Shown: piece by piece, positions 1 through 64,000 of the stretch | Layout: every line of letters begins with the position of its first letter | How positions within the stretch are numbered: the stretch's first letter is position 1 | NCBI RefSeq assembly: GCF_003326015.1 | Contig: NZ_CP023860.1 | Location: 1,488,001 to 1,552,000 of the forward strand | Direction: 5' to 3' | Length of the DNA: 64,000 bases | Source of the DNA: Candidatus Thioglobus sp. NP1 | GTDB lineage: Bacteria > Pseudomonadota > Gammaproteobacteria > PS1 > Pseudothioglobaceae | The notes under the pieces: generated by a model | Seen by the model: only the letters and a program-made list of their open reading frames with translations | The model's database searches: none | Told to the model about the DNA's origin: nothing | Program-made: the position numbers and the translations under genes

Positions 1-662
1 AAAGAATGGCAGATGCGCCAACAACTTCTTTGGCGATGGTTTTTGATCCAGATGTTGTTTCTAAATTTGCTGACTGTGGCGTTCATTTACTTAACGCGCC
101 AACCGAAATAATTCCTGCTGCCTTAGCATATCTTGGAGAGGATCCTAGAAGTACTGACGCTGATGTGATTAAAAAAGCTGAAGAAGTTCTTATGAAGGTT
201 CGTCCTTATATTCAAAAATTCCATTCATCCCAATACATTGATGCACTTGCAAATGGTGATATTTGCTTAGTAGTTGGTTGGTCAGGTGATATCTTTATGG
301 CTCAATACGCAGCTTGGGATGCAGAAAATGATGTTGAAATCGTTTATGCAATTCCAGAAGAAGGTGCACTAATGTGGTTTGATCAATTAGCAGTTCCAAA
401 AGATGCTCCAAATGCAAGTAACGCGCATAAGTACATCAATTGGATTATGGATCCTGAGCAGATTGCAACAGCAACAAATTACGTTTGGTATGCTAATGGT
501 AACCTAGCGTCACAACCATTATTAGAAGAAGATCTGTTGAATGATCCAGCAGTTTATCCAACACCTGAGGTAATGGAGGGTTTATATATTAGCCCAACTT
601 ATGATTCAAAATCCCAAAGAGTGGTAACACGTACTTGGACTAAAATTACTACAGGTCAATAA
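1..662 (+). CDS. potF: Putrescine-binding periplasmic protein, C-terminal part (5' end outside window)
   Basis: This is the last ~220 residues of the solute-binding protein of a PotFGHI-type putrescine importer; the reading frame is open to the window edge, so the signal peptide and N-terminal lobe are missing. The text FHSSQYIDALANGDICLVVG followed by WSGD, the later WYANGN and the ending RTWTK all match the E. coli PotF pattern, and the family is about 370 aa. The role (periplasmic capture of putrescine, or possibly spermidine) rests on that similarity and on the potG, potH and potI homologues directly downstream. A hairpin separates it from potG, as expected for a binding protein made in excess over its membrane partners. 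Which polyamine is preferred cannot be told from this fragment. Confidence 0.9.
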   Translation, partial: RMADAPTTSLAMVFDPDVVSKFADCGVHLLNAPTEIIPAALAYLGEDPRSTDADVIKKAEEVLMKVRPYIQKFHSSQYIDALANGDICLVVGWSGDIFMAQYAAWDAENDVEIVYAIPEEGALMWFDQLAVPKDAPNASNAHKYINWIMDPEQIATATNYVWYANGNLASQPLLEEDLLNDPAVYPTPEVMEGLYISPTYDSKSQRVVTRTWTKITTGQ

Positions 663-674
663 TTCTTAATCCAC

Positions 675-716
675 ATAACCCTTCTTGATGCTTATCATCA
701 GGAAGGGTTATGTTTT
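675..716 (+). terminator. Intercistronic hairpin between potF and potG
   Basis: A 16-bp stem (675-690 with 696-711, one G-T wobble) closes a 5-base loop CTTAT and is followed by GTTTTA. It sits 12 bases after the potF stop and 18 bases before the potG start. It looks like a leaky intrinsic terminator or an mRNA 3'-end stabiliser; such hairpins commonly raise binding-protein expression over that of the rest of an ABC operon. The U-tract is short, so partial read-through is likely. Confidence 0.65.
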
Positions 717-733
717 ATTGCCTTTAAAAAAAT

Positions 734-1864
734 ATGTCAGAATCTACTTCATTCAGCCCATGGCTGGACCCAACTCAAGTACCTTATATTCAAATTCAAA
801 ATGTAACAAAGAAATTTGGAGAATTCACTGCTATAGATAATCTAACTTTAGATATCTATAAGAATGAGTTTTTTTCCTTATTAGGCCCATCTGGTTGTGG
901 AAAAACAACTCTACTTAGGATGCTAGCAGGTTTTGAGAAAATTACAAATGGTAAAATTCTTCTCGATGGAGAGGATATATCAGAAATACCTCCGCACCTA
1001 AGGCCTATCAATATGATGTTTCAGTCATATGCTCTTTTTCCTCATATGACTGTAGAAAAGAATATAGCCTTTGGACTCAAACAAGACAATCTGCCTACTA
1101 ATGAAATTGATCAAAGAGTTGAGGAGATGCTAGAGCTAGTTGAACTTACTGATTTTGCAAAACGTAAACCAAACCAACTCTCTGGAGGACAAAGTCAACG
1201 AGTAGCTCTTGCAAGAAGTCTAGCAAAACGTCCAAAACTATTACTTTTAGATGAGCCATTAGGAGCTCTAGATAAAAGACTAAGGGAGCAAACTCAATTT
1301 GAACTAATGGATATCCAAGAAAAATTAGAAGTTACTTTTGTTATTGTTACCCATGATCAAGAGGAGGCAATGACCGTTTCAAGCAGAATTGGTGTGATGG
1401 ATTCTGGAAACTTGGTTCAAGTTGCAACGCCTGCAGAAATCTATGAGGCACCCATTAATAAAGATGTTGCTGACTTTATAGGTGACGTTAATATATTAAA
1501 AGGAATCTATAAAGGACAAAATAAAATTGGTACTCAATTACTCTCTGAAGATTCAAATTCAATAGTATTTGCAACTCAAGAGGTTGGTGCTGAGATTGAA
1601 GATGAGATGTGGTTTGCTGTTAGACCTGAGAAACTTGAAATATCTAAAAATCCACCCTCAAATGATCATAATATATTGAAAGGAACTATTGAAGATATTG
1701 CTTATGGAGGAAGCTTTTCAACTTATCATGTTAAACTTGATAATGGTCGAATTCTTAAGGCAATTCGTGCAAATCGTGTGAGAACTAAAGAACATCATTT
1801 AACCTGGGAAGATGAAGTTTTTCTTCAGTGGGCACCCCATTCCGCAGTTGTTCTTCTTTCTTAG
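734..1864 (+). CDS. potG: Putrescine ABC transporter ATPase
   Basis: ATP-binding subunit that would drive polyamine import, acting on the cytoplasmic face. At 376 aa it has the family's usual length. Walker A GPSGCGKTT lies at residues 51-59, the Q-loop in MMFQSYALFPH near 94-104, the ABC signature LSGGQ at 149-153, Walker B LLLLDE at 169-174 and the H-loop in VTHDQEEAM near 204-212. The C-terminal ~110 residues form a TOBE-type regulatory domain (WFAVRPEKLEI). It lies between the binding protein and two permeases, with only 6 bases to potH. PotA (spermidine) is the close alternative; the PotF-type binding protein makes PotG the better name. Confidence 0.9.
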   Translation: MSESTSFSPWLDPTQVPYIQIQNVTKKFGEFTAIDNLTLDIYKNEFFSLLGPSGCGKTTLLRMLAGFEKITNGKILLDGEDISEIPPHLRPINMMFQSYALFPHMTVEKNIAFGLKQDNLPTNEIDQRVEEMLELVELTDFAKRKPNQLSGGQSQRVALARSLAKRPKLLLLDEPLGALDKRLREQTQFELMDIQEKLEVTFVIVTHDQEEAMTVSSRIGVMDSGNLVQVATPAEIYEAPINKDVADFIGDVNILKGIYKGQNKIGTQLLSEDSNSIVFATQEVGAEIEDEMWFAVRPEKLEISKNPPSNDHNILKGTIEDIAYGGSFSTYHVKLDNGRILKAIRANRVRTKEHHLTWEDEVFLQWAPHSAVVLLS

Positions 1865-1870
1865 TTTCTA

Positions 1871-2785
1871 GTGAATAATTCAAGAAAAAAATCTAACTAT
1901 TTTCAAAGCATATTTAATGGAAGAAATGCTGTAATCGCTATTCCATATATTTGGCTTTTATTGCTCTTTTTACTGCCTTTTATTTTTGTTCTCAAGATTA
2001 GTCTTGCTGAGCCAATTATGGCAATACCACCATACACCTCTCTACTTAAGTGGAGTGACTCATGGTTACCTTCAATTGCTGCAAGTCTTGATAGCTACTT
2101 ATTTCTTTTTAGTGATTCTTTATATATCAAAGCTTATCTTTCAAGTTTAAAAATAGCTATTATTTCTACAATACTGACCTTAATAATAGGCTATTCAATT
2201 GCTTACAGCGTAGCAAGAGCTCCAACCCGATGGAGAGGCATATTATTAATGCTTGTAATCCTTCCTTTTTGGACTTCTTTCCTAATAAGAGTTTATGCAT
2301 GGATTGGTATATTAAAAACAGAAGGATTGCTAAATTTAGCTTTAATGAGTATTGGCATTATTGATAAACCGTTAATGATAATGAATACAGATCTTGCAGT
2401 CTATATTGGTATTGTCTACTCTTATCTCCCTTTCATGATTTTACCTCTTTATGCAAATCTTGAAAAGATGGATATGAGTTTATTGGAGGCTGCTGCTGAT
2501 TTGGGTTGTAGGCCTTTTAAAACTTTTTGGACAGTTACAGTTCCTCTCTCAATTCCTGGAATTTTAGCTGGCTGTTTCTTAGTTTTTATTCCGGTAATGG
2601 GTGAGTTTGTTATACCAGATCTGTTGGGTGGATCTGATACATTAATGATAGGAAAGGTCCTTTGGACAGAATTTTTCTATAATCGTGACTGGCCTGTTGC
2701 TTCTGCAGTAGCAATAATCCTTCTTGCCCTTCTAGTCGTTCCAATAATGCTTTATCAAAAATCACAAGAGAGGGCAATCTCATGA
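1871..2785 (+). CDS. potH: Putrescine ABC transporter permease 1
   Basis: First inner-membrane permease of the polyamine importer, 304 aa with about six hydrophobic segments, beginning with PYIWLLLLFLLPFIFVLKISL near residue 25. The EAA loop that docks on the ATPase is visible as EAAADLGCRPFKTFWTVTVP near residue 210. The start is GTG six bases after the potG stop, with no good Shine-Dalgarno sequence, which suggests translational coupling. The last four bases overlap the potI start (ATGA). PotB is the corresponding spermidine paralogue; operon context favours PotH. Confidence 0.88.
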   Translation: MNNSRKKSNYFQSIFNGRNAVIAIPYIWLLLLFLLPFIFVLKISLAEPIMAIPPYTSLLKWSDSWLPSIAASLDSYLFLFSDSLYIKAYLSSLKIAIISTILTLIIGYSIAYSVARAPTRWRGILLMLVILPFWTSFLIRVYAWIGILKTEGLLNLALMSIGIIDKPLMIMNTDLAVYIGIVYSYLPFMILPLYANLEKMDMSLLEAAADLGCRPFKTFWTVTVPLSIPGILAGCFLVFIPVMGEFVIPDLLGGSDTLMIGKVLWTEFFYNRDWPVASAVAIILLALLVVPIMLYQKSQERAIS

Positions 2786-3582
2786 AAAAGTTTGGTAACT
2801 TCAACCTCTTTGCTTTAATCGTTGGATTCTCATTTTTATATATCCCTATTATCTTGCTTATATTATTTAGCTTCAATGAGTCTAGATTAGTAACAGTTTG
2901 GGGAGGTTTTTCCACAAAATGGTATGGTGAACTCATGCAAAATCAAGGCATCAAAGATGCAGCATGGGTAACTATAAAGGTCGCCTTTGTATCTTCGACT
3001 ATCGCAACAATTTTAGGAACAATTGCTGGACTAGTGATGACTCGTTTTGGAAACTTTAGAGGTAGAACTCTTTTTTCAGGAATGATCTATGCACCTATGG
3101 TAATGCCAGAAGTTATTATTGGACTCTCAACCTTACTTATGTTTGTAGCACTTGCTATTGATCGCGGAGTTTTTACAGTAACTCTAGCTCATATAACTTT
3201 TTCGATGTGCTATGTTGCAGTGGTTATTCAATCTAGAATGTCCAGTTATGATGATAGCATCACTGAGGCTGCTCTTGACTTGGGTTGCACCCCTTTTAGG
3301 ACATTTATATTAATCACTCTACCTATTATTCTTCCTGCAGTGATTGCTGGTTGGTTACTATCCTTCACCTTATCACTTGATGATTTAGTCATTGCAAGCT
3401 TTACATCTGGACCAGGATCAACCACCCTACCAATGAAGATATATTCAATGGTTAGACTTGGAGTGACCCCTGAAATAAATGCAGTCTCAACTATATTGGT
3501 TGGAGTAGTTACCCTTGGTGTTGTTAGTGCTTCATTAATTGGCAGAAGACAAAAAAACCTAGTCAAAGTATCCCAAACTTAA
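2782..3582 (+). CDS. potI: Putrescine ABC transporter permease 2
   Basis: Second permease of the polyamine importer, 266 aa, with six predicted membrane spans starting with FALIVGFSFLYIPIILLILF. Its EAA motif is EAALDLGCTPFRTFILITLP near residue 161. The motif SFTLSLDDLVIASFTSGPG is characteristic of PotI/PotC-type subunits. It starts inside the last codons of potH (ATGA overlap), so the two permeases are probably made in equal amounts and pair as a heterodimer. It ends the transporter operon; gabD follows after 67 bases with its own likely promoter. Confidence 0.88.
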   Translation: MKKFGNFNLFALIVGFSFLYIPIILLILFSFNESRLVTVWGGFSTKWYGELMQNQGIKDAAWVTIKVAFVSSTIATILGTIAGLVMTRFGNFRGRTLFSGMIYAPMVMPEVIIGLSTLLMFVALAIDRGVFTVTLAHITFSMCYVAVVIQSRMSSYDDSITEAALDLGCTPFRTFILITLPIILPAVIAGWLLSFTLSLDDLVIASFTSGPGSTTLPMKIYSMVRLGVTPEINAVSTILVGVVTLGVVSASLIGRRQKNLVKVSQT

Positions 3583-3612
3583 AAGACATAATATTTATTA
3601 CACTATTATAAT
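3583..3612 (+). promoter_or_regulatory. Probable gabD promoter
   Basis: A perfect -10 TATAAT at 3607-3612 is preceded after 18 bases by AAGACA at 3583-3588 (4/6 to TTGACA). The predicted start near 3619 leaves a ~30-base leader to the gabD ATG. AT-rich sequence makes chance matches common, so this is only a reasonable candidate. Confidence 0.4.
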
Positions 3613-3649
3613 TAGCACCTTTAATATCAATTATTAATAAGGGTAAGTT

Positions 3650-5104
3650 ATGCTGAAAAATTTAAATCTTCTTAAAACTCATGGTTATATTAATGGACAG
3701 TGGGTTGGAGATAACGTTAAATCACGCTTTGATGTCACTAATGCCTATACAAATGAAGTTATTAGTACACTACCTGATATGGGTAAAAAAGAAACTGATG
3801 AGGCTATTTTAGCAGCAAATGCTGCCTGGCCAGAATGGCGCAGTCGAACTGCTAAAGAAAGAGCTGCTATCTTAAAGAAATGGTTTGATTTAATAATGTC
3901 TAACCAAGAAGATTTAGCAATGTTAATGACAGCAGAACAGGGAAAGCCACTAGCTGAAGCTAGAGGTGAAGTTGGTTATGGTGCTTCTTTTATTGAATGG
4001 TTTGCTGAAGAGGGTAAGAGGACTTATGGTGACGTAATCCCGACTCCTGCAAATGATAGGAGAATACTTGTAATAAAACAACCTATTGGTGTTGTTGCTT
4101 CAATAACACCATGGAACTTCCCAATTGCTATGATCACAAGAAAGTGTGCTCCAGCTCTTGCTGCTGGATGTCCAGTTGTTATTAAACCTGCAGCAGAAAC
4201 CCCTTTGTCTGCTTTAGCAATTGCTGAACTTGCCGATCAAGCAGGTATACCAAAAGGAATTATTAATGTAATTGTAGGAACAAATTCTAGTGAAATTGGT
4301 TTAGCATTAACGGATAGTAAAATTGTTCGAAAACTTTCATTTACTGGATCAACAGCAGTTGGAAAAATTTTGACTCGCAATTGTGCCGATACAATGAAAA
4401 AAGTTTCAATGGAGCTTGGAGGGAATGCTCCGTTTATAGTTTTTGATGATGCTGATATAGATGCAGCAGTTGCAGGAGCAATGATATCAAAATTTAGAAA
4501 TACAGGGCAAACCTGCGTTTGTACTAATCGTTTTCTAGTTCAAGAAGGAATTTATGAAGAGTTTGTAAAACGACTTGCTGATGCTGTCAAAACATTAAAT
4601 GTTGGGAATGGAATGGATGAAGGAGTTAATCAGGGACCTTTAATAAGTTTAAAAGCGCTTGATAAAGTTAAGGATCACTTATCAGATGCAGTTGATCGAG
4701 GTGCTGTAATTGTTGCAGGAGGAAAGCCTCATCAAAATGGTGGAACAATGTTTGAGCCAACTGTTGTTAGTAATGTCGATAGCTCAATGAAAATTGCATC
4801 AGAAGAAACATTTGGACCACTTGCCCCTATTTTTAAGTTTTCAACAGAGCAGGAGGCTATTGATATGGCAAATGATACTGAGTTTGGGCTTGCATCTTAT
4901 TTCTTTACAAACGATATTAATAGAATATGGAGAGTTTCAGAAGCACTTGAATATGGCATGGTTGGTGTTAATGAAGGTGTAATCTCTAACGAAGTTGCTC
5001 CATTTGGAGGTATTAAAGAATCAGGCTTAGGAAGAGAGGGCTCTCATTATGGAATTGATGACTTCCTTGAATTAAAATATATTTGCATGGGTGGCTTGAA
5101 ATAA
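3650..5104 (+). CDS. gabD: Succinate-semialdehyde dehydrogenase (NAD(P)+)
   Basis: Oxidises succinate semialdehyde to succinate, the last step of GABA and putrescine breakdown. The 484-aa protein follows E. coli GabD almost end to end (ITPWNFPIAMITRK, KLSFTGSTAVGK, ELGGNAPFIVFDDADID, FRNTGQTCVCTNR, NEVAPFGGIKESGLGREGS). The general-base Glu is residue 255 and the catalytic Cys residue 289; the second cysteine of the CVC pair, used for redox control in GabD, is present as well. It follows the putrescine importer, which suggests imported polyamine is routed to the TCA cycle; the aminotransferase steps are not in this window. Other aldehyde dehydrogenases (glutarate semialdehyde, for instance) cannot be excluded as secondary activities. 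Confidence 0.9.
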   Translation: MLKNLNLLKTHGYINGQWVGDNVKSRFDVTNAYTNEVISTLPDMGKKETDEAILAANAAWPEWRSRTAKERAAILKKWFDLIMSNQEDLAMLMTAEQGKPLAEARGEVGYGASFIEWFAEEGKRTYGDVIPTPANDRRILVIKQPIGVVASITPWNFPIAMITRKCAPALAAGCPVVIKPAAETPLSALAIAELADQAGIPKGIINVIVGTNSSEIGLALTDSKIVRKLSFTGSTAVGKILTRNCADTMKKVSMELGGNAPFIVFDDADIDAAVAGAMISKFRNTGQTCVCTNRFLVQEGIYEEFVKRLADAVKTLNVGNGMDEGVNQGPLISLKALDKVKDHLSDAVDRGAVIVAGGKPHQNGGTMFEPTVVSNVDSSMKIASEETFGPLAPIFKFSTEQEAIDMANDTEFGLASYFFTNDINRIWRVSEALEYGMVGVNEGVISNEVAPFGGIKESGLGREGSHYGIDDFLELKYICMGGLK

Positions 5105-5162
5105 ATTTTTTTTCTGTAGTTAATATAACTTATTAAACCTAAAACATTTTAAAAATGATTTC

Positions 5163-5197
5163 TATTGCGTCATTTCACTGATTGGTATAATGACGCA
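5163..5197 (+). promoter_or_regulatory. hom promoter with overlapping inverted repeat
   Basis: A perfect -10 hexamer TATAAT lies at 5186-5191. A perfect 9-bp inverted repeat, TGCGTCATT (5166-5174) and AATGACGCA (5189-5197) with a 14-base gap, brackets the -35/-10 spacer and overlaps the -10. The -35 is poor (TATTGC at 5163-5168, 17-base spacer). The geometry is what an operator for a dimeric repressor would look like; the regulator is unknown. Confidence 0.5.
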
Positions 5198-5218
5198 TTC
5201 GATTTTATAAAAAAAATA

Positions 5219-6496
5219 ATGAAAGTTGGAATTCTTGGACTAGGCACTGTTGGTGGTGGTGTAGTAAATGTCTTACAAAAAAATAGTGAATCTATTCAAA
5301 GACGAACTGGAGTTAAAATAGAGCTTGTAATTGCTGGTGTTCGAAATAAAACAAAAAAACGTATTTGTGATACTTCAGATATCAAACTAACTGAGGATCC
5401 ATTTGAAGTTGTTAATCATCCTGATATTGATGTAGTCCTTGAACTTATAGGGGGTTTTGGCCTTGCTAAGGAACTAATTGAGACTGCTATAAACAATGGT
5501 AAACACATCATTACTGCCAATAAAGCACTTATTGGAAATCATGGTAATGAATTAATTAAACTTGCAAACAAGAAAGAAGTACGCTTTTTATTTGAAGCTT
5601 CTGTGGCTGGAGGAATTCCAATTATTAAAGCTTTGGAGCAAGGTCTCAGTGCTAATAATATTGAATCAGTTGCTGGAATAATTAATGGAACTGGTAACTT
5701 TATCCTAACTGATATGAAGGAAAAGGGTAGAGACTTTGATGATGTCCTAAAAGAAGCTCAAGCACTTGGTTACGCTGAAGAGGATCCTACATTTGACATT
5801 GAAGGAATTGATGCTGCTCATAAACTTTCAATTTTAGCTGCAATTGCCTTTGGAACTAAAATTCAGTTTGATAAAGTTTATACAAAAGGGATCAGTGACA
5901 TTACGACTGAAGATATCCTTCATGCTACCGAGTTAGGATATACAATTAAACATTTAGGTATTGCCAAAAGAGTTGAAAATGGAATTGAGCTTCGCGTTCA
6001 CCCTACTCTAGTTTCTAATAAACAATTGATTGCGCAAGTTGATGGGGTCATGAATGCTGTGATGGTAAAAAGTGATGCTCTCGGGACTAGCCTATATTAT
6101 GGTCCTGGTGCTGGTGATGAAGCTACTGCTTCTGCAGTTATTGCTGATCTTAATGACATTATTAATAATCAAACCAGTAATCATACTTTAGGATGGAAAT
6201 CTCAGCAAAAAATTAATGTTATTGATAATGACTCAATAAATAGTGAATTCTTTTTAAGGCTTTTAGTTTCTGATGTAAAGGGAGTTCTTTCAAAAGTAAC
6301 TGGAATTTTTAATGACCATAATGTCAGTATTGAAGCACTTATTCAAAAACAAGTGGATGAGAATAAAAATGCCCATATTGCCATAACAACAGATCGAGTA
6401 AGTACTAAAACAGTTATGAGTATCAAAGCTGCAATAGAGGCAAGAGAGTTTAATCAAGCAGATGTTCAAATTATTCATATTGAATTACTAGACTAA
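5219..6496 (+). CDS. hom: Homoserine dehydrogenase
   Basis: Reduces aspartate semialdehyde to homoserine, the branch point to threonine and methionine. The chosen ATG (5219) gives 425 aa and puts the Rossmann motif GILGLGTVGGG at residues 4-14; an upstream in-frame TTG at 5165 would place the promoter's -10 within the gene and is rejected. The central catalytic region shows NKALIGNHG, EASVAGGIPIIKALEQGL and GIINGTGNFIL. A C-terminal ACT domain (EFFLRLLVSDVKGVLSKVTG onward, from about residue 340) indicates allosteric control, normally by threonine. It is monofunctional, without a fused aspartokinase. thrC follows after 16 bases, so the two are co-transcribed. Confidence 0.92.
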   Translation: MKVGILGLGTVGGGVVNVLQKNSESIQRRTGVKIELVIAGVRNKTKKRICDTSDIKLTEDPFEVVNHPDIDVVLELIGGFGLAKELIETAINNGKHIITANKALIGNHGNELIKLANKKEVRFLFEASVAGGIPIIKALEQGLSANNIESVAGIINGTGNFILTDMKEKGRDFDDVLKEAQALGYAEEDPTFDIEGIDAAHKLSILAAIAFGTKIQFDKVYTKGISDITTEDILHATELGYTIKHLGIAKRVENGIELRVHPTLVSNKQLIAQVDGVMNAVMVKSDALGTSLYYGPGAGDEATASAVIADLNDIINNQTSNHTLGWKSQQKINVIDNDSINSEFFLRLLVSDVKGVLSKVTGIFNDHNVSIEALIQKQVDENKNAHIAITTDRVSTKTVMSIKAAIEAREFNQADVQIIHIELLD

Positions 6497-6512
6497 ATTT
6501 AAAAAAATTAAT

Positions 6513-7580
6513 ATGAGATATACAGGCCTAATTGAAAAATATAGAGATACACTTCCTGTGAGTGATAAAACTCGCATTATTAGTCTTGGTGAAGGCAATA
6601 CCCCGCTAATAAGATTAGAAAACATCCCATGCAAAATGGGTACGCAAGTAAAACTTTATATTAAATATGAAGGGCTTAATCCTACAGGCTCTTTCAAAGA
6701 TCGTGGAATGACAATGGCGGTTACAAAAGCCTTTGAAAGTGGCTCTAAAGCAATTATTTGTGCATCTACAGGAAACACATCAGCTGCTGCAGCTGCATAT
6801 GCAGCTAGGGCGGGAATTAAAGCATTTGTAGTTATCCCAGAAGGCAAAATTGCCTTGGGGAAACTTGCTCAAGCAATGATTCATGGCTCTACTATCATTC
6901 AAATTAAGGGTAACTTTGATGATGGAATGCAGCTCGTCAAAGAAGTAGCTGACTTTGCTCCAGTTTCAATTGTTAATTCAATTAATCCGTTTAGACTTCA
7001 AGGACAGAAAACAGCTGCTTTTGAAATTATTGAAGAGTTAGGTCATGCACCAGACTATCATTGCCTACCAGTTGGTAATGCTGGAAATATTACAGCTCAT
7101 TGGATGGGATACACTGAATATCATGAGGCAGGTAAGTCAAAATCAACACCTATTATGCTTGGCTATCAAGCTGCAGGTGCTGCTCCTTTTGTTAGTGGTT
7201 CTCGAGTTAAAAAACCCGAAACAATTGCAACTGCAATTAGAATTGGTAATCCTCAAAGTTGGGATCAAGCATTAAAACTTAGTAAAGATTCAAATGGCTG
7301 GTTTGATAGTTTTTCAGATAAAGAAATTTTAGCAACTCAAAAAATGCTTACCGAACAAGAAGGTATTTTTTGTGAGCCAGCTTCAGCAATTTCAGTGGCA
7401 GGTGCTTTAAGAGATATAAAATCAGGAAAGATACCTGATGGCTCTAGTGTTGTATGCACTCTAACTGGGCATGGACTGAAAGATCCAGATACAGCTATCG
7501 CTCAATGTGATCAGAGTGCTATGATTAATATTAACCCAACATTGGATGAAGTTAAAAAAGCCATATTAGATAATATGTAG
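6513..7580 (+). CDS. thrC: Threonine synthase
   Basis: PLP enzyme converting O-phosphohomoserine to threonine. At 355 aa it belongs to the short, Mycobacterium/Thermus-like class rather than the ~430-aa E. coli class. The PLP lysine is Lys62 in NPTGSFKDRGM, the phosphate-binding loop is ASTGNTSAAAAAYAARAG, and PVGNAGNITAHWMGY is also conserved. It is the second gene of the hom-thrC unit; no homoserine kinase (thrB) lies between or beside them, so the phosphohomoserine must come from a gene elsewhere. Threonine dehydratase shares the fold, but the LGEGNTPLI start is typical of threonine synthase. Confidence 0.9.
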   Translation: MRYTGLIEKYRDTLPVSDKTRIISLGEGNTPLIRLENIPCKMGTQVKLYIKYEGLNPTGSFKDRGMTMAVTKAFESGSKAIICASTGNTSAAAAAYAARAGIKAFVVIPEGKIALGKLAQAMIHGSTIIQIKGNFDDGMQLVKEVADFAPVSIVNSINPFRLQGQKTAAFEIIEELGHAPDYHCLPVGNAGNITAHWMGYTEYHEAGKSKSTPIMLGYQAAGAAPFVSGSRVKKPETIATAIRIGNPQSWDQALKLSKDSNGWFDSFSDKEILATQKMLTEQEGIFCEPASAISVAGALRDIKSGKIPDGSSVVCTLTGHGLKDPDTAIAQCDQSAMININPTLDEVKKAILDNM

Positions 7581-7619
7581 TTCTAGTTGGCTCTAAGTTT
7601 AATAAAAAACTATCTATTT

Positions 7620-8528
7620 ATGAGCAAGCAGAACTATAAAACTATTGAACTATGTGTTGGTAATACTCCATTAGTTCGTCTTCAACGTTTAAACCCAAAT
7701 CCTTCAAATATTATTCTTGGAAAACTTGAGGGTAATAATCCGGCTGGCTCTGTAAAAGATCGTGCTGCTCTTAAAATGATTTCAGAAGCAGAGATTAGAG
7801 GTGAAATTAATCCAGGTGATACCTTAATAGAAGCAACCAGTGGTAATACAGGTATTGCCCTCGCTATGGTTGCAGCAATAAAGGGCTACAAGATGATTCT
7901 TGTAATGCAAGAAAATCTCTCTCAGGAACGAAAAGATGCAATGACTGCTTATGGTGCTGAATTAATTTTAGTTTCTAAAAAGCAAGGTATGGAAGGTGCT
8001 CGTGATCTTGTAAATCAAATGAGTGCCCAAGGAAAAGGATTCCAACTTAATCAGTTTGCTAATGTGGATAACCCAAAAGCGCATATTATTTCTACCGCCA
8101 AAGAGATTTGGAAAGATACTAATGGTGAAGTAAGTCATTTTGTAAGCTCAATGGGAACTACAGGAACTATTATGGGAGTATCAAGTTATCTTAAAGAAAA
8201 AAATCCAGCAATACAAATTATTGGAATTCAGCCTGATAAAGACTCCCATATTCCTGGGATTCGACGCTGGCCTAAAGATTATCTTCCAACTATTTTTGAT
8301 TCATCAAAGGTCGATAGAATAATGGATATTTCGCAGATAGAAGCTGAAAGAACAACAAGAGAATTAGCTACTAAAGAGGGTATTTTTTGTGGTGTATCTG
8401 CTGGAGGAGCTGTTGCCTCTGCGATTGAACTTTCAAAAGAAGTTGAAAATGCCACGATTGTTACAATTATCTGTGATCGAGGAGATCGTTACCTTTCAAC
8501 AGGTATTTTTAAAGACTCGAACCTTTAA
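7620..8528 (+). CDS. cysM: Cysteine synthase B (O-acetylserine sulfhydrylase)
   Basis: Makes cysteine from O-acetylserine (or O-phosphoserine/thiosulfate) and sulfide, with PLP. The ATG at 7620 gives 302 aa, the CysM length. Conserved blocks are GNTPLVRLQRL, LEGNNPAGSVKDRAA with the PLP Lys46, EATSGNTGIALAM, VSSMGTTGTIMGVS, IPGIRRWPKDYLP and CDRGDRYLSTGIF. The IPGIRRWP block separates CysM from CysK. It lies 39 bases after thrC and may share its transcript, giving a three-gene amino-acid unit. An in-frame TTG at 7587 would add 11 non-conserved residues and is not favoured. Confidence 0.9.
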   Translation: MSKQNYKTIELCVGNTPLVRLQRLNPNPSNIILGKLEGNNPAGSVKDRAALKMISEAEIRGEINPGDTLIEATSGNTGIALAMVAAIKGYKMILVMQENLSQERKDAMTAYGAELILVSKKQGMEGARDLVNQMSAQGKGFQLNQFANVDNPKAHIISTAKEIWKDTNGEVSHFVSSMGTTGTIMGVSSYLKEKNPAIQIIGIQPDKDSHIPGIRRWPKDYLPTIFDSSKVDRIMDISQIEAERTTRELATKEGIFCGVSAGGAVASAIELSKEVENATIVTIICDRGDRYLSTGIFKDSNL

Positions 8529-8638
8529 ATATTAGTAATTTTCATCTTATTTAATCAATGATTTTCTAGTAAATTTAGGCTAAAAATATGTGTACAATTG
8601 TAATTTCATAAATTCTTAAACACATAAAGGAGAGATAA

Positions 8639-9496
8639 ATGAGTATTAAATTAGGCTTTAAAAAGTCGTCAATTGCATTTACAGTTGCATTTTTATCATT
8701 AGCTATGACTGCACAAGCGGGTGTAGTTTATGATTACATTAAATCAAATAATGAATTAATGATTGCAACGGATGCAAACTGGGCACCATATTCTTATATA
8801 AATGATGCTGGTGAAATGGAAGGTTTTGATGTAGATGTAGCTAGAGAAATTGCTAAGAGAATGGGTGTTGAAGCTCGCTTCATTACGCCTTCATGGGATA
8901 TCATAACATCAGGTAACTGGAATATGCGATGGGATGTATCGGTTGGATCAATGACTCCAACAGAATCTCGTTCTGAAGTATTAAATTTCCCTGCAGTATA
9001 CTATTACACCCCTGCTGGATTTGCAGTTCACACTGACTCACCAATAACTACATTAGCTGGTCTAAATGGCAAGAATGTTTGTACTACTACAGCCTCTACA
9101 TGGGAAATGTATCTTCAAGGTAACCTTGATATGATAGATGCTCCAGCGTTTTCATATAAAGTAACGCCAGGAACTATTACTTCTCTGGTTGACGGTTCAG
9201 CATGTCTTGATGACACTCGCCTAGGTGCAGGTGTTCGTAATGACGGTATTATTGACTCTATTCCAATGCTTCAAAATGCAATTGAAGCTGGCTACCCAAT
9301 TAAATTCTTGGGTGATCCAGCTTTCCATGAGCCTCTTTCAATAGCTACTGACAAAGGTAATAATGATCCTGAGCTAGATGCTGAGATTGCTAGAATTATT
9401 GCTCAGATGCAAAAAGACTACACATTGACTTCAATGTCTATGAAGTGGTTTAAAAATGCAGATGGCAGCTCCAACGATTATACGATTGCATACTAA
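8639..9496 (+). CDS. Polar amino-acid ABC transporter, periplasmic binding protein
   Basis: Extracytoplasmic solute-binding protein family 3, 285 aa. A signal peptide is visible: positive SIKLGFKKS, a hydrophobic core, then AQAG, with cleavage likely after residue ~27. The mature protein starts with the family block LMIATDANWAPYSYINDAGE and continues GFDVDVAREIAKRMG. A strong Shine-Dalgarno AAGGAG sits 9 bases before the ATG, in keeping with abundant expression. It is followed by its permease and ATPase. The substrate is not determined; two cysteines (in NVCTTT and SACLDD) could form a disulfide. Opine, glutamine/glutamate, arginine or other polar amino acids are all possible. Confidence 0.88.
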   Translation: MSIKLGFKKSSIAFTVAFLSLAMTAQAGVVYDYIKSNNELMIATDANWAPYSYINDAGEMEGFDVDVAREIAKRMGVEARFITPSWDIITSGNWNMRWDVSVGSMTPTESRSEVLNFPAVYYYTPAGFAVHTDSPITTLAGLNGKNVCTTTASTWEMYLQGNLDMIDAPAFSYKVTPGTITSLVDGSACLDDTRLGAGVRNDGIIDSIPMLQNAIEAGYPIKFLGDPAFHEPLSIATDKGNNDPELDAEIARIIAQMQKDYTLTSMSMKWFKNADGSSNDYTIAY

Positions 9497-9521
9497 TATT
9501 AGCTAAAAGTTAGAGAAAGGT

Positions 9522-10487
9522 ATGTTCGTCGATACCGTTATTGAAGATAAGGCACTGCATAAGCCAGTTTTCCTTTTCTATTTATCAATAACGGTATTGG
9601 CGATTTTTTTCGCCTTCAATTTTACCAACACAATTTTTGGTGAATTTCTTAGCCCAGTAATTGGAGTTCCTGAAGAAAGTGGTTTATTTGGCCGCTTTGT
9701 TGTTTCTTTTGTTCTTTCAACAATATTTGTTCTAAATTTACTATTAATTAGTTTTACTAGGCTAAAAATTCAAATACTCATTGTTTGGCTTGAATTATTC
9801 CTGCTTTTTCTTGCCTTTGCCTATTCCTTTGATCTTAAATTATCATTTATACAAAGCAGAATTGGTCTGATGATTTCAAAAGGTCTTTTTACAACTATAT
9901 ATATATCAGCAGTTTCGATTGTCATTGCTACAGCAATAGCAATAGTAGGGGCTATAGCAAAACTATCAAATAATGGATTTGCATATGCAATTGCAACCTT
10001 CTATACGTCATTATTTAGAGGTCTACCTCTTTTATTACAGGTTTATCTAATATATAAAGGGCTTCCACAACTAGGATTTATGGTTGATGCAATACCTTCA
10101 GGTATTACTGCATTATCACTTTGTTATGGTGCTTATATGACAGAGATTTTCCGAGCAGGCATCCAAAGCATACCAAAGGGGCAATGGGAGGCCTCAAGGG
10201 CCCTAGGCTTTAAATTTGGTCTCATCCTTCGAAAGATTATTTTGCCACAGGCCATACCAATAATTGTTCCACCAACTGGAAATCAATTTATTGCAATGTT
10301 AAAGGATAGCTCACTAGTTTCTGTACTTGGAATTTGGGAGTTAATGTACCTTGCTAAGACGCTTGGTCAAAGAGACTTTAGACACATGGAAATGTTACTT
10401 ACTGCTGCAATGATATATTGGGGTCTCACAATAATTCTTGAAATGATTCAAGCTCGAATTGAAAAAAAATATCAACAAAAAACCTAA
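9522..10487 (+). CDS. Polar amino-acid ABC transporter permease with extended N-terminus
   Basis: Inner-membrane subunit, 321 aa. The C-terminal ~215 residues form the HEQRO-type permease core ([60 protein letters not shown], then the EAA-like EASRALGF). The first ~110 residues are extra and carry about three membrane spans, an architecture seen in some marine and alphaproteobacterial members. Only one permease gene is present, so the transporter would use a homodimer. It lies 25 bases after the binding protein and 2 bases before the ATPase gene. Confidence 0.85.
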
Positions 10488-10489
10488 CG

Positions 10490-11248
10490 ATGGAAAATAA
10501 TGCTAATACCAAAGATAGTCCAATAATTTCTCTGAAAGGGGTTAGTAAATGGTATGAGGATTTTCAAGCTTTAAAAAATATTGATTTAGAAATAAAGCTT
10601 AAAGAAAAAATTGTTATCTGTGGCCCATCAGGTTCAGGAAAATCTACCTTAATTAGATGTCTTAATCGACTTGAGGCTCACCAAGAAGGATTAATTAAGG
10701 TAAGTGGGATCGAACTTCATGAAAGAATGCATGATGTTGATGTCGTTCGACAAGATATAGGTATGGTATTTCAAAACTTTAATTTATTTCCTCACCTAAC
10801 CGTCCTTGAAAACTGTATGGCAGGACCAAACTGGGTTCGTGGAATCGATAAAGATGAGGCTCGCGATAGAGCTATCAAGATGCTAGAGCAAGTGAAAATC
10901 CCTGAGCAGGCAGATAAGTACCCAGATCAACTTTCAGGCGGGCAACAGCAACGAGTTGCGATTGCTAGAAGCTTATGTATGCAGCCAAAGGTTATGTTAT
11001 TTGATGAACCAACTTCTGCACTTGACCCTGAAATGGTTTCAGAGGTTCTTGATACTATGATTGAGTTGGCTAAGAGTGGAATGACAATGATTTGTGTCAC
11101 TCATGAAATGGGTTTTGCAAAACAGGTTGCAGATAGGATTGTTTTTATGGCTGATGGGGAAATAGTTGAGCAAAACACTCCTGAGGAGTTTTTTAATAAC
11201 CCTCAAAACGAACGTACCAAATTATTTCTAGATCAGATTCTTGAATAA
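10490..11248 (+). CDS. Polar amino-acid ABC transporter ATPase
   Basis: ATPase of the GlnQ/HisP/ArtP type, 252 aa. Walker [10 protein letters not shown] is at residues 45-53, [13 protein letters not shown] (Q-loop) near 93-105, LSGGQ at 148-152, Walker B VMLFDE at 168-173 and VTHEMGFA (H-loop) near 203. It closes the three-gene importer operon and ends 8 bases from the oppositely oriented threonine aldolase gene. Substrate is set by the binding protein, so a specific gene name is not given. Confidence 0.88.
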
Positions 11249-11256
11249 TAGATTTG

Positions 11257-12321
11257 TTATTGATTAAAGTAGTCTCTGAATACCTCAACAACAAAACCAA
11301 TATCTTTGTTATTTATCCCTAAATGACAAACAAAACGCCCTCTATCGAGGCTTGAAATGACAATCTTATTTTCAAGAAGGAAGCTTGTTAATGGCTCTCG
11401 ATGAGTTTTTGGACAATTAACAAAAACCATATTAGTTTGACTTTCGCCATACTCAACCTTTAACTGCGATATTGAAGATAAGCCCTCTGCTAAAAGCTTT
11501 GCATTATTATGATCTTCTTGGAGTCTTTTTATATTATTCTTAAGGGCAAACATTCCACATGATGCAACAACACCAACCTGTCTTAAACCTCCACCTAGCA
11601 TCTTACGCAACCTTAAAGCCCTTCCAATAAAGTCTTTACTGCCCACCAATAACGAACCAACTGGGGCTCCTAAGCCCTTAGAAAGGCATATTGAGACACT
11701 ATCAAAACCACTAGTTAATTCTTTCATTGATAAACCTGAATGAATATGAGCATTAAATAAACGTGCGCCATCAAGGTGAGTACTTAGGCCTCTTTTATGA
11801 GCTGCATCAACTAAATTACTAAGTTCATCTTGTGGCTGCACTTTTCCAGAAATAGTATTCTCCAAGCAAAGTAACTTTGTGACTGCAAAATGAGGGTCAT
11901 CATCTTTAATTTGATTAAGCATATCTTCTAGATTCATACTGCCTGATTCAGAGGTATCAATGGGACATATACCCACACCACCCAAAACAGATGCACCTCT
12001 TGCCTCATAAACGTTGGTATGATAATTTTGACCAATCAGAACCTCATCACCTCTTTGACAATGAGATAGCATAGCTGTTAGATTACTTTGGGTCCCACTT
12101 GGAAAAAATAGACTCGCCTCTTTACCTAAAAGTTCTGCAGCAAATTCTTGTAACTCTATAACTTCTAAGTCTTCACCATAAACATCATCTCCCAGTTTAG
12201 CGCCTTGAACTGACTCAAGCATTGCAGCAGATGGAATCGTAAGAGTATCACTTCTAAAGTCAATGGAATCATCAGATTTTAATGACTCATAGTGGGTATT
12301 AGTATTTTTATATTGATTCAT
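11257..12321 (-). CDS. ltaE: Low-specificity L-threonine aldolase
   Basis: PLP enzyme that splits threonine or allo-threonine (and other beta-hydroxy amino acids) to glycine plus an aldehyde. At 354 aa it is of normal length. Recognisable blocks are DFRSDTLTIPS, GDDVYGEDL, FFPSGTQSNL, the HLDGARLFNA aspartate/arginine pair near residues 182-191, and SICLSKGLGAPVGS with the PLP Lys215. The N-terminal ~18 residues are poorly conserved. It starts 12 bases after the end of the 2-oxoglutarate oxygenase gene, so both are probably one transcript. That pairing suggests the natural substrate may be a 3-hydroxy amino acid other than threonine; this is inference. Confidence 0.85.
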   Translation of the reverse strand: MNQYKNTNTHYESLKSDDSIDFRSDTLTIPSAAMLESVQGAKLGDDVYGEDLEVIELQEFAAELLGKEASLFFPSGTQSNLTAMLSHCQRGDEVLIGQNYHTNVYEARGASVLGGVGICPIDTSESGSMNLEDMLNQIKDDDPHFAVTKLLCLENTISGKVQPQDELSNLVDAAHKRGLSTHLDGARLFNAHIHSGLSMKELTSGFDSVSICLSKGLGAPVGSLLVGSKDFIGRALRLRKMLGGGLRQVGVVASCGMFALKNNIKRLQEDHNNAKLLAEGLSSISQLKVEYGESQTNMVFVNCPKTHREPLTSFLLENKIVISSLDRGRFVCHLGINNKDIGFVVEVFRDYFNQ

Positions 12322-12333
12322 AGTTATATTTAT

Positions 12334-12990
12334 CTAAGGGTGATATTCTGGATATGCAAGGGTTGCAACCAAATGGGTTCTTGACTCAGGGCCACCGTTT
12401 AGTGCCGTGTGATAACCTCGTGTATCTGTAAAGTAGACTGATCCGTCAGCAGGAAGATGAGTGCAGTGATGATTGACAATAAATAATGCCCCAGGATTGG
12501 TATAAATAGGAATATGGATCCTTGGCTCAGGGTCTCTATGCCATGAATTGCAATTATAACTATCCTTTTCTAATATTCGAACTCTACCAATAGGGTATCG
12601 AGCGCAGAGCTCATTGTGAACAGTTTCAAAATAAGTTCCTTTAAAAACCTCTACTAGCTCACTAAATTGTGTTTCATCAACTAGCTCATCCTTTGCTACC
12701 TCTTCATAACTATCATTTTCTCGAGTATAAAAGCGACCAACAAGATCATTATCAGACTTAACAGAACTGTCCTTTCTTTGAGTCATAGCTAGAGCATGAA
12801 AACCTGATGCAGCAGTTTTAAACTCTGAATTAGCTTTAACTTCATCGAGCGCTTGCCGCATTTTATTAATATCAAAGTTTAGCTTAAGTTTAATAATATG
12901 CTCATTACCCTTAAAAGAAGCTACTGAATCAATATCAACCTTATTTTCTATGTATGAATTTAATTCTTTTGTGTCTTGAGAAATACTCAT
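12334..12990 (-). CDS. 2-oxoglutarate/Fe(II) oxygenase, aspartyl/asparaginyl beta-hydroxylase-like
   Basis: A 218-aa soluble protein with no signal peptide. The C-terminal half shows a cupin-type Fe(II)/2-oxoglutarate site: HRDPEPRIHIPI gives the HxD pair (His151, Asp153) and an Arg157, then GYHTALNGGPESRTHLV gives the distal His194 and the 2-oxoglutarate-binding Arg204. The HxD...RxHIP arrangement resembles the AspH family, which hydroxylates the beta-carbon of Asp/Asn residues or free amino acids. The N-terminal ~100 residues are not recognised. It is the first gene of a pair with threonine aldolase. I cannot tell whether the target is a free amino acid or a protein. Confidence 0.7.
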   Translation of the reverse strand: MSISQDTKELNSYIENKVDIDSVASFKGNEHIIKLKLNFDINKMRQALDEVKANSEFKTAASGFHALAMTQRKDSSVKSDNDLVGRFYTRENDSYEEVAKDELVDETQFSELVEVFKGTYFETVHNELCARYPIGRVRILEKDSYNCNSWHRDPEPRIHIPIYTNPGALFIVNHHCTHLPADGSVYFTDTRGYHTALNGGPESRTHLVATLAYPEYHP

Positions 12991-13013
12991 TAATTTATAA
13001 AAATTTCTAATAA

Positions 13014-13439
13014 TTAAAAAGGTTTAACTACAACTAAAATAATAATACCAATGAGAATTAAAACTGGGATCTCATTAAACCATCGATAAAATGTATGTGA
13101 ACGAGTATTTTTATCTATAGCAAAAACACTCACTAAATGGCCACAGTAAAAATGATAAATAATTAAAAATACTACCAATAAAAGTTTTAGTTGAAGCCAA
13201 TACTGACTGCTATAAACCTCCCAAGCGTAACTTTGAAGCAACCACAGACCCATTAGGGTTGTGATTATAAAGCTTGGCATCATAATACCCCTATAGAGTT
13301 TTCGCTCCATTATCTTAAAGCGCTCAATACTAATTTCATCTTCAGCCATAGCGTGATAGACAAATAGCCGCGGCAAATAAAATAGTGCAGCAAACCAAGT
13401 AATAACACTTATAAGATGTATCGCTTTAATCCAAAGCAT
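13014..13439 (-). CDS. hemJ: Protoporphyrinogen IX oxidase, HemJ type
   Basis: Small integral membrane protein (141 aa, four membrane spans) that oxidises protoporphyrinogen IX to protoporphyrin IX in haem synthesis. The N-terminal block MLWIKAIHLISVITWFAALF with His8, then LPRLFVYH, is typical of the HemJ (UPF0093) family, as are MERKLYRGIMMPS in the middle and RWFNEIPVLIL near the end. The organism thus uses HemJ rather than HemG/HemY, at least here. It lies upstream of the oxygenase-aldolase pair with a 23-base gap, so may share that transcript. hemC is 1.4 kb away on the same strand. Confidence 0.88.
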   Translation of the reverse strand: MLWIKAIHLISVITWFAALFYLPRLFVYHAMAEDEISIERFKIMERKLYRGIMMPSFIITTLMGLWLLQSYAWEVYSSQYWLQLKLLLVVFLIIYHFYCGHLVSVFAIDKNTRSHTFYRWFNEIPVLILIGIIILVVVKPF

Positions 13440-13588
13440 TTAAACTCCAAAATAGTTACATAATACCGTCTGAATTTAATCATTTTCTATGATTAATCAA
13501 AGAAGATGCATAAAAGATTAACTATTGATTTACACTTATCCTTTAGATTGACAGAGTAAAATTTAAAAAACATTTAAAATTCAAAAAA

Positions 13589-14545
13589 ATGCTTAATTTT
13601 TTTAAAAAAAATAAAACCGAAGATACTAAAAGTGAAAAAACTAAAACTTCACTAAAAGATAGGCTCTTTAAATCTAAAAAACGCCTTGGTGATGGCCTTT
13701 CTTCACTATTAATAGGTAAAAAGAAGATAGATGATGAACTTTTAGAAGACCTAGAAATGCTTCTCATTAGTTCAGATATTGGCATTCATACTACTGATAA
13801 AATTATTGAAACAGTAAGAAAAAAAGCTTCTCGTAAAGAGCTCAAGGACAGTGATAGTATTTATGAGTTAATCAAAATTGAACTGGAATCAATCTTAGTT
13901 GAAGATAACTTACTCAAAATCACTGGTGATAAAACCTTTGTTATTCTTGTTGTAGGAATTAATGGTGCTGGAAAAACTACAACAATTGGTAAGCTTGCTA
14001 AATTATTTCAAAGTGAAGGCAAGTCTGTCATGCTTGCTGCAGGAGATACTTTTCGTGCAGCTGCAGTGGAGCAACTTCAAGTTTGGGGTGAAAGAAATAA
14101 GATTCCGGTAATTGCACAAAAAACAGGTGCTGATGCTGCTTCTGTTGTTTATGATGCCTATCAATCAGCTATGGCTAAAAATATTGATATTTTGATTGCC
14201 GATACAGCAGGAAGACTTCATACTCAAGATAACTTAATGCAGGAGCTCGAGAAGATCAAGCGAGTCCTTAAAAAACATAATGAAAATGCACCGCATGAGA
14301 CTTTACTGGTTATAGACGGTGGCTCTGGTCAAAATGCAATACAACAAGCCACTGAATTTCATAAGTCTATAGAGCTCTCAGGTCTTGCAATTACTAAGCT
14401 TGATGGAACTGCAAAGGGAGGCGTTCTATTTGCAATATCAGATACGCTTAATTTACCCATTCGATTTATTGGTGTTGGCGAAGGAATCGAAGATCTCAAA
14501 CCATTTAATTCAAAAGATTTTATTGATGCTCTATTCGAGCAATAA
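13589..14545 (+). CDS. ftsY: Signal recognition particle receptor FtsY
   Basis: GTPase that docks SRP-ribosome complexes at the membrane. At 318 aa it lacks most of the long acidic A domain of E. coli FtsY (497 aa) and has just ~40 lysine-rich residues before the four-helix N domain. The G domain shows GINGAGKTT (123-131), DTFRAAAVEQL, DTAGRL, TKLDGTAKGG and the terminal GEGIEDLKPF. It is a single gene, divergent from hemJ across a 149-base gap that contains TTGACA at 13548 without a well-placed -10. Length and closing motifs separate it from Ffh, which would carry a methionine-rich M domain. Confidence 0.93.
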   Translation: MLNFFKKNKTEDTKSEKTKTSLKDRLFKSKKRLGDGLSSLLIGKKKIDDELLEDLEMLLISSDIGIHTTDKIIETVRKKASRKELKDSDSIYELIKIELESILVEDNLLKITGDKTFVILVVGINGAGKTTTIGKLAKLFQSEGKSVMLAAGDTFRAAAVEQLQVWGERNKIPVIAQKTGADAASVVYDAYQSAMAKNIDILIADTAGRLHTQDNLMQELEKIKRVLKKHNENAPHETLLVIDGGSGQNAIQQATEFHKSIELSGLAITKLDGTAKGGVLFAISDTLNLPIRFIGVGEGIEDLKPFNSKDFIDALFEQ

Positions 14546-14546
14546 G

Positions 14547-14837
14547 TTAAACTTTTATTGTGTTATTAATAATTTCAATTTGATTTGCCAAATCAATATC
14601 AAGCATTGTAATTCCATCCTCACTATGGGTAACTAAGTTTATCTCAACTTTGTTATAGACGTTCGACCATTCAGGGTGATGATCCATCACCTCTGCTGCG
14701 ATGGCAACCTGTGTCATAAAGCCAAATGCCTGTTTAAAATTCTTAAACTTAAACTCTTTTGATAACCTGCCATCCAAAAAGCTCCAGGCATTGAGCTGCT
14801 TAAGTTTTTCATTAATCTCTATGTCAGTTAAAACCAA
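14547..14837 (-). CDS. phhB: Pterin-4a-carbinolamine dehydratase
   Basis: Dehydrates 4a-hydroxytetrahydropterin, normally recycling the cofactor of phenylalanine hydroxylase; in bacteria lacking that hydroxylase the protein is usually linked to pterin or molybdopterin metabolism. The 96-aa sequence contains the family site DHHPEWSNVY (His53-His54-Pro55), TH at residue 71 and the final Asp80. The start appears to be TTG, with AAAGGAG just upstream on the minus strand. It begins one base after the hemC stop and its 3' end meets ftsY (1-base gap). No hydroxylase partner is seen in this window. Confidence 0.88.
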   Translation of the reverse strand: MVLTDIEINEKLKQLNAWSFLDGRLSKEFKFKNFKQAFGFMTQVAIAAEVMDHHPEWSNVYNKVEINLVTHSEDGITMLDIDLANQIEIINNTIKV

Positions 14838-14838
14838 A

Positions 14839-15747
14839 TTATTCTCCTTTTAATAACTCACCAGCACCCTTTGCCAAAAGTTTTTGAGCAACAACTTCAC
14901 CTAACTCCTTAGGATGTTTTAAAGATCCATTCTCATGAACCCTCAAAATCGTATTTGAATCAATATTACCAACCATACCAGTTAACTCTAAAGCATTATC
15001 TTTAGTTATTGAATAACCGCCAATTGCCACTGAACATCCACCTTCAAGAGTCGAGTTCATAGATCTTTCTGCCATAACCTCATTCATTGTTCTTTCATGA
15101 ATAAGTGGCTCTAGAAGCTTTCTTATTAATTCATCTCCAGCTCTAATCTCAATCCCAAGAGCCCCTTGACCAACAGCAGGTAAAGATTGATGAGAACTGA
15201 GTTGTTGTTTAATCCTTTTTTCAAAACCAAGTCTTATAAGGCCTGCACATGCCAAAATAATAGCATCATATTCACCATCATCAAGCTTTCTCAAACGAGT
15301 ATTTACATTTCCACGAAGGTCTAAAATATCAAGATCAGGCCTTAAAGCTTTTAGCTGAACTATTCGTCTTAAGCTGCAGGAACCAACTCTCGCCCCCTTA
15401 GGAAGATCACTAATACTATCAAAGTGATTAGAAACAAAGGCATCAAAAGGGTTTTCACGTTCTAGTATTGCACCAAGTTTAAATTCTTTAGGTAATTCAT
15501 AGGGCACATCCTTCATGGAGTGAACGGCAATATCAGCCTTGCCATCTAACATTCCCAATTCTAACTCTTTTATAAATAAGTTTTTACCACCAATTTTTGA
15601 AAGAGGAGTATTTAAAATCTTATCTCCCTTAGTTGTCATTTTCACTAGCTCAATATCAAGATCAGGATAGAGGAGTTGTAATCTTGACTTAACAAACTCA
15701 GCTTGCCAGAGGGCTAAAGGGCTCTTACGTGTTGCAATTTTAAGCAC
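14839..15747 (-). CDS. hemC: Hydroxymethylbilane synthase (porphobilinogen deaminase)
   Basis: Polymerises four porphobilinogens to hydroxymethylbilane in tetrapyrrole synthesis. The 302-aa protein has IATRKSPLALWQAEF at the N-terminus, SMKDVPYELP with the catalytic Asp80, GSCSLRRIVQL, DLRGNVNTRL, LPAVGQGALGIE and EGGCSVAIGGY, whose Cys238 carries the dipyrromethane cofactor. The start is GTG (15745-15747 on the plus strand reads CAC). phhB follows after one base. hemD, often next to hemC, is not here. Confidence 0.93.
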   Translation of the reverse strand: MLKIATRKSPLALWQAEFVKSRLQLLYPDLDIELVKMTTKGDKILNTPLSKIGGKNLFIKELELGMLDGKADIAVHSMKDVPYELPKEFKLGAILERENPFDAFVSNHFDSISDLPKGARVGSCSLRRIVQLKALRPDLDILDLRGNVNTRLRKLDDGEYDAIILACAGLIRLGFEKRIKQQLSSHQSLPAVGQGALGIEIRAGDELIRKLLEPLIHERTMNEVMAERSMNSTLEGGCSVAIGGYSITKDNALELTGMVGNIDSNTILRVHENGSLKHPKELGEVVAQKLLAKGAGELLKGE

Positions 15748-15968
15748 TCTATCTATATCTCCAATTAAAATTCTTCGCGAACATTATTTTATCGAGTGTT
15801 TTTTTAAAATGTTAGCTATTAAAAATATTAATATGCTGTAAATGTCTTTATTTTTATATTTTTAACCCTCTAATATAGGTTTTTACATCATTTTCAGTAA
15901 CTTATCATCGATATACTGGAATAATGTGCAGTAATTCAAATTAGTATTGATTACAGAGAAAAATAATA

Positions 15969-17354
15969 ATGAAGTCAGAGAAAAATCATTTATGGGGTGG
16001 GCGCTTTAATGAGCCAACTGATGAGTTTGTCAAAATTTTTGGTGCGTCTATTGCATTTGATAAAATTTTAGCTCTCTATGATATTCAAGGCTCTATCGCC
16101 CATGCAACAATGCTTAGTGAGATAGATGTATTAAGTAGTTCTGAATTGAATGAGATACTTAAAGGCCTCACTAAAATCAAAGATGAAATAGTCAATGATC
16201 AGTTTAATTGGTCAATAGATTTAGAAGATGTGCATATGAATATTGAATCTCGATTGATTGAGATTTGTGGTGAATCGGGTAAAAAAATTCATACAGGTCG
16301 ATCAAGAAATGATCAGGTTGCGACTGACATTAGGCTTTATCTTAGGGATCAAGTCCTTCTCATTAATAATGAATTAGAAAGACTACTAACGGCCTTACTC
16401 GATCTTGCAGATCAGGAAAAAGAAACGATTATGCCTGGATTTACTCATCTTCAAGCTGCCCAGCCTATTAGCTTTGGGCATCACCTTTTAGCTTACTTTG
16501 AAATGTTTAAACGTGACCGTGAGCGTCTTTATGACGGTTTTAAGCGAATTAATACTATGCCCCTTGGAAGTGCTGCCCTTGCTGGTACTAGCTATCCAAT
16601 AAATCGGGATCGTACTGCTGAACTTCTAGGCTTTGAGCGTATTAGTCTCAATTCAATTGATGCTGTTAGTGATAGAGACTTTGCAATTGAATTTGTTTCA
16701 TCTGCGAGTCTTATAATGATGCATCTTTCAAGGTTCTCAGAAGAAATTATTCTTTGGTCAAGTTCTCAATTTGATTTTATATCTCTTCCTGATAGCTTTT
16801 CTACCGGCTCATCCATAATGCCCCAAAAGAAAAATCCTGATGTTCCAGAACTGGTTCGTGGAAAAACTGGGCGAGTTACTGGTAATTTAATATCACTCTT
16901 GACATTAATGAAAAGCCAACCACTTGCCTACAACAAGGATAATCAAGAAGATAAAGAGCCCCTATTCGATTCTGTTGATACTATTTTTAACTGTCTTCAT
17001 GTTTTTGCTGATATGGTCCCAATGATTAAATCTAATAAAGATAATATGTATCAATCGGCGCTCAAAGGATTTACTACAGCAACTGATTTAGCTGACTATC
17101 TTGTAAAAAAAGGCTTAGCCTTTAGAGATGCTCATGATATTGTTGGAAAGGCTGTATCGTATGGAATTAAGGAAAATAAAGATTTAAATGAATTTAGCCT
17201 AGATGAGCTTAAAAGCTTTAATAAATTAATTGAGAAAGATGTTTTTGATGTTATCTCCTTAGAAGGCTCAATTAATGCTCGAGATCACCTCGGTGGAACC
17301 TCAATAAAACAGGTCTCCAAGGCCATTAAAGCTGGGCGTAAATTAATAAAATAA
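15969..17354 (+). CDS. argH: Argininosuccinate lyase
   Basis: Cleaves argininosuccinate to arginine and fumarate, the last step of arginine synthesis. At 461 aa it has the normal length. Visible family blocks are [60 protein letters not shown] and the superfamily signature [20 protein letters not shown]. The stop shares one base with the fmt start, so the two genes are co-transcribed. A ~220-base AT-rich gap upstream separates it from divergent hemC and holds a TATACT at 15912-15917 without a convincing -35. Confidence 0.94.
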
Positions 17355-18283
17355 TGCGCATTATATTTGCAGGTACACCTGAGTTTGCTGTCAAATCTTT
17401 ATCTACTCTTCATCAATCAGAACATGATATAGTTGCAGTTTGCTGCCAACCTGACCGTCCAAAAGGAAGAGGCAAGGTAATGACTGCATGCCCAGTCAAA
17501 ATTTATGCACAACAAAATAATTTACGAGTCATTCAGCCTGAAAATTTTAGCTCAGATGCAAACCAAAAAGAAATAGTTTTATTTGACTCAGACATTATGG
17601 TTGTAGCCGCTTATGGGCAAATACTATCTAAGGAGGCATTAAAAATTCCTAAATTGGGATGTCTTAATATTCATGCCTCACTTCTACCCCGCTGGAGAGG
17701 TGCTGCTCCAATTGAAAGGGCTATTCTTGCTGGTGATAAAGAAACTGGCATTTCAATCATGCAAATGAATGTAGGCCTGGATACTGGTGATGTGCTACTT
17801 GAAGAAAAATATTCAATTTCTGAATTTGAAACCTCTCAAACACTTACTGTCAATCTGGCGAATCTAGGGGCTAGTTCTATTATGCATGCTTTGAAGAATT
17901 TTTCTGATTTGCAAGCTCAACCTCAAAATAATAACAATGCAACTTACGCCAAAAAGATTTTAAAAAATGAAGCTCAAATCGATTGGAATCAAAGTGCAGA
18001 AACTATCTGTAACATGATTAGAGCCTTCAATCCAAAACCAATTGCTCAGACTATTGCAACATCAGCACAATTTGAAAATAAAGTTCTAAGAATTATAGAG
18101 GCTGAAGTTGTTAACTACAAAAACAACAAATCCCCAGGACAGATTGTTGAGCTTAATAAAGAGATCTGTTATGTTGCCACTGGAAAAGGTGTTTTAAATC
18201 TAAAAAAAGTTCAACTTTCTGGGAAAAAAGAAATCTCTGCTAAAGATTTTAATAACGCTTATCAATTAACTAAGCTTCAATAA
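17354..18283 (+). CDS. fmt: Methionyl-tRNA formyltransferase
   Basis: Formylates initiator Met-tRNA using 10-formyl-tetrahydrofolate. The 309-aa protein starts [16 protein letters not shown] and has VAAYGQILSKEALKIPKLGC, the catalytic block NIHASLLPRWRGAAPIERAI, MQMNVGLDTGDVL, and a C-terminal tRNA-binding domain. The start codon overlaps the argH stop by one base. Usually fmt is next to def (peptide deformylase); that partner is absent here. Downstream lies a perfect 16-bp palindrome (18300-18315), possibly part of its 3' end. Confidence 0.94.
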   Translation: MRIIFAGTPEFAVKSLSTLHQSEHDIVAVCCQPDRPKGRGKVMTACPVKIYAQQNNLRVIQPENFSSDANQKEIVLFDSDIMVVAAYGQILSKEALKIPKLGCLNIHASLLPRWRGAAPIERAILAGDKETGISIMQMNVGLDTGDVLLEEKYSISEFETSQTLTVNLANLGASSIMHALKNFSDLQAQPQNNNNATYAKKILKNEAQIDWNQSAETICNMIRAFNPKPIAQTIATSAQFENKVLRIIEAEVVNYKNNKSPGQIVELNKEICYVATGKGVLNLKKVQLSGKKEISAKDFNNAYQLTKLQ

Positions 18284-18309
18284 AAAATAATTTCTTTGAC
18301 TTTAATTAA

Positions 18310-18441
18310 TTAAAGTAATGGGACAATAAGGATTAGAAGAAGCAATATACTTGCTCCCCAAAATAGCAGGTAAGCCTTATTCATTACCCCACGAATATCT
18401 TTAAGTTCTTTTATTATTTTCTCTACTTGCTCATCGTTCAA
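18310..18441 (-). CDS. Small single-span membrane protein (43 aa), unrecognised
   Basis: A short open frame reading (M)NDEQVEKIIKELKDIRGVMN, then a hydrophobic helix (AYLLFWGASILLLLILIVPLL) to the stop. It starts with TTG at 18441. A strong Shine-Dalgarno AAGGAG (18449-18454) sits 7 bases upstream, good evidence that it is translated. The first ~20 residues are charged and likely an amphipathic or short coiled helix; the rest would cross the membrane once. It lies 20 bases after trmL on the same strand, so is probably its operon partner. I do not recognise the family and assign no function. Confidence 0.6.
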   Translation of the reverse strand: MNDEQVEKIIKELKDIRGVMNKAYLLFWGASILLLLILIVPLL

Positions 18442-18461
18442 TTTAATTCTCCTTTTTATTT

Positions 18462-18911
18462 TTAATTAATAAAACCAAGTTGACGCCATGCCTCATAAGC
18501 GACAATTGACACACAATTTGATAGGTTTAAGCTTCTTGAGCCGTTTTGCATTGGAACGGTAATACCCTCATATTCATCCATTATCTCCTTTGGAAGACCT
18601 TTAGTTTCAGAGCCAAATAAAAATGAGTCGTGGCTAATATATTTAATATCTGCATAGCTCTTAGAGACTTTTGTGCTTACAAAATAAAGCTTAGAAGGGT
18701 TAGCTTTATCTAAATAATCGTCAAAATTTTCATATTCATAGACCTGTGCGAGCTCATTGTAATCGAGTCCAGCTCGCCTAAGACGCTTATCATTAATTTC
18801 AAATCCATAGGGCTTTATGAGGTGAAGATTTGCCCCCATATTTGCTGATAAACGAATAAGACTTCCTGTGTTACTTGGAATCTCAGGTTGGAACAACACT
18901 AAATTTAACAT
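18462..18911 (-). CDS. trmL: tRNA (cytidine/uridine-34 2'-O)-methyltransferase
   Basis: SPOUT-class methyltransferase that 2'-O-methylates the wobble base of certain leucine tRNAs. The 149-aa protein begins MLNLVLFQPEIPSNTGSLIR and contains the knot-forming blocks LFGSETKGLP and the MQNGSRSLNLSNCVSIVAYEAWRQ end typical of the YibK/TrmL group. The small size (no extra RNA-binding domain) also fits TrmL. It is divergent from prmC and followed by the small membrane-protein gene. Confidence 0.9.
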   Translation of the reverse strand: MLNLVLFQPEIPSNTGSLIRLSANMGANLHLIKPYGFEINDKRLRRAGLDYNELAQVYEYENFDDYLDKANPSKLYFVSTKVSKSYADIKYISHDSFLFGSETKGLPKEIMDEYEGITVPMQNGSRSLNLSNCVSIVAYEAWRQLGFIN

Positions 18912-18980
18912 ACTATTTTTTTTAAAAAAGTCATATTATCATCCCATAGAACATAAACTAATTATAAAAACTCGCTTGTT

Positions 18981-18988
18981 GATATAAT
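18981..18988 (+). promoter_or_regulatory. Candidate extended -10 promoter of prmC
   Basis: TGA precedes a perfect TATAAT (18983-18988), an extended -10 arrangement that can work without a good -35; none is seen. It is 68 bases before the prmC ATG. Weak evidence in such AT-rich sequence. Confidence 0.35.
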
Positions 18989-19055
18989 GTTTTTTATGAA
19001 ATATTACTTAGTAATAAGAAATTTTTTACAAGTCAAAGTAGTCTAAATTTACTCC

Positions 19056-19850
19056 ATGTCTGTAAGAAAATCCATCAAAGATTATCTAAAAGAGGATATT
19101 GAAGATATATCAAAGCTCTTAAGCTTGGCGCTTAAAAAATCTAAAGAACAATTATTTTCAAATCCTAATTATGAGCTTAATAATATTGAGCTCAATGCAC
19201 TTGATAATCTCATTGAACAACGCAATGATGGGAAGCCCTTTGCATATTTAAAAGGCTCTCAAGGGTTTTATGACCTTGACTTTATTGTCTCATCTGCTAC
19301 TTTAATTCCTAGACCTGAAACAGAATTATTAATTGATATTACACTAGATACATTCGATATAAATTCAAAAATAAATGCATTAGATCTTGGGACTGGTAGC
19401 GGAGTAATAGCTATTACACTTTCTGAAAAATACCTAAACTGGTCAATATCTGCAACGGATCAATCTATGGCAGCACTAAAAATTGCTCAGCTCAATACCG
19501 ATAAGAATATAAATTTTTACCATGGTAATTGGTTTGACCCACTTCCTAAAGAAAAATTTGATTTAATCGTTAGTAACCCTCCATATATAAATGATCATGA
19601 TCCACATCTTAAAAGTCTCGGCTATGAACCAATTGAGGCCTTAATTTCAGGAAGTGATGGACTAGATGATATTAGGAAAATTATTTTACAAGCACCACAA
19701 TTTCTGAATCAAGCTGGCTACCTTTTATTAGAACATGGCTATAATCAGAAAAATCATATTATTGATTTACTTAAAGAATCTTTTGAAAATATTAAGGCCT
19801 TTAAAGATATTAATAAAATTGACAGGGCGATTCTAGCGCAATTAAGGTAA
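19056..19850 (+). CDS. prmC: Peptide chain release factor N5-glutamine methyltransferase
   Basis: Methylates the glutamine of the GGQ motif in release factors RF1 and RF2. The 264-aa protein has an N-terminal helical domain (to about residue 80), the block GSQGFYDLDFIVSSATLIPR then PETE, the SAM-binding loop ALDLGTGSGVIAITL, and the catalytic SNPPYIN. prfA, the usual neighbour, is not present. Its last nine bases overlap the end of the convergent EamA transporter gene. Confidence 0.92.
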   Translation: MSVRKSIKDYLKEDIEDISKLLSLALKKSKEQLFSNPNYELNNIELNALDNLIEQRNDGKPFAYLKGSQGFYDLDFIVSSATLIPRPETELLIDITLDTFDINSKINALDLGTGSGVIAITLSEKYLNWSISATDQSMAALKIAQLNTDKNINFYHGNWFDPLPKEKFDLIVSNPPYINDHDPHLKSLGYEPIEALISGSDGLDDIRKIILQAPQFLNQAGYLLLEHGYNQKNHIIDLLKESFENIKAFKDINKIDRAILAQLR

Positions 19851-20789
19851 CTCAAAAAAATCGGCCTTTTTAATTGCAGACTTTTGCTGAGCTAAAATAA
19901 CCCCTGTAATAACAATGACTGCTCCGATTGCCTGGTGCCAAATCCAACTATCGCCAAGAAGAAAAAGCATAAACATCACATAAAAAGGAACAGCGTTTAG
20001 ATGAAAAGATGCTAACCCAATTCCTAAACGGCTTACTGCCTTAATCCAAAAAATTTGAGATATTCCTAAACCAAGCCATCCATAGATGAGAACTAAACCA
20101 AGATGTTCAAGAGTAATGAGTTCTAGAGATTCTGTAACTTCAAAAAAAATACTACATACAAAATATAATAGAATTGAAAGTCCAGCCATTCCAGATGATG
20201 TAACAGCTGTTTGCCCAAGAGTTGACATTCCAGGAAGATTTTTAACTGTTGCTCGAGAGCCCCATGCAAAAAGCATTACTCCAATAACGCCCATTAAGGC
20301 AGCAAAACCAATACCTTCATTGTTAAGGGATGCGCCTGATGCAATATAACCTCCTAAGAGAACTAAAATCACCCCACAGAAGAACCATAAAGTCATTTTC
20401 CGTCCATCTAGCAGCATTTCTAGTGAAACAGCAAATACTGGCATTGTAGCAACAGCTAATGCCGCAATTACAGGAGTTGTTAAGGCCTGCAGAATGAGGA
20501 TTAAAAATGCGCCAATTCCAAATCCAGTAACACCTATCAAAAAACCCTTAGCCCATTTAGCTGATTTGACTTTATCAACTTTTTCTATTGCCAGCCAGAT
20601 AATAAATATTAAAATAAATGAAAATACATTTCGAGCTGTCATAACACTAACAACATCCCAATCTTCTAATAAATATTCTGCAGCAGGAAAGCCCATTGCA
20701 AAAAGTAGGATTGAAAAAACACAAAGTAAATTTGATTTCAAAACCCCTAAATCTTTTTCAACTTTATCTTCTGAAGGTGATTCATTCAT
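19842..20789 (-). CDS. EamA/DMT-family transporter
   Basis: Ten-span inner-membrane protein of the drug/metabolite transporter superfamily, likely an exporter of amino acids or metabolites. Two EamA repeats are visible: about residues 15-150 (LLCVFSILLFAMGFPAAEYL to LVLLGGYIAS) and 165-300 (GFAALMGVIGVMLFAWGSRA to VIVITGVILAQQ). The ATG at 20789 gives 315 aa; a TTG at 20819 would add ten residues. Substrate cannot be deduced. It shares an upstream region with the divergent Cys/Met PLP-enzyme gene, which may or may not be meaningful. Confidence 0.8.
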   Translation of the reverse strand: MNESPSEDKVEKDLGVLKSNLLCVFSILLFAMGFPAAEYLLEDWDVVSVMTARNVFSFILIFIIWLAIEKVDKVKSAKWAKGFLIGVTGFGIGAFLILILQALTTPVIAALAVATMPVFAVSLEMLLDGRKMTLWFFCGVILVLLGGYIASGASLNNEGIGFAALMGVIGVMLFAWGSRATVKNLPGMSTLGQTAVTSSGMAGLSILLYFVCSIFFEVTESLELITLEHLGLVLIYGWLGLGISQIFWIKAVSRLGIGLASFHLNAVPFYVMFMLFLLGDSWIWHQAIGAVIVITGVILAQQKSAIKKADFFELP

Positions 20790-20884
20790 AGATTGTAAAA
20801 ATGTTATAACAATAAGCAAAATGGCAATATATCAGAAAATGTTAATTTAATATTTTTATTTAATTAAAGATGGTATTTTGAAGA

Positions 20885-20914
20885 TTGTCAAAAGTTAATT
20901 TCTAAATGTATAAT
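20885..20914 (+). promoter_or_regulatory. Strong promoter for the PLP enzyme-doeA operon
   Basis: TTGTCA (20885-20890, 5/6) and a perfect TATAAT (20909-20914) are separated by 18 bases. The predicted start is near 20921, about 98 bases before the start codon, leaving a long leader. This is among the best sigma-70 matches in the window. Confidence 0.6.
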
Positions 20915-20920
20915 CAAATT

Positions 20921-21018
20921 ATCAAGATAAAGGCTTTTCAAGCGCTGCCTTGAAAATAGGATACAAATGATTAATAATCATTTTTTTTTATAGTCAACGC
21001 AAATTTAAGGGGTAATCA
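20921..21018 (+). promoter_or_regulatory. Structured leader with terminator-like hairpin
   Basis: The leader holds a perfect 8-bp stem TTTTCAAG/CTTGAAAA (20935-20942 with 20949-20956, loop CGCTGC). A competing 5-bp pairing, AAGGC (20930-20934) with GCCTT (20947-20951), cannot form at the same time. Next is an AT-rich 8-bp hairpin (20965-20972 with 20976-20983), running into nine Ts ending at 20989. This resembles a transcription attenuator or small riboswitch expression platform. I could not match it to SAM-II or another known class by eye. An AAGGGG Shine-Dalgarno lies just before the ATG. Confidence 0.4.
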
Positions 21019-22212
21019 ATGCTTGATAAAAAAAATATTGGAAAATCTACTCAAAGTATTTGGGGTGGGGAACAAGAATATGAGCTTTATGAACGCTCAA
21101 CGCAAGTCCCAGTTGTCCACAGTGTTTCATTTGCATATAAAGATATTGATACTTGGCATAAAGTTGCCTTAAATGAAGCTGAGGGTCATATTTATTCCCG
21201 TAATACTAATCCAACAGTTCGTACCTTTGAAGATAAAGTCAAAGTTCTAGAAGGTGCTGAGGCTGCAACTAGTTTTTCCTCTGGTATGGCAGCAATAAGC
21301 AACACATTGGCAACATTTTTAACTACTGGTGATCGGATTGTTTCGATTAAAGATAGTTATGGCGGGACAAATGTAATTTTTAATGAATTTTTACCCCCAC
21401 TTGGAATTGAAGTTTCACTTTGTGAAACTGGAGATTACGAGCAATTAGAAGCTGAAATTTCAAAAGGATGTCAAGTTTTATATCTTGAAACACCAACTAA
21501 TCCCACAATTAAAATTACCGATATAAAACGTTTAAGTTTGGTAGCTAAAAAAGTTGGTGCATTGGTTGTTGTAGATAATACTTTTGCGACACCAATTAAC
21601 CAAAACCCATTAGAGCTTGGAGCTGATATAACTCTTCATTCTGCCTCTAAATACCTGGGTGGCCATGCAGATGCTCTTGGAGGAGTAATTTGTGGCAATC
21701 AAGATCTTGTTAAAAAGGTTTATCATTATCGTGAAATAAATGGCGCAACTCTTGCGCCAATGGATGCATACAGTCTTTTAAGAGGCATGAAAACTCTTAA
21801 GCTTAGAGTGCAAAGACAAAATGAAAATGCCATGATGATTGCAAACTATTTACAAAATCATCCAGCAGTTGAACAAGTTAATTACCCTGGTCTGGCATCC
21901 CATCCTGACCATGAAATAGCTAAAATGCAAATGCATGGAGGCTATGGGGGTATGTTAAGTTTTGCTGTTAAGGGAGGTTTAGATGCTATTAAAGAATTCC
22001 TACCAAAACTCAATTATGCTCATATGGCAGCCAATTTAGGTTGTGTTGAAACTGTTGTTGGGCCGCCATCGACTACGAGTCATGTTGAGTGCTCTGCTGA
22101 AGAGAGACTGGCTGCAGGTATTCCAGAAGGTTTGGTAAGATATTCAACTGGAATTGAGGATGTGGAAGATTTAATTGCTGACTTAGAACAAGCATTGAAA
22201 GTTATTTCATAA
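21019..22212 (+). CDS. Cys/Met-metabolism PLP enzyme (cystathionine gamma-synthase family)
   Basis: Fold-type I PLP enzyme, 397 aa, related to cystathionine gamma-synthase, cystathionine gamma-lyase, methionine gamma-lyase and O-acetylhomoserine sulfhydrylase. Visible: YSRNTNPT (59-66), SSGMAAISN near 88-96, YLETPTNPT (155-163), VVVDNTFATP with Asp186, and SASKYLGGHADALGG with the PLP Lys211. The exact reaction is not readable from motifs. A good promoter and structured leader precede it, and the ectoine hydrolase gene follows after 18 bases with its own AAGGA site, so the two form an operon. That context hints at a role in osmolyte nitrogen metabolism rather than plain methionine synthesis, but this is inference. 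Confidence 0.8.
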   Translation: MLDKKNIGKSTQSIWGGEQEYELYERSTQVPVVHSVSFAYKDIDTWHKVALNEAEGHIYSRNTNPTVRTFEDKVKVLEGAEAATSFSSGMAAISNTLATFLTTGDRIVSIKDSYGGTNVIFNEFLPPLGIEVSLCETGDYEQLEAEISKGCQVLYLETPTNPTIKITDIKRLSLVAKKVGALVVVDNTFATPINQNPLELGADITLHSASKYLGGHADALGGVICGNQDLVKKVYHYREINGATLAPMDAYSLLRGMKTLKLRVQRQNENAMMIANYLQNHPAVEQVNYPGLASHPDHEIAKMQMHGGYGGMLSFAVKGGLDAIKEFLPKLNYAHMAANLGCVETVVGPPSTTSHVECSAEERLAAGIPEGLVRYSTGIEDVEDLIADLEQALKVIS

Positions 22213-22230
22213 TATTTTAAGGATTAGATA

Positions 22231-23409
22231 ATGAAACAAGATAGAAGAAGATTTAGCAAAGAAGAGTACCTTGAAAGACAATTAAAGGTTCGTAACTCGA
22301 TGGAGAAATCAAATATAGATGCCTTAATTGTTTATGATCCTGCCAACATGTTTTGGCTGACTGGTTATGATGGCTGGTCATTTTATGTTCATCAGTGCGT
22401 GATAATTACAACCACTGGTGATCTGTTTTGGTATGGTAGAGGCATTGATGCAAAGGGTGCAGAACTAACTACAGATCTTGAACTTAATAACATTTTGTCT
22501 TATCCCGATGAATATGTAATGACCCCTGATAGACACCCAATGGAGTTTCTTGCCAATATCTTAAAAGAAAAAGGATTGCACACTAAAAAAATTGGACTAG
22601 AAAAAGATAACTATTTCTTTTCAGCAAGGGCAGCAGAGTCATTATACATTTCACTACCTTCGGCAACCTTTAGTGATCAAACAGGATTAGTTAATTGGCA
22701 AAGGGCAGTTAAATCAGAGACTGAAATTACATATATGAAGCGAGCAGGTAAAGTTATTGAAGGCGTGTATGAACGCGTCATGGCAGTTGCAGAACCCGGG
22801 ATGCGAAAAAATGATCTGGTAGCTGAAATATATCATGCAGGAGTTCAGGGGCATGAAGGTCATTATGGAGACTATGCCTCATTCGTTCCCCTTATTGGAG
22901 CTGGTGAAGAGGCTGCAGCCTGTCATATGACTTGGAATGACCAACCATTAAAAAATGAGGAGGGTATGTTTCTAGAACTTGGGGCTGCGTATGCGAGGTA
23001 TCACTGTCCATGTTCAAGGACGCTTTATTTAGGAACACCACCACAGCAATACTTAGATATTGAAAAAGTTATTAATGAGTGCATTGAAAATGCAATTGAA
23101 ATGTTTAAGCCAGGCAATACCTGTGCACAAATTTCTGATAACTTCACAGCTACTCTAAAAAAACATGGCTATGAAAAAAATAATCGATGTGGTTACCCTA
23201 TTGGCTGTAGCTATCCACCTGACTGGGGTGAGCGTACCATGAGTCTTCGTGGGACTGATAATACTGTTTTAGAAGAGAACATGACTTTTCATTTTATGCC
23301 TGCAATCTGGTTTGATGACTGGGGCTTTGAGATGACTGAGAGTATCCGTGTTGGAGCAAATGGCGGTGAGTGCCTATCAAACGTTCCCAGAAAGTTATTG
23401 GTTAAATAA
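22231..23409 (+). CDS. doeA: Ectoine hydrolase (DoeA/EutD family, M24 creatinase-like fold)
   Basis: In characterised relatives this enzyme opens the ectoine ring to N-acetyl-diaminobutyrate, the first step of ectoine use as carbon and nitrogen source. The 392-aa protein has the N-terminal creatinase-like domain (FWLTGYDGWSFYVHQCVI) and the pita-bread domain from about residue 165 (VNWQRAVKSETEITYMKRA). Family-typical stretches are EPGMRKNDLVAEIY, SYPPDWGERTMSLR and MTFHFMPAIWFDDWGFEMTE. The usual M24 metal-binding aspartates are replaced (FLELGAAYARYHCPCSRT), as in the metal-free creatinase/ectoine hydrolase branch. DMSP lyase DddP and aminopeptidase P were considered; these blocks fit neither. 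The deacetylase DoeB/EutE is not nearby. Confidence 0.82.
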   Translation: MKQDRRRFSKEEYLERQLKVRNSMEKSNIDALIVYDPANMFWLTGYDGWSFYVHQCVIITTTGDLFWYGRGIDAKGAELTTDLELNNILSYPDEYVMTPDRHPMEFLANILKEKGLHTKKIGLEKDNYFFSARAAESLYISLPSATFSDQTGLVNWQRAVKSETEITYMKRAGKVIEGVYERVMAVAEPGMRKNDLVAEIYHAGVQGHEGHYGDYASFVPLIGAGEEAAACHMTWNDQPLKNEEGMFLELGAAYARYHCPCSRTLYLGTPPQQYLDIEKVINECIENAIEMFKPGNTCAQISDNFTATLKKHGYEKNNRCGYPIGCSYPPDWGERTMSLRGTDNTVLEENMTFHFMPAIWFDDWGFEMTESIRVGANGGECLSNVPRKLLVK

Positions 23410-23429
23410 CTTTAATCTTAAAGTTATGT

Positions 23430-24158
23430 CTATAAGTTTTCTATGACTTGAGAAATTTGATCAAAAGTCGCTTGGTTAGATGTGAATACAGGCTTACCAA
23501 TTGCAGCCTCTATTTCAGGAATAATTTCTGCTGACCTCATCGCAGTACACGAGATAAAAATCGCATCAGCGTCCTCATGAATTGCCGCTTTCGCTGCTGT
23601 AATTATTTCCTCAGCAGGCAGCATAGCAACATCTCTATCGTCATCCATATCCATATGCATTGAAGACACCATTTCAACGCCATTGCGCTCTAAATAACCC
23701 CTTAAAAGCGAAGAAACCTCTTCGCTGTAAGGAGTTAAGACACTAATCTTTTTAAAGCCTCGTGCTTTGAAATTAGCTACTACAGCCTGGGAAGTAGATA
23801 AAACTTTTGCAGTTGGCTTACTTTCTTTAATTGCGTGCTCTATTGCTTCATCACCAACAATGGATGATGATGATGTGCAATTAAAAACCACTAAATCAAG
23901 GTCATAATTAGGAAGTATTAGGGCAGCAGCTTCAGTCAAGTCATCACCAATTGCAGCTAGAGACTGAGGCGTCATTGGATTAGCAAAATGAATTCGGTTG
24001 AAATAAAAGTCATAGTCTGGTTTTTTTTCTGAGTACATCCTTACAAAATCACGCTCAAAAGTAAAATCAGTATTCAAGACTATCAGACCAACTGATGGCC
24101 TATCCCTCCTCTCACTCAAAGCATCTGATATTTGATATTTTTTTGATTCTATAGTCAT
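23430..24158 (-). CDS. eutA: Ectoine utilisation protein EutA (Asp/Glu racemase-like)
   Basis: A 242-aa member of the maleate isomerase/arylmalonate decarboxylase branch of the Asp/Glu racemase superfamily. Family-like blocks are PSVGLIVLNTDFTFERDFV, FYFNRIHFANPMTPQSL, a first cysteine in VVFNCTSSSSIVG and a second in AIFISCTAMRSAEI, where the paired catalytic cysteines sit. TSNQATF near the end is typical of EutA. In alphaproteobacterial clusters eutA is grouped with eutBC and proposed to help convert hydroxyectoine to ectoine; its reaction is not settled. Here it faces doeA tail to tail (20-base gap) and starts six bases after the SMR gene. Maleate isomerase is the alternative. Confidence 0.75.
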   Translation of the reverse strand: MTIESKKYQISDALSERRDRPSVGLIVLNTDFTFERDFVRMYSEKKPDYDFYFNRIHFANPMTPQSLAAIGDDLTEAAALILPNYDLDLVVFNCTSSSSIVGDEAIEHAIKESKPTAKVLSTSQAVVANFKARGFKKISVLTPYSEEVSSLLRGYLERNGVEMVSSMHMDMDDDRDVAMLPAEEIITAAKAAIHEDADAIFISCTAMRSAEIIPEIEAAIGKPVFTSNQATFDQISQVIENL

Positions 24159-24164
24159 AATAAA

Positions 24165-24494
24165 TTAATTTTTAATTGATGTTGAAAAAAGGTGCATCAC
24201 TACAACTCCTGAGATAATTAAAGCCATACCAATAATTGATGCGAGATCAGGCATCTCCTTATAAATAATTGCCCCAGAACATGCAACCAAAACAATGCCT
24301 AATCCAGACCAAACAGCATACACCACGCCTAATGGCAATTCTCTTAAAGCTAGAGTCATTAACCAAAAAGAAACAAGGTAGAAGATAACCAAAAAGGTGG
24401 TTGGTACTAGCTTAGAAAACTCTTCTGTAGCCTTTAAAAGAGTTGTTCCAGCAACCTCAGCTGCAATAGCAAGTGCCAAATATACATAGGTCAT
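24165..24494 (-). CDS. Small multidrug resistance (SMR) family transporter
   Basis: A 109-aa, four-span membrane protein of the EmrE/Qac group. It begins MTYVYLALAIAAEVAGTTLL, which contains the essential membrane Glu (residue 13, in AEVAGTT). The third span carries GVVYAVWSGLGIVLVACSG and the fourth GMALIISGVVVMHL, both typical. It would function as a dimer exchanging protons for a cationic or zwitterionic solute. It is the first gene of a two-gene operon with eutA, behind a good promoter. A link to betaine- or ectoine-type solutes is suggested by that neighbour but unproven; toxic-cation export is the default expectation. Confidence 0.88.
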   Translation of the reverse strand: MTYVYLALAIAAEVAGTTLLKATEEFSKLVPTTFLVIFYLVSFWLMTLALRELPLGVVYAVWSGLGIVLVACSGAIIYKEMPDLASIIGMALIISGVVVMHLFSTSIKN

Positions 24495-24522
24495 TATGAT
24501 TAAAGTTTCTATAAAAAATCAC

Positions 24523-24551
24523 AGTATAACCTTAAGAAATAAATTTTACAA
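24523..24551 (-). promoter_or_regulatory. Promoter of the SMR-eutA operon
   Basis: On the minus strand TTGTAA (24551-24546) and TATACT (24528-24523) are separated by exactly 17 bases. The predicted start lies ~20 bases before the SMR start codon. It falls between rnpB and the SMR gene, so the operon need not depend on rnpB read-through. Confidence 0.5.
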
Positions 24552-24576
24552 AAGATTTAAAAGAAGAATAATTAAT

Positions 24577-24924
24577 GAAGTTGGCCTATAAGCCGGGTTC
24601 TGTTTGGCCGAAGCCTTGATAGTCATTCATCTATGATACTTGTCACCAAGCACCTTGAGCACTCTACCCGAAGACAACGCGAGCAGCGCCAATGCCTTCC
24701 TATTTGAGCTTGCTCCAAGTGGGGTTTACCATGCCACACTTATCACTAAGTGCGCGGTGAGCTCTTACCTCACCATTTCACCCTTACCTATCGAGATAGG
24801 CGGTTTATTTTCTGCTGCACTTTCCGTCGTATCACTACGCCTAGCAGTTAACTAGCACTTTACTCTATGGAGCCCGGACTTTCCTCCCAATGCTAATGCA
24901 TTCGGCGACTATCCGGCCAACTTC
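24577..24924 (-). ncRNA. rnpB: RNase P RNA, bacterial type A
   Basis: Catalytic RNA of RNase P, which removes 5' leaders from tRNA precursors. Read on the minus strand it begins GAAGTTGGCC and ends with the complementary 3' strand (AACCCGGCTTATAGGCCAAC). The conserved P4/J regions are present: GAGGAAAGTCCGGGCTCCAT near the 5' end, then GGGTGAAATGGTGAGGTAAG and AGATGAATGACTATC near the 3' end. Its ~348-base length is close to that of E. coli (377). A perfect -10 TATAAT lies just upstream. Ends are estimated from the terminal helix and may be off by a few bases. Confidence 0.95.
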
Positions 24925-24931
24925 AAGGAAA

Positions 24932-24937
24932 ATTATA
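24932..24937 (-). promoter_or_regulatory. rnpB -10 element
   Basis: Minus-strand TATAAT (plus strand ATTATA) ends 7 bases before the inferred 5' end of RNase P RNA, exactly where a -10 should be. No good -35 is seen 16-18 bases further upstream. Confidence 0.5.
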
Positions 24938-24986
24938 CGCTAGGAAAGGAATATTTAAATATAGTGCAATAAAAACTGAAATTTAC

Positions 24987-26483
24987 TTAGCTCGAATAAG
25001 TTACTGGGATACTAGTTGCAGCTTTATGGATGTTTTCTCCACTGGTATCAACAGCAACAGTCACAGGCATATCTTTCACTTCAAGCTCATAGATTGCCTC
25101 CATTCCCATTTCTTCAAAGGCAACAACTTTTGCCTTCTTGATAGATTTAGAAATCAAATAAGCCGCTCCACCTACTGCGATTAAATAACTTGCTTTATGT
25201 TTTTTAATACTTTCAATTGTTGAATCGCCCCGCTCTGCCTTGCCTATCATTCCAAGAATTCCAGTATTCTCTAACATCATATCAGTAAACTTATCCATTC
25301 TAGTAGCAGTGGTTGGGCCAGCTGGACCAATTACTTCATCACCAACTGCCTCGACAGGGCCCACATAATAAATAAATTTATTATCAAAATTTACACCATT
25401 TGGTAATCCCTCGCCACTTTCAAGCATTGACTTAAGTCGCTTATGAGCGGCATCTCTTCCAGTAATAATAGTTCCCGATAAGAGCAATGTATCTCCTATA
25501 TTCCAGTCATCCATTTGAGATTGAGTCAAGATATTTAGATCAACTTTAGTATATTTGGAAATATCCATCTCTAAATCTGGGTAAAGACTCATATCAATCT
25601 CTGGTAATTCAGCAACACCTGAACCATCTAATGAAAAATGGACATGGCGAGTAGCTGCACAATTTGGAATCATTGCAACTGGGAGTGATGCAGCATGTGT
25701 TGGATGATCCTGAATCTTGACATCAAGAACTGTAGTAAGACCGCCTAATCCTTGAGCGCCAATTCCAAGATTATTGATCTTATCAAAGAGGTCAATTCTA
25801 AGTGATTCAATATTAGTATGCTCAGTTTTATCTTTAATCTTATTAATATCTATAGGTTCCATCAAGACTGATTTAGCCATTAGCATTGCTTTTTCAGCAG
25901 TCCCTCCGACTCCAATACCTATTATTCCTGGAGGGCACCAACCAGCTCCCATTGTAGGAATTGTTTTTAATATCCAATCAGTTAAGTTATCATCTGGATT
26001 TAGAACTGTAAATTTCGACTTGTTCTCAGAGCCACCACCCTTAGCTGCAACTGTAATGTCTAGAGTGTTACCTTTAACAAACTTAGTATGAATTACAGCA
26101 GGGGTATTATCTTGAGTATTTTTTCTGCTAAATAGTGGGTCACTAACTATAGAAGCCCTTAAAAGATTATTAGAATCGTTGTATGCCCTTCTCACACCCT
26201 CATTAACCATCTCTTCAAGAGAAAGTTCACTATCCCATGTCACATCCATTCCAACTTCAATAAAAACATTTACTATTCCCGTATCCTGACAAATTGGTCT
26301 TTTACCCAGCGCGCACATCTTGGAATTTATTAAAATCTGTGAAATGGCATTTTTCGCACTTTGATTTGTTTCATTTTCATAAGCCAAAACCATCGCCTTA
26401 ATAAAATCAGGTGAATGATAATAAGAGATATATTGCAAAGAAGAGTAGATACTTTCTACTAAATGTTCTTGTTTAATAATCAT
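24987..26483 (-). CDS. fumA: Fumarate hydratase, class I (iron-sulfur)
   Basis: Interconverts fumarate and malate in the TCA cycle using an oxygen-labile [4Fe-4S] cluster. The 498-aa protein has the alpha-like half first (KRPICQDTGIVNVFIEVG with a cluster cysteine; AAKGGGSENKSKF; MGAGWCPPGIIGIGVGG) and the beta-like half from about residue 330 (GDTLLLSGTIITGRDAAHKR; YVGPVEAVGDEVIGPAGPTT). No class II (FumC-type) signature is present. The gene sits between rnpB and mreB and is divergent from mreB. It would link the succinate dehydrogenase and malate dehydrogenase encoded at 55.8-60 kb. Confidence 0.92.
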   Translation of the reverse strand: MIIKQEHLVESIYSSLQYISYYHSPDFIKAMVLAYENETNQSAKNAISQILINSKMCALGKRPICQDTGIVNVFIEVGMDVTWDSELSLEEMVNEGVRRAYNDSNNLLRASIVSDPLFSRKNTQDNTPAVIHTKFVKGNTLDITVAAKGGGSENKSKFTVLNPDDNLTDWILKTIPTMGAGWCPPGIIGIGVGGTAEKAMLMAKSVLMEPIDINKIKDKTEHTNIESLRIDLFDKINNLGIGAQGLGGLTTVLDVKIQDHPTHAASLPVAMIPNCAATRHVHFSLDGSGVAELPEIDMSLYPDLEMDISKYTKVDLNILTQSQMDDWNIGDTLLLSGTIITGRDAAHKRLKSMLESGEGLPNGVNFDNKFIYYVGPVEAVGDEVIGPAGPTTATRMDKFTDMMLENTGILGMIGKAERGDSTIESIKKHKASYLIAVGGAAYLISKSIKKAKVVAFEEMGMEAIYELEVKDMPVTVAVDTSGENIHKAATSIPVTYSS

Positions 26484-26502
26484 ATTTATTTAGGCTTCTG
26501 TA

Positions 26503-26531
26503 TTGTCTAATTAGGGCAAACAGGTTATATT
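26503..26531 (+). promoter_or_regulatory. Probable mreB promoter
   Basis: TTGTCT (26503-26508) and TATATT (26526-26531) are 17 bases apart, 4/6 and 5/6 matches. Transcription would begin near 26538, ~38 bases before the mreB ATG. It lies in the 92-base divergent gap with fumA. Confidence 0.5.
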
Positions 26532-26566
26532 ATATCCTCTATTCATATTAATCAATACTTTGCTAG

Positions 26567-27607
<1,041 letters not shown>

Positions 27608-27632
27608 CCATTAACAAGTCGGGATCTTAATA

Positions 27633-28436
27633 ATGCGACTTTTACGACTATTAGTGCCGATACTTTTTTCAATAATTCTTATTGTTCTAGATACTCGTTT
27701 TTCATACTTAGATAATTTTAAGCGATTTACTTTAACACTTCTTTCGCCAATCTATTTCGTTGTTGATTTACCTAATCACGTTATTGATTGGGTTAATGAT
27801 AAAGGCACTGATAATGCCGAACTAATTTCTGAAAATGAATATTTGGAGGGTAAACTCACTGAGCTCAAAGCAAGGCTTCAAACCTATAATAATCTTATTC
27901 TAGAAAACCAAAAATTATCTCAACTACTAGATTCAACATACATCATTCCTGAACATCAAATCACATTAGGAAATGTTAAATCGATTTCTCAATCAAGATT
28001 AAATAAAAAAATTATTATTGATAAGGGTATGAATGATGGAGTCACTCTATCTCAATTAGTCATTGGATCTGATGGTGTAGTAGGACAAGTCAGCCAAGTT
28101 ACCCCACTTTATTCTACTGTTCAACTTATTACAGATCCTACTCAACACATGCCTGTTAAAAACTCTCGAAATGGCATTAGAGGAATATCAAGAGGAATTG
28201 CCTCTAAGGAAGAAGGCTTAATCATAGAATATATACCTCTAGGCTCGGATGTTAAATTAGGAGACATTTTTGTAACAAGTGGAGTTGGTAATTCATATCC
28301 AATTGGTTATCTTTTTGGTAGAGTTATTGCTGTTGATGAAGCTTCTAACGAGTCCTTCCTAACGATATCTCTTGAGCCACTTCAAAACATGAATAAGTTA
28401 GAATTAATTTTAGTTGTTTCCAATAATAATGAATAA
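27633..28436 (+). CDS. mreC: Rod-shape-determining protein MreC
   Basis: Bitopic membrane protein that links MreB to PBP2 in the periplasm. The 267-aa protein has one N-terminal membrane span (LLVPILFSIILIVLDTRF), then a helical coiled segment with ELISENEYLEGKLTELKARL near residues 68-87, and a beta-barrel periplasmic domain (NKKIIIDKGMNDGV, QLITDPTQHMPV, TSGVGNSYPIGYLFGRVI). It begins 25 bases after mreB and overlaps mreD by 8 bases. Confidence 0.92.
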   Translation: MRLLRLLVPILFSIILIVLDTRFSYLDNFKRFTLTLLSPIYFVVDLPNHVIDWVNDKGTDNAELISENEYLEGKLTELKARLQTYNNLILENQKLSQLLDSTYIIPEHQITLGNVKSISQSRLNKKIIIDKGMNDGVTLSQLVIGSDGVVGQVSQVTPLYSTVQLITDPTQHMPVKNSRNGIRGISRGIASKEEGLIIEYIPLGSDVKLGDIFVTSGVGNSYPIGYLFGRVIAVDEASNESFLTISLEPLQNMNKLELILVVSNNNE

Positions 28437-28896
28437 ACAGACCTCATTTATACTCTTAATAAAAGTATCAGTTATTGCTTTGATCATTGGTGCTATTTCA
28501 TTACCACAAGCTTTAGAGGCTGCTTCTCCATTATGGATGCTAATAATCTTTATATATTGGTTAATATATTCTGAAGCAAAGAGCCCCTATCTTTCGGCTT
28601 TGATACTTGGATTATTATTGGATATTCTTCAAGGAGGCATCTTAGGGCAAAATGCCTTAAATCTTGTAATTAGTTCAGCTTTTATTTTAAATGTCAAAAA
28701 ATCATTTTTTGTCTCTAATTTAACAACTCAACAGGTGTATGTTTTTATTGCCTCTTCAATCTATCTATCAACTCTTCTCATAACCCATATCGCAATTCAA
28801 GGTTTTGATTTTAGCTGGTTCGTTCTTCTTTCCCCCTTTACTAGCGCAGTAATATGGCCTGTCATTAGATTCTTATTTGCCAAGATAGATAATTGA
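28429..28896 (+). CDS. mreD: Rod-shape-determining protein MreD
   Basis: Integral membrane partner of MreC. The ATG at 28429, overlapping the mreC end by 8 bases, gives 155 aa; an upstream in-frame TTG would add five residues. The protein is almost entirely hydrophobic, with about five spans. LILGLLLDILQGGILGQNAL near residue 60 contains the conserved G-LLD-L-G-G-N family pattern. Placement between mreC and mrdA makes the call secure despite the weak sequence conservation of this family. Confidence 0.9.
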   Translation: MNKQTSFILLIKVSVIALIIGAISLPQALEAASPLWMLIIFIYWLIYSEAKSPYLSALILGLLLDILQGGILGQNALNLVISSAFILNVKKSFFVSNLTTQQVYVFIASSIYLSTLLITHIAIQGFDFSWFVLLSPFTSAVIWPVIRFLFAKIDN

Positions 28897-28909
28897 TTAA
28901 CTAACAAGT

Positions 28910-31902
<2,993 letters not shown>

Positions 31903-32337
31903 TTAAAAAGCTTGATTAATTTCATCAAAACCAAAACCTCTTGATTGTAAAAAACGTTTTTGTTTAGCTTGATCGTTAAAGTCCTGCGGAGGAGTATCAC
32001 CAAATTTTTTGTTTCTAACTTCTTTTGCTAATTTAAACCAGTCAAAAATATCTAGATTAAATTTATTGATACCTCTTTGCTTGAGTTCAGATACTATTTT
32101 TAAAGGGCCTTTACCTTGGTTATGTCTCATTAGAATAAATGCTTCAGAAAATCGCTCATCACTTTGATAATTTTGCTCAATTAAAATCAGCAATGAGTCA
32201 TTAATAGCAGAAATATCAAAACCCTTAGCCTGTAATTTTGTCAATAATTCTAACTGAGAATGCTCACGCCTCATCAGCATTCTTAATGCTGCTGAATAGC
32301 ATCTATTCTTCTGGTTTTGACTCTGATTCTGGCTCAT
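31903..32337 (-). CDS. recX: Recombination regulatory protein RecX
   Basis: Small helical protein that binds RecA filaments and modulates recombinase activity. With the ATG at 32337 it has 144 aa; a GTG at 32349 would add four residues. It carries the RecX repeats: [22 protein letters not shown], then [36 protein letters not shown] and a final [15 protein letters not shown]. Its start lies inside the last codons of recA in another frame (35-base overlap), so RecX is translationally coupled to RecA at a presumably low level. Confidence 0.9.
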
Positions 32338-33334
32338 CTTGATCACCACTCATCAATTTTTCACGAATTTTTCCTTCGAGCATTTGACTCATATCAGTAT
32401 GATCTTTTAAATATTCTCTAGCATTATCTTTGCCTTGACCAATTCTTTCACCTTCAACACTATACCAAGCTCCAGCCTTCTCTACATATCCAAGCTCAAC
32501 ACCAAGATCTATAATTTCACTTTCTCTAGAAATACCTTGATTATATAAAATTTGAAATTCTGCTTTTTTAAATGGAGGCGCAACTTTGTTTTTCAGAACC
32601 TTTACACGGGTTTCATTGCCCAAAATTTCATCACCTTTTTTAATGGCACCAATTCGTCTAATATCTAAGCGAACTGAGGCATAAAATTTAAGTGCATTAC
32701 CTCCAGTAGTTGTCTCTGGATTTCCAAACATAACACCAATTTTCATTCTGAGCTGGTTAATAAATATTACCATAGTATTAGTGCGCTTTATATTTGAGGT
32801 GAGTTTTCTTAAAGCTTGAGACATCAATCTTGCTTGTAATCCCATATGAGAAGCACCCATCTCACCTTCAATTTCTGCCTTTGGCGTTAATGCAGCTACT
32901 GAATCAATAACAAGAACATCAACACTTCCTGAGCGAACTAACATATCAGTAATTTCTAGTGCTTGCTCACCAGTATCTGGTTGCGAAATTAGTAGGTCAT
33001 CAGTATTTACACCAAGCTTTCTAGCATAAGAAGGATCTAAAGCATGTTCAGCATCAATAAAAGCAGCAGTTCCTCCTAATTTTTGCATTTCAGCAATTAC
33101 ATGAAGAGTCATTGTTGTTTTTCCTGACGACTCAGGACCATAAATTTCAATAACTCTGCCTTTGGGAAGTCCACCTATGCCCAAAGCAATATCAAGGCTT
33201 AAACTCCCCGTAGAAACGGCCTCAATGTCGGTTCTTGCCTCCTCGTCACCCAAAAACATAACTGAGCCCTTACCAAACTGTTTTTCAATTTGACCAAGTG
33301 CTACTTTTAAGGCTTCTTTTTTCTGTTCATCCAC
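32303..33334 (-). CDS. recA: Recombinase RecA
   Basis: DNA-strand-exchange ATPase of homologous recombination. The 343-aa protein shows [14 protein letters not shown], Walker [10 protein letters not shown] (66-74), the [19 protein letters not shown] block with Walker B, loop L1 [20 protein letters not shown], loop L2 near [20 protein letters not shown], and an acidic C-terminal tail. The start is GTG at 33334, with GGGAGAG upstream. Only 48 bases separate it from divergent ribD, and no CTGT-N8-ACAG LexA box is visible in them, so SOS induction of the E. coli kind is doubtful. Confidence 0.96.
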
Positions 33335-33382
33335 GCCGCTCTCCCGAGTAAAATATTAAATAAATTATTTATAATTATTATA

Positions 33383-34426
33383 ATGGCTTTCACTGAACAA
33401 GATATAGAATGTATGTCTCTGGCTCTCAAACTTTCTCAGTTTGGTCGATCAGATGTTGGTGCAAATCCGATGGTTGGTTGTGTTATAACTCGTGATGATA
33501 AAATTATTGCTCAGGACTACCATCAACTCTATGGTGATGGGCATGCTGAAATTAATGCCCTCAATCAAATCAATCATGAAGCAGAAAATACAAAACTCTA
33601 CGTTACCCTTGAACCATGCTCACATTATGGAAAAACGCCTCCATGCGTTGCTGCACTAATTAATGCTGGTGTAAAAAAAGTCTTTATTGCAATGATTGAT
33701 CCAAATCCCTTAGTTTCTGGGAAAGGAATTAAAATCTTACAAGATGCTGGTGTTGAAGTTGATATTGGGTTACTTGAAAATGAAGCAAAAGATCTTAACC
33801 GAGGATTTATTAAAAGAATGCAAACTGGTATGCCATTTGTGACATCCAAGATTGCTATGAGTATCGATGGAAAAATTGCAATGAAGAGTGGTGAAAGTAA
33901 ATGGATTACTTCTGAAGCATCTAGAAATGATGTTCAGATACTACGAAGTGAAAACCAGGCAATCATGACTGGCTCAAAGACAGTTTCAAATGATAATCCA
34001 AAGATGACAGTTAGGCTTAATAACTCAAAATCTAAACCTTTAAGAGTAGTTATTGATAGTAATAATCAAATTATTGATAAATCTCTTAATATCTTTTCAT
34101 CTGATGCTGGAACACTAATACTTAATAATTCTAATTCAGAAATTCTATCTAATGGAAAATTAGATTTAAAATCTGCTCTACGTCAACTGGGTAAAAAAGG
34201 AATTAATACGCTACTTCTTGAAGCGGGTAGTGGCCTCAATGGAGCAATGCTAGAAGCTGGTTTAATTGATGAGTATATAATCTACACTGCTCCAGTAATC
34301 CTAGGAAGTGATGCTAGTTCAATGATTAACATTCCATTAAATAAAATGTCTGAAAAGATTGAGCTTAATATTCTTGATATTCGTCAGATTGGCTCAGATA
34401 TAAAAATTAGAGCAACGCTGAAATGA
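33383..34426 (+). CDS. ribD: Bifunctional riboflavin deaminase/reductase RibD
   Basis: Catalyses two early riboflavin steps: deamination of the pyrimidine and NADPH reduction of its ribosyl side chain. The 347-aa protein has an N-terminal cytidine-deaminase-like domain with the zinc site HAEINAL (His54, Glu56) and PCSHYGKTPPC (Cys79, Cys88). The reductase domain from about residue 148 begins PFVTSKIAMSIDGKIAMKSG, with ANP-V and LLLEAGSGLNGAML. Its stop overlaps the coaBC start (ATGA). ribE/ribBA/ribH do not follow. Confidence 0.94.
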   Translation: MAFTEQDIECMSLALKLSQFGRSDVGANPMVGCVITRDDKIIAQDYHQLYGDGHAEINALNQINHEAENTKLYVTLEPCSHYGKTPPCVAALINAGVKKVFIAMIDPNPLVSGKGIKILQDAGVEVDIGLLENEAKDLNRGFIKRMQTGMPFVTSKIAMSIDGKIAMKSGESKWITSEASRNDVQILRSENQAIMTGSKTVSNDNPKMTVRLNNSKSKPLRVVIDSNNQIIDKSLNIFSSDAGTLILNNSNSEILSNGKLDLKSALRQLGKKGINTLLLEAGSGLNGAMLEAGLIDEYIIYTAPVILGSDASSMINIPLNKMSEKIELNILDIRQIGSDIKIRATLK

Positions 34427-35616
34427 ATACTCTTGATAATAAAAGAATTGTATTAGGAGTTAGTGGTTCAATAGCAGCCTATAAGGCTCCTGATATTGTT
34501 AGACGTCTTATAGATCTGGGTGCTGATGTAAGGGTTATTATTACAGAAGGTGGTAGAGAATTCGTGAGTGAGCTATCACTTCAAACAGTTTCAAAAAATA
34601 AAGTTCATAATAATCTCTGGGATAAAGACGCTGAGCTTGCTATGGGCCATATAGAATTAGCAAAATGGGCTGATGTTATTATTATTGCTCCAGCATCTGC
34701 AAATACAATTGCCAAAATTTGTCATGGCAAAGCAGATGACCTTCTTTCAACAGTTATTCTTGCAACAAAAGCAATCATAATGATTGCTCCATCGATGAAT
34801 CAACAAATGTATGCTTCAAAAGCAATGAATGAGAATCTTCGAATACTTGAAGCTCGTGGAGTAGTTAATATAGAACCAGGGTCTGGAGAACAAGCATGCG
34901 GAGATATAGGTGAAGGAAGGTTAGCTGAACCAATTGAAATTGCTCATCAAGCAGCAAACCTATTTATTAATAATCTACTAATTGGAAAAAAGGTTTTAAT
35001 AACATTAGGAGGTACTATTGAGGCGATAGATCCTGTTAGGTTTATATCAAATAATAGTAGTGGAAAAATGGGAATGGCTCTAGCAAATGCTTGTGTCAAT
35101 TCTGGAGCAAAAGTAACTATGATTATTGGCTCAATTTCAACGCAAATTGAAAAAAGAGCAAAAGCAATTTTTGTTACTAGTGCAGATGATATGTATGAAG
35201 CTGTAATGGATAATATCGAGAATCAAGATCTTTTTATTAGTTGTGCGGCAGTTGCAGATTTCAAGCCAGCAAAAGTTAGTCAAAATAAAATTAAAAATAA
35301 TACTAATTTAGAGTCAATTATTCTTTCAAAAAATAAGGATATTTTAGAAAGTGTTTGTAAACTAAATAGTAAACCAATCTGTATTGGCTTTGCAGCAGAA
35401 ACTGAAAATCTTATATCAAACGCGACTGAGAAACTAATAAATAAAAAATGTGATGCAATTGTTGTGAATGATGTCTCAAACAGAGAGTTTGGTCTGAATT
35501 CTGATAATAATGAAGTTCACTTTATAACATCAAAGAAAACTGAAAAAATTGATAAGAATAGCAAACAAATTATTGCTGAAAAATTAATTAATAAAATTGT
35601 AAAATATTTTTTCTAA
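34423..35616 (+). CDS. coaBC: Phosphopantothenoylcysteine decarboxylase/synthase CoaBC
   Basis: Bifunctional coenzyme A enzyme, 397 aa. The N-terminal CoaC flavoprotein half has RIVLGVSGSIAAYKAPDIVR, HIELAKWADVIIIAPASANT with the active-site His, and the PSMNQQMY clamp. The CoaB half from about residue 190 has TLGGTIEAIDPVRFISNNSS then GKMG, and CAAVADFKPA. It overlaps ribD by four bases, so the two cofactor genes are coupled. A 453-base gene-free region follows. Confidence 0.94.
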   Translation: MNTLDNKRIVLGVSGSIAAYKAPDIVRRLIDLGADVRVIITEGGREFVSELSLQTVSKNKVHNNLWDKDAELAMGHIELAKWADVIIIAPASANTIAKICHGKADDLLSTVILATKAIIMIAPSMNQQMYASKAMNENLRILEARGVVNIEPGSGEQACGDIGEGRLAEPIEIAHQAANLFINNLLIGKKVLITLGGTIEAIDPVRFISNNSSGKMGMALANACVNSGAKVTMIIGSISTQIEKRAKAIFVTSADDMYEAVMDNIENQDLFISCAAVADFKPAKVSQNKIKNNTNLESIILSKNKDILESVCKLNSKPICIGFAAETENLISNATEKLINKKCDAIVVNDVSNREFGLNSDNNEVHFITSKKTEKIDKNSKQIIAEKLINKIVKYFF

Positions 35617-36069
35617 TTCTCCAAGATGCCTATACATAAAGGCTTTGTGGACTTACTCACAAAACTGTGGATAACTCTGGTGATATCTCTTAATATCATT
35701 AATAAAATTGCGTCAGAATAGTAAATTCTATGGTTTTGGTTAATAAATAATCACCTCTATTTTTTCTATATAAATCAACAACTTATATTTTTATAGTTTT
35801 CAAAATTAATTTTGTTAATTGTAAAATTATTACTTAAAACTCAAATAGCGGATAACTTTTCTAGTTTTCCTTGATATAGAGCGATTTGAAGGACTAATTA
35901 CTTTTTAAATTTTATTTATCCAGATTAAAAAAAATATCATTTAAAGTCAATTCTTATAGTAATAATTAACTAAATTATTTGTTGAAATTTAAAAAGCTTT
36001 TTTAGTCTTGTTTAGTGGCTTACTTAAAGGAAATTTAAGGCCAAAACAATCCATAATTATTTTTTCAAA
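35617..36069. other. Gene-free AT-rich region with DnaA-box sequences
   Basis: The longest gap in the window, between the 3' ends of coaBC (+) and dnaE (-). I see no credible open frame. A perfect DnaA box, TTATCCACA on the minus strand, lies at 35666-35674. Weaker relatives are TTATCCAGA (35916-35924, one mismatch) and TTATCCGCT (minus, 35847-35855, two mismatches). TTTGTG/CACAAA (35644-35649 with 35658-35663) is a small inverted repeat beside the perfect box. The AAAAAGCTTTTT palindrome near 35991-36002 may belong to the dnaE 3' end. It could be a DnaA-titration or regulatory site or, less likely, a replication origin. Confidence 0.45.
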
Positions 36070-39000
36070 CTAGTAATTAATTTGGTATTTATCGTGACCA
36101 AATTTTTGTTCAATTGTATCTAGTAATTCACGATCTAAGGAAACATCATATTCTTTTGAAAGTGGAATATTTCCAGATGCATTACTAGATTGATACTCGA
36201 TAATTACTGGACACTTTCCACGAAAATCTTTAAGTAGATTACATAGCTCTTCGTACTTGTTTTTATTATCGTCACTTAGTTTAATTTTTAAAAATTTGGC
36301 GTACTTTAATTGAACTTTTTGAACAGGTTCTATTTTATCTACAACAATCTGCCATTGCTCTCTAAAATCTTGATTTACTTTCCCTGAAATAACAACAACT
36401 TCATCTAGAATTAATTGGTCACTATTTGAACTAAGTGCTTGAGAGAAAACAGCTGCATTTATTTTCCTTTTTCCGTCTTCAACCTTTAAGCTTGCCATCA
36501 AACCTCTTCTAGTATTTCGATAATCAATATCAGATATTAGGGCTAGAACACGGACCTCACGATTATTTCTAAATACTAATTCATTTGGTAAAGTGCAAAC
36601 TATTGATTTCAGTTCATTCTTATACCAATCAGTTGGATGCCTATTGAGGTAATAGCCCATCACTTTTTTTTCGAATACCATCATTTGCTTGAAAGATAAG
36701 TAAGAACCACTTATGTATTTCTTTTCGTATTCAGTATCAGTTTCGACTTCTGCAAATAGGCCACCTTGCCCAATTAATAAATCATTTTGTCTTTGTTCTG
36801 CCTGAGTTCTAGCATTCGGATATGTGGATATAAGAGTTGCTCTTTTTACACCAAAATTATCAAATGCCCCAGCATAGATTAACGCCTCTAATGCCCTTCG
36901 ATTAAGAAACTTCTTTTCTATTCGCAAGCAAAAGTCAAAAATATCTAAGAAATCACCATTTTTTATTCGCTCTATAACAATCTCTCTAACTAGTGCCTCA
37001 CCAACTCCTTTTATCGCACCGAGCCCATAAACTATTGTCATATTATCTTTAATGCTAAACTCATATTCAGATTGATTTATATCAGGAGCAATAAATATGA
37101 TTCCTTTTTTCTTTGATTCTCCAACCGTAAAAGCAACTCGATCAGTATCATCCATTGCTGATGATAATACTGCACTCATATAGGGAGCTGGAAAATGAGC
37201 TTTTAGCCATGCGGTCTGATAAGAAATATAAGCATAGGCAACTGAATGAGATTTATTAAATCCATAGCCTGAAAATTTATCAATTAGGTCAAAAATTTCA
37301 TTGGCCTTATCTTTTTCAATATTTTTTTTGGCAGCGCCTTTTACAAAAACCTCTCTTTGTTCAGCCATTTCTTCAGCTTTTTTCTTACCCATTGCTCTTC
37401 GCAATATATCTGCACCACCCAAAGAGTAGCCCGCCATAATTTGAGCAGATTTCATTACCTGCTCTTGATAAATAAAAACACCATTTGTTGGTTTTAAAAT
37501 TTCTTCCAGTATCTTATGAGGATATCGAACTTTTGCTCCATGCTTAACTTGAATATAATCATCCACCATTCCTGACTCTAATGGGCCTGGTCTATATAAA
37601 GCTAACATGGCAACTATATCCTCAAAACAATCTGCTTTCAATTTTTTTAAATAGCCTCGCATCCCATCTGATTCAAGCTGAAAAACTCCAGTAGTATCAC
37701 AATCTTGAAGTAATTTATATACTTTTGGATCATCCAAAGCGAGTTTATCAATATCTATTAAACCCTCACTTAATTTATTTTTAGCAATAATTTTTACTGC
37801 CTTATCAATAATAGTTAAATTTGATAAACCAAGAAAATCAAACTTAACAAGACCAACTGCTTCAACATCATCTTTATCAAACTGAGAGACAATAACATCT
37901 GACTCATCAGCTCCTTTGTATATTGGGCAAAAATCACTAATCTTGCTTGGTGCAATAACTACACCACCAGCATGCGTCCCAACATTTCTAATTAGGCCTT
38001 CCAATTCTTGAGACAAGTCAATAAGTGTAGAAACACTCTCTTCAGAATCATAGCGGGCCTTAAGCTCTGAAGAATCCTCTAAGGCTTTTTCTAATGTAAT
38101 CTTTAATTCATTTGGAATCATTTTAGAGATCTGATCACTAAAGCCATAAGGGTGTCCTAAGACTCTTCCTACATCTCTTACAACTCCTTTAGCAGCCATA
38201 GTTCCGTAAGTAATAATTTGAGAAACTTTATCAGACCCATATTTGCTGGCAACGTATGCAATAACTTCATCTCTTCTATCAGTACAAAAATCAATATCAA
38301 AGTCAGGCATTGATATTCGCTCAGGATTAAGAAAACGCTCAAATAAAAGATCATGTTCAATTGGATCTACATTTGTTATAGATAATGCCCAAGCAACTAA
38401 AGAACCAGCTCCTGAACCCCTTCCTGGTCCAACAGGAATACCATTCTCTTTAGCCCATCTTATAAAGTCAGAGACAATTAAAAAATACCCTGGATAGTCC
38501 ATTTCTAAAATCACAGACAACTCAAAATTTAATCTATCAAAATAAATCTCTTCATTTACTTTAATATCCTTTAATCTTTCTTTGAGACCCAACAATGACT
38601 CTTCATTAAAGAATTCAGAGATTGACTTTCCCTCTGGTGTTGGAAAAACTGGAAGATAATTTTTTTCAAATAGTTCAAAGTGCAAATTGCATCTTTTTGA
38701 AAGCTCAAGTGTATTTTTTAAAATATTTGGGAAGTCAGAAAATAGCTCAGACATCTCGCTAGGTGTTTTTAAATACTGCGCCTTACTAAAATGCTTTAAT
38801 CTGCGAGCATCATCTAGCAGACCTCCTTCTGAAATACATATTCTTGCTTCATGAGCCTCATAATCTTCTTTTTTTAAAAATTGAACATCATTAGTTGCCA
38901 CTACTGGAATATTTAATTTTAATCCTAGCTCTATAGTCTGATTAAGAAGACTTTCATCAAATGTTCGATTAGTTCTTTGAACAGCCATATAGTAGCGACT

Positions 39001-39480
39001 ATTAAATACTGATTCCCAGCTTTTAACTTTTTCTTCTGCAATTTCTAACTTACCTGATAAGAATAGTTTTGAAATATCTGAGGTTACTAAAGGTGCTATC
39101 ATAATTAAACCTTCATTATGAGAGATGAGTTGCTCTTCATTTACAGTTGCAATTGAAATACCTTGTTCACCTAAGTATGCTTTAGAGATAAGCTCTGAAA
39201 GATTTAAATACCCTTTGTGGTTTTGACAAAGTAAAAGAACTTCATAAGTACCAAATTCAAAAGTTACTGATAACTTTGAACCAATGATTGGCTTAATTCC
39301 TTCTTTAGTAGCTTTTTGATAAAATTTAACTGCTGAAAATAGACTCATATCATCTGTCAAAGCAACACTGCTCATTCCTGCCTCTTTGACACTTTCAATT
39401 AGTTTTGAGACTCGTATCAAACTATTCTTGACAGAATATTCACTTTGGCATTGAAGATGAACAAAACCTGTAAATGACAT
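36070..39480 (-). CDS. dnaE: DNA polymerase III alpha subunit
   Basis: Replicative polymerase catalytic subunit, 1136 aa (E. coli 1160). An N-terminal PHP domain (FVHLQCQSEYSVKNSLIRVS; VALTDDMSLFSAVKFY) is followed by the palm with GVPVGPGRGSGAGSLVAWAL-like residues around 355-375 and the catalytic PDFDIDFCTDRRDEV near 393-407. The fingers/thumb region has TYGTMAAKGVVRDVGRVLG and FQLESDGMRGYLKKLK; the HhH and OB-fold (MASLKVEDG) parts are near the C-terminus. Within the PHP domain LTDDMSLF departs from the usual TDHGNM/TDHG, so metal-dependent phosphoesterase activity is doubtful, as in E. coli DnaE. It stands alone rather than with the usual lpx/accA neighbours. Confidence 0.95.
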   Translation of the reverse strand: MSFTGFVHLQCQSEYSVKNSLIRVSKLIESVKEAGMSSVALTDDMSLFSAVKFYQKATKEGIKPIIGSKLSVTFEFGTYEVLLLCQNHKGYLNLSELISKAYLGEQGISIATVNEEQLISHNEGLIMIAPLVTSDISKLFLSGKLEIAEEKVKSWESVFNSRYYMAVQRTNRTFDESLLNQTIELGLKLNIPVVATNDVQFLKKEDYEAHEARICISEGGLLDDARRLKHFSKAQYLKTPSEMSELFSDFPNILKNTLELSKRCNLHFELFEKNYLPVFPTPEGKSISEFFNEESLLGLKERLKDIKVNEEIYFDRLNFELSVILEMDYPGYFLIVSDFIRWAKENGIPVGPGRGSGAGSLVAWALSITNVDPIEHDLLFERFLNPERISMPDFDIDFCTDRRDEVIAYVASKYGSDKVSQIITYGTMAAKGVVRDVGRVLGHPYGFSDQISKMIPNELKITLEKALEDSSELKARYDSEESVSTLIDLSQELEGLIRNVGTHAGGVVIAPSKISDFCPIYKGADESDVIVSQFDKDDVEAVGLVKFDFLGLSNLTIIDKAVKIIAKNKLSEGLIDIDKLALDDPKVYKLLQDCDTTGVFQLESDGMRGYLKKLKADCFEDIVAMLALYRPGPLESGMVDDYIQVKHGAKVRYPHKILEEILKPTNGVFIYQEQVMKSAQIMAGYSLGGADILRRAMGKKKAEEMAEQREVFVKGAAKKNIEKDKANEIFDLIDKFSGYGFNKSHSVAYAYISYQTAWLKAHFPAPYMSAVLSSAMDDTDRVAFTVGESKKKGIIFIAPDINQSEYEFSIKDNMTIVYGLGAIKGVGEALVREIVIERIKNGDFLDIFDFCLRIEKKFLNRRALEALIYAGAFDNFGVKRATLISTYPNARTQAEQRQNDLLIGQGGLFAEVETDTEYEKKYISGSYLSFKQMMVFEKKVMGYYLNRHPTDWYKNELKSIVCTLPNELVFRNNREVRVLALISDIDYRNTRRGLMASLKVEDGKRKINAAVFSQALSSNSDQLILDEVVVISGKVNQDFREQWQIVVDKIEPVQKVQLKYAKFLKIKLSDDNKNKYEELCNLLKDFRGKCPVIIEYQSSNASGNIPLSKEYDVSLDRELLDTIEQKFGHDKYQINY

Positions 39481-39556
39481 AAATAAAATGATTTGGATAC
39501 TATCAATTCATTTTACAAACAAATGGCTAAAGATAAATCTATAAAAAATAAAAAAA

Positions 39557-41011
39557 TTAAATATTCTCAGCCGCTCTAATTAAAGCTTCGGCTTTATCCA
39601 TAGTTTCTTGCCATTCATTTTCTGGTAAAGAGTCATGAACTATTCCCGCACCAGCCTGGATATAAAGAACTTCATCTTTTATTATTGCAGTTCTAATTGC
39701 AATTGCCAGATCCATTCCACCATGCCATGACAAATTACCAATTGCACCTGAGTATACATTTCGTTTTAATGTTTCAACCTCATCAATTATTTCCATAGCC
39801 CTTACTTTTGGCGCACCACTTAAAGTACCTGCAGGAAAAGTAGCTTTTAAGACATCAATTGAACTCATATTTTCTCTTAATTGACACTCCACATTTGAAA
39901 CAATATGCATAACATGAGAGTACTTCTCAATAAACATTTTATCCGTAAGAGTAACACTGCCAGTTTTGGCAATTCGGCCAAGATCATTTCTACCCAAATC
40001 AATAAGCATCAGATGCTCTGCAATTTCTTTTTCATCTGATAGAAGATCTTTCTCCAAATTAAGATCTTCATCAAGTGTTTTTCCCCTTGACCTTGTTCCA
40101 GCCAAGGGCCTTATAGTAGCAACATTATTATTATCAACTCGTGTTAAGATTTCAGGAGATGATCCTACAATCGAAAAATTATCTAAATTAAGAAAATACA
40201 TATAAGGAGAAGGATTAAGAATTCGTAATTGCCGATAAAGCTCAATTGGTTTAGCTTTGAAAGAACAACTTAATCTTTGAGATGGAACCACTTGCATAAC
40301 ATCACCAGCAATTATATATTTCTGGACATCTTTAACAGCCTTTAAAAAATTTTCCTTTCCAAAGCTTGAAACAAAGTCAGTTGGCTTAATATTTTCAGAA
40401 GCTGATATCTTATGCTCGAATAACTGCTTTATATCTTTATCAATCGCATCAAGTTTTAAAATTGCATCATCATACGAATTTTTAGTTGGATCAATATGAG
40501 TGATTATATAAACCTTACTAGATAAGTTATCAACAACTAAAAGATCATTAGAAACCATCAATAATATATCAGGTACATTAAGTTCGTCAGTTTTATCAAT
40601 ATTTTTTAATCTAGGCTCAATATATCGAATAATTTCATACCCAAAATAGCCAACTAAACCACCATTAAAATCTGGTAAATTTTCTAATTTTGGAACTTTA
40701 AAAGTATTTTGATAATCTTCAATCCATGCTAGTGGGTCATCTACATCATTTTTTTCAATTAATTGTCCATTTTTTTCTACTCGAACTTCATAGTTAAATA
40801 CTTTAATAACTGTTTCAGCAGCTAGACCAATAAATGAGTAACGTCCCCATTTTTCTCCACCCTGGACAGATTCTAAAAAGTAGGTATATGGCTTATTTGC
40901 AAGCTTTAGATACAATGCTAGGGGTGTATCAGTATCCACAACAATCTCTTTAGAGAAAGGAATATGATTAAAACCATTCTTTACAAGGGTATTAAATTGA
41001 GACTTTTGCAT
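39557..41011 (-). CDS. trpE: Anthranilate synthase component I
   Basis: Makes anthranilate from chorismate with glutamine-derived ammonia (TrpG partner), the first committed step of tryptophan synthesis. The 484-aa protein has the N-terminal FLESVQGGEKWGRYSFIG block carrying the LES-type tryptophan feedback site, and the catalytic C-terminal blocks GDVMQVVPSQRLS, IVGSSPEILTRV, TIRPLAGTRSRGKT, HLMLIDLGRNDLGRIA and TLSGAPKVRAMEIIDEVE. The motif ATIRPLAGT favours TrpE over PabB. trpG and other trp genes do not follow. Upstream is the rpoC 3' region. Confidence 0.92.
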   Translation of the reverse strand: MQKSQFNTLVKNGFNHIPFSKEIVVDTDTPLALYLKLANKPYTYFLESVQGGEKWGRYSFIGLAAETVIKVFNYEVRVEKNGQLIEKNDVDDPLAWIEDYQNTFKVPKLENLPDFNGGLVGYFGYEIIRYIEPRLKNIDKTDELNVPDILLMVSNDLLVVDNLSSKVYIITHIDPTKNSYDDAILKLDAIDKDIKQLFEHKISASENIKPTDFVSSFGKENFLKAVKDVQKYIIAGDVMQVVPSQRLSCSFKAKPIELYRQLRILNPSPYMYFLNLDNFSIVGSSPEILTRVDNNNVATIRPLAGTRSRGKTLDEDLNLEKDLLSDEKEIAEHLMLIDLGRNDLGRIAKTGSVTLTDKMFIEKYSHVMHIVSNVECQLRENMSSIDVLKATFPAGTLSGAPKVRAMEIIDEVETLKRNVYSGAIGNLSWHGGMDLAIAIRTAIIKDEVLYIQAGAGIVHDSLPENEWQETMDKAEALIRAAENI

Positions 41012-41090
41012 TAGTATATTTTATCATTACCAAGATAATGATGGTTTTGGATTAATTATTCAAATAATCTTAAACAATTACATATGATTT

Positions 41091-41137
41091 TAAATTAGGC
41101 ATCCAAAGTCAAAATTCTAACTAGAATGCCTAATTTA
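41091..41137 (-). terminator. Likely terminator of the rpoBC operon
   Basis: A perfect 12-bp inverted repeat (41091-41102 with 41126-41137) encloses 23 bases, in which ATTCT/AGAAT can form an alternative inner hairpin. It lies 14 bases after the rpoC stop on the minus strand. The following T-run is short (AAATC), so termination strength is uncertain. Confidence 0.5.
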
Positions 41138-41150
41138 TAGGTTAAGTTTG

Positions 41151-44100
41151 TTATTTCTCAGCTTCAGCCTCAACTTCACTAAGTTGATCAGAAAGTTCTT
41201 GCTCCGCTTCACTAGCTTGCATCAAAGTCTCTACACGCTGACTTCTTTTCTCTTGATGATGTTTAAAACCAGTTCCTGCAGGTATCAATCTACCTACGAT
41301 AACATTCTCTTTAAGACCCCTAAGATCATCTACTCTTCCTGTAATAGATGCTTCAGTGAGAACTCTTGTGGTCTCTTGGAATGAAGCAGCAGAAATAAAT
41401 GATTCAGTAGAAAGTGAAGCTTTAGTAATACCCATTAGTAATCTTTGGAAAACTATCTCATTTTTCCCTTGGGCCTTTAATTGCTTATTTTTTTCAACCA
41501 CATGAGCATATTCTGCAGTTTCACCATTTACATATTTTGAGTCACCATTATCAATAATTTCAACTTTTCTTAACATTTGCTTAACAACAACTTCAATATG
41601 TTTGTCTGATATTTTCACTCCCTGAAGACGGTAAACATTTTGAACCTCTTTAACAATATAATTTGCTAACGAAGCAACGCCTAACAATCTAAGAATATCA
41701 TGCGGATTAGAAGGTCCATCAGAAATCATATCACCTTTCTCAACCGTTTCACCATCAAATACATTAATCGCACGCCAATGGTGAATCATCATTTCTGTTA
41801 CGTCCCCAGACTCATTTGTTATAAGCATTCGAACTTTAGATTTAGTAGGGCTTCCAAAACTAACAACACCTGCACTCTCTGCAAGAATAGCATGATCCTT
41901 AGCTTTACGAGCCTCAAATAAATCAGCAACACGAGGTAATCCTCCTGTTATATCACTTGTTTTTGAAACTGCTTTTGGAATCTTAGCGAGAATTTCTCCA
42001 GCTTCAATTAACTGCCCATCTTCTAAATTGATTTTTACACCAGAAGGCAAATAATGCGTTGATAAGACCTGTTTTTTATCTTTCTTATCAATTAATTTAA
42101 TCATTGGCTTCATATCTTTAGCAGCTGAAGTTCTTTCTGCTTCTTCAATCATCTCAAAGAAAGTTAATCCTGTTAATGGATCTGAGTTTTTAACAACTGT
42201 AAGTCCCTCAACAAAATCAATAAATGATACTCTTCCAGAATTTTCAGCAATAATTGGATGTGTATGTGGATCCCAATCCGCAATTTTATCTTTTGCTTTA
42301 ACTTTTCCACCATCTTGAAAATGAACTACTGCACCATAAGGGAGTTTATAACGCTCTTTAACTTGACCCAACTCATTTCTAATTGATGCCTCTGAAGACC
42401 TTGAAATAACAACTAAGTCTCCGTTAGAATTAGCAATTGACTTCATATTTTCAAAATGTACAACACCATCTGTATTTATATTAATACTATTAACTGCAGT
42501 AGAAGAACTTGCAGCACCTCCAATATGGAATGTACGCATTGTAAGTTGAGTTCCTGGCTCACCAATTGATTGAGCAGCAATTACACCTACAGCCTCTCCA
42601 ACTCCTATTTTATGACCTCTTGCCATATCATTACCATAACAAGATGCACATACTCCATATGAAGTATCACAAGTAATTGCTGAACGAACCTTAATAGATT
42701 CTACACCAAGTTCATCAATATTTTCAGAGTCAGATAATGTAATTAAATGACCTTTTTCTAAAAAAACCTTTTTAGAATTTGGAACTAAAATTGCTTCAGC
42801 TAAGATTCTTCCAAGTACAGCAGAACCTAAAGTTTGAACTACATTACCTCCATCAATTGCAGCCTTCATAACCAAGCCATTTTCAGTACCGCAATCTTCT
42901 TCAGTAACTACAAGGTCTTGTCCAACATCAACAAGCCGGCGTGTTAAGTAACCTGAATTAGCTGTCTTTAATGCTGTGTCAGCTAGTCCTTTTCGTGCAC
43001 CATGAGTAGAAATAAAGTATTGCATATTATTTAGCCCTTCACGAAAATTACTCGTAATTGGCGTCTCAATAATTGATCCATCTGGCTTAGCCATAAGTCC
43101 ACGCATACCAGCTAATTGACGAATCTGAGCTGGAGATCCTCGTGCCCCAGAATCTGCCATCATATAAATAGAATTAAAAGAAGGTTTTTTCTCAGTATTA
43201 CCATCTGTATCTATAACATCATCATAACCAACTTTATCCATCATAGCTTTAGCAACTTCTTCAGAAGTCCTTGACCAAATATCTATAACTTTGTTATAGC
43301 GTTCACCATTAGTTACAATTCCTGAGGCAAACTGCTGTTGTACATCCTTGACTTGGCTATTAGCCTTATCAATCATTTCAGTTTTTTCACTTGGAATAAT
43401 CATATCATTTGAACAAAAAGATATACCTGATTTAGTTGAAAATTCAAACCCCATATACATCATCTGATCAGCAAAAATTACAGTCTCTTTAAGTTCTTGA
43501 GTTCGATAACAAACTTGAATCAAATTTGAAACTACTTTTTTTGTTAATGCTTCATTGATTAAACTAAATGACAAACCCTTTGGTAGTATTCTGGAAAAAA
43601 TTGCTCGACCAACTGTTGTATCAACTATTTCAGAAGAATTAGAAACATATTTACCCTTAACCTTTTCATATAAATGAACTCTTAATTTAACTTTTGAATG
43701 GAGACTTACAGCTCCCTCATCGTATGCAGTAAGGGCTTCATTAGTATTTGCAAAAATAGTGCCTTCACCTTTTTGATTTATCATTTCCCTTGTCATATAG
43801 TAGAGACCTAAAATTACATCCTGAGATGGAATAATAATTGGGTCACCACTAGCAAGATGAAGAATATTATTTGATGCCAACATTAAAGTTCTAGCTTCAA
43901 GCTGAGCCTCCTCTGAAAGAGGAACATGAACCGCCATCTGATCACCATCAAAATCTGCATTAAATGCAGTACATACTAAAGGATGAAGCTGGATTGCCTT
44001 ACCCTCAATTAATAGAGGTTCAAATGCTTGAATACCAAGCCTATGAAGAGTTGGAGCTCGATTCAATAGAACAGGATGTTGATGAACAACCCTTTCTAAA

Positions 44101-45335
44101 ATATCCCAAACTTCAGGTATCTCACTTTCCACCATTTTTTTAGCTGCTTTAATTGTAGAAGCAAGTCCATTTGCTTGAAGCCTATTGTATATAAATGGTT
44201 TGAATAATTCTAAAGCCATCTTCTTGGGAAGGCCACACTGATGAAGTTTTAAATATGGACCACAGACAATTACTGAACGACCAGAATAATCTACTCTCTT
44301 ACCAAGTAAATTTTGACGGAAGCGACCCTGCTTCCCTTTTATCATGTCAGCAATTGATTTAAGTGGACGCCTATTGTTACCCATTACCGCCCTTCCTCTT
44401 CGACCATTATCAATTAATGAATCAACAGCTTCTTGAAGCATACGCTTTTCATTTCGAACAATAATTTCAGGCGCATCAAGCTCTAATAGTCTTCCAAGAC
44501 GATTATTTCTATTTATAACACGTCTATACAAATCATTTAAATCGGATGTTGCAAATCTTCCCCCATCTAAAGGAACTAATGGTCTTAAATCAGGTGGCAG
44601 AATAGGAAGAACATTTAATACCATCCATTCAGGTTTATTTCCAGATTTAATTAAAGAGTCGACTAGTTTTAGACGCTTATTAATCTTCTTTAATTTAGTT
44701 TGAGATTTGGTACTAAGAGCATCCTCTCTTAAATTTGCAGCTTCTTTTTCAAGTTGCATTTCAGAGAGCACATCTTGGATAGCCTCTGCTCCCATTTTTG
44801 CAATAAACTCATCATCACCATACTCGTCTAAAGCATCAAAATACATCTCTTCGGTAAGAAGTTGTTTTTTTATTAATGGAGTATTTCCAGAATCAGTTAC
44901 CAAGAATGCCTCAAAATAAAGAACACGCTCAATATCTTTCAATGACATATCCATTAATAAACCAAGTCTAGAAGGTAAGGACTTTAAATACCAAATATGA
45001 GCAACTGGAGCAGCAAGCTCTATGTGGCCCATTCTTTCTCGTCTTACCTTTGAGAGGGTAACTTCAACACCACATTTCTCACAAACTACATTACGAAATT
45101 TCATGCGCTTGTATTTTCCACATAAGCATTCAAAATCCTTCATAGGACCAAAAATTTTGGCACAAAATAACCCTTCTCTTTCAGGTTTAAAGGTTCTATA
45201 GTTAATAGTTTCAGGTTTTTTTACTTCACCAAAAGACCATGAACGAATTTTTTCAGGGGAAGCTAAACCAACTCTTATTGCATCAAAATCTTGTTCTTTA
45301 TTTTGCTGTTTTAAAATTTGTAATAAATCTTTCAA
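41151..45335 (-). CDS. rpoC: RNA polymerase beta' subunit
   Basis: Largest catalytic subunit of RNA polymerase, 1394 aa (E. coli 1407). The N-terminal zinc site is [20 protein letters not shown] near residue 70. The catalytic NADFDGDQM lies near residue 460. The bridge helix/trigger loop region has [20 protein letters not shown] and [20 protein letters not shown], and a second zinc site uses [14 protein letters not shown]. The start is TTG (plus strand 45333-45335 CAA), with GGAGAATCC upstream on the minus strand, 14 bases after the rpoB stop. The C-terminal residues are acidic (SEVEAEAEK). Confidence 0.97.
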
Positions 45336-45349
45336 AGGATTCTCCTAAT

Positions 45350-48300
45350 TTAATTTTGTTCAAGTTCAGTATCAATACCCAAAGATCGGATTTCTTTTAC
45401 TAAAACATTAAATGATTCAGGCATTACTGACTCAGTTCGATTTTCACCATCAACTATATTTTTATACATTTTTGCTCTTCCACTAACATCATCAGACTTA
45501 ACTGTTAACATTTCTCGAAGCGTATAGGCGGCTCCATATGCTTCTAAAGCCCAAACTTCCATCTCACCAAATCTTTGACCACCAAATTGAGCCTTTCCAC
45601 TAAGTGGCTGCTGAGTGACTAACGAATAAGGTCCAGTTGAACGTGCGTGCATCTTATCATCTACTAAATGATTTAGCTTTAACATATGCATGTAACCCAC
45701 TGTGACATCTCGATCAAAAGCATCTCCAGTTCGTCCATCAAATAATTTTATTTGTCCACTCTCTGGTAAATCAGCCATCTTAAGTAAAGATTTAATATCT
45801 TCTTCTTTAATACCATCAAAAACTGGCGTAGCCATTGGAACTCCAGAACGAAGATTGTTAGCTAACTCTAGAATCTCATCATCACTAAATGACTTTAAGT
45901 CTTCTGTTTTTCCATAACTATTGTATATTGAGTCAAGCATAGACCGAATTTTCTTAATAGTATCTTTTCTATGCTCATCAAGCAAATTTCCAATCTTATA
46001 ACCAAGGCCCTTAGCAGCCCAACCTAAGTGAACTTCTAAAACTTGACCAACATTCATACGTGATGGAACACCAAGAGGATTAAGAACAACATCTACAGGA
46101 GTTCCATCTGCTAGATGAGGCATATCCTCTACTGGGGATACTCTAGAGATAACTCCCTTATTTCCATGACGACCTGCCATCTTATCACCAACTTGCAATG
46201 TTTTTCTAGTAGCAACATAAACTTTAACCATCTTTTGAACACCTGGAGGTAGTTCTGCACCCTCCTTTATTTTGGCACTTTCTTGCTCATAAAATAACTC
46301 AAACTCTTCTTGCTTTGATTTAGATTGTTTAATTAGTGCTGCGACTTCTTTATTAACTGCCGCATCCTTGACTTTTAATTTTGCTAAGTCACTATTTTCT
46401 AATGACTTTAAGTCTTTTGAAACTAATTTATCACCACTTTTAATATTTCCTATGTTGCTAGTAGAAACATTTCCAGAGAGTTTTAAACGTATTCGTCTAA
46501 AAATATCACCGTCTATAATGCCAAACTCATCATCAATATCTTTTTTAATATTATCTAGACGCTCATCATCAATAACGAGTGCACGCGTATCTTTTGTGAC
46601 TCTGTCTTTAGTAAATATTTGAACATCGATAACAACACCAGACTTTGACGCACCCATTCGAAGAGAAGTATCTTTAACATTGTTTGCTTTTTCTCCAAAA
46701 ATAGCCCGTAACAATTTTTCCTCAGGAGACAAAACTGTTTCACTTTTAGGTGTAACTTTTCCAACTAAGATATCTCCGCCTTTAACTCGAGCACCAACAT
46801 ATACAATTCCAACATCATCTAACTTGGAGAGCGCTGATTCACTTACGTTTGGAATATCAGCTGTTACTTCTTCTGTGCCAAGCTTTGTGTCTCTGGCATA
46901 TGCAGTTAATTCCTCTATATGAATTGAAGTGTAACGATCCTCATGAACAACTTTTTCAGAAATTAATATTGAATCCTCAAAGTTATAACCATTCCATGGC
47001 ATAAAAGCGATCATCATATTTTGACCTAAAGCAAGCTCACCTAAATCTGTAGATGGTCCATCTGCCAAAACATCCCCTGCAACAACTTTATCCCCAGGTT
47101 GAACGAGTGGCTTTTGATTAATACAAGTATTTTGATTTGAACGAGAATATTTAATTAAGCTATAAATATCCACTCCAAGATCACCATCTTTTGCTTGTTT
47201 GGCATCAACACGAATAACAATTCGAGATGCATCAACTGTTTCAACAATTCCATCATGATTTGCAACAACACATACTCGAGAATCTGAAGCAACAACTCGC
47301 TCTATACCTGTTCCAACAAGAGGTTTTTCCGCTCTAAGAACTGGTACAGCTTGACGTTGCATATTTGATCCCATTAGTGCACGGTTCGCATCATCGTGCT
47401 CTAAGAAAGGAATTAAAGAGGCTGCAACTGATGAAATTTGTTTAGAATCAATATCAATTAAAGTGACTTCAGATTTATCAACAAGAACAAACTCATTTTT
47501 GTGTCTTCCTGAAACGAGATCATCAATCAGATAGCCTTTTTTATCAACTAATGAATTTGCTTGGGCTATTGTATGATTTATTTCATCAATTGCTGAAACA
47601 TAGACTACTTCTTTAGTAACGAGCGCATCTTTAACAACCTGGTATGGAGTCTCTAAAAAGCCATAATCATTTGTTCTTGCATATACTGCTAAAGTATTAA
47701 TTAATCCAATATTTGGACCTTCAGGAGTTTCAATTGGACATAGTCTTCCATAATGTGAAGGGTGTACATCACGAACCTCAAAACCAGCTCGCTCTCTAGT
47801 TAAACCACCAGGTCCAAGAGCTGAAATTCTTCGCTTATGCGTTACTCCAGATAGAGGATTAACTTGATCCATAAATTGAGATAATTGTGAAGAACCAAAA
47901 AACTCTCTTACAGCCGCTGATACTGGCTTAGAATTAATCAAATCTTGAGGAGTTAATTCATCTGTTTCAGCTAGATTCAAACCTTCTTTAACTGCTTTCT
48001 CTACTCTTATTAGTCCAATTCTAAATTGATTTTCAATCATTTCACCAATAGCTCTTACTCTTCTATTCGCCAATGTATCAACATCATCTACCACATCATG
48101 TCCATTTTTAATATCAATCAATTGTTTAATTACGTTAATAATGTCATCATGAGTAAGAACGTGCTCACCTGTTTCACTCTCAACTCCTAATCGTCTATTG
48201 AGCTTCATTCGACCGACTCGAGAGAGATCATAACGATCATTATTAAAAAATAAATTTGAGAACAATGTATTTACCGCATCTTCAGTTGCAGGTTCGCCAG

Positions 48301-49432
48301 GTCTCATAACATGGTAGATGGACATGCGAGCTTCAATCTCAGTTTGAAGTTCATCAAGACGCAATGTATCAGAAATATAAATGCCATTTTCAGCATCATT
48401 AAGATAGATAATGTTAAGTTTTTTAATTTTAGTAGTAGTTAAAACTTCTATAGATTCTTCAGTAATTAATGTGTTGGCAGCCAGCAAAATTTCACCAGTA
48501 TCGGTATCAATAATATCTGAAGCAATTACCTTATCAACAAGGTACTCAAGAGGTGCACTAATAGAATCAACTTTTGCATCCTGAAGAATTTTTGCATGCT
48601 TAGCAGTAATTCGACGACCCTTTTCAACAATAATATCTTTATCAACCTTAATGTCAAATTCAGCAATAATTCCTCTTAATTTTTCTGGCTTTATAACTAA
48701 TTCACAGGACTTTGATTTTAATTTAACAACAATATGATCAAAAAAAGTATCAATAATTTCTTCTGTAGAGTTACCCATTGCACGAAGCAATGAAGTAACA
48801 GGCAATTTTCTACGTCTATCAATTCTAACGAATAAGTGCTCATGGTGATCAAATTCAAAGTCAAGCCATGAACCACGATAAGGAATGATTCGAGATGAGA
48901 AAAGTATTTTTCCAGATGAATGAGTCTTACCCTTATCATGCTCAAAAATCACTCCAGGCGAGCGATGAAGTTGAGAAACTACTACACGCTCAGTTCCGTT
49001 AATAACAAAGGTTCCTGTATCAGTCATTAAAGGTAGTTGGCCCAAATAAACACTTTCTTCAATAACTTGTTTGACGCGACGTTTTTTCTTTAAATTTGAA
49101 CCATTTTTATCAAATAATATCAAATTAAGTTTTACCTGTAATGTTGCAGCATAAGTGACACCTCTAAGCTTACACTCTTTAACATTATATTTTGGTTCTT
49201 GGAGTTCGTAATCTAAATACTCAATTTCAGCATAACCATTCAGAGCAGTAATAGGGAATACAGATTGAAAGACAGAGTGAAGACCAATATTTTCTTTTTC
49301 AGTAGCTCCCGCTTGAATAAAAGTATTAAATGAATTAATCTGAATAGATAATAAATCTGGTTCTTTAAGAATAGACTCCCTAGTTCCAAAATTATTTCTG
49401 ATTCGCTTTTTTTCTGTAAATGAATAAGTCAT
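45350..49432 (-). CDS. rpoB: RNA polymerase beta subunit
   Basis: Second-largest RNA polymerase subunit, 1360 aa (E. coli 1342). The rifampicin-binding cluster reads [20 protein letters not shown] then [10 protein letters not shown], with Val where E. coli has Asn518 but the main resistance positions (Asp516, His526, Ser531) unchanged. Other blocks are [17 protein letters not shown] and [20 protein letters not shown] near the C-terminus. It starts with ATG after a GGAG site and follows rplL across a strong hairpin, then runs 14 bases into rpoC. Confidence 0.97.
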
Positions 49433-49477
49433 GAATACTCCGTAATAATCAATAAATTGTTTTCAAAAAAAATACTT

Positions 49478-49517
49478 TTGAATAAAAACACCAAAATCCC
49501 CTCATGGGGATTTTGGT
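49478..49517 (-). terminator. rplL-rpoB attenuator hairpin
   Basis: A perfect 12-bp stem, ACCAAAATCCCC (49490-49501) with GGGGATTTTGGT (49506-49517), closes a 4-base loop. On the minus strand it is followed by GTTTTTATTC. It lies 17 bases after rplL and ~57 before rpoB. This is the classic position of the partial terminator that lowers rpoBC expression relative to the ribosomal genes. Confidence 0.85.
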
Positions 49518-49534
49518 TTATAGCATTGAACAAA

Positions 49535-49915
49535 TTACTTAAGCTCTACGCTAGCACCAGCCTCTTCAAGCTGCTTAAGAATATCATCAGCTTCAGCTTT
49601 TGATGCTCCTTCTTTTATTGCTGCAGGCGCACTCTCAACAAGATCTTTCGCCTCTTTCAGACCTAATCCAGTGATAGTACGAACAGCTTTAATGACGGCA
49701 ACTTTCTTTTCACCAAAGCTAGTTAGCATAACATCAAACTCACTCTTTTCTTCTACTGCTACACCAGCATCTGCTGCTGCTGCAACTGGTGCTGCTGCAA
49801 CTGCCGCTGCTGAAACACCAAATTTTTCTTCCATTGCTGAAACTAGTTCAACAACATCCATTACAGACATATCTGCAATTGCACTTAAAATATCTTCGTT
49901 ACTTAATTTCGCCAT
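49535..49915 (-). CDS. rplL: 50S ribosomal protein L7/L12
   Basis: Stalk protein that recruits translation GTPases. The 126-aa sequence has an N-terminal dimerisation domain ([20 protein letters not shown]), an alanine-rich hinge ([15 protein letters not shown]) and the globular C-terminal domain ([35 protein letters not shown]). It follows rplJ by 24 bases, and precedes the attenuator and rpoB. Confidence 0.97.
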
Positions 49916-49939
49916 GATATTTACTCCTCTATATAATTA

Positions 49940-50461
49940 TTATTGTTGTTGATCACGAATCGCTGCCACAACTCGAGTTAACTTAGTAGGAACTTCATTT
50001 AAAGTTCTCACTAACTTCTCAGTTGGTGCAAGCATCAACGCCATTAACATACTGATTGCTTGATCTTTAGATGGAAGACTGGCAATTCTCTTTAATTGAT
50101 CTGCATCAATAAATTCACCAGAAACTCCCAAACCTTTAACAACTAACGCTTCATTCTCTTTCATGAAGTCACGGAAAACACGAGCCACAGCGCCTGGATC
50201 CTCTTGAGAAAAACCTAAGATTACCGGGCCACTCAAAACTGGAGTAATGCATTCACATCCAGTTTCAGCTAACGCTCTCTTTGCAAGCGTGTTTTTAACA
50301 ACACGTAATGAAACATCTGCATCTATAGCAGAATTTCGCAAATTAGTCATTTGTTCAACATTCAATCCACGATACTCAGCAACACCAACAGAAATTGCAT
50401 TAATAGCTACTGCATTTACCTGTTCAACAACTGCTTTTTTTGCTTCAAGATTTAGAGCCAT
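49940..50461 (-). CDS. rplJ: 50S ribosomal protein L10
   Basis: Base of the L7/L12 stalk on 23S rRNA, and autoregulator of its operon. The ATG at 50461 with GGAGAG upstream gives 173 residues starting [16 protein letters not shown], the E. coli pattern; an upstream in-frame start at 50479 would add six residues and overlap the ribosome-binding site. [19 protein letters not shown] and [17 protein letters not shown] are typical of L10. A ~200-base leader upstream fits autogenous control. Confidence 0.95.
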
Positions 50462-50640
50462 ATTGTCTCTCCTGAACAATTAAAAAATGAAAGTCATAAA
50501 ATTACAACTTTCGCCACAAGGTATTTTCATACCCTCTACATAGGCAAATTGAAGAATCAATTTATTAAGCGACAAATTGAAAACAATTTATCGCACCTAT
50601 GGTCTTTGAGGCATGACAAGTTACCCTGTCGCCCAAAGAA
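50462..50640 (-). promoter_or_regulatory. rplJ leader (probable L10 autoregulatory element)
   Basis: The 204-base gap between rplA and rplJ has no gene and several complementary segments, including GGTAT-GAAA-ATACC (5-bp stem, GNRA-type loop), and TTCTTTGGGCGACAGGG further up. Its place and length match the leader to which L10/L12 bind in Gammaproteobacteria to repress rplJL translation. The call rests mainly on position; a covariance-model match would settle it. Confidence 0.5.
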
Positions 50641-50683
50641 TTCATTAACTGATAATAATTAATCTATCAGTTTTAAAAAATAT

Positions 50684-51379
50684 TTAAATATCAAAACTTG
50701 CTGCATCAATTGCAAGGCCTGGGCCCATCGTTGATGAAACACTAATTTTTTTAAAGTAAACGCCCTTAGCTGAACTTGGCTTAACCTTTTTGATTGCATC
50801 AATAAGTGCAATAATATTTTCTTCTAATGCTTTTGCATCAAAGGATGCTTTACCAATACCAGCATGAACAATACCAGCTTTATCTGCACGGTAACGGACC
50901 TGACCAGCTTTTGCGTTCTTAACAGCAGTTGCAACATCTGGTGTTACAGTTCCAACTTTTGGATTTGGCATTAAACCTCGAGGACCAAGAACTTGACCTA
51001 AACGACCAACAACACCCATTGCATCAGGAGACGCAATAACAACATCATAATTAAGGTCGCCATCCTGCATAGTCTTCATTAAATCATCCATTCCAACAAT
51101 ATCTGCACCAGCATCAGTTGCTTTTTCCACATTATCACCCTGAGTAAAAACTGCTACTCGAACAACTTTTCCAGTTCCATTAGGAAGAACTACGGCACCA
51201 CGAACTGTTTGATCAGATTTTTTGGTATCAATACCAAGATTGATACTCACATCAACTGATTCATCGAATTTTGCAGTTGCACACTCCTTAATTAGCACAA
51301 GAGCATCTGAAATTGAATATTTAGAACCAACCTCTACTTTAGAAGCAGCAACTTTTTGATTTTTTGTTAAATTAGCCAT
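50684..51379 (-). CDS. rplA: 50S ribosomal protein L1
   Basis: Binds the L1 stalk of 23S rRNA near the E site and represses its own mRNA. The 231-aa protein begins with [20 protein letters not shown], and has [37 protein letters not shown] and [20 protein letters not shown]. It starts two bases after the rplK stop. Confidence 0.97.
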
Positions 51380-51381
51380 TA

Positions 51382-51810
51382 TTAACCCTCCACCACTAGA
51401 CCCATTGAACGAGCTGTTCCCGCTACAATTTGGACTGCTGCATCTAAATCATTTGCATTTAAATCTTTCATTTTTATATTTGCGACCTCTTCTAATTGGG
51501 CGCGGGTGACTGTACCAACTTTATTAATATGCGGCTCACCACTACCTTTCTCAATTCCAGTTACCTTCCGAAGAAGTACCGCTGCAGGTGGAGTTTTAGT
51601 AATAAATGTAAAGCTTCTATCGTTATAAACAGTAATAATTACTGGGACAGGCATACCTTTATCAAGCTCTTGAGTTTGAGCATTGAAGGCTTTACAAAAG
51701 TCCATAATATTAACACCATGTTGTCCTAATGCTGGACCTACAGGTGGTGATGGATTTGCCTCTGCTGCAGGAACCTGCAATTTAATATATGACTCAATTT
51801 TTTTTGCCAT
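51382..51810 (-). CDS. rplK: 50S ribosomal protein L11
   Basis: Component of the GTPase-associated centre, required for RelA activation. The 142-aa protein has [20 protein letters not shown] then [30 protein letters not shown] and AARSMG-like ending [12 protein letters not shown]. It leads rplKA, with an L1-type control site in its leader. Confidence 0.97.
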
Positions 51811-51816
51811 TTTTAT

Positions 51817-51874
51817 CTCCTATGGGTTCAAACGCCTTTAAGCTCCCCGTTAACAAACTCGGTCTTTTAGACCG
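51817..51874 (-). promoter_or_regulatory. rplK leader with L1-binding-type site
   Basis: On the minus strand a hairpin CGGTCT-AAA-AGACCG (51874-51860) is followed by ACGGGGAGCTTAAAGG and GTTTGAACCCATAGGAG leading into the rplK start. The GGGGAGC...ACCC arrangement resembles the L1 target in 23S rRNA and the E. coli rplK leader, through which L1 represses rplKA. Confidence 0.55.
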
Positions 51875-51876
51875 AC

Positions 51877-52410
51877 TTAAGTTTTCTCCACTTGAGAAAA
51901 CTCTAGCTCAACTGCGGTAGTCCTTCCAAAAATTAAAACTTCAACCGTTAGTAAACTCTTTTCATAATTAACACTTTCAACAGTTCCATTAAATTCATTA
52001 AATGGTCCTTCAGTAACCAATACCTCTTCACCTGGTTGAAAAGCAACCTTAGGTTTAGGCTTATCGGCACCTTCTTGAACACGTGCAAAAATTCTATCTA
52101 CTTCTCTCTGCGAAATTGGAGAGGGCTTCCCTGACGATCCTCCTATAAAACCAATAACGTTAGTTGTATTTTTAACTAATAACCAACTTGGCTCTGTAAG
52201 CTCCATCTTAATAAGCATGTAACCAGGGAAGAATTTACGTTCTGTTTCTTTTTTCTTACCACCCTTCAATTCAACTACCTGCTCAGTAGGGATAAGGATC
52301 TCAGATACAAGATCTTCAATTCCCTCTCTCACAACCGCCTCTTCAATGGCTACTTTAACTTTCGCTTCATAGCCACTTCTAGCGTGTATTACAAACCAAT
52401 TCTTAGACAT
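51877..52410 (-). CDS. nusG: Transcription termination/antitermination factor NusG
   Basis: Couples RNA polymerase to ribosomes and Rho. The 177-aa protein has the NGN domain (NWFVIHARSGYEAKVKVAIE; ERKFFPGYMLIKMEL; TNVIGFIGGSSGKPSPIS) and a C-terminal KOW domain (FQPGEEVLVTEGPFNEFNGT). It lies 12 bases after secE, the invariant bacterial pair. Confidence 0.97.
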   Translation of the reverse strand: MSKNWFVIHARSGYEAKVKVAIEEAVVREGIEDLVSEILIPTEQVVELKGGKKKETERKFFPGYMLIKMELTEPSWLLVKNTTNVIGFIGGSSGKPSPISQREVDRIFARVQEGADKPKPKVAFQPGEEVLVTEGPFNEFNGTVESVNYEKSLLTVEVLIFGRTTAVELEFSQVEKT

Positions 52411-52422
52411 AAAATCCTTAAC

Positions 52423-52806
52423 TTAAAATATGTTTATTGACGAAATTGATCCAACACCCCAAGTAAAAAATGCATCAACAATCCACAGAAAAATAGCAAC
52501 AATAACAACTGCAATCATAATTATTCCAGTTGTCTTCGCAGTCTCCTGACGGGTTGGCCAGACTACTTTTCTTAACTCAATTCTGGTTTCTTTTAAAAAA
52601 TGAAGAAAACGTTCACCTTGAGCAGATTTGATAAAGATTACTCCAGCAATTCCAAACAGTACAAGTGTAACAATAACATTAGTAAGCGTATTAAAAGCAA
52701 GTGGGTTTGAATAATATAAATAAAGCGTTGCTATAACAACAGCAATAGCTACATATGTTTTCCACTTATCAGATACACTCTTTAAATTTTCTATTTCCTT
52801 AGCCAC
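52423..52806 (-). CDS. secE: Protein translocase subunit SecE
   Basis: Essential clamp subunit of the SecYEG channel. The 127-aa, three-span E. coli-type form is present: two N-terminal spans (VAIAVVIATLYLYYS; LTNVIVTLVLFGIAGVIFI), then the conserved amphipathic region FLKETRIELRKVVWPTRQET and the last span. The start is GTG (52804-52806 reads CAC on the plus strand). It follows tRNA-Trp by 15 bases and precedes nusG. Confidence 0.94.
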   Translation of the reverse strand: MAKEIENLKSVSDKWKTYVAIAVVIATLYLYYSNPLAFNTLTNVIVTLVLFGIAGVIFIKSAQGERFLHFLKETRIELRKVVWPTRQETAKTTGIIMIAVVIVAIFLWIVDAFFTWGVGSISSINIF

Positions 52807-52821
52807 ATATTTCCTTTAATT

Positions 52822-52897
52822 TGGCAGGCAAGGAGGGACTCGAACCCCCAACCAATGGTTTTGGAGACCACTACTCTACCAATTGAGCCACTTGCCT
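52822..52897 (-). tRNA. tRNA-Trp (CCA)
   Basis: A 76-base cloverleaf with encoded 3' CCA. The acceptor stem pairs AGGCAAG with CTTGCCT, the anticodon loop is CTCCAAA (anticodon CCA at 52864-52862), and the T-arm contains GGTTCGAGTCC. It lies between the tuf terminator and secE, the same place as in E. coli relatives. Confidence 0.95.
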
Positions 52898-52911
52898 AAA
52901 TATCAAATCCT

Positions 52912-52943
52912 AAATAAAAATAGCTACCCATAAAGAGTAGCTA
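52912..52943 (-). terminator. Terminator after tuf
   Basis: A 7-bp stem TAGCTAC/GTAGCTA (52921-52927 with 52937-52943) with a 9-base loop is followed on the minus strand by TTTTTATTT. It lies 16 bases after the tuf stop and before tRNA-Trp, separating the tRNA-tuf unit from secE-nusG. Confidence 0.7.
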
Positions 52944-52958
52944 AAAACCATAATAAAT

Positions 52959-54149
52959 TTAACTCGTAATTTTTGAGACGACGCCGGCACCTACCGTTCG
53001 GCCACCTTCTCTAATTGCAAATCTTAATCCTTCTTCCATTGCAATTGGAGCCAGTAACTCGACTACCATCTTAACATTATCACCTGGCATAACCATTTCA
53101 GTACCTGATGGCAACTCTACAGCACCAGTTACATCCGTTGTTCTAAAGTAGAACTGTGGACGATAATTGTTAAAGAATGGCGTATGACGTCCACCTTCTT
53201 CCTTACTTAATATATATACTTCAGCTTCAAACTTAGTATGTGGGTTGATCGTGCCTTTCTTAGCTAATACTTGACCACGCTCAACTTCTTCACGCTTAGT
53301 ACCACGAAGCAAAACACCAACGTTATCACCTGCTTCACCTGAATCAAGTAACTTTCTGAACATTTCAACACCAGTACAAGTAGTCAACTGCGTATCTTTA
53401 ATACCAACGATCTCAATTTCATCACCAACATTAACAACACCACGTTCAATACGACCTGTTACAACAGTTCCACGACCTGAGATTGAGAACACGTCCTCAA
53501 TTGGCATTAGGAAGGTTTTATCAGTATCACGCTCTGGCGTTGGGATGTATGTATCTAGTGCTTCAACTAGTTTAACAATAGATGGCACACCGATATCAGA
53601 TGTATCGCCCTCTAGTGCTTTCAAAGCTGAACCAAAAATCACCGGTGTGTCATCACCTGGGAACTCATATTCAGTCAAAAGTTCACGGATTTCCATTTCA
53701 ACAAGCTCTACTAGTTCTTCATCATCAACCATATCAGCTTTATTCATATAAACAACGATGTAAGGAACACCAACTTGACGAGACAATAGAATGTGCTCAC
53801 GCGTTTGAGCCATTGGTCCATCAGTTGCAGCAATTACAATAATAGCGCCGTCCATTTGTGCGGCACCGGTAATCATATTCTTAACATAGTCAGCGTGTCC
53901 TGGGCAGTCAACATGAGCGTAGTGACGAGCATTTGACTCATATTCTACGTGCGCTGTTGAAATGGTAATACCACGCTCTCTTTCTTCAGGCGCGTTATCA
54001 ATATCGGCATAATCCTTGAACTCACCGCCTTGAGCTTCAGCCATAACCTTAGTAAGGGCTGCTGTTAAAGTAGTTTTTCCATGGTCAACGTGACCAATTG
54101 TTCCCACATTCACGTGTGGTTTGGTTCTTTCAAATTTTTCTTTTGCCAT
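52959..54149 (-). CDS. tuf: Elongation factor Tu
   Basis: GTPase that delivers aminoacyl-tRNA to the ribosome. The ATG at 54149 gives 396 aa beginning [19 protein letters not shown]; the eight residues encoded further upstream are not conserved. G motifs: [22 protein letters not shown] and the GSALKAL block. Domain 2 and 3 features include [13 protein letters not shown] and the kirromycin/tRNA interface. G+C and codon bias are higher than in neighbours, as expected for very high expression. It is co-transcribed with three upstream tRNAs. Confidence 0.97.
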
Positions 54150-54180
54150 TTCTAATCCCCTATATACATTCAAATTAAAG

Positions 54181-54256
<76 letters not shown>

Positions 54257-54271
54257 ACAGTCCTAACCACA

Positions 54272-54345
54272 TGGAGCGGGTGATGGGAATCGAACCCACC
54301 TCATTAGCTTGGAAGGCTAAGGTAATACCAATATACGACACCCGC
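54272..54345 (-). tRNA. tRNA-Gly (TCC)
   Basis: A 74-base cloverleaf with encoded CCA. The acceptor stem is GCGGGTG/CACCCGC, the anticodon stem-loop TTAGC-CTTCCAA-GCTAA gives anticodon TCC, and the T-arm has GGTTCGATTCC. It lies between tRNA-Tyr and tRNA-Thr, as in the E. coli tufB operon. Confidence 0.95.
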
Positions 54346-54368
54346 AATTTCCTATTCATATGTTTCAC

Positions 54369-54453
54369 TGGTGGAGGGAGTTGGATTCGAACCAACGTAC
54401 TCAGAGAGAACGGATTTACAGTCCGTCGCCTTTAACCACTCGGCCACCCCTCC
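54369..54453 (-). tRNA. tRNA-Tyr (GTA)
   Basis: An 85-base class II tRNA with a long variable arm and encoded CCA. The acceptor pairs GGAGGGG with TCCCTCC (one G-U), and the anticodon stem-loop ACGGA-CTGTAAA-TCCGT gives GTA. It is the first gene of the tRNA-tuf transcript. Confidence 0.95.
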
Positions 54454-54469
54454 AAAAAAACAATGGGAC

Positions 54470-54498
54470 ATTATCCCATAACTATGTTTGCTTAGCAA
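54470..54498 (-). promoter_or_regulatory. Promoter of the tRNA-Tyr-Gly-Thr-tuf operon
   Basis: On the minus strand TTGCTA (54498-54493) and GATAAT (54475-54470) are separated by exactly 17 bases, followed by a GC-containing discriminator (GTCCCA) and then the tRNA-Tyr 5' end. An inverted repeat TGGGA/TCCCA overlaps the -10. The discriminator fits a stringently controlled stable-RNA promoter. Confidence 0.7.
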
Positions 54499-54533
54499 GG
54501 ATAAAATAGCCTAAATTAAGGGTTATTCGAAGA

Positions 54534-55757
54534 TTATTTTAGACGTGCCACACCACTCTTAACTGCAGCATCAAATATAGCTTTTGGTATAGTTTCTATT
54601 AACCGGTGATCAAAGGGTTTTGGTATGAAATAATCTTTACCAAATTTAAGCTCCTTAACTTGATAGATTTTCAATAAAGATTCAGGAACAGGTAACTTAG
54701 CTAAATCTTTAAGCGCATAAACAGCGGCAATCTTCATTTCTGTATTAATAATTCTAGAATTAGCATCCAGTGCGCCTCTAAAAATATAAGGAAACCCAAG
54801 TACATTATTTACCTGATTAGGATAATCACTTCGACCAGTGGCCATCAATACGTCATCCCTACACTCATAAACGTCAGCTGGAGAAATTTCTGGATCAGGG
54901 TTAGATAAAGCAAAAATTATTGGTCTTTTACCCATTGATTTAATCATTTCCTGTGTAACAAGATTTCCTCTTGCAACCCCAATTAAAACATCCGAACCAT
55001 CAATAGCTTCTTCTAATGTTTTTTTATTAGTATCAATTGCAAAATCAATTTTTTCTTTACTTAGATTTTTACTATTTTTTGATACAACGCCATTTCGATC
55101 TACCAAAAGAATATTTTCCTTATTAAAACCTAATTCAATTAATAGTTTTAGGGTTGCAATCCCAGCAGAGCCGGCACCAGCACATACTATCTTGACTGAT
55201 TCAATATTTTTTTCCTGAATCTCAAGTGCGTTCAACAGTCCAGCAGCAACAATTACAGCAGTTCCATGCTGATCATCATGAAAAACTGGAATATCCAATT
55301 CCTCAATCAATCGCTTCTCAATTTCAAAACATCTTGGTGCTGAAATGTCTTCTAAGTTAATGCCTCCAAAGGTAGGCGCTATATTCTTAATTGTATTAAC
55401 AATTTCATCAACATCCTGAGTATCAAGCTCAATATTAAAAACATCAATGCCAGCAAACCGTTTAAATAAAACAGCCTTTCCCTCCATAACAGGTTTTGCC
55501 GCCAAGGGGCCAACATTGCCTAAGCCTAAAACTGCTGAACCATCACTAATTACTGCTACTAAATTGCCTTTAATTGTGTAATCATTCACTGCACTTGGAT
55601 TTTTAACGATTTCTCTAACAGGAGCCGCTACTCCTGGACTGTATGCTAGACTGAGTTCTTTTTCAGTATCAAGTTTTTTATGAGAGGAGACCTCAATCTT
55701 TCCTGGTCTGCCTTCACGGTGATAATCTAAAGCTTCCTCATGAAGATTTTGAGACAT
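54534..55757 (-). CDS. Malic enzyme (malate dehydrogenase, decarboxylating)
   Basis: Converts malate to pyruvate and CO2 with NAD(P)+. At 407 aa it has only the malic enzyme domains and lacks the C-terminal phosphotransacetylase-like domain of E. coli MaeB (759 aa). Family blocks are [68 protein letters not shown] for nucleotide binding and [14 protein letters not shown]. Cofactor preference is not evident. It follows mdh by 39 bases, so malate made by the TCA operon can be drawn off to pyruvate. Confidence 0.9.
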
Positions 55758-55796
55758 TTAATTCCTTGTATTTAAAAACTGAAAATTGAATTTATA

Positions 55797-56729
55797 TTAA
55801 TTGATAAAATCTTCACCAATCGAAATATCAGTTTTAAGGGTACTAATAGCTGCATTGAGAGTTGCCTCTTCGAAGTCAGAAAGATCTCCATAACTAAGTA
55901 TTTTTTCAACGCCATTTTTTCCTAAAAGCACTGGTTGAGCAAAAAAACGAGCTTTATCTCCAGAGCCTTCAACATATGTGCATTCAATAATATCTTGTTC
56001 ACCATTTAGTGCACGAACAAGTGATAAACCAAACTGTGCAGCTGCTTGTCCCATTGAAAGGGTCGCAGAACCACCACCTGCCTTAGCCTCAACAACCTCA
56101 GTACCAGCATTCTGAATGCGCTTTGTCATTGACGCTGCCTCATCCTCAGTAAATTCAAAACCAGATTGTGATAATAATGGGAGTATGGTAATACCCGAAT
56201 GGCCACCAATGACTGGAATATTAAGATCTTCAGGTCTAACACCATTAACTTCGGCAACAAAAGTATTAGAACGAATAATATCAAGCGTTGTAATCCCAAA
56301 CAATCGCGCTGGATCATACACCCCTTTTTGTTTTAATACTTCTGCAGCAATAGCAACTGTTGTATTTACTGGATTTGTAATGATTCCAATTAACGCTTTT
56401 GGACAAATATCTGCACAAACTGAAACTAGATTTTTGACAATTCCTGCATTAATATTAAAAAGATCAGAGCGCTCCATTCCTGGCTTTCTAGCGACTCCAG
56501 CTGAAATTAAAACGATATCTGCATCAATTAATGCAGGTGCTGGATCTTCACCAGCAAAACCAGTAACTTTTACTGCAGTTGGAATATGACTTAAGTCTGC
56601 TGCAACTCCTGGAGTTACAGGTGCAATATCATATAATGATAATTCAGTCCCATTTGGTAACTGTGTTTTTAATAATAAACCCAACGCTTGGCCAATTCCA
56701 CCAGCTGCGCCTAATACTGCAACTTTCAT
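55797..56729 (-). CDS. mdh: Malate dehydrogenase
   Basis: NAD-dependent oxidation of malate to oxaloacetate. The 310-aa protein closely follows E. coli Mdh: [20 protein letters not shown] (Rossmann motif), [40 protein letters not shown] with the substrate arginines, [16 protein letters not shown] and the catalytic [16 protein letters not shown]. It is of the short gammaproteobacterial/mitochondrial type rather than the lactate-dehydrogenase-like type. It lies 39 bases downstream of sdhB. Confidence 0.95.
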
Positions 56730-56768
56730 AATAACTCCTTATAAATAAAACTTAATAAATACATGAAT

Positions 56769-57491
56769 TCACAGTAGTCTATTCATTGTAGCAATATTTT
56801 TTACTGAAATTTCTTTTGGACATACGACTTCACAATGGCGATGATTAGAACAACTACCAAAACCCTCTTCTTCCATCTGATTAATCATCCTTTGTGCTCG
56901 AGTTTTGCTCTCAATTTTGCCTTGTGGTAACTGTTCAAAATGGTTAATCTTTGCAGCAATAAAAAGACTTGCTGAGGCATTTGGACATACTGCAACACAG
57001 GCCCCACAACCAATACAGGTTGCAGAATCAAAGGCACAATCTGCATCATCTTTATTGACCAGTATTGAATTAGCCTCTGGAGAGGAGCCAACTGAAACAG
57101 AAATAAATCCACCAGATTGAATTATTCGATCAAACGCATCTCGCTTAACAGCCAGGTCCTTGACTATTGGAAAGCTTTTTGCACGCCATGGCTCAATCCA
57201 AAGTTCACGCTGATTTGCATAATCCCTCATGTAAAGCTGACATGTTGTTGTGGCTTTTTTTTCTCCATGTGGGTGACCATTTATTACTAATGAACATGTC
57301 CCACAAATACCTTCTCTGCAATCATAATCAAAAATAATACAATCCTCACCCTTATCAATTAGCTGTTCATTTAATTGATCAAGCATTTCTAGAAACGACG
57401 TATCACTATCAATATCGTTAATCTCATAGGTAAAAAATTTACCAGCACTTTGAGTATTTTTTTGGCGCCAAATATGGAGAGTAAAATTCAT
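56769..57491 (-). CDS. sdhB: Succinate dehydrogenase/fumarate reductase iron-sulfur subunit
   Basis: Electron-transfer subunit of complex II, 240 aa. The [2Fe-2S] ligands are in [20 protein letters not shown] and the following TTTC (Cys58, 63, 66, 84). The [4Fe-4S] set is [12 protein letters not shown] (Cys159, 162, 165, 169), and the [3Fe-4S] set is [16 protein letters not shown] (Cys214, 220, 224). [14 protein letters not shown] and the SNHRHCE segment resemble the single-anchor complex II of Bacteroidota, Campylobacterota and Actinomycetota more than E. coli SdhB. The start overlaps the sdhA stop by four bases. Direction (succinate oxidation or fumarate reduction) cannot be read from sequence. 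Confidence 0.92.
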
Positions 57492-59416
57492 TTATAGTCC
57501 CTATATGTTGGCTTTATAAACTCAAAATCAAGATGCTCTTTATGGAGAACTGGTCCATCATCATTAAATTCCCAAGCAGCAACATAACCATAATTCTCAT
57601 CATCTCTCATTGCATCACCACTTTCGGCTAAATATTCAAGACGTGCATGTGCGCCACAAGACTCTTCACGATCAAGAGCATCAACGCACATTAAATGTCC
57701 AAGCTCTATAAAGTCAGCAACCCTTCCTGCTTTTTCTAAGGTTTGGTTAAAGTCACTTTCTGAGCCAGTGACTTTAATGCTATTCCAAAATAATTTTTTA
57801 AGGTCATTAATATCTTTTATTGCAGCTTCAAGAGAATCTTTATCTCTAGCCATGCCGCAAGTAGTCCATAAAATACTTCCAATTTTTTTATGGAAATAAT
57901 CAGGGGAGTATTCTGGTTTTGGTGCATTCATTAACTTTTCAATTCGAGTTTTAACAGTATCGATTGTTGTAATAACCTCTGGATGATCTAGATCAATCTC
58001 TTCAAATTTACTACGAGCCAAATAATTTGCTACAGTCTGAGGAGCAATAAAATAACCATCTGCCAAACCTTGCATTAATGCTGAAGCTCCTAAACGATTG
58101 GCCCCATGATCTGAAAAGTTAGCCTCACCACATGCAAACAATCCATTTATAGAAGTCATTAAATTATAATCGACCCACAAACCACCCATAGTATAGTGGG
58201 GTGCTGGGTAAATTTTCATTGGCACTTCATATGGATTTTCACCAGTAATACTTTTATACATATCAAACAAATTACCATATTTTTCTTTTACTTTTTCAAT
58301 TCCTATTTTTTCAATAACGGAAGAAAAATCAAGATAGACTCCTAATCTCTGATTATTGAATAAGGAGCCCACTCCTCTGCCTTCGTCACAAATACCTTTA
58401 AGTGCTCTTGATGCTATATCTCTTGGAACAAGATTAGCAAATGCAGGGTACATTCTCTCAAGAAAATAATCTCTATCTTGCTCTTGAATGTCATTCGGAT
58501 TTTTATCACAATCTTCTGTATTTTTTGGTGACCAAATTCGCCCATCATTTCGAAGTGATTCACTCATCAATGTTAATTTTGACTGGCTATCACCAGTTGG
58601 AGGAACACAAGTTGGATGAATCTGAGTAAAACTAGGATTTGCAAAGTAGGCTCCGTTCTTAAAAGCTCTCCAAGTTGCAGAGGTGTTACAACCCATTGCA
58701 TTAGTTGAGAGATAGTAGGCATTACTGTAACCTCCGGTACAGAGCACAACACAGTCAGCAACATGTGCTGAAATTTCTCCACTTACTAAATTTCGAACGA
58801 CAACACCACGAGCCTTTCCATCAATAATAATCATCTCTAACATTTCAGATCTTGACTGATGCGTTACTCTTCCTGAGGCTATTTCTTTACTCATTGAACT
58901 ATACGCACCCAATAAAAGCTGCTGTCCCGTTTGCCCACGAGCATAAAAAGTTCTTGAAACTTGGGTCCCCCCAAAAGATCTGTTAGCTAGATAACCACTA
59001 TACTCTCTAGCAAAAGGGACTCCCTGCGAAACAGCTTGATCAATAATATTACAACTCAATTGCGCTAGACGATAAATATTTGACTCTCTTGCTCTAAAAT
59101 CTCCACCCTTTATCGTATCGTAAAAAAGTCGCCATGTACTATCACCATCATTTTGATAATTTTTACTCGCATTCACACCGCCTTGAGCTGCTATGGAATG
59201 GGCTCTTCGAGGGCTATCATTGTAGCAAAAGGATTTAATATTATAGCCAGCCTCTCCAAGCGTTGCACATAATGAAGCTCCAGCTAAACCAGTTCCTATA
59301 ACAATAATTTTATATTTTTTTCTATTTTGAGGTGCAATCAGTGCAAGATCAAATTTATGCTTATCCCACCTATTTTCAAGGGGCCCTGATGGTACATTTG
59401 GATTAAAATTTTGCAT
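57488..59416 (-). CDS. sdhA: Succinate dehydrogenase/fumarate reductase flavoprotein subunit
   Basis: Catalytic FAD subunit of complex II, 642 aa, longer than E. coli SdhA (588). The FAD-binding N-terminus is [20 protein letters not shown], and the covalent flavin His lies in [20 protein letters not shown]. Substrate-site blocks are [40 protein letters not shown] and [20 protein letters not shown]. The extra length and the C-terminal [20 protein letters not shown] match the B. subtilis/Bacteroidota-type subgroup. It overlaps sdhC by 14 bases and sdhB by 4. Confidence 0.92.
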
Positions 59417-60011
59417 ACAGAATACCTATTGGAATTGAAGCATAGCCAGCCATAATCAGAATAACAATTATAAGCGCTGAACCTTTATATTGTTTACTGG
59501 AAACCCCTAAAGTTTGCAATACATTAGTAAGCCCATGATGTAAATGAGTTGATATCGCAATCATACCTAACCCATAAATAGCCCACATTAATGGCCTTTG
59601 AAAGATTGATTGCACTTCTGAATATAAATTAGCTGTATCTGTTGATAACATTTGCACACTATGTGTAATTATAAACGCCAGGATAATTGAAGCACCTGAC
59701 CAGGCAACTACCCTAGGGACAGCCTTAGGATAAGGTTTTTTATATCGATCACCTGAACTTTCATTGTTATTTAACTGCCTAGAAATTGCAACTGCAATAT
59801 GAAAAGCAAGAGTTATTGATAGTAAAGTTAGTAATATGGGATGAAAAATTGAGTTACTAAACCAAACATGAGTAGCTGTAAAAAAAGACTCACCAGCATG
59901 AAATGTAAGGGCACCAAAAAGATAGAGAATCAGGAAAAAAAACCAAAATAAACCTGCAATAGCCATCATTTTTTTTAAAAAAACAGTGCTATTTTTAGTA
60001 GAGATCATCAT
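59403..60011 (-). CDS. sdhC: Succinate dehydrogenase cytochrome b subunit (single anchor)
   Basis: Membrane anchor of complex II. With the ATG at 60011 (or the next at 60008) it has about 202 aa and five hydrophobic spans, beginning [20 protein letters not shown] and ending [18 protein letters not shown]. This is the fused cytochrome b558-type anchor, so no sdhD is needed or seen. Conserved histidines in [31 protein letters not shown] and STHLHHGL could ligate two haems. The start overlaps the preceding gene's stop by 17 bases, and an upstream extension to 60086 would lie wholly in that gene. Confidence 0.85.
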
Positions 60012-60477
60012 ATTCTTGTCGGGGTAAAAGATTTTCTTTTTTAATAGTTCTAACACAACTGTTATATCGCAAAATTGGATCAGCACAATGTTCTGGAGCC
60101 ATTTTTTCAGCTATTTCAAATTCAGCTATTGCCTCTTTAAAAGCACTATATGCGAATGACCTAGACATTGAGTGGTTGAGAAGACTTCTTGCTTGCCTCT
60201 CTAGAAAAATTCCAGTGTAATAATGACGCAAAAAATCAGAATCTAATCTTTTGATACTATCAGTAATTTTTTTATGATGAATTTTAGATTCACTTAGTCC
60301 CAGCTGATCAGTCAATGCAAGAATATAAATTACTAGGGTATCTTGATTATTCTTATCAACTGCAAATATATCCAAACATATACTTATAGCCATCTCTGGT
60401 TGGAGTAATGAGCGATATTGCTTAGCACGTTCCAAGACGTTTTCAATTGAATTTTTATCAATTGTATGGTACTTCAT
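59995..60477 (-). CDS. TPR-like protein of unknown function in the sdh operon
   Basis: A 160-aa soluble, helical protein starting MKYHTIDKNSIENVLERAKQ (ATG at 60477). The repeats ERAKQYRSLLQPEMAISICL, then DIFAVDKNNQDTLVIYILAL, and later AYSAFKEAIAEFEIAEKMAP, have the spacing and small/large alternation of tetratricopeptide repeats, about three units. No signal peptide or membrane span. It is the first gene of the sdhC-sdhA-sdhB-mdh-malic enzyme run and overlaps sdhC by 17 bases, so it is translationally linked to complex II. An assembly or scaffolding role is conceivable but unsupported by a known family here. Confidence 0.7.
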   Translation of the reverse strand: MKYHTIDKNSIENVLERAKQYRSLLQPEMAISICLDIFAVDKNNQDTLVIYILALTDQLGLSESKIHHKKITDSIKRLDSDFLRHYYTGIFLERQARSLLNHSMSRSFAYSAFKEAIAEFEIAEKMAPEHCADPILRYNSCVRTIKKENLLPRQEYDDLY

Positions 60478-60523
60478 ACTGTTCACCGAATAACAATAAT
60501 ACAAACCATTAAATAGGCTTTGT

Positions 60524-60529
60524 ATTATA
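60524..60529 (-). promoter_or_regulatory. Candidate -10 of the sdh operon
   Basis: Minus-strand TATAAT lies 47 bases before the first gene of the operon. No convincing -35 is seen, so the assignment is tentative. Confidence 0.35.
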
Positions 60530-60615
60530 TGCAAATAAAGCAGGAATTTTAGACTTTATTATCTATTCAAAAGGTGTTTTTTATATGTTGAAATGGATTT
60601 TTACAATAATTGAAA

Positions 60616-61956
60616 TTATATGTCTAAATAGGTTTCTAAGGAATCATCCAACGCCTCTAGCCATGGAGTATGGTGCGGAGGTGATTGAGTTCCAGTCATA
60701 AGTGAAGCGTGAGACTTATCTCTAAAAGTCATAATACCATCTTTTTTATTATGCTTCCAATCCATAAAAGTTTCATTAACTCCCTTAATATCAAAGTTGG
60801 GATAATCTGTATCGTCTATTAACATTTGAGTATAAGCACCCTGGAAATCAATCGCATATGCTACATCATCTTGCGCAGTCTCTCTTTCATGCCATTCTTT
60901 TGTGTGAGCTTGCATTTCATCAAAAGAAGGTAAGACTATTTTTTTAAGAATAACATCTCGAGCATACCAAGCTTGAGCATCAAACATATTGAAGGTATAC
61001 CATTGATCCTGCATACCTAGATACATAAGTTTTGGATTTTTCTCCCAGATAACTCCTTTATATAAATCTAACGGATATAGAATGTTATTAGTCTTGAGTC
61101 GAAGTGAATCGGGTAAAAATGGGAAATGATGAATATAGCCAGTACAAAGTATAATTGAGTCTACATCTTTTGAACTTCCATCTGCAAAATGAGCTGTATT
61201 TCCCTCAACTTTAGTTAATGCAGGCTTTTCCTCCCAATTTTCTGGCCAACCAAATCCCATCGGAGCACTGCGGTAACTACTAGTAATAGACTTAACACCA
61301 TATTTATAGCATTGAGAGCCAATATCCTCAGCAGAATAGCTACTTCCAATAACTAAAATATCTTGGCCTTTAAACTCAAGCGCATCTCTAAAATCATGGG
61401 CATGCAATATCCTTCCATTAAAGTGACTAAATCCCTCGTAATTAGGGACATTTGGAGTTGAAAAATGTCCTGAGGCTACAATTACATAATCAAATTCTTC
61501 ATCATAAACTTTATCATCAATAAGGTTGCTAGCCGTAACAGTAAATAATCCATTTTCTTCATCATAATCAACATTTTTTACAGCAGTGTTGAACCTAATT
61601 TTATCCCTAACATTAGCCTTCTTTACTCTTCCCTGAATATAGTCAAACAAGACTTCTCTTGGTGGGAAAGAAGCAATTGGATGACCAAAATGCTCCTCAA
61701 AATAATAATCAGCAAACTCTAAACACTCTTTTGGCCCATTAGACCATAGATAGCGATACATACTCCCATGAGCAATTTCACCATGCTGATCAAGTCCAGT
61801 TCGCCAGCTATAGTTCCATAATCCGCCCCAATTCTCTTGTTTTTCGAAGCAAACAATTTCTGGAACCTTAGCCCCTTTTTCTTCTGCCGACTTAAAAGCT
61901 CTTAACTGAGCTAAACCACTAGGACCAGCCCCAATTATTGCTACTTTCTTCTTCAT
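60616..61956 (-). CDS. tmm: Trimethylamine monooxygenase
   Basis: FAD/NADPH-dependent enzyme oxidising trimethylamine to trimethylamine N-oxide, giving marine bacteria nitrogen and energy from methylated amines. The 446-aa protein follows the characterised Methylocella/Roseobacter Tmm pattern throughout: FAD site GAGPSG (9-14), [29 protein letters not shown], the FMO-type [13 protein letters not shown] (179-191), NADPH site GSSYSAED (204-211), [20 protein letters not shown], and the ending [18 protein letters not shown] Shine-Dalgarno AAAGG precedes the ATG. It stands alone: TMAO demethylase (tdm), TMAO transporter (tmoXWV) and methylamine genes, its usual partners, are not within this window. 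Confidence 0.92.
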
Positions 61957-62061
61957 TACTTACCTTTTAAAATATTTAATGTTTTATTATAAATGAAACT
62001 ATCAGCTGATTTATCTTCAAAAAAGAAACTAGTCGTAAAGCAAAAAGGTGTATTACTAATT

Positions 62062-62096
62062 GTGGGAATATATGGTAGATAATGGTATAAAATGGT
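62062..62096 (+). promoter_or_regulatory. MraZ-type operator: four direct repeats at 10-bp spacing
   Basis: TGG(G/T) recurs at 62063, 62073, 62083 and 62093, one helical turn apart (TGGG once, TGGT three times). MraZ of E. coli binds TGGGN repeats separated by 5 bases, the same 10-bp period, upstream of its own gene. The last repeat ends only four bases before the mraZ ATG. TATAAA at 62086-62091 could be a -10, in which case transcription would start at about the initiation codon. Confidence 0.7.
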
Positions 62097-62099
62097 TTT

Positions 62100-62552
62100 A
62101 TGTTTCGTGGAATTCACCTCTTATCAATTGATGCAAAAGGAAGAATAAAGATTCCTATCCGACATCAAGAGCAAATTCATAAGTATTGCTCTGGACAAAT
62201 GATTCTTAGCATTCATCCTGATGATGAGTGCTTAGTTCTATACCAACTTCCAGATTGGAAAATGCTTGAAAGAAAAATTGCTAAGCTACCCTCTTTAAAT
62301 GTCCATTCTAAAAAACTCTCTAGAAAACTTATTGGGCATGCTCATGAATGCGATCTAGATAAGATTGGCAGAATCCTAATTCCTAATTCCCATAAAAATT
62401 ATGCAAACTTAAAATCCAAAGCTATTTTAAGTGGTCAAGGCCATAGTTTTGAAATTTGGGATGAGGATCAATGGAAAATACAAATTGAAAAACTAGAAAG
62501 ATTAAGTAATCAAATTGAGATACCTCAGGAAATTTTAAAGATTTCGTTGTAA
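62100..62552 (+). CDS. mraZ: Transcriptional regulator MraZ
   Basis: AbrB-fold, ring-forming DNA-binding protein that represses the division and cell-wall (dcw) cluster. The 150-aa protein has two repeats: MFRGIHLLSIDAKGRIKIPI (residues 1-20) and a second, HAHECDLDKIGRILIPNSHK (near 80-100), each with the D-x-x-GRI-IP core. The start codon matches the family N-terminus, yet no Shine-Dalgarno precedes it; the operator repeats fill that space. It leads mraZ-rsmH-ftsL-ftsI. Confidence 0.94.
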   Translation: MFRGIHLLSIDAKGRIKIPIRHQEQIHKYCSGQMILSIHPDDECLVLYQLPDWKMLERKIAKLPSLNVHSKKLSRKLIGHAHECDLDKIGRILIPNSHKNYANLKSKAILSGQGHSFEIWDEDQWKIQIEKLERLSNQIEIPQEILKISL

Positions 62553-62555
62553 TCC

Positions 62556-63509
62556 ATGAAATCGAATACAAAGACTGAAGCATTAAAAGAATCAAATCAT
62601 CATGATTCAGTTCTTTTTAGAGAATCAATAGAGGGTCTTAATATTAAATCTGATGGAATTTATATTGATGCCACTCTTGGAAGAGGAGGACATACCAAAG
62701 GAATTCTTGATAATCTTGGGAAATCTGGAAAAGTGATTGCGTTTGACCAGGATATTGATGCAATTAACTATGCAAAACTTAATCTTACTGATTCACGACT
62801 TTCACTCATTCATAGTAATTTTTCAATGCTAGAAAATGAAATAATTAAATTAAATTTACATGGAAGAATTGATGGAATCTTAATGGATTTAGGTATTTCA
62901 TCTCCACAAATAGATAATGCTGAAAGAGGATTTAGCTTTAATAAAGATGGGGCTCTTGATATGAGAATGGATCAAACCCAAAAATTAACTGCAGCTCAAT
63001 GGCTTAAAGAGAGCTCAGAGACTGAAATTGCAAATGCTCTTTATCAATACGGTGAAGAGAAAAGAAGTAGAATTATTGCTTCAAATATTAAAAAATATCA
63101 ACAAAATAATGATATTACTACAACGCTTGAATTGGCAAATCTAATAGCAAAAGTTGTAAAACCAGGCAAAAATAAGCATCCTGCTACACGTACTTTTCAA
63201 GCAATTAGAATCGTAGTTAATGACGAACTCATAAAATTATCCCAAGTACTTGAGCAAACTATTGGCACCCTCTCAGGCAATGGTCGACTTGCAGTAATTA
63301 GCTTTCACTCGTTAGAAGATCGTATTGTAAAACAATTTATTCATAAATATTCACGCCATAAAGCAGTTCCTAGAGGACTTCCTATTCCTAATAATCAGCA
63401 AGAAAAACTTATTCTCAAAGATTTATCAAAGATTAAGCCTTCCAGTGAAGAATTGCATACAAATAGAAGATCTAGAAGTGCCATCCTTAGATTAGTTGAA
63501 AAATGCTAG
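62556..63509 (+). CDS. rsmH: 16S rRNA (cytosine-1402 N4)-methyltransferase
   Basis: SAM-dependent methyltransferase acting on C1402 in the ribosomal P site. The 317-aa protein has HDSVLFRESIEGLNIKSDGI, the SAM loop YIDATLGRGGHTKGIL, GILMDLGISSPQIDNAERGF, RTFQAIRIVVNDEL and ISFHSLEDRIVKQF. It starts three bases after mraZ and overlaps ftsL by seven bases. Confidence 0.96.
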   Translation: MKSNTKTEALKESNHHDSVLFRESIEGLNIKSDGIYIDATLGRGGHTKGILDNLGKSGKVIAFDQDIDAINYAKLNLTDSRLSLIHSNFSMLENEIIKLNLHGRIDGILMDLGISSPQIDNAERGFSFNKDGALDMRMDQTQKLTAAQWLKESSETEIANALYQYGEEKRSRIIASNIKKYQQNNDITTTLELANLIAKVVKPGKNKHPATRTFQAIRIVVNDELIKLSQVLEQTIGTLSGNGRLAVISFHSLEDRIVKQFIHKYSRHKAVPRGLPIPNNQQEKLILKDLSKIKPSSEELHTNRRSRSAILRLVEKC

Positions 63510-63778
63510 CAATTTTAAAAAAGACTTTCATTATTAATTCATTACTAATATTTTTAGTCGTTTTAATTTCAATTTTAACTATTCATTGGCATCATCAAAT
63601 GTATGAATTACATAATGAAGAGAAACTTGTTAGTAAAGAATATGAACACTTGAATGCAATAAATAGACAATTATTGATGGAATACTCTGAACTTGAAAGT
63701 GGTGTCCTGATTTATCAAAAATCAAAGCAAGACTTAAAGATGTTTGAGCCAATTAAGATAGATGAGGTATCAATATGA
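63503..63778 (+). CDS. ftsL: Cell division protein FtsL
   Basis: Small bitopic divisome protein, 91 aa, partner of FtsB and FtsQ. A short cytoplasmic tail (MLAILKKTF) is followed by one membrane span (IINSLLIFLVVLISILTIHW) and a periplasmic leucine-zipper-like helix from about residue 32 (MYELHNEEKLVSKEYEHLNA). Sequence conservation in this family is low; the call leans on position between rsmH and ftsI, length and topology. The stop overlaps the ftsI start (ATGA). Confidence 0.88.
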   Translation: MLAILKKTFIINSLLIFLVVLISILTIHWHHQMYELHNEEKLVSKEYEHLNAINRQLLMEYSELESGVLIYQKSKQDLKMFEPIKIDEVSI

Positions 63779-64000
63779 AACTCAAGCGAGTTCAGAATTA
63801 TAGTAATAGACAAGCACTAGTAAAAATTTGTTTTATTGCTATAGTTTTATTATTTATTTTCAGAGCTTTTACTATTTCTAATATTGAGGCAAATGACTCA
63901 GCCTTAAAGGTTATGGCGTCAAATAAATCAGAAAAAATATTCAATGAAAAAGCTATTAGAGGAAATATTCTTGATAGAGAAGGCAAAATTTTGGCAATAA
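63775..64000 (+). CDS. ftsI: Penicillin-binding protein 3 (FtsI), N-terminal part (3' end outside window)
   Basis: Septal transpeptidase; only the first 75 residues are in the window. They show a basic start (MKLKRVQNYSNRQ), a single membrane anchor (ALVKICFIAIVLLFIFRAFT) and the class B PBP block AIRGNILDREGKILA. The catalytic domain lies beyond the edge. The start overlaps the ftsL stop by four bases. Confidence 0.9.
   Translation, partial: MKLKRVQNYSNRQALVKICFIAIVLLFIFRAFTISNIEANDSALKVMASNKSEKIFNEKAIRGNILDREGKILAI

Follow-up and report, generated by a model that had tools for sequence, protein, structure and literature searches.

We judge at about even probability that the window, i.e., the whole stretch of 64,000 nucleotides analysed here, encodes part of an ectoine-scavenging route in which a predicted PLP enzyme takes 2,4-diaminobutyrate to homoserine. 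Ectoine is a common osmolyte and marine nutrient. In the proposed route the hydrolase DoeA would open ectoine to N-acetyl-2,4-diaminobutyrate, the unlinked DoeB would strip acetate to give 2,4-diaminobutyrate, and the PLP enzyme, gamma-lyase-type and of the cystathionine gamma-synthase fold, would expel the gamma-amino group of diaminobutyrate and add water, yielding homoserine and NH3 and standing in for the transaminase DoeD. Homoserine would then be converted to aspartate semialdehyde by homoserine dehydrogenase, which is an operon gene in Bacillaceae and would be a housekeeping enzyme in the window genome, or alternatively it might pass straight into threonine and methionine synthesis. If true, the proposal would account for ectoine clusters without DoeD, it would provide a function for the NCBI family NF006097/PRK08249, which is without an assigned function and found in several phyla, and through homoserine it would link the use of ectoine directly with the supply of threonine and methionine.

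An ORF check of the window found the four reading frames of positions 20885-24551 present and sited as first noted (Table 1). The PLP gene and the M24 gene are separated by 18 bp on the + strand, the EutA-like and SMR genes by 6 bp on the - strand, and the stop codons of the two convergent pairs are 20 bp apart. Coordinates and strands agree with the initial annotation, which had described the PLP and ectoine hydrolase genes as one operon converging on another that holds the SMR and EutA genes. A promoter/terminator scan was uninformative, with 12 promoter-like sites versus 13.2 in shuffles. The adjacency of PLP and DoeA genes is not due to chance: a search in 58 genomes of relatives gave 21 over-cut-off loci, the window locus included, and at 20 of them, all but G032, DoeA adjoins the PLP gene. 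The divergent EamA/DMT transporter gene is a recurrent neighbour in the genus as well and adjoins the PLP gene in many genus loci.

Table 1. Features of the window discussed in the text.
Feature	Position	Strand	Length	Evidence
Succinate-semialdehyde-dehydrogenase family gene	3650..5104	+		TIGR01780 712.8 bits, cut-off 646.35
Homoserine dehydrogenase, outside the island	5165..6496	+		NF004976 539.9 bits, cut-off 205
EamA/DMT transporter, divergent from the PLP-DoeA operon	19842..20810	-		PF00892 77 bits
PLP enzyme, NF006097/PRK08249, Cys/Met metabolism fold	21019..22212	+	397 aa	684 bits, cut-off 600
DoeA/EutD ectoine hydrolase (predicted), M24 fold	22231..23409	+	392 aa	PDB 6twk DoeA 462 bits; tree
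EutA-like, Asp/Glu racemase / arylmalonate decarboxylase superfamily	23430..24158	-	242 aa	TIGR02990 217.5 bits, cut-off 318
SMR (EmrE/Qac-like) transporter	24165..24494	-	109 aa	PF00893 91.4 bits; EmrE chains <=89.7 bits

By its placement in a tree, the M24 protein belongs to the ectoine hydrolase (DoeA) clade, and ectoine hydrolysis is its predicted activity. Its 571.8 bits lie below the TIGR02993 cut-off of 613, a shortfall shared by 19, the window genome among them, of the 57 genomes that match this model at E <= 1e-90. In a quick tree of 62 rows (locus L186 gave no row) it falls into a clade of 17 rows with an SH-aLRT support of 100, and for 14 of these rows DoeB lies in the analysed stretch. 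The label of ectoine hydrolase was upheld by this position among DoeB-neighbouring DoeAs although the cut-off is missed; a placement outside the clade, raised at the outset as an argument against an ectoine-type island, was not found.

The PLP enzyme scores above the cut-off of NF006097/PRK08249 and is a member of this family, whose cut-off is exceeded in 3 of 398 Pseudomonadota genomes. We rejected the identities of a plain cystathionine gamma-synthase, cystathionine gamma-lyase, O-succinylhomoserine sulfhydrylase, or methionine gamma-lyase: of the 45 families that matched, the 24 listed besides NF006097 all stayed under their cut-offs (385 bits against 549.7 for methionine gamma-lyase, TIGR01328). 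The enzyme lies outside the methionine-synthesis equivalogs, and a membership in a plain methionine-synthesis clade, about which the initial annotation had cautioned, was not found. A Peribacillus PLP gene searched against E. coli genomes gave no match. With the methionine/cystathionine gamma-lyase family (PF01053) the enzyme shares the fold, the PLP lysine, Tyr114, Arg61, and Arg374, while it differs in belonging to the separate equivalog NF006097. In the family alignment K211, Y114, R61, and R374 are kept in 55 of 55 rows, and we take the PLP lysine, Tyr114, Arg61, and the carboxylate Arg374 to have the same roles as in PF01053 enzymes; 34 positions are conserved in at least 95% of these rows, whereas none of seven outgroup rows shares them. 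The predicted structure, which underlies no claim made here, has a mean pLDDT of 73.1 with segments 58-63, 239-242, and 336-354 below 50. The closest solved structures are methionine gamma-lyases (327.5 bits), and this kinship would fit an enzyme that, like methionine gamma-lyase, gamma-eliminates diaminobutyrate to 2-oxobutyrate and two ammonia without any homoserine. We consider this quite unlikely: the active-site cysteine of methionine gamma-lyase is a glycine in all 55 family rows, and homoserine and aldehyde dehydrogenase genes follow the PLP gene in Bacillaceae ectoine operons and adjoin it in Pseudomaricurvus.

The window genome consists of one contig and is 99.94% complete. The genome search for doeB/eutE proposed earlier located a DoeB at G000:C1:875405-876385 (TIGR02994 529.3 bits, cut-off 402.7), and the statement that DoeB, eutB, eutC, and the other usual genes are missing holds for the locus but, as this DoeB shows, not for the genome as a whole. 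The island is incomplete only locally, as DoeB is encoded unlinked on the same chromosome. A complete ectoine pathway elsewhere with its own doeA was not found, the genome having one TIGR02993 match at E <= 1e-90. The best EutB match reaches 221.5 bits (cut-off 413.35), and none is over cut-off. For ectoine synthesis, PF06339 gave no match in the window genome and likewise none in any of 14 controls, a negative that therefore does not speak for an absence of this synthesis. No DoeD orthologue was found in the window genome; the best match, with 393 bits and 38-39% identity to a reference pair that is 57% identical to each other, is a transaminase at G000:C1:1484599-1485948 in a polyamine-type cluster near a DoeC-like dehydrogenase. 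The dehydrogenase gene at 3650-5104 adjoins polyamine-type ABC transporter genes (PotA-type neighbour 420.3 bits, cut-off 355.6). It scores 598 bits against a two-sequence DoeC model but exceeds the cut-off of the succinate-semialdehyde dehydrogenase subfamily as well, and it could perform the DoeC step. The homoserine dehydrogenase of the window is the proposed consumer of homoserine.

It is conceivable, if unlikely, that this transaminase and the 3650-5104 dehydrogenase handle diaminobutyrate and that the PLP enzyme is unrelated to ectoine, acting for instance on canavanine to give homoserine and hydroxyguanidine, or on sulfur amino acids. Matches to both the transaminase and dehydrogenase models run through most of the genus, PLP-less DoeAB genomes included, and the PLP-bearing relatives G001, G020, and G027 have transaminases 38-44% identical to DoeD; these and the transaminase of the window genome could do the usual steps. 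Two later papers describe a PLP-dependent canavanine gamma-lyase with homoserine as product (Hauth et al., 2022, via PMC10018355, PMC12508155), and the predicted chemistry is alike, an amino acid being cleaved at its gamma position to give homoserine. The PLP loci inspected, however, show no canavanine-type neighbour, and three loci on Rhizobium plasmids, where the PLPs are distant, have neither a canavanine-type neighbour nor an annotated tRNA-editing one. Rhizobium matches reach at most 39% identity among the 60 spread rows listed, while the plasmid records at 60-80% identity to the PLP enzyme are all from Priestia, Klebsiella, or Pluralibacter (34 of 34). A function unrelated to ectoine is also at odds with a PLP-DoeA linkage that recurs in unrelated lineages.

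This linkage is evidence for the homoserine-forming route. Of 50 named loci with a PLP family gene, 28, among them many close kin, have DoeA within 6 kb, and in 26 of the 28 it is directly downstream on the same strand. The ectoine cluster of a Klebsiella and a Pluralibacter plasmid comprises ehu genes, an EhuR-type regulator (568.5 bits, cut-off 480), doeA, doeB, and the PLP gene. Two Priestia plasmids carry eutB, an M24 gene (530.9 bits, below the DoeA cut-off of 613), a cyclodeaminase, the PLP gene, a deacetylase-like M20 gene (227 bits, below the DoeB2 cut-off of 550), homoserine dehydrogenase, and aldehyde dehydrogenase. The PLP gene is also present in the ectoine clusters of Bacillus sp. 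FJAT-14578 and Halalkalibacter, and the homoserine dehydrogenases of the Priestia and Bacillus operons score 461.9 and 460.8 bits (cut-off 373). Of 16 Bacillus-family genomes, three have DoeA, and all three carry the PLP gene one gene away in that operon. DoeA-adjacent PLPs are scattered over the PLP tree, with at least six changes forced by well-supported branches (64 sequences, 62 after dropping the fragments L091 and L095; the tree further excludes 12 near copies, each of them DoeA-adjacent). DoeA at E <= 1e-90 occurs in 16 of 27 PLP-bearing genomes, a set drawn from the 50 named loci by omitting further loci of a genome already included and most of the window's close kin, and in 57 of 398 Pseudomonadota genomes (Fisher p 4e-7, a value confounded by kinship, habitat, and the differing phyla of the two sets). 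The position of the PLP gene inside ectoine operons of unrelated bacteria suggests that the enzyme turns diaminobutyrate into homoserine, a chemistry that we infer. Among open-licence PMC papers no description of an enzyme for this reaction was found, and the transaminase route was the only one from diaminobutyrate found described there. The initial annotation had offered either remaining steps encoded elsewhere or an altered route with the PLP enzyme acting on the diaminobutyrate-type product, and each is partly borne out, the first by DoeB and the second by the operons of Enterobacteriaceae plasmids and Bacillaceae. Its idea of a shortened route is not supported, as the Bacillaceae operons imply a homoserine path with equally many steps; nor did support emerge for its suggestion that the SMR protein exchanges a zwitterion.

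Other PLP loci might point to a different substrate. In three Bacillaceae loci (L083, L084, L097) the PLP gene, homoserine dehydrogenase, and aldehyde dehydrogenase accompany a permease whose nearest match is S-methylmethionine permease (cut-off 716; the two that were scanned score 669.6 and 680.7 bits); L084 additionally has an aspartase, and a fourth locus, L100, has the permease only as pieces. In G117 the neighbours of the PLP gene are another permease of this kind (648.8 bits), a threonine-synthase-like gene (judged by inspection), and an NtaA/DmoA-type monooxygenase (494.4 bits, cut-off 279.7). The PLP enzyme of the window might accordingly split S-methylmethionine to dimethyl sulfide and either homoserine or 2-oxobutyrate, and its adjacency to DoeA would then reflect a joint use of small zwitterionic solutes. 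This appears quite unlikely to us: all three permeases scanned are under the cut-off, the permease-type-cluster and ectoine-operon copies in G468 and G475 are separate paralogues, and S-methylmethionine leaves unexplained why ectoine operons place the PLP gene between homoserine dehydrogenase and a deacetylase-like gene. No paper on a hydrolase forming homoserine and dimethyl sulfide from S-methylmethionine was found among open-licence PMC papers. A wider reading, which we put forward tentatively and with somewhat less than even confidence, is that NF006097/PRK08249 enzymes are homoserine-forming gamma-hydrolases, serving a DoeD-free ectoine route in marine gammaproteobacteria, Enterobacteriaceae plasmids, and Bacillaceae, while paralogues beside S-methylmethionine-permease-like carriers split S-methylmethionine, releasing dimethyl sulfide.

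Several observations limit the link between the PLP enzyme and ectoine. The relatives G008, G015, G018 (95% complete), and G028 have DoeA-DoeB without an over-cut-off PLP, and therefore DoeA-DoeB is retained in its absence; no DoeD orthologue was found in these four, nor any DoeD closer than in other relatives. Conversely, 10 of the 27 PLP-bearing genomes, some of them partial assemblies, have no DoeA at E <= 1e-60, and G012 (94% complete) has PLP and DoeA with no match in the DoeB search. DoeD was found at none of 19 PLP-type loci inspected (best 26% identity). Its absence beside PLP is weak evidence, because most DoeA loci without PLP also have no DoeD (9 of 12 within the analysed stretch, one of the three positives being the query's own locus), and the contrast of 0 of 19 with 2 of 11 is not significant (p 0.13). 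PLP and DoeD as clean alternatives were rejected, since no DoeD orthologue was found either in those DoeAB genomes of the genus that lack PLP, and the majority of DoeA loci without PLP are likewise without DoeD. On plasmids, 337 records have DoeD (E <= 1e-120). The ten commonest genera listed for it do not include Klebsiella, for which there are 28 DoeA records, though it may be one of the 13 names beyond these ten, and Priestia with five records is too small to appear.

Compared with the known doe/eut systems (DoeA-DoeB-DoeD-DoeC; EutABCDE), the window genome has DoeA (by tree), DoeB, and a EutA-like gene, whereas its operon holds a PLP enzyme of another fold, DoeB is unlinked, and neither a DoeD orthologue nor an over-cut-off EutB was found. 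Relatives have an AsnC/Lrp gene close to DoeA (13 such loci among the 14 named ones with EutA near PLP), which is missing from the window strain. The EutA-like and SMR genes are conserved companions; the EutA-like protein is below its TIGR02990 cut-off and is 40-43% identical to EutA of one Phaeobacter and one Rhizobium eut cluster.

The four open reading frames of the island claimed by the initial annotation were borne out on their strands (Table): 18 bp separate the PLP gene from the DoeA gene, 6 bp lie between the EutA-like and SMR genes on the opposite strand, and the two pairs converge with a stop-to-stop distance of 20 bp. The PLP protein exceeds the cut-off of NF006097/PRK08249 ("cystathionine gamma-synthase family protein"), misses every cut-off of the remaining 24 families listed (of 45 matching it) and has methionine gamma-lyases as closest solved relatives (327.5 bits). 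Most of its nearest named relatives come from assemblies of SUP05, Candidatus Thioglobus and other gammaproteobacteria. The PLP lysine, Tyr114, Arg61 and Arg374, whose functions we assume to be those of methionine gamma-lyase, are present in 55 of 55 family rows, and E357 and 33 further positions are conserved in the family and found in none of 7 outgroup rows. Against the DoeA structure 6twk the M24 protein scores 462 bits, and it stays below the DoeA family cut-off; in a quick tree (62 rows, one locus giving no row) it lies inside a 17-row clade (SH-aLRT 100), 14 rows of which have DoeB in the stretch examined, and because of this mostly DoeB-neighbouring placement it belongs with the ectoine hydrolases rather than outside them. 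The EutA-like protein, also below its cut-off, is 40-43% identical to EutA from two annotated eut clusters.

Features of the island and of related loci (window coordinates unless another stretch is named)
Feature	Position	Strand	Bits (cut-off)	Remark
DoeC-like dehydrogenase	3650-5104		598	two-sequence DoeC model
Homoserine dehydrogenase	5165-6496		539.9 (205)	
DMT transporter	19842-20810	-		
PLP enzyme	21019-22212	+	684 (600)	NF006097/PRK08249
DoeA (M24 fold)	22231-23409	+	571.8 (613)	DoeA family
EutA-like	23430-24158	-	217.5 (318)	EutA
SMR transporter	24165-24494	-		
RNase P RNA, bacterial class A	24573-24924	-	331.5	RF00010; SMR/fumarate hydratase gap
DoeB	G000:C1:875405-876385		529.3 (402.7)	TIGR02994; own chromosome; 509.6 bits to operon-type DoeB model
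PLP locus of genome G117	L167:4871-17092			
PLP locus with aspartate ammonia-lyase	L084:9881-16896			

The window module is real and conserved, and it is incomplete locally. DoeB/EutE, reported as absent, is missing at the island but encoded elsewhere in the genome (one contig, 1,689,404 bases, 99.94% complete) with no further doe gene seen in its neighbourhood, whereas the stated lack of EutB holds genome-wide, no match exceeding the cut-off. DoeB comes in two types in the genus: one scores 642-664 bits against the operon-type model and was seen in 8 genomes; the other, a divergent type, reaches about 510-527 bits and includes the own DoeB. The own protein closest to DoeD shares 38-39% identity with reference DoeDs (57% between the references themselves); its gene adjoins one for an agmatinase (249.1 bits against a cut-off of 174.3), with transporter genes of polyamine type nearby. 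The DoeC-like dehydrogenase also exceeds the succinate-semialdehyde dehydrogenase cut-off.

Among 58 related genomes, own included, the PLP family is over cut-off in 21 (20 of the genus and G032 from another genus), and 20 of the 21 have DoeA next to it. The fuller genus layout comprises the DMT transporter, PLP, DoeA and sometimes DoeB on one strand and an AsnC/Lrp regulator, EutA, SMR and fumarate hydratase on the facing strand. In 21 of the 58 genomes the AsnC gene scores 287 bits or more; the window strain, whose best match reaches 116.6 bits, seems to have lost it, and its two operons almost touch; the same gap occurs on a contig of G014 (L095). PLP copies on three contigs labelled Alphaproteobacteria or Pelagibacteraceae (L064, L067, L071) branch from within the PLP clade of SUP05, which points to either gene transfer or binning errors.

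Few genomes carry the PLP family: its cut-off is exceeded in 3 of the 398 Pseudomonadota genomes, the own one among them. In 28 of 50 named loci a DoeA gene is found no more than 6 kb away, and in 26 it follows immediately downstream in the same orientation; these loci were found with the window protein, several are truncated by contig ends, and many of the 28 are close kin of the window and hence not independent. DoeB occurs in 13 of the 50 and homoserine dehydrogenase with aldehyde dehydrogenase in 6. Plasmid matches at 60-80% identity comprise 34 records, all Priestia, Klebsiella or Pluralibacter. One Klebsiella record carries eutC, a gene resembling EutB (409 bits against a cut-off of 413), an ABC ATPase gene and ehuADCB, followed in divergent orientation by an EhuR-type regulator (568.5 bits, cut-off 480), doeA, doeB and PLP; the Pluralibacter record reads regulator, doeA, doeB, PLP, ehuBC and insertion sequences. 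Two Priestia records have, in this order, eutB, a pdxS-annotated gene, M24, cyclodeaminase, PLP, an M20 peptidase, homoserine dehydrogenase and aldehyde dehydrogenase, and M24, PLP, M20 and both dehydrogenases are grouped in Bacillus sp. FJAT-14578, there together with EutC, and in Halalkalibacter alkalisediminis, each with another PLP copy elsewhere. Across 16 Bacillus-family genomes PLP occurs in 6 (10 copies) and DoeA in 3, all of which have PLP within the DoeA operon and EutC between (Fisher p 0.036; small numbers).

Ectoine is degraded by DoeA, DoeB, DoeD and DoeC according to excerpts of PMC7192451, and its catabolic mechanism is called incompletely understood in part of PMC10203224. In ectoine operons of Bacillaceae, diaminobutyrate would be formed by the hydrolase and the deacetylase-like M20 protein, and homoserine dehydrogenase with aldehyde dehydrogenase would convert homoserine to aspartate; the step lacking between both halves is diaminobutyrate to homoserine, a gamma-replacement compatible with the fold of the PLP enzyme, which may catalyze it. 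The homoserine dehydrogenases scanned from L083, L118, L185 and L080 all exceed the cut-off of 373 (453.6, 461.9, 460.8 and 412.6 bits). The deacetylase role of M20 is putative, its 227 bits falling short of the DoeB2 cut-off of 550. Canavanine gamma-lyase yields homoserine (excerpts of PMC10018355 and PMC12508155), and targeted searches of open-licence PMC literature found no paper joining the terms of the proposed steps. The best reading of the odd partner is a diaminobutyrate-to-homoserine enzyme in a variant of a known pathway, to which we give an even chance. The suggestion that it acts on a diaminobutyrate-type product is favored by operon contexts in unrelated hosts and weakened by relatives with DoeA-DoeB and without PLP.

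These four relatives (G008, G015, G018, G028; completeness 95% for G018 and 77-82% for the others) keep the locus with no PLP gene in it, and have no over-cut-off PLP anywhere and no DoeD orthologue; together with the 10 of 27 PLP-bearing genomes in which DoeA was not found and the paralogues near carriers they form the weightiest counter-evidence. Moreover, G001, G020 and G027 bear PLP plus a transaminase 38-44% identical to DoeD. DoeD is missing from all 19 PLP-holding loci compared (best identity 26%; several near copies); a twentieth stretch (L206) covers the remaining half of the Klebsiella cluster and has none of the sought genes. DoeD is missing also from 9 of 12 no-PLP DoeA loci. Of these 12, 6 belong to genomes that have PLP at another place, and among the 3 DoeD-holding loci is the query's own. 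As the no-PLP loci mostly lack DoeD and the contrast minus the query locus gives p 0.13 (0/19 vs 2/11), PLP and DoeD as alternatives is suggestive at most.

In the genomes of 27 of the 50 named PLP loci DoeA occurs in 17 at E <= 1e-60 and in 16 at E <= 1e-90, compared with 57 of 398 Pseudomonadota genomes at the latter threshold (p 4e-7); without 8 genomes with DoeA near the PLP locus it is 8/19 (p 0.004), the sets being of different phyla and the p values without kinship correction. Two of these last eight DoeA-bearing genomes (G468, G475) have a further PLP copy inside the DoeA operon. On a quick 50-row PLP tree with some long branches, 12 near copies having been removed beforehand, 9 changes are required to explain DoeA adjacency, of which well-supported branches enforce 6 or more, and the Klebsiella and Priestia copies fall outside the marine clade; the link would be either old and frequently lost or of several origins.

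PLP paralogues that adjoin permease-like or other carriers hint at a different substrate, S-methylmethionine being the best candidate; a permease-like gene of this type occurs in 4 of the 50 named loci, one in pieces. G117 holds DoeA, DoeB, DoeC and DoeD (61%) together and PLP megabases away next to a permease. At its PLP locus L167 lie an S-methylmethionine-permease-like carrier (648.8 bits, below the cut-off of 716) and a monooxygenase of NtaA/DmoA type (494.4 bits against a cut-off of 279.7), and inspection also suggests a gene resembling threonine synthase and an ABC importer for amino acids; the locus may be an island for S-methylmethionine or dimethyl sulfide. At L084 PLP stands in a row with homoserine and aldehyde dehydrogenases, an aspartate ammonia-lyase (782.3 bits; cut-off of TIGR00839, 681.2) and a permease, a putative pathway by which an amino acid that yields homoserine would be taken to fumarate.
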